This document shows, one piece after another, positions 1 through 11,821 of a stretch of 11,821 nucleotides of DNA (its first letter is position 1; the number at the start of each line of letters is the position of its first letter). Under the pieces are notes generated by a model that saw only the letters and a list, made by a program, of their open reading frames with translations, did no database searches and was not told where the DNA came from. The stretch is from Prevotellaceae bacterium (lineage in GTDB: Bacteria > Bacteroidota > Bacteroidia > Bacteroidales > UBA932). Made by a program: the position numbers and the translations under genes. The stretch spans positions 1 through 11,821 of the forward strand of contig JAITVR010000048.1 of NCBI GenBank assembly GCA_031285695.1. Direction: 5' to 3'.

Positions 1-188
1 AGGTCAACCTCCTTTACGGCTTCGGTGGCGAGCGCAAAAGTTTGTGCGCCGAGGGCTTTTAGCGGCGCCAAGGCAGCTGCGTTGAGGTCGGCTACGTAAA
101 GATTTTTTGCCTCAACCGCTTTGTTTTGCAAAAGCCCGAGAGCAATGGCGCCGCCCATATTGCCGGCGCCTATGATGGCGATTTTCAT
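1..188 (-). CDS. proC: Pyrroline-5-carboxylate reductase, N-terminal part (cut by window edge)
   Basis: About 62 codons are visible; the gene runs off the left end of the window. The product begins MKIAIIGAGNMGGAIA, the Rossmann nucleotide-binding start of ProC, with the glycine-rich loop GAGNMGG at residues 7-13. It continues with a helix and a second strand ending in V-A-D, where the acidic residue would contact the cofactor ribose. ProC reduces pyrroline-5-carboxylate to proline with NAD(P)H in the cytoplasm, the last step of proline synthesis. The ATG at 186-188 is chosen because the Rossmann motif starts right after it and a -7 promoter box lies about 28 nt upstream. Other Rossmann proteins with a similar start (for example NAD-dependent glycerol-3-phosphate dehydrogenase) are possible but fit the GAGNMGGAIA start less well. 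Confidence 0.82.
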   Translation of the reverse strand, partial: MKIAIIGAGNMGGAIALGLLQNKAVEAKNLYVADLNAAALAPLKALGAQTFALATEAVKEVD

Positions 189-215
189 GTGGTAAAAATT
201 TTGAGAGAACAGGTA

Positions 216-223
216 CAAAGATA
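216..223 (-). promoter_or_regulatory. Bacteroidota -7 promoter box for proC
   Basis: On the minus strand this reads TATCTTTG, an exact match to the Bacteroidota housekeeping -7 consensus TAnnTTTG. It lies 28 nt before the proC ATG, leaving a leader of about 20 nt. No clear -33 TTTG is seen at the expected distance. The box follows the T-run of the upstream terminator almost directly, so one transcript would end and the next begin within about 30 bp. Confidence 0.6.
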
Positions 224-224
224 C

Positions 225-250
225 AAAAAAAGCGGCATTTTTGTGCCGCT
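225..250 (-). terminator. Intrinsic terminator of the sigma/anti-sigma/DUF4097 operon
   Basis: Read on the minus strand, a perfect 7-bp stem AGCGGCA / TGCCGCT encloses a 6-nt loop and is followed by seven T residues. It lies about 35 nt past the stop codon of the gene ending at 284. This is a textbook rho-independent terminator and contrasts with the iterated-word hairpins found in other gaps of the window. Confidence 0.85.
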
Positions 251-283
251 CAACGGTGGACTGCCGAAGCAGCTCGCTCCGTT

Positions 284-1660
284 TTACTTTATGGTTACGC
301 TGCCGTGCTTGGCGCGCGCCTCCAGCTTGCTTGCGCCGTTGCCCAGTGTGCCTTGTATTTCCTTTTTATTCACATCTTTTTTCTCTATAAACATAGGAAA
401 ATTTCCGGCGTATATCATCGTTGTTCCGCCGCCGCCAACTTCTGACTTTGATGCATTGGGCTTCCACGATGCAGGAATATTTATATCGCCAAATTGGCTG
501 TACGCGCTGTAGCTAAGGTTTTGCACAGCGCTCATACCCAGCGTAATGCTGCCAAATTCGGCGCTTACTTTTATGTTTGAAAAATTGTCGTTTACGTTTT
601 CTACATTTACGCTGCCGTGCTTGGCGGCAAGGTTTAGCGAACGCTCTATCCGGCTTATTTTTACGCCGGAAAATTCAAACTTCATGCTCATGTCCGCCAC
701 ACGTTCAACGCTGAAGCTGCCGTGCTTGGCTTCGCCCACGAGCGAATCGATGCTGCCGATGTTGGCTTTGGAAAAAGCGGTGCGTAGGTTCAGCCGCTTG
801 GCGAAATTTACCGTGGCTTTGCCGTGCTTCGATGTTAGGTTTAAATTTTGCGCTTGGGAAATGTTTGCGTTACCAAATTCCACCTCAACATCGGCAAATT
901 TTCCTAAGCTTTCGGCAGCGGTAAAGCTGCCGTGCTTTACCTCGGCTTTTAGCTTGCCCAAAATGTTGGTTTTTAGGGCAATGTTGCCAAATTTTTGCTC
1001 CAACTCATACGCTGTTCCCTTTGGCGCAAAAACGGTGTAGGTAATTTTGAGCTCGGTATTTCGGCTGCTGCCCTCGCAGTCTATTTCGGTTTCGACCTCT
1101 ACTTTCTGGCCTTTTTTTTCGACTTCAATTTTAATGCATGCCAACCGCTTTTTGGCGTACTCCTGCGATTCTCGCGAAATTACCTTGCGCTCCACCACCA
1201 TTTGCAGCTCGGGTTTGTCCCACTCTGTAACGGTAATGCTGCCAAACTTGTTGTCGATTTCCAAGGCGGCGTTTTTTTCTAACGTAAAGTTGTAGGTTTT
1301 GGTTTCGGAGGCTTCGTATTTTCCGAACGAATTACCCTTCTTTTTTTCTCGCACCTCCATCGTCATTTTTCTCATCTCCTCTGCCTGCTCCATAGCCTCC
1401 ACCATGAGTTGCTGCTGTTCCTGCTGCTGCTGCTGTAGCTCTATTTGAAGTTGTTGCTGCTCTTCATGCATTCGCTGCAGCTCCTCTTGCTGCTCGGTAC
1501 GCAGCTGCTGAATTTCCTCTTGATATTCTTTTTGTAGCTGCTTTAAGTCTTCCTGCAGCTCGGCATTTGCTTCTGCCGAAAGCTCCTTTTCGTAGCTCTT
1601 TTGGCTATACGCCGACAGGCTTATGAGCGCTGCCGCTAAAAAAATTACTAAGTGTTTCAT
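284..1660 (-). CDS. Secreted coiled-coil and repeat-rich adhesin-like (DUF4097-type) protein
   Basis: The 458-residue product starts with a signal peptide (MKHLVIFLAAALISLSAYSQ, cleavage near residue 20). Residues 23-108 form a Gln/Glu-rich coiled coil with a Q5-E-Q3 run near 76-84. From about 130 to the end there are short beta-strand repeats typical of the DUF4097 putative-adhesin beta-solenoid. Rungs of 17-21 residues alternate between a Phe(-Gly) turn (F139, F224, F262, F296, F330, F369, F390) and a Lys-His-Gly turn (242, 278, 312, 347, and a final one at 451). It is last in an operon after an ECF sigma factor and a membrane protein, so it is probably exported under that control. The family role is not established; an envelope sensor or scaffold is inference. 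The codons for KHG create a DNA repeat inside the gene. Confidence 0.75.
   Translation of the reverse strand: MKHLVIFLAAALISLSAYSQKSYEKELSAEANAELQEDLKQLQKEYQEEIQQLRTEQQEELQRMHEEQQQLQIELQQQQQEQQQLMVEAMEQAEEMRKMTMEVREKKKGNSFGKYEASETKTYNFTLEKNAALEIDNKFGSITVTEWDKPELQMVVERKVISRESQEYAKKRLACIKIEVEKKGQKVEVETEIDCEGSSRNTELKITYTVFAPKGTAYELEQKFGNIALKTNILGKLKAEVKHGSFTAAESLGKFADVEVEFGNANISQAQNLNLTSKHGKATVNFAKRLNLRTAFSKANIGSIDSLVGEAKHGSFSVERVADMSMKFEFSGVKISRIERSLNLAAKHGSVNVENVNDNFSNIKVSAEFGSITLGMSAVQNLSYSAYSQFGDINIPASWKPNASKSEVGGGGTTMIYAGNFPMFIEKKDVNKKEIQGTLGNGASKLEARAKHGSVTIK
299..937. repeat. Intragenic repeat GCTGCCGTGCTT encoding the Lys-His-Gly rungs
   Basis: The + strand word GCTGCCGTGCTT occurs at 299-310, 611-622, 716-727 and 926-937, with a diverged copy at 819-830. 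The four clustered copies are spaced 103-107 bp apart, i.e. two solenoid rungs. On the coding strand it encodes K-H-G-S or K-H-G-K. The copies are in frame and belong to the protein fold; they are not an inserted element. Confidence 0.8.
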
Positions 1661-1694
1661 GGTGGTAAAGGTTTTAAATTGTTTGACTATAAAG

Positions 1695-1764
1695 AGGAAG
1701 TTTAGGAAGTCTAAGAAGTTTAAGAATAAAATTTCGTAATCTTCCTAACCTTCTTAAACTTCTT
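1695..1764. repeat. Iterated-word inverted repeat, copy 1 of the AAGTCTAAG family
   Basis: The left arm (about 1695-1727) is three 9-nt words in tandem (GGAAGTTTA, GGAAGTCTA, AGAAGTTTA). The right arm (about 1737-1764) is built from the complementary word, so the whole folds into an imperfect stem of roughly 30 bp. It lies between two minus-strand genes of the sigma operon. The stop codon of the upstream gene (1754-1756) is inside the outer arm, so the last residues of that protein are encoded by the repeat. A 31-nt block (1701-1731) is identical to 2269-2299. There is no long T-run, so strong termination is not obvious; stabilising or processing the operon mRNA is one possible role. Confidence 0.8.
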
Positions 1765-2245
1765 GTTGCATTTCATTGCTTTGCAGCACTTGCTCCAGCA
1801 GCTGCAGCTGCTCTATTTTGGAGGTGTACTCGGTTACTAAGGCGGCCACTACTGTTGGGTTACTTTTTTCGTAGCACAGCAGGTTGTTGGTCGAAATGGC
1901 GCTTTCGCTCAGCATTTGCCTCACATCGCTCATCACTTCCTTGCGGGTTTGCGCGTCAACCTTGGCAAGCACGGCGTTCAGCTTTTCCTGCTCCAGCAGC
2001 AGCAGCTTGCCGTAGTGCTGCTGCACCTCGCGCATTTCTTCGCTCATGGGGCATTTTTGCTGCTGGTAAAAAATGCCTACGCCCACCAACAGCAGCGCCA
2101 CTGCCGCCGCCGCCGAAAGGTAGCGCAGCCGGTAATGCTTTACCTTTGCCGCCTTCATTCGCTTGGCAAAGCGCAGCACGTGCCCTGCGGCGGGCTCTTC
2201 GGAGTCAAACTCGGGGCGGTGATTGTTTACAAATTGCTCTAACAT
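1754..2245 (-). CDS. Single-pass membrane protein in anti-sigma position
   Basis: The product has 163 residues. The N-terminal cytoplasmic part (1-41) contains FVNNHRPEFDSEEPAAGH followed by basic helices, a pattern seen in membrane proteins encoded next to Bacteroidota ECF sigma factors. One membrane helix spans about 43-60 and is followed by a Q/K junction. The rest (about 65-163) is a predicted alpha-helical periplasmic region rich in Glu and Gln. The gene is 76 bp downstream of the ECF sigma gene and upstream of the secreted DUF4097-type gene. By position and topology it probably binds the sigma factor at the membrane and senses an envelope signal. No zinc-binding HxxxCxxC anti-sigma motif is present, so this role is inferred. 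The start ATG at 2245 gives the only complete N-terminal domain. Confidence 0.65.
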   Translation of the reverse strand: MLEQFVNNHRPEFDSEEPAAGHVLRFAKRMKAAKVKHYRLRYLSAAAAVALLLVGVGIFYQQQKCPMSEEMREVQQHYGKLLLLEQEKLNAVLAKVDAQTRKEVMSDVRQMLSESAISTNNLLCYEKSNPTVVAALVTEYTSKIEQLQLLEQVLQSNEMQQEV

Positions 2246-2247
2246 AA

Positions 2248-2331
2248 AGTTTAAGAAGATTCGGAAGATTTAGGAAGTCTAAGAAGTTTAAGAATAAAAA
2301 TTCCTAATCTTCTTAGACTTCTTAGTCTTCC
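2248..2331. repeat. Iterated-word inverted repeat, copy 2 of the AAGTCTAAG family
   Basis: The core stem pairs about 2263-2296 with about 2300-2331 (GGAAGA, GAAGTCTAAGAAG and TTA blocks). Extra tandem copies of the 9-nt word lie outside the left arm at 2248-2262. It fills the gap between the sigma gene and the anti-sigma-like gene. The sigma stop codon (2322-2324) is inside the right arm. Block 2269-2299 is identical over 31 nt to 1701-1731, so the anti-sigma-like gene is flanked on both sides by near-identical elements. Confidence 0.82.
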
Positions 2332-2858
2332 TTGTTCAACATTTCTAACAACTTTTGCCTGCCGCGTGAGTACTGCGTGCGCACGGCAACGGGCGTTATT
2401 TTCAGTATTTCCGATATTTCTTCGTAGTCAAAACCTTCGAGCAGCTTTAGGCTCAGCACCACTCGGTAGCCGGTAGATAGGCGCATAATGGCGTTTTTGA
2501 CCTGCTGCACTTTGAGCCTCAGCTCCTCCTCGCGCACGGCGGTTGTGGACGGTTCGGCAGCCATATTTTCGTCCAACGGAAATAGCTGCATGCGCTTTTG
2601 CTTTAGCCTGTCCAGCGCGGTGTTGACGGCAATGCGCGTGAGCCAGGCGTAAAAGTTGCTATCCTCGCTGTACAGCGCCATTTTTTCAAAGGCCTTTATA
2701 AAGGTTTCCTGCAGGGCGTCCTCGGCCTCGGCTGTGTGTCCCAGCAGGCGCAGGCAGGTGTTGTACACCGGCTTGTAGCACTGCGCGTACAGCTGCTGCT
2801 GCGCGCGGGGCTGCCCTTTTCGGCACTGTGCTATCAAGTTTTGAATGTTAACCTCCAT
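2322..2858 (-). CDS. ECF (sigma-70 family) RNA polymerase sigma factor
   Basis: The product has 178 residues, the usual ECF length. The sigma-2 region spans about 20-90, with DALQETF at 47-53 and the core and -10 recognition helices around FYAWLTRIAVNTALDRLKQKR. The acidic linker is near 96-112. The sigma-4 region is 127-174 with helix-turn-helix DYEEISEILKITPVAVR (144-160) followed by the basic recognition end SRGRQKL. It directs RNA polymerase to a small regulon, probably envelope related given the membrane and secreted partners downstream. The start at 2858 is supported by the conserved N-terminal helix. A candidate ECF promoter lies just upstream (2880-2908), suggesting autoregulation. 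Confidence 0.93.
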   Translation of the reverse strand: MEVNIQNLIAQCRKGQPRAQQQLYAQCYKPVYNTCLRLLGHTAEAEDALQETFIKAFEKMALYSEDSNFYAWLTRIAVNTALDRLKQKRMQLFPLDENMAAEPSTTAVREEELRLKVQQVKNAIMRLSTGYRVVLSLKLLEGFDYEEISEILKITPVAVRTQYSRGRQKLLEMLNKED

Positions 2859-2879
2859 TTTTGCCTTGCTCTCTACTCT

Positions 2880-2908
2880 ATAAACGATGGTTTTTGGGAA
2901 GTGTTACA
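2880..2908 (-). promoter_or_regulatory. Candidate autoregulated ECF promoter of the sigma operon
   Basis: On the minus strand a TGTAAC box (2903-2908) is followed after 16 nt by CGTTTAT (2880-2886). An AAC-containing -35 with a CGT-containing -10 at 16-17 nt spacing is the common layout of ECF-dependent promoters. It ends 21 nt before the sigma ATG. It lacks the TAnnTTTG box seen before housekeeping genes in this window, which supports a different sigma factor. Assignment to the adjacent sigma gene is inference. Confidence 0.5.
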
Positions 2909-2949
2909 GCTTTTTCTCTTTTTTTCAAAAATAAAGAAAAAATCTGTGC

Positions 2950-2957
2950 TATATTTG
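2950..2957 (+). promoter_or_regulatory. Bacteroidota -7 box for the DUF2442 gene
   Basis: TATATTTG matches TAnnTTTG exactly and lies 15 nt before the first possible ATG (2973) and 48 nt before the alternative ATG (3006). A convincing -33 TTTG is not seen. It is divergent from the ECF promoter at 2880-2908. Confidence 0.6.
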
Positions 2958-2972
2958 TAAAAAAATATCGCC

Positions 2973-3251
2973 ATGCCAGAAGTAAGCCGATTTTATGGAA
3001 TTGCCATGACGAATAGCATTATATATGTAACAGCAGCGGAGTATGTGGGCGATTATAGCATCGCATTCACGTTCAACGATGGTGTGCACAAAGTGGTGAA
3101 CCTTGAAAAAAAGTTGCGCGGGAATATTTTTGGCGCGCTAAAAGATGTGAACTTATTTAAGCAGTTTAAGGTAAACGATTGGACAATTGAGTGGGCTAAC
3201 GGCGTGGATATTGCCCCCGAAAGCCTTTATGAGATGTCCGCTGCCGAATAA
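2973..3251 (+). CDS. DUF2442 domain protein
   Basis: A small protein of 92 residues from ATG 2973, or 81 residues from ATG 3006. From residue 12 it matches the DUF2442 pattern: a short strand pair (IIYVTAAEYVGDYSIAFTFNDG), then VVNLEKKLRGNIFGALKDVNLFKQFKV, then the hallmark end DWTIEWANGVDIAPESLYE. DUF2442 proteins are often encoded beside a DUF4160 partner, and the pair has been discussed as toxin-antitoxin-like. No such partner is present here. The upstream neighbour is the divergent sigma gene, and a -7 box at 2950-2957 gives this gene its own promoter. The first ATG is listed because of the A-rich sequence before it; the second fits the family's usual N-terminus at least as well. Molecular function is unknown. 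Confidence 0.8.
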   Translation: MPEVSRFYGIAMTNSIIYVTAAEYVGDYSIAFTFNDGVHKVVNLEKKLRGNIFGALKDVNLFKQFKVNDWTIEWANGVDIAPESLYEMSAAE

Positions 3252-3291
3252 CGGATAGCCAAAAGTGCACCACCCACCATAAAAAAATTGC

Positions 3292-3299
3292 TATCTTTG
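3292..3299 (+). promoter_or_regulatory. Bacteroidota -7 box for DUF4783-nadC
   Basis: TATCTTTG is an exact TAnnTTTG match 20 nt before the ATG at 3319. No clear -33 TTTG precedes it. Since the gap before nadC holds only a hairpin element, this box probably serves both genes. Confidence 0.6.
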
Positions 3300-3318
3300 T
3301 AGGATAAATTTTACCACC

Positions 3319-3738
3319 ATGAAAGCTATGGCAAAGATAACGCTGTTTTTCGTGGCATTGGCGCTGCTGTTTTCGGTGCCCACAAGGGCCGAAAAGCCCG
3401 GCGCAGTGGCCAATGTTTTTAATGAAATTTCGGAGCATGTGCTGGCTGCCGACTGGGCAAAGTTTGCAGAGCACCTCGACAGCAATGTGGAGCTGCAGCT
3501 CCCCGACCTCGAAAAAAATTGCCCCGCAGCCGAAGCCATTGCGCTGGTCAAAGCATTTTTTGAGCAGCACAACCCCACAGCGCACTCCAACATTCACGTA
3601 GGCAGCAGGGGCAGCAAGCACTACTGCATTGGGCACCTTACCACATCAAGCGGCAAGCGCTTTCGCACCACCATTTTTCTTCACGCGCACAAAAGCGGCT
3701 ACGCCGTTCAGCAGCTGCGCATAGAAGAAAAGAATTGA
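3319..3738 (+). CDS. DUF4783 family secreted protein (NTF2-like)
   Basis: The 139-residue product has a signal peptide (basic MKAMAK, hydrophobic ITLFFVALALLFSV, cleavage near residue 24). The mature part resembles DUF4783, a small NTF2-like fold found in Bacteroidota and often encoded next to nadC. Supporting features are the helix with DWAKFAEHLDSNVEL, the helix of ALVKAFFEQHNP, the strand HYCIGHLTTSSGKRFRTTIFL and the C-terminal GYAVQQLRIEE. It probably resides in the periplasm. No catalytic residues can be assigned and its function is unknown. The nadC start is 63 nt downstream, and the two are probably co-transcribed from the -7 box at 3292-3299. Confidence 0.8.
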   Translation: MKAMAKITLFFVALALLFSVPTRAEKPGAVANVFNEISEHVLAADWAKFAEHLDSNVELQLPDLEKNCPAAEAIALVKAFFEQHNPTAHSNIHVGSRGSKHYCIGHLTTSSGKRFRTTIFLHAHKSGYAVQQLRIEEKN

Positions 3739-3742
3739 CAAA

Positions 3743-3783
3743 TTATTATTGATGATTTATTATTTAAGATTCGTCAATAATAA
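3743..3783. repeat. A/T-rich inverted repeat between DUF4783 and nadC
   Basis: TTATTATTGA (3743-3752) pairs perfectly with TCAATAATAA (3774-3783). Three further pairs, one of them a wobble, make a 13-bp stem with a 15-nt loop. The loop and right flank repeat related A/T words (TTTATTATTT near 3756, AAATAGTAAAT near 3789), so a second fold is possible. It begins 5 nt after the DUF4783 stop and ends 18 nt before the nadC ATG. There is no T-run, so read-through into nadC is expected. Confidence 0.7.
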
Positions 3784-3801
3784 GTAGAAAATAGTAAATA
3801 C

Positions 3802-4656
3802 ATGGAGCAACTTATTGACAACATTATTGACCTTGCCATTCGCGAGGACATTGGCGATGGCGACCACACCTCGCTCGCCTGCATTCCGCACAGCGCAACA
3901 GGAAAAATGCAGCTGCTGGTAAAGCAGGAAGGCGTAATTGCCGGCGTGGAAGTGGCCAAGCGCATTTTTCAAAAGTTAGACCCAAGCGTAGCTTTTGACC
4001 AGCGCATAGCCGACGGTGCACGCATCAAGGTTGGCGATGTGGCGTTTTACGTTACCGGAAAAGTAACTTCGCTGCTGCAAGCCGAACGCTTGGCGCTCAA
4101 CTTTATGCAGCGCTTGAGCGGCGTGGCCACGCAAACCGCCGTATATACAAAAGAATTGCAGGGGCTAAAAACGAAGGTAATTGATACGCGCAAAACCACG
4201 CCCGGCCTGCGCGTGCTCGAAAAAATGGCGGTAACGCTTGGCGGCGGCGGCAACCACCGCATGGGCCTTTACGACATGATACTGATAAAGGACAACCACG
4301 TGGATTTTTCGGGCGGCATTGTGCAAGCCATAAAAAATGCGCAGGATTACCTGCAAAAAACAGGACGAAATCTGCAAATAGAGGTGGAAGTTCGCTCGCT
4401 CGAAGATATTGAAAAAGTACTTTCGCTCGGAAAGTTGAGCAACGTTTTTCGCATTATGCTCGACAATTTTTCGGTAGAAAATACGCGCAAGGCGGTAGAA
4501 ATGATTGGCGGAAAGTACGAGGTAGAATCCTCGGGTGGCATTACGCTCAGCACGCTGCGGCAGTACGCCCAGTGCGGCGTGGACTACATTTCGGTGGGCG
4601 CGCTTACGCACCAAATCAAAAGTTTGGACTTAAGCCTAAAGGCAGTTGAGAATTGA
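3802..4656 (+). CDS. nadC: Nicotinate-nucleotide pyrophosphorylase (carboxylating), quinolinate phosphoribosyltransferase
   Basis: A full-length enzyme of 284 residues. NadC converts quinolinate and PRPP to nicotinate mononucleotide, CO2 and pyrophosphate in the cytoplasm, the committed step of de novo NAD synthesis. Visible motifs in order: REDIGDGDHTS (14-24), ERLALNFMQR (95-104), the substrate-binding block DTRKTTPGLR (128-137) with GGGGNHRMGL and KDNH (163-166), EVEVRS (194-199), MLDNFS (219-224), ESSGGI (242-247) and the phosphate-binding end SVGALTH (264-270). All expected basic and acidic active-site residues appear intact. The ATG start fits the family N-terminus. The gene follows DUF4783, is convergent with queA, and ends at a strong hairpin. 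No riboswitch was recognised upstream. Confidence 0.97.
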   Translation: MEQLIDNIIDLAIREDIGDGDHTSLACIPHSATGKMQLLVKQEGVIAGVEVAKRIFQKLDPSVAFDQRIADGARIKVGDVAFYVTGKVTSLLQAERLALNFMQRLSGVATQTAVYTKELQGLKTKVIDTRKTTPGLRVLEKMAVTLGGGGNHRMGLYDMILIKDNHVDFSGGIVQAIKNAQDYLQKTGRNLQIEVEVRSLEDIEKVLSLGKLSNVFRIMLDNFSVENTRKAVEMIGGKYEVESSGGITLSTLRQYAQCGVDYISVGALTHQIKSLDLSLKAVEN

Positions 4657-4660
4657 GAGT

Positions 4661-4768
4661 GGAGAGTTGAAAATTAAAGAGAGGAAGATTAGGAAGTCTA
4701 AGAAATTTAGGAAGGTTTTATTCCTAAACTTCTTAGACTTTTTTTTCATTCTCAATTTTCAACTCTCC
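4661..4768. repeat. Composite nested inverted repeat between convergent nadC and queA
   Basis: Two word families are nested. The outer arms GGAGAGTTGAAAATT (4661-4675) and its exact complement (4754-4768) form a perfect 15-bp stem; a diverged tandem copy of the outer word lies at 4645-4660. The inner arms belong to the AAGTCTAAG family (4694-4713 with 4721-4740). It is the third site of that family in the window. Both flanking genes end within about 7 nt of it. Confidence 0.85.
4694..4746 (+). terminator. Intrinsic terminator of nadC made from the inner repeat
   Basis: The 20-nt arms 4694-4713 and 4721-4740 pair with a single mismatch around a 7-nt loop, and the right arm runs into eight consecutive T residues (4739-4746) on the plus strand. 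This is a strong rho-independent terminator for nadC. In the minus direction the hairpin is followed by a T-rich but interrupted tract, so it may also stop queA transcription less efficiently. Confidence 0.8.
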
Positions 4769-4774
4769 ATTAAC

Positions 4775-5824
4775 TTAGTCCAAAATCATCATGGCATCAC
4801 CGTAGCTGCCAAAGCGGTACTTTTCCTTCATGGCTTTTTGGTAGGTGTCCATAATGAGCTCGTGCCCCGAAAACGCCGAAACCATCATCAGCAGCGTGGA
4901 GTACGGCAGGTGAAAGTTGGTAACCAGGTGCGTGGGCACCGCCACATCGTAGGGCGGAAAAATGAACTTGTTTGTCCAGCCGCTGTAGGGGTTTATGGTG
5001 TTGAGCGTGGTAACGTTTGTTTCCAGCGCGCGCAGCACGGTAGTGCCCACCGCGCACACATTTTTCTTGGCCATCTTCGCCGCATTTACCACCTTTGCCG
5101 CTTCGGGCGTAATGTCCACCTGCTCCGAGTCCATTTTGTGCTTGGTCAAATCCTCCACATCAATAATGCGGAAACTGCCCAAACCCAAGTGCAGCGTAAC
5201 TTCGGCCATGTTAATTCCCTTAATTTCGAAGCGCTTCATCAGCTCGCGGCTAAAGTGCAGGCCGGCAAACGGCGCAGCCACCGCGCCTTCGTGCTTGGCA
5301 AAAATAGTTTGGTAGCGCTCGGCATCTTCGGGCACCACTTCGCGGCGCACCCAGCGTGGAATGGGCGTTTCGCCTAATTTATAAAGCAATTTTTTAAACT
5401 TATCGTGGTCGCCATCGAAAAGGAAGCGCAGCGTGCGACCGCGTGAGGTAGTGTTGTCAATTACCTCGGCCACCAAATCGTCGTCGCCAAAGTAAAGCTT
5501 GTTGCCAATGCGAATTTTGCGCGCCGGGTCCACCAGCACGTCCCATAGGCGCTGCTCGCGGTTCAGCTCGCGCAGCAAAAATATTTCAATTTGCGCGCCG
5601 GTTTTTTCCTTATTTCCGTATAAACGGGCGGGAAAAACCTTGGTATTGTTGAACACCATGGCATCGCCATCGTTGAAGTAGCTAAGAATATCCTTGAACA
5701 CGCGGTGCTCAATTTTTCCCGTTTTTCGGTGCAGTACGAGCAGGCGCGATTCATCGCGGTTGGGCGTTGGAAATTTGGCTATCAAGTCGGGCGACAGGGC
5801 GAACTTGTACTGCGAAAGCTTCAT
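4775..5824 (-). CDS. queA: S-adenosylmethionine:tRNA ribosyltransferase-isomerase
   Basis: Full-length QueA of 349 residues. It transfers and isomerises the ribose of SAM onto 7-aminomethyl-7-deazaguanine in tRNA, making epoxyqueuosine at the wobble position. Motifs seen: [11 protein letters not shown] (58-68), EIFLL (80-84), ARKIRIG (101-107), GETPIPRW (151-158), [23 protein letters not shown] (169-191), HLGLGSFR (212-219), KMDSEQ (230-235), [10 protein letters not shown] (259-268), [11 protein letters not shown] (282-292), [14 protein letters not shown] (298-311) and [12 protein letters not shown] (337-348). It lies 91 nt after truB. That gap contains only a weak 4-bp hairpin with A/T-rich flanks and no convincing promoter, so co-transcription with truB is likely. 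No preQ1-type leader was recognised. Confidence 0.97.
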
Positions 5825-5915
5825 AGGATAGGGGGAATGAAATTAGCAACAAAAAAAGAAAGACAACAAGGCTTATACGCAAAAAAAGCGTTTTTGTTTC
5901 AACTTTTAACAAAGT

Positions 5916-6587
5916 TTACTGCAAAAAAATATCAAGCTGCTCAATATTAACGCTTTGATTAATAGTAAAATTACCGCTTGCCGTGCGGCGCAGGCCACAA
6001 AGGTAGGCGCTGGATTTTAGCGAAATTCCCAAATCGTTTGCCAGCGAGCGAATGTAGGTTCCCTTGCTGCAACGCACCAATATTCTTGCGTAAGGATACT
6101 CAAAACTCAGCAATTGCAAATCGTAAATATTTATAAATGAAGGCTTTACATTTACATCGACGCCTTTTCGCGCAAGCGTGTAGGCGCGCTGCCCGTCAAT
6201 TTGCTTGGCCGAAAAATTTGGCGGCATTTGCTGCTGCTCGCCCAGCATTTTTTGCAGCTGATTTTCTAACTGTTCGCGTGCTACTGCAGGCGCGTTGGGA
6301 ACAGCAATCGGCTCGGTTTCCAAGTCGTACGAAGCGGTGGTTGCGCCAAAGCAAACATCGGCCACGTACTCTTTTTGCTCGGCCTGCAAGCTTTCGGCCT
6401 GCTTGGTGGCCTTGCCAATGCAGATGAGCAGCAGGCCGGTAGCCAGCGGGTCAAGCGTGCCGGCGTGCCCAATTTTAAATTTTTCTCCGTCCGCTTTTTT
6501 CCGAATAATGCGCTGCACGTAGCGAATGGCGTCAAACGATGACCAGCCGTAGGGTTTGTCGAAGGGAAGAACTGCGCCGGCAACCAT
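5916..6587 (-). CDS. truB: tRNA pseudouridine(55) synthase
   Basis: The product has 223 residues and makes pseudouridine 55 in the T-loop of tRNAs. The N-terminus VAGAVLPFDKPYGWSSFDAI is typical, and the catalytic motif is HAGTLDPLATGLL with the nucleophilic aspartate at residue 46. Later motifs are QMPPNFSAKQIDGQRAYTLARKG and CSKGTYIRSLANDLG. It is shorter than E. coli TruB because it ends soon after the catalytic domain, as in many Bacteroidota. The chosen start (ATG 6585-6587) overlaps the uppP stop by one base (TAATG), the pattern of translational coupling. A longer frame begins at 6626, but those extra residues have no family support and lie inside uppP. Confidence 0.95.
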   Translation of the reverse strand: MVAGAVLPFDKPYGWSSFDAIRYVQRIIRKKADGEKFKIGHAGTLDPLATGLLLICIGKATKQAESLQAEQKEYVADVCFGATTASYDLETEPIAVPNAPAVAREQLENQLQKMLGEQQQMPPNFSAKQIDGQRAYTLARKGVDVNVKPSFINIYDLQLLSFEYPYARILVRCSKGTYIRSLANDLGISLKSSAYLCGLRRTASGNFTINQSVNIEQLDIFLQ

Positions 6588-7369
6588 TACAGCAGCACCA
6601 AAGTTGCAACTCCCACCACGGCGCAATACACGGCAAAGTAAATGAGCTTGCCGCGGCTCACAAGGTTAATCATCAGCTTGCAAGCGGCGCAACCGGCGGC
6701 AAATGAGGCGAAAAATCCAAGGGCAAGCGAGGCTGCTGGAATGCTGCTTGCGGCAAAATCGCCTTTGGCTAAATCCAAAAAGGCTTCGCCCAAAATGGGA
6801 ACGAGCACCATAAGAAAGGAAAATTTGGCCACCGCCTCTTTTTTATTTCCCAAAAGTAAACCAACAGAAATGGTGGTGCCCGAGCGCGATAAGCCAGGTA
6901 GCACGGCGCAGGCCTGCGCTACGCCAATGATGAAGGCGCTCCAAAAGGAAATGTTTTCTTTCGGGCGCGGTTTGGCGTAGTAGGCAAAGGCCAGCAGCAG
7001 CGCGGTAACAAGCAGGCAAACGCCCACCACCAGCAAGCCCGAGCCGAAAATTTGCTCCACCTGCTCCTTGAAAAAAACGCCCACAATAAACACTGGAATC
7101 ATGGATAGCGCAAGCTTGGCAAGGTACTGCGTTTCGGCGTTCCAAGCAAAGCGAAATGCGCCTTTGAACAGCTTAGCCACCTCACTCCACAGCACCACAA
7201 TGGTGCTGCACACGGTGGCAGCATGCACCGCCACGGCAAAGGTCAAATTTTCTTCGCCCTGCAAGCCAAACAAGGCTTGCCCTATTTGCAAATGTCCGCT
7301 GCTGCTTACAGGCAAAAACTCCGTAAACCCTTGCAGCACGCCCAAAATCAACGCTTCCCACCAGCTCAT
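6587..7369 (-). CDS. uppP: Undecaprenyl-diphosphatase (BacA/UppP family)
   Basis: A polytopic inner-membrane enzyme of 260 residues. It removes a phosphate from undecaprenyl diphosphate, regenerating the lipid carrier for peptidoglycan and surface glycans; it also confers bacitracin tolerance. Visible signatures: Q13-GFT-E17 followed by FLPVSSSGH (18-26), and the second conserved loop [11 protein letters not shown] (158-168) with the catalytic arginine at 162. Several hydrophobic helices surround these. The start [10 protein letters not shown] at 7369 is chosen because the frame upstream, to 7423, runs into the repetitive hairpin and encodes low-complexity sequence. The stop overlaps the truB start. 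A hairpin element separates it from DUF3098. Confidence 0.97.
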
Positions 7370-7387
7370 AAAATTCGATTCAAAGAT

Positions 7388-7460
7388 TTTCAAAATTCCA
7401 AGTTTCAAAATTCCAAGTATCAAATTCCCCTAATTTGAAATTTGGAACCTGAAATTTGAA
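7388..7460. repeat. Iterated-word inverted repeat, 15-nt TTTCAAAATTCCAAG family
   Basis: Two exact 15-nt tandem copies of TTTCAAAATTCCAAG (7388-7402 and 7403-7417) are followed by a shortened third (7418-7428). The opposite strand pattern follows after a C/T loop (7427-7431): 7432-7447 pairs with 7411-7426 at 14 of 16 positions, and 7448-7460 continues more loosely. It starts directly at the DUF3098 stop (7462-7464) and ends just before the uppP start (7369). Confidence 0.8.
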
Positions 7461-7461
7461 T

Positions 7462-7719
7462 TTATTTCGGGCGTTTCATTATGGCGTAAATTTCGAACGC
7501 AAAGCCCAAAATTACCACAATGGGCGCAAGCGTAATGCGCCGAAAGCTGTACAGCTCCTCGTCGTTGAACACTGCCGGGTCGGCTGCCTTGCCGCCGCTC
7601 ATAAGGATAAATCCCAGCACAATAATGCCAAAGCCTATAAGCAGCAGCTTATAGTTGTGCACGCCAAGCGCAAGGTTGGCTTTTTTTACCTCGGTTTTTT
7701 TAATTTCTTGTTTTGCCAT
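7462..7719 (-). CDS. DUF3098 family membrane protein
   Basis: A small protein of 85 residues. A lysine-rich cytoplasmic N-terminus (MAKQEIKKTEVKKAN) is followed by one membrane helix (about 24-41), a short loop SGGKAADPAVFNDEELYSFRRIT, a second helix (about 62-80) and a basic end (MKRPK). The motif of the loop with F-N-x-E-E-(I/L)-(Y/F)-S-x-R-R matches DUF3098, which in Bacteroidota sits between ftsX and uppP as here. Its function is unknown; location suggests a link to the FtsX division complex or to lipid-carrier recycling, but this is only inference from gene order. The gene is isolated on both sides by hairpin elements of two different word families. Confidence 0.85.
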   Translation of the reverse strand: MAKQEIKKTEVKKANLALGVHNYKLLLIGFGIIVLGFILMSGGKAADPAVFNDEELYSFRRITLAPIVVILGFAFEIYAIMKRPK

Positions 7720-7727
7720 GATGTTTT

Positions 7728-7799
7728 AGTTTATAAAGTTCGTAAAGTTTTTAAAGCTCATAAAGTAACTTTCTTTTTACTTTACAAACTTTATAAACT
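7728..7799. repeat. Iterated-word inverted repeat, AAGTTTATA family
   Basis: The left part is four 9-nt words in tandem with core AAGTTTATA (from 7729). The 21-nt left arm 7728-7748 matches the complement of 7779-7799 at 20 of 21 positions. Inside is a small palindrome AAAGTAACTTT (near 7762). It lies between the ftsX stop (7806-7808) and the DUF3098 start (7719). Block 7728-7749 is identical over 22 nt to 11459-11480, about 3.7 kb away. No T-run follows it on the transcribed strand. Confidence 0.85.
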
Positions 7800-7805
7800 T
7801 GCAGC

Positions 7806-8693
7806 TTAGTAGTATAATTCGTCTGTTTTCATATCCAAAAATTTGTTGACGGCAAAGTAGGTGGAAAGCGCGCCCACAGCAATGCCCACCGCCAGCACGC
7901 ACAAAAATAAAATGCCCATAACTTCGGGCGTAATGAGCTGCAACATTTCGCTACCCATTTGGTTGCGCGCGCCGTAAAAAAGTCCGCCAAGCAGCGCCAG
8001 CGCCACCACCGCCGATATAATGCCGTGCAGCGCGCTTTTGGCCACAAAGGGTTTTATAACAAAGGCGCGCGTGGCGCCCACCAGCTTCATGGTGTTGATA
8101 ATAAAGCGGCGCGAGTAAATGGAAAGCCGAATGGTGTTGTTGATTTGCGCCAGCGAAACAAAAAACAGCAGCGCGCTAAACAGCAGCAGTATGGCGCTAA
8201 TTTTATTGATGTTGTCGTTGACTAAACCGATGAGCGATTTTTGGTACGAAACCTCGCGCACCTGCTTAAATTCGTACAGCTCTTTTTCGATAAGGGAAAT
8301 GCTGTCGTTGTTAGCGTAGCGGTAGTTGAGCTTGGCCTCAATGGATACGGGCAGCGGATTGTAGCCCAAAAATGCAACAAAATCTTCGCCCAGCATTTCG
8401 CGCAGCTCACGCGCGGCGGCATCTTTTGAAATAAACTTGGTTTCGCGCACGTAGGGTGCCACATCCAGCTGCTTGCGCACCCAGGCAATGTCGGCCTCGG
8501 TGGCGTTATCTTGCAGCACAACGGAAAAACCAATATTTTCCTTCACGTAGCGCGACAGGCGGTTGGCGTTGAGCAGCAGCAAGCCCATCAGTCCCAGCAT
8601 AAACAGCACGAGCGAAATACTCACCACCGTTGACAGGTAGGAGTTGCGCAGCCGGCGTGAGCTGTAGGGGTTATTCCACGATGTGTTGTACAT
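7806..8693 (-). CDS. ftsX: Cell division ABC transporter permease subunit FtsX
   Basis: The product has 295 residues with the FtsX layout: a cytoplasmic N-terminus, helix 1 (about 21-43), an extracytoplasmic domain (about 45-163), helices 2 (164-186), 3 (222-241) and 4 (259-282), and a short tail. The motif INTMKLVGATRAFVIKPF (199-216) after helix 2 is the conserved FtsX cytoplasmic loop. With FtsE, FtsX controls peptidoglycan hydrolases at the division site. No ftsE is in this window; in Bacteroidota the two genes are commonly apart. The ATG at 8691-8693 lies 4 nt after the stop of the upstream secreted-protein gene, so the two are almost certainly translated from one message. Confidence 0.93.
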   Translation of the reverse strand: MYNTSWNNPYSSRRLRNSYLSTVVSISLVLFMLGLMGLLLLNANRLSRYVKENIGFSVVLQDNATEADIAWVRKQLDVAPYVRETKFISKDAAARELREMLGEDFVAFLGYNPLPVSIEAKLNYRYANNDSISLIEKELYEFKQVREVSYQKSLIGLVNDNINKISAILLLFSALLFFVSLAQINNTIRLSIYSRRFIINTMKLVGATRAFVIKPFVAKSALHGIISAVVALALLGGLFYGARNQMGSEMLQLITPEVMGILFLCVLAVGIAVGALSTYFAVNKFLDMKTDELYY

Positions 8694-8697
8694 TTTA

Positions 8698-9390
8698 CTA
8701 CTTTATATTCATAGCTTTTTTGTAGGCCTCGGTGGCAAGCTGCCAGGCCTTGTACTCCTGCTCATCTACGTAGGTATATTCGGCAAAAATGAGCGTGCCG
8801 TTGTCGGGCACAAACAGCACCTCGCGGTTGGTGTCCATTTTCCACGTGGCCAGCTTGGCGGGCACAGGCTTTCCGTTTTGCAAATCGTAGGTGGTGTTGA
8901 GTATAAGCGGCGCTTCGCCGTTGCGATTGGCGGTGCTTTCCTGCACTCTTTTTTCAAAAATAGCGTTCATGTTGCCCACCTCAACCTTGTGCAGCGCGTA
9001 AATGGCAAAGAGGGTAAAGGGCTTTGTGCTGCCGTACTCCTTGTAAAAAAAGAATTCCAAGCGCTGGCAGGAGGGCCACAGCGGCGATGGATTTTCTACC
9101 ACGTACATTTTGGTAACGGCCGAGTGAGCAAAGTACTGCTGCTTGGCAGCATCGTAGCGCACGGCGCTGCCCATCATATCGCGGTTGTACTTGTAGCGCG
9201 CCAAGGTGGTTACGTTTACCTCGTTTTTTTCGGCCATGTTCAGCGTGCCCGATAGCAGCGCAAGAACTCCCTTCTCGCTACTTCCCATTGATATGTGGTC
9301 GGTAATGCGCATGAGCCTTTGGGGCTTGCTTGCTGCCTGTGCATTCAGCAGCATGGCGGTAAGGGTGATGAGCAGGAAAAGTTTTTTCAT
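8698..9390 (-). CDS. Secreted protein of unknown function, paralogue A
   Basis: Not recognised. The product has 230 residues with a signal peptide (MKKLFLLITLTAMLLNAQAA, cleavage near 20). The mature part looks alpha/beta and contains aromatic- and charge-rich segments: ITDHISMG, VRYDAAKQQY, TKMYVVENPSPLWP, PFTLFAIYALHKVE, and VPDNGTLIFAEY near the end. All of these recur in the neighbouring gene (9486-10160), so the two arose by tandem duplication. This copy has a longer C-terminal helix. A well-formed promoter lies directly upstream (9401-9431), while the end of the gene abuts ftsX at 4 nt. An envelope or division-linked role is therefore possible but unproven. Confidence 0.7.
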   Translation of the reverse strand: MKKLFLLITLTAMLLNAQAASKPQRLMRITDHISMGSSEKGVLALLSGTLNMAEKNEVNVTTLARYKYNRDMMGSAVRYDAAKQQYFAHSAVTKMYVVENPSPLWPSCQRLEFFFYKEYGSTKPFTLFAIYALHKVEVGNMNAIFEKRVQESTANRNGEAPLILNTTYDLQNGKPVPAKLATWKMDTNREVLFVPDNGTLIFAEYTYVDEQEYKAWQLATEAYKKAMNIK

Positions 9391-9400
9391 CTTTTTTTTA

Positions 9401-9431
9401 CAAATACAATACTTTGAAAAGTTGCTGCAAA
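9401..9431 (-). promoter_or_regulatory. Bacteroidota promoter for paralogue A and the ftsX cluster
   Basis: On the minus strand TTTG (9428-9431) is followed after 19 nt by TGTATTTG (9401-9408). This is the -33 TTTG / N19 / -7 TAnnTTTG layout with one mismatch, and it is the only site in the window with both boxes at proper spacing. It lies 10 nt before the ATG, so the transcript leader is very short. Confidence 0.6.
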
Positions 9432-9485
9432 GGTCTCAATTTTTGGGCAAAATGCAAAGCTGCTGTAATTTTTTGGTTTATTTAG

Positions 9486-10160
9486 CTACATATGGGTGGA
9501 CGAAATGCCTGCCCAGTTTTTAAATCCGCGCTCACATACAAATATAAATTCGGAAGAAATGAGCGGACCGTTGTCAGGCACCAGCAGTATATCGCGCTTG
9601 CCATCTATGCTCCACACTGCCATGAGCGCGGTGGTTTCACCGCCATTGGTTGGGTGAAAGGCGGTGGTGAGCTCCAGCGGTGTTTTGCCCGGGCGGTTGG
9701 CCTTGGCGCCCGGCAACCTTTTTTTGTAAATGGTGTTCATATCGGCCTCATCAACCTTGTGCACAGCGTTAATGGCAAAGAGGGTAAAGGGCTGCCCGCT
9801 ATCCTCGCGGTAAAAGTAGAACGCTACGAGCCGCCGCCGCGGCCACAGCCGCGTAGGGTTTTCTATCACGTACATTTTGGTGTGGTCGGGGTGGCCCAGG
9901 TACTGCTTGGTGGACTCATTGTAGCGCACGGAGTGCCTCAGCCAGCGGCGAACGTACTGGTAGCGGAACAGCCTGGTAAAGTCGGCATCTTTCATGGCCG
10001 TTACGGTTACCGTTTCCGACAGCAGGTCCAGAAAGTCGGAGTCGGTAATGCCCATCGCTATTTGGTCGGTAATGAGCACCAAGCTCTTTGGCTTGCCTGC
10101 GGCCTGCGCGCTCAGCAGCGCGGCGGCAAGCAAAAAAATGGTAAGAAAAACTTTTTTCAT
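9486..10160 (-). CDS. Secreted protein of unknown function, paralogue B
   Basis: Not recognised. The product has 224 residues with a signal peptide (MKKVFLTIFLLAAALLSAQAA). It shares with paralogue A, in the same order, ITDxIxMG, VRYxxxxKQY, TKMYVxENPxxLWP, PFTLFAIxAxHKV, MNxIxxKR and VPDNGxLI. Rough reading suggests well above a third identity. It differs by a more basic middle (WPRRRLVAFYFYRE) and a shorter C-terminus ending in a different sequence (SSTHM), so the last helix of paralogue A is missing. A TAG stop ends it at 9486. Separate promoters and a 95-nt gap suggest the two copies can be expressed differently. Confidence 0.7.
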   Translation of the reverse strand: MKKVFLTIFLLAAALLSAQAAGKPKSLVLITDQIAMGITDSDFLDLLSETVTVTAMKDADFTRLFRYQYVRRWLRHSVRYNESTKQYLGHPDHTKMYVIENPTRLWPRRRLVAFYFYREDSGQPFTLFAINAVHKVDEADMNTIYKKRLPGAKANRPGKTPLELTTAFHPTNGGETTALMAVWSIDGKRDILLVPDNGPLISSEFIFVCERGFKNWAGISSTHM

Positions 10161-10184
10161 ATTTTGAGGCTTAAATATTTAGCA

Positions 10185-10192
10185 CAAAGATT
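10185..10192 (-). promoter_or_regulatory. Possible -7 box for paralogue B
   Basis: AATCTTTG on the minus strand has one mismatch to TAnnTTTG and lies about 24 nt before the ATG at 10160. It overlaps a small palindrome (TTGCAATTTTTGCAA, 10191-10205). No TTTG at the correct -33 distance was found. Confidence 0.3.
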
Positions 10193-10231
10193 GCAATTTT
10201 TGCAACAAAAAGCAAGGGAAAAGGCGTAAAG

Positions 10232-10329
10232 TTGTTTGATGATTGTTTGAAATTGTTTGACGGTTCAACTATTGTTCCCAACGCGCGAAGCGCATCAAAC
10301 AACATCAAACAATTTCAAACGCGAAGCGT
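10232..10329. repeat. Iterated-word inverted repeat, TTGTTTGA family, with two GCGAAGC mini-hairpins
   Basis: The left arm (10232-10260) is three copies of TTGTTTGA separated by 2-3 nt; the right arm (10295-10320) carries the complement of the same pattern. Three blocks of 6, 8 and 8 bp pair with small internal loops. The loop and outer right flank each contain a tiny perfect hairpin with a GAA loop: GCGCGAAGCGC (10283-10293) and ACGCGAAGCGT (10319-10329). The core d(GCGAAGC) is known as an exceptionally stable DNA mini-hairpin. The element begins 12 nt past the stop of the gene ending at 10342. Confidence 0.8.
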
Positions 10330-10341
10330 AAAACGAAATTT

Positions 10342-11433
10342 TTACTTTCTCAGCGCCAGCCGGCACACCAGCGGGTAGTGGTCGGAGTAGCGCACGTTGG
10401 GGCAGTAGTACGCCGTGGCGCAAAAGCGCGCATTGTACAGTATGTAGTCTATGCGGAAGGAAGGAATTACGCTCACGTAGGTGGACATAATGCCGCGGCC
10501 GGCCTCCATAAATCCATCGCGCAGCTTGCCGCGAATGCTGCGGTAGGTGTACGATACGGGCGTGTCGTTAAAATCGCCGCACACCACCACCGCGTAGGGC
10601 GAGCGGCGCATGTGCTCGGCCACCTCGTTTACCTGCCGCGCGCGCTGCGCAAAGGCGGTTTTGAGCTTTCCCGAAATGCCCTTGAGCACCCGCCGCTTGT
10701 CGGTTTTGTTGTTGAGCAAAAATGTTTCGTCCGTCAGCAAATCGCGCTCGCGGCCGCTAAATCGGTTGGACTGAAAGTGAAGGTTGTACACCCGCACCGT
10801 GTCGAAGGGGAAAACAATGTCGGTAAAGGTGGCGGCGTTGGCAGTGTTGGCAAAGCTAATGCTGCCCTTGCCTACAATGGGGTAGCGGCTAAAGGTGGCC
10901 AGGCCAAAATTGTGGCTGGTGCGCTGCACATTGTAGTGCACGTAGCGGTGCGGCAGGCGCGCGAGTTTTTCGGCAAACTGCTGCTCTGTTTGCGCGCCGC
11001 GGCGCACGCCAAATTCTTGCAGGCAAATCAGGTCAAACTTTTCGCGCGCCACAAAATCGGCAATTTTTGCGTGCGAGGTCGAGTCGCGCTTTGTGCCCAG
11101 CATGTTCACGTTGTAGCTGAGCAACTTTAGCTGCGGCTGCTCGGTTTTTACCTCCTCTTTTTTGCCGAAAGGCAGGCGAACGAGCGTGAGCGTGTAGCTG
11201 TTGCACAGCAGCACTACTGCAAACGCCAGCAGCGCATCTTTCCATTTTCTGAAAAACAGCCACAGGCCAATGAAGGCAATATTGGCCACCAGCAGCGGCG
11301 CAAAGGCTAAGCCAAAAAACGGCAGCCACCACAGCTGCTCGGGGCTTACGTACGCCGATAGGCACGACAGCCCCAAGGCCAGCGCCAGCGCAAGGTTGGC
11401 AGCGCGTAGGAGTATGTGAATGAGGTGGCGCAA
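10342..11433 (-). CDS. Membrane-anchored endonuclease/exonuclease/phosphatase family protein
   Basis: The product has 363 residues. The N-terminal part (1-85) holds about three hydrophobic segments (11-29, 35-61, 66-84). The rest is an endonuclease/exonuclease/phosphatase (DNase I-like) domain with its metal and catalytic motifs: SYNVN (106-110), LQE (138-140), FSRYPI (181-186), NLHFQS (217-222), GDFNDTP (286-292), RIDYIL (327-332) and SDHYP (350-354). All key residues appear intact. The domain cleaves phosphodiesters in a substrate that may be nucleic acid, phospholipid or another phosphoester; the substrate cannot be told from sequence. Its side of the membrane is not certain. The start is TTG at 11431-11433, since no ATG occurs early in frame and the hydrophobic N-terminus must be included. 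A 9-nt tandem repeat lies directly upstream. Confidence 0.85.
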   Translation of the reverse strand: MRHLIHILLRAANLALALALGLSCLSAYVSPEQLWWLPFFGLAFAPLLVANIAFIGLWLFFRKWKDALLAFAVVLLCNSYTLTLVRLPFGKKEEVKTEQPQLKLLSYNVNMLGTKRDSTSHAKIADFVAREKFDLICLQEFGVRRGAQTEQQFAEKLARLPHRYVHYNVQRTSHNFGLATFSRYPIVGKGSISFANTANAATFTDIVFPFDTVRVYNLHFQSNRFSGRERDLLTDETFLLNNKTDKRRVLKGISGKLKTAFAQRARQVNEVAEHMRRSPYAVVVCGDFNDTPVSYTYRSIRGKLRDGFMEAGRGIMSTYVSVIPSFRIDYILYNARFCATAYYCPNVRYSDHYPLVCRLALRK

Positions 11434-11440
11434 AAGAATT

Positions 11441-11481
11441 AGCTTATAAAGTTTGTAAAGTTTATAAAGTTCGTAAAGTTA
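11441..11481. repeat. AAGTTTATA-family tandem words without an opposite arm
   Basis: Words AAGTTTGTA (11449-11457), AAGTTTATA (11458-11466) and AAGTTCGTA (11467-11475) follow a partial word and end in AAGTTA. Block 11459-11480 is identical over 22 nt to 7728-7749. Unlike that copy, no complementary arm is visible in the next 80 bp, so this is half an element. It sits just upstream of the TTG start at 11433 and forms part of that gene's leader. From 11482 to 11562 nothing else was recognised. Confidence 0.75.
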
Positions 11482-11562
11482 CAAGTTTTAAGTATTCGGT
11501 AGTGAGTAATTTTAGCTGCCAGCTGTCGTGCTGAGCTTGCCGAAAACCCACGTCATTGCGTT

Positions 11563-11814
11563 GGCATGTCAACTTACCCTTTTCGTGGGTTGACATACCT
11601 TTTTCGTAGGTTGACCTACCTTTTTGGTAAGCCAACTTACCTTTTTCGTAGGTTGACATACCTTTTTGGCATGTCAACTTACCCTTTGCCCATGTCAACT
11701 TACCTTTTTCGTGGGTTGACATACCTTTTTGGTAAGTCTGCTTACCTTTTTGCTATGCGCGCATGGTTGGAAGGTATGCGCGCACTATATTTAGCCATGC
11801 GCGCTTAAGCTTAG
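11563..11814. repeat. Array of twelve 21-bp palindromic units
   Basis: Exactly 252 bp divides into twelve contiguous 21-bp units with no indel, starting at 11563, 11584, 11605 and so on. Units 2-9 are closest to one another, and units 10-12 form a variant group around ATGCGCGCAT. Several units contain a dyad with matching arms but different sequence: GTAGGTTGACCTAC (unit 3), GGTAAG/CTTACC (units 4 and 9), ATGCGCGCAT (unit 10). Units 1, 6 and 7 have the core as TGTCAAC, units 2, 5 and 8 as its complement GTTGACA, so both orientations occur. Most units end in CCTTTTT. The period is seven codons, giving open frames on both strands. No gene covers 11434-11821. Confidence 0.9.
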
Positions 11815-11821
11815 TAAAAGC

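Follow-up and report, generated by a model that had tools for sequence, protein, structure and literature searches.

A 21-bp array of dyads and T-tracts in a Prevotellaceae genome: a candidate set of sites for a dimeric DNA-binding protein

An intergenic tandem array of 21-bp units, each consisting of a 16-bp imperfect dyad and a T-rich 5-mer, lies at the right end of the window, which here denotes the entire 11,821-nucleotide stretch of Prevotellaceae DNA that was analysed. Judged from its sequence, the array has about an even chance (probability roughly 0.5) of being a series of sites at which a protein dimer binds. Arrays of the same kind occur elsewhere in this genome and in related genomes, where orthologous arrays carry a position-specific footprint. 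The original prediction had suggested a dimeric protein along one helix face, and this is the best-supported reading: in relatives the motif and T-tract are held between orthologous arrays, the half-sites vary independently, and in four of five matching genomes pairs of dyads lie 21 or 42 bp apart. The features of the window are as follows:

11563..11751, + strand: array proper, units 1 to 9 (TRF, unit table and R3 model matches).
11752..11814, + strand: degenerate units 10 to 12, in the same register, with a ATGCGCGC core and no T5 (unit table; repeated on contigs C8 and C79).
11720..11821, no strand assigned: array end common to C8 and C79 at 98-99%, a repeat of about 100 bp; the window's contig, C192, breaks off here.
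10342..11433, - strand: left neighbour gene, endonuclease/exonuclease/phosphatase family (Pfam PF03372, E 8.9e-24; TTG start as listed).

The window is contig C192 of a 1.48-Mb assembly that is 77% complete, and the right neighbour of the array lies beyond the contig end. The QueA protein encoded here shares 85-86% identity with proteins attributed to Prevotellaceae or Bacteroidales MAGs, which makes a Bacteroidales host probable. The left neighbour gene is transcribed away from the array, which is situated beyond the start of that gene. TRF calls a period of 21 at 11575-11751 (score 149) and a higher-order period of 63 at 11565-11750 (score 246), confirming the 21-bp array at 11563-11751. Each of units 1-9 measures exactly 21 bp, with the dyad preceding the T-rich 5-mer on the + strand, and identity at a lag of 21 bp reaches 120 of 168 positions, compared to 47.7 +/- 5.7 in 1000 dinucleotide shuffles. 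Units 10-12 show 25 lag-21 matches in 42 positions versus 10.3 in shuffles and lack the GTTGACA core. The proposed perfect phasing of twelve units therefore stands for the register, which runs through all twelve, but not for the dyad-plus-T5 unit type, which is confined to the first nine. Within these nine the core occurs in both orientations, as had been noted (GTTGACA is exact in units 2, 5 and 8 and present as its reverse complement in units 1, 6 and 7), while the strand of the T spacer is constant. Also borne out were the CCTTTTT ending of most units (2, 3, 4, 5, 7, 8 and 9, or 7/12) and the lack of unique spacers in the unit table, the spacers being T-rich 5-mers.

Two other kinds of repeat were seen in the window. 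AT-rich 9-bp direct repeats (TAAAGTTTG and relatives) at 11441-11490 and 7728-7800 recur at many places in the genome and are intergenic where viewed (L004), and a dispersed repeat, GCTGTCGTGCTGAGCTTGCCGAAAAC...GTCATTGCG, at 11517-11560, immediately left of the array, has copies on several contigs. Reading frames stay open through the array on both strands. A coding repeat was nevertheless rejected, as none of 1017 candidate proteins scored for the minus-strand ORF and neither strand yielded a Pfam family. No known RNA was matched by Rfam in the window at gathering scores.

At least six further contigs of the same genome carry arrays (C8, C79, C11, C170, C173 and C239), several of them with different dyads. 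The array on C11 mixes 22-bp with 21-bp units, which also counts against a coding repeat since the frame is not kept. By Pfam names, the C8 array lies behind ispH (lytB) and the C79 array between a gene end and a rhomboid-family gene. The stretch shared with the window reaches the stop of the rhomboid-family gene on C79, and a 3' scrap of that gene adjoins the array on C8. Barring a chimeric assembly at this point, the ends of arrays have thus been copied from one locus to another.

Arrays outside this genome were sought with an exact pattern of two adjacent dyads, which matched 11 stretches in the GTDB collection. Eight of these were viewed, the matches in Streptomyces and two Planctomycetes being left out, and five proved to be arrays of the window kind: three in Flavobacterium branchiophilum, one in Epilithonimonas mollis and one in Chryseobacterium sp. 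FP211-J200. An Acinetobacter match was a 21-bp repeat without T5, those in Lachnospiraceae and Clostridia were not arrays, and neither were three pattern matches on viral contigs. Thus, the expectation of further arrays in the same and related genomes was confirmed by the six additional contigs and by Flavobacterium, Epilithonimonas and Chryseobacterium.

Searches of many genomes, run with strict filters and including some weak matches or low-complexity coding DNA, so that the counts are rough, gave matches to model R1 in 7 of 395 genomes of the class and to model R2 in 12 of 395 (own genome included). R2 also matched 15 of 148 genomes of the E. mollis family, two of which belong to its training set, and 8 of 99 relatives of the window, again counting its own genome. 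Matches in G356, G262, G440, G175, G106 (C49) and G313 (C32) were set aside because by eye they resemble low-complexity coding DNA. Among 11 genomes of the window's genus, R2 found the window's own genome and a weak match in G009 (E 0.0147), and no orthologous array.

A third model, R3, was built from 18 segments of other genomes, none from the window's. It matches the window array at 11626-11709 (56.3 bits), 11559-11625 (40.9 bits) and 11710-11792 (38.6 bits), in a test that is not wholly independent, as its training arrays were found with patterns and models partly derived from the window and were thereby selected to resemble it. In 44 kb of the window's genome chosen for holding arrays, R3 gave 10 matches at E <= 3e-5, including the six sister contigs. 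For G013, a relative in which R2 had matched nothing, 400 kb yielded one match (26.5 bits, E 0.005). In E. mollis (1.6 Mb), no match beyond its three arrays exceeded 20.0 bits, the score of the best one.

The dyads are unrelated between genomes, for example GTGGGTTAGCCCAC, GGTGAACTAGTTCACC, AATGAGTGAACTCATT and GGTCATTCGAATGACC, and mostly share a T-rich 5-bp spacer and the 21-bp pitch, in a list that is biased since the models ask for dyads and T-tracts. In G609, a genome of the window's family, tandem AAAAGCTCGCCTGCTTTTTT hairpins with a length of 20-23 bp occur at many loci (L218 and L225-L241); they are A/T-symmetric and strongly resemble terminators. CATAAGTCAGCTTATC arrays were seen there as well. 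Searches of open PMC papers, a scope that takes in few subscription journals, brought up no description of 21-bp dyad arrays in Bacteroidota.

In the E. mollis family, four intergenic array sites are orthologous across two to five genomes each:

Site A, following a conserved small-protein gene: E. mollis, G604, G585, G495 and G488.
Site B, between a thiolase and an Atg22/MFS transporter gene: E. mollis, G495, G466, G604 and G601.
Site C, before an MsbA-like ABC transporter gene: E. mollis and G581.
Site D, between an S46 peptidase and a thioesterase gene: E. mollis and Chryseobacterium.

An array of F. branchiophilum also lies behind a related gene of the site A type (57% identical). The product of the site A neighbour gene (157-160 aa, aligned from five genomes) was considered as the array-binding protein and set aside: searches of Pfam, NCBIfam and PHROGs matched nothing, and PDB sequences gave nothing useful.

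Between orthologous arrays the motif nnTAGGYnnRCCTAnnnTTTn is held while the remaining sequence drifts. Six non-overlapping orthologous pairs gave 657 comparisons at motif columns, 141 of them with a difference, and 403 at the other columns, 195 with a difference (stricter calling of units: 120 of 618 at the motif, 178 of 376 elsewhere), with the register anchored on motif-like units, which favours the motif somewhat, and with columns that are not independent. Difference rates within the motif range from 0.06 (A4, T13) to 0.41 (Y7), and the T columns 19 and 20 differ in 0.12 and 0.18 of comparisons. A set of 99 distinct units, taken from outside the stretch that the model matched best, carries much information at TAGGY, RCCTA and TTT but next to none at positions 1, 8, 9 and 15. 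This profile has mirror symmetry around 8.5 (r 0.95); an equal r results for a centre at 5.0 because the conserved blocks are 7 bp apart (rotations of 7 and 14). The two halves depart from the motif independently: 396 core pairs show 96 one-arm and 14 two-arm departures, against 12.0 two-arm departures expected. Position-specific constraint with two independent mirror halves points to a protein dimer; compensatory changes would be expected of a hairpin under maintenance. This footprint comes from the E. mollis family, and its transfer to the window is based on the shared architecture and the R3 matches rather than on orthologous arrays in the window's genus.

The original prediction held that the dyad arms change together between units of the window array; relative to a symmetric reference unit, four pairs differ on both arms and 14 on one, and the seven distinct dyads form 30 of 42 Watson-Crick pairs compared to 29.2 when right arms are shuffled within the array. 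The matching arm sets that had been noticed are one near-palindrome occurring in both orientations. Arm covariation was likewise not found within 17 arrays (435 of 636 pairs versus 432.3 in arm shuffles) or in the TAGG family, sampled from Flavobacterium, Epilithonimonas, Chryseobacterium and relatives (688 of 1113 versus 689.1; 159 distinct units, 19 arrays), so that the predicted excess of two-arm over single-arm changes did not materialize across these 159 units. An opposite result came from a mixed set of 16 other arrays, with a slight within-array excess of 480 of 847 versus 462.4 (reached in 41 of 1000 shuffles), or 557 versus 539.9 when G.U is counted (27 of 1000). When the shuffling of arms extended over the entire TAGG family, the observed count was attained in 67 of 1000 trials, and in 33 of 1000 with G.U. 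Arms do match strongly between unrelated arrays, but the models used to find arrays require such matching. G.T does not exceed A.C on the T strand in the TAGG family (71 versus 77), the window's genome (12 versus 21) or the mixed set (53 versus 61). A maintained hairpin or cruciform was therefore rejected, given that covariation was absent from the 17 arrays and from the 19 of the TAGG family.

The same data bear on the proposal that the arrays are stacks of small intrinsic terminators, or another RNA element, whose units form a stem-loop with a U-tract on the T strand. The + strand of the window array does contain five such terminator-like sites (six in the region versus 0.8 +/- 1.0 in shuffles) and its RNA folds strongly (z -10.7), but the other strand folds nearly as well (z -8.6), so folding does not choose a strand, and both arm covariation and a preference for G.U are missing. 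Nor is the window array at the 3' end of a same-strand transcription unit: the left neighbour points away, and nothing annotated reads into the array on the + strand. Orientation was counted at 22 loci, leaving out L130, L152-L156, L161-L163, L166, L167 and L182, where the dyad, T-tract or gene call was unclear. For three of these loci the contig shows no gene upstream, and in 13 of the other 19 the upstream gene lies on the T strand, a weak bias (p 0.084) in the direction expected of terminators. However, the 15 loci with both neighbours, a count from which the mixed site A is left out, comprise seven codirectional sense, four codirectional antisense, three convergent and one divergent arrangement, and these mixed orientations, above all the four antisense loci and the divergent one, indicate that the T strand is not tied to gene ends. 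Moreover, the site A array of E. mollis (L125:4013-4243) is flanked by two separate terminator-like hairpins:

L125:3931-3960: terminator-like hairpin after the upstream gene and before the array.
L125:4250-4276: terminator-like hairpin after the array.

In the G604 copy of site A, the scan found only the hairpin beyond the array, and the other was seen by eye. Taken together, the lack of a two-arm excess, the unfavoured G.T, the weak T-strand bias and the separate hairpins at site A speak against stacked terminators or a maintained hairpin as originally proposed, and we regard the terminator reading as improbable.

A different possibility is that the arrays are neutral or selfish minisatellites, in which a near-palindromic 21-bp unit expands by slippage and gene conversion, flips by template switching inside the palindrome and reaches further intergenic sites by duplication. 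This agrees with the copying of array ends together with a scrap of a gene's 3' end, with the higher-order 63-bp repeats and with a patchy distribution in the class (12 of 395 genomes, a count that includes the window's own and some weak or false matches). It also agrees with the pitch of unrelated repeats. When 1.6 Mb of E. mollis, a genome picked because it has arrays, was scanned with TRF, 18 of 30 arrays outside long open frames (no stop-free stretch of at least 120 codons, so that some of the 18 may sit in short genes) had a period of 21-23 bp, 12 of them at 21, making this the commonest period of its noncoding tandem repeats whatever their sequence; in 0.4 Mb of G013, 3 of 15 arrays had a period of 20-21. 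Among the unbiased 20-23-bp repeats, dyads are hardly above shuffles (mean stem 4.06 versus 3.68; 2 of 18 at p<0.05), which suggests that the two-turn pitch is broader than the dyad type. A second 21-bp family on contig C4 of E. mollis, AGTTAAGTAGACTGTTACAGG and its reverse complement, has no clear dyad; its copies number 7 at L320:19630-19775 and 11.6 at L324:16842-17084. What neutral repeats would not lead one to expect is position-specific constraint between orthologous arrays, or the retention of the same sites in up to five genomes, and a minisatellite origin of this kind seems to us possible though rather doubtful. Pairs of TAGGNNNNCCTA dyads, searched at any gap of 2-32 bp, matched 5 of 148 genomes; in four of these all 14 pairs fall at 21 bp (11) or 42 bp (3), and the fifth has 12 pairs within one 33-bp array. 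This 33-bp tandem array containing the TAGGNNNNCCTA dyad is at G571:C1:2085273-2085680 (L202).

The arrays could also be purely structural, acting through phased T-tract curvature or cruciform extrusion and engaging no sequence-specific protein. T-rich 5-mers recur every 21 bp even where the dyads are unrelated, T columns 19 and 20 differ between orthologous units at the low rates given above, and sister arrays with different dyads coexist in one genome, all in keeping with such an element. Curvature, however, does not need the dyad bases that are held within one array family, and the stems are imperfect and do not covary, leaving this explanation very improbable. The different dyads of the sister arrays in the window's genome also count against the protein reading, since they are not explained by one sequence-specific protein.

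Comparison with known systems yields likenesses to several, each with differences. Short intergenic palindromes in regularly spaced clusters and both orientations recall REP/BIME elements, and the window array, like others, is such an intergenic cluster of palindromes. BIMEs bind proteins, and gene 3' ends can be caught up in them (PMC2817692). They differ in having variable inter-REP segments and more than 100 copies, whereas the arrays here keep a fixed 21-bp pitch with T5 and are few per genome. A GTAG tag outside the hairpin stem is described as a defining REP feature in PMC3733652; in the arrays GTAG, where present, lies within the dyad, and other array families are devoid of it. Among genomes with arrays, 17 of 20 contain the Y1 transposase family PF01797, as do 25 of 33 genomes that have none; it had no match in the window's genome, an assembly 77% complete; having no association with this RAYT transposase, the arrays were not assigned to REP/RAYT elements. 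Passages of PMC12306157 give REP counts for Bacteroidota genomes, including two Flavobacterium species, and contain no mention of such arrays.

The parS site of pSM19035 offers another parallel, being an uninterrupted array of short sites in both orientations of which several contiguous repeats are needed; its 7-bp heptads are bound by the ribbon-helix-helix protein omega (PMC9499535). The 7-bp spacing of conserved blocks in the arrays recalls these omega sites and is a lead only. That parS, however, is a plasmid element beside its own par genes, and its heptad consists of a single short word where the arrays have a 16-bp dyad and T5. Among the named neighbours of the arrays no par gene was seen. 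These neighbours (PEP carboxykinase, MsbA-like ABC transporter, amino-acid kinase, thioesterase, thiolase, Atg22/MFS transporter, S46 peptidase, rhomboid, LytB and UvrB) share no common function. Plasmid iterons, to which an initiator binds, are direct repeats with a length near two helix turns. The arrays resemble them in repeat length and arrangement but sit at several chromosomal loci beside housekeeping genes. No array was matched in 72,556 plasmid records, and a plasmid or phage origin was rejected as neither search gave a match. VNTR loci of Flavobacterium psychrophilum are mostly intergenic tandem repeats, one with the unit AATAGGC; the listed units (PMC4501049) are 4-9 bp long and none is a 21-bp dyad. 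A 188-bp Prevotella repeat (PMC4755523) is different from the arrays described here.

A CRISPR reading of the window array was not supported, given its lack of unique spacers, and no cas gene was found by Pfam among the 8 window proteins, the right side of the array being outside the contig. One F. branchiophilum array precedes cas4-cas1, and most other arrays do not. In that region (L120:3154-5813) the array has a conserved small-protein gene on one side and a type V-like cas4-cas1-(cas2) group on the other, with a Y1-transposase-like ORF upstream at 1966-2562 that is weak and below the cut-off. In G125 (L131:5558-7183), repeats (NVIYQSLKSNHN, in an ORF) about 1.3 kb past a dyad array resemble a CRISPR array.

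The data presented above have led us to favour a model whereby a protein reads the arrays as a lattice. Each unit would offer a dyad of two half-sites to a dimer, and the 21-bp pitch, two turns of B-DNA, would bring successive dyads onto one helix face. The T-tract, about one turn from the dyad centre, may add a phased bend, and several dimers bound side by side could form a nucleoprotein patch. We infer the protein itself, its dimeric state and its cooperative binding, and also that the window array would work as the arrays of its relatives do. From sequence evidence, such protein-binding lattices would most likely be architectural, a role favoured because, on the single contig checked, no copy of the motif lay outside arrays: all 10 TAGGYNNRCCTA sites of contig C4 of E. 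mollis (1.6 Mb covered) fall within its three arrays, a weak rather than striking result, as permuted half-sites average 3.2 occurrences elsewhere on that contig. Their purpose may be chromosome anchoring or partition, insulation of neighbouring genes, or titration of a regulator.

To our knowledge, nucleoid-organising and centromere-like sites are little known in Bacteroidota. We would suggest, tentatively and as an idea that may well prove wrong, that the arrays form a chromosomal nucleoprotein class of this phylum, one absent from the literature searched: a fixed 21-bp dyad-plus-T-tract lattice whose word changes with lineage, which is held at orthologous loci between genera and is recognised by a dimer that co-evolves with it and serves to organise or anchor the chromosome. 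If a protein does read them, the arrays would be fixed chromosomal addresses. As they are short and few, the binding protein could be fished out with a 200-bp bait, and the constant lattice with its changing words would allow the co-evolution of a DNA-binding protein and its sites to be traced.
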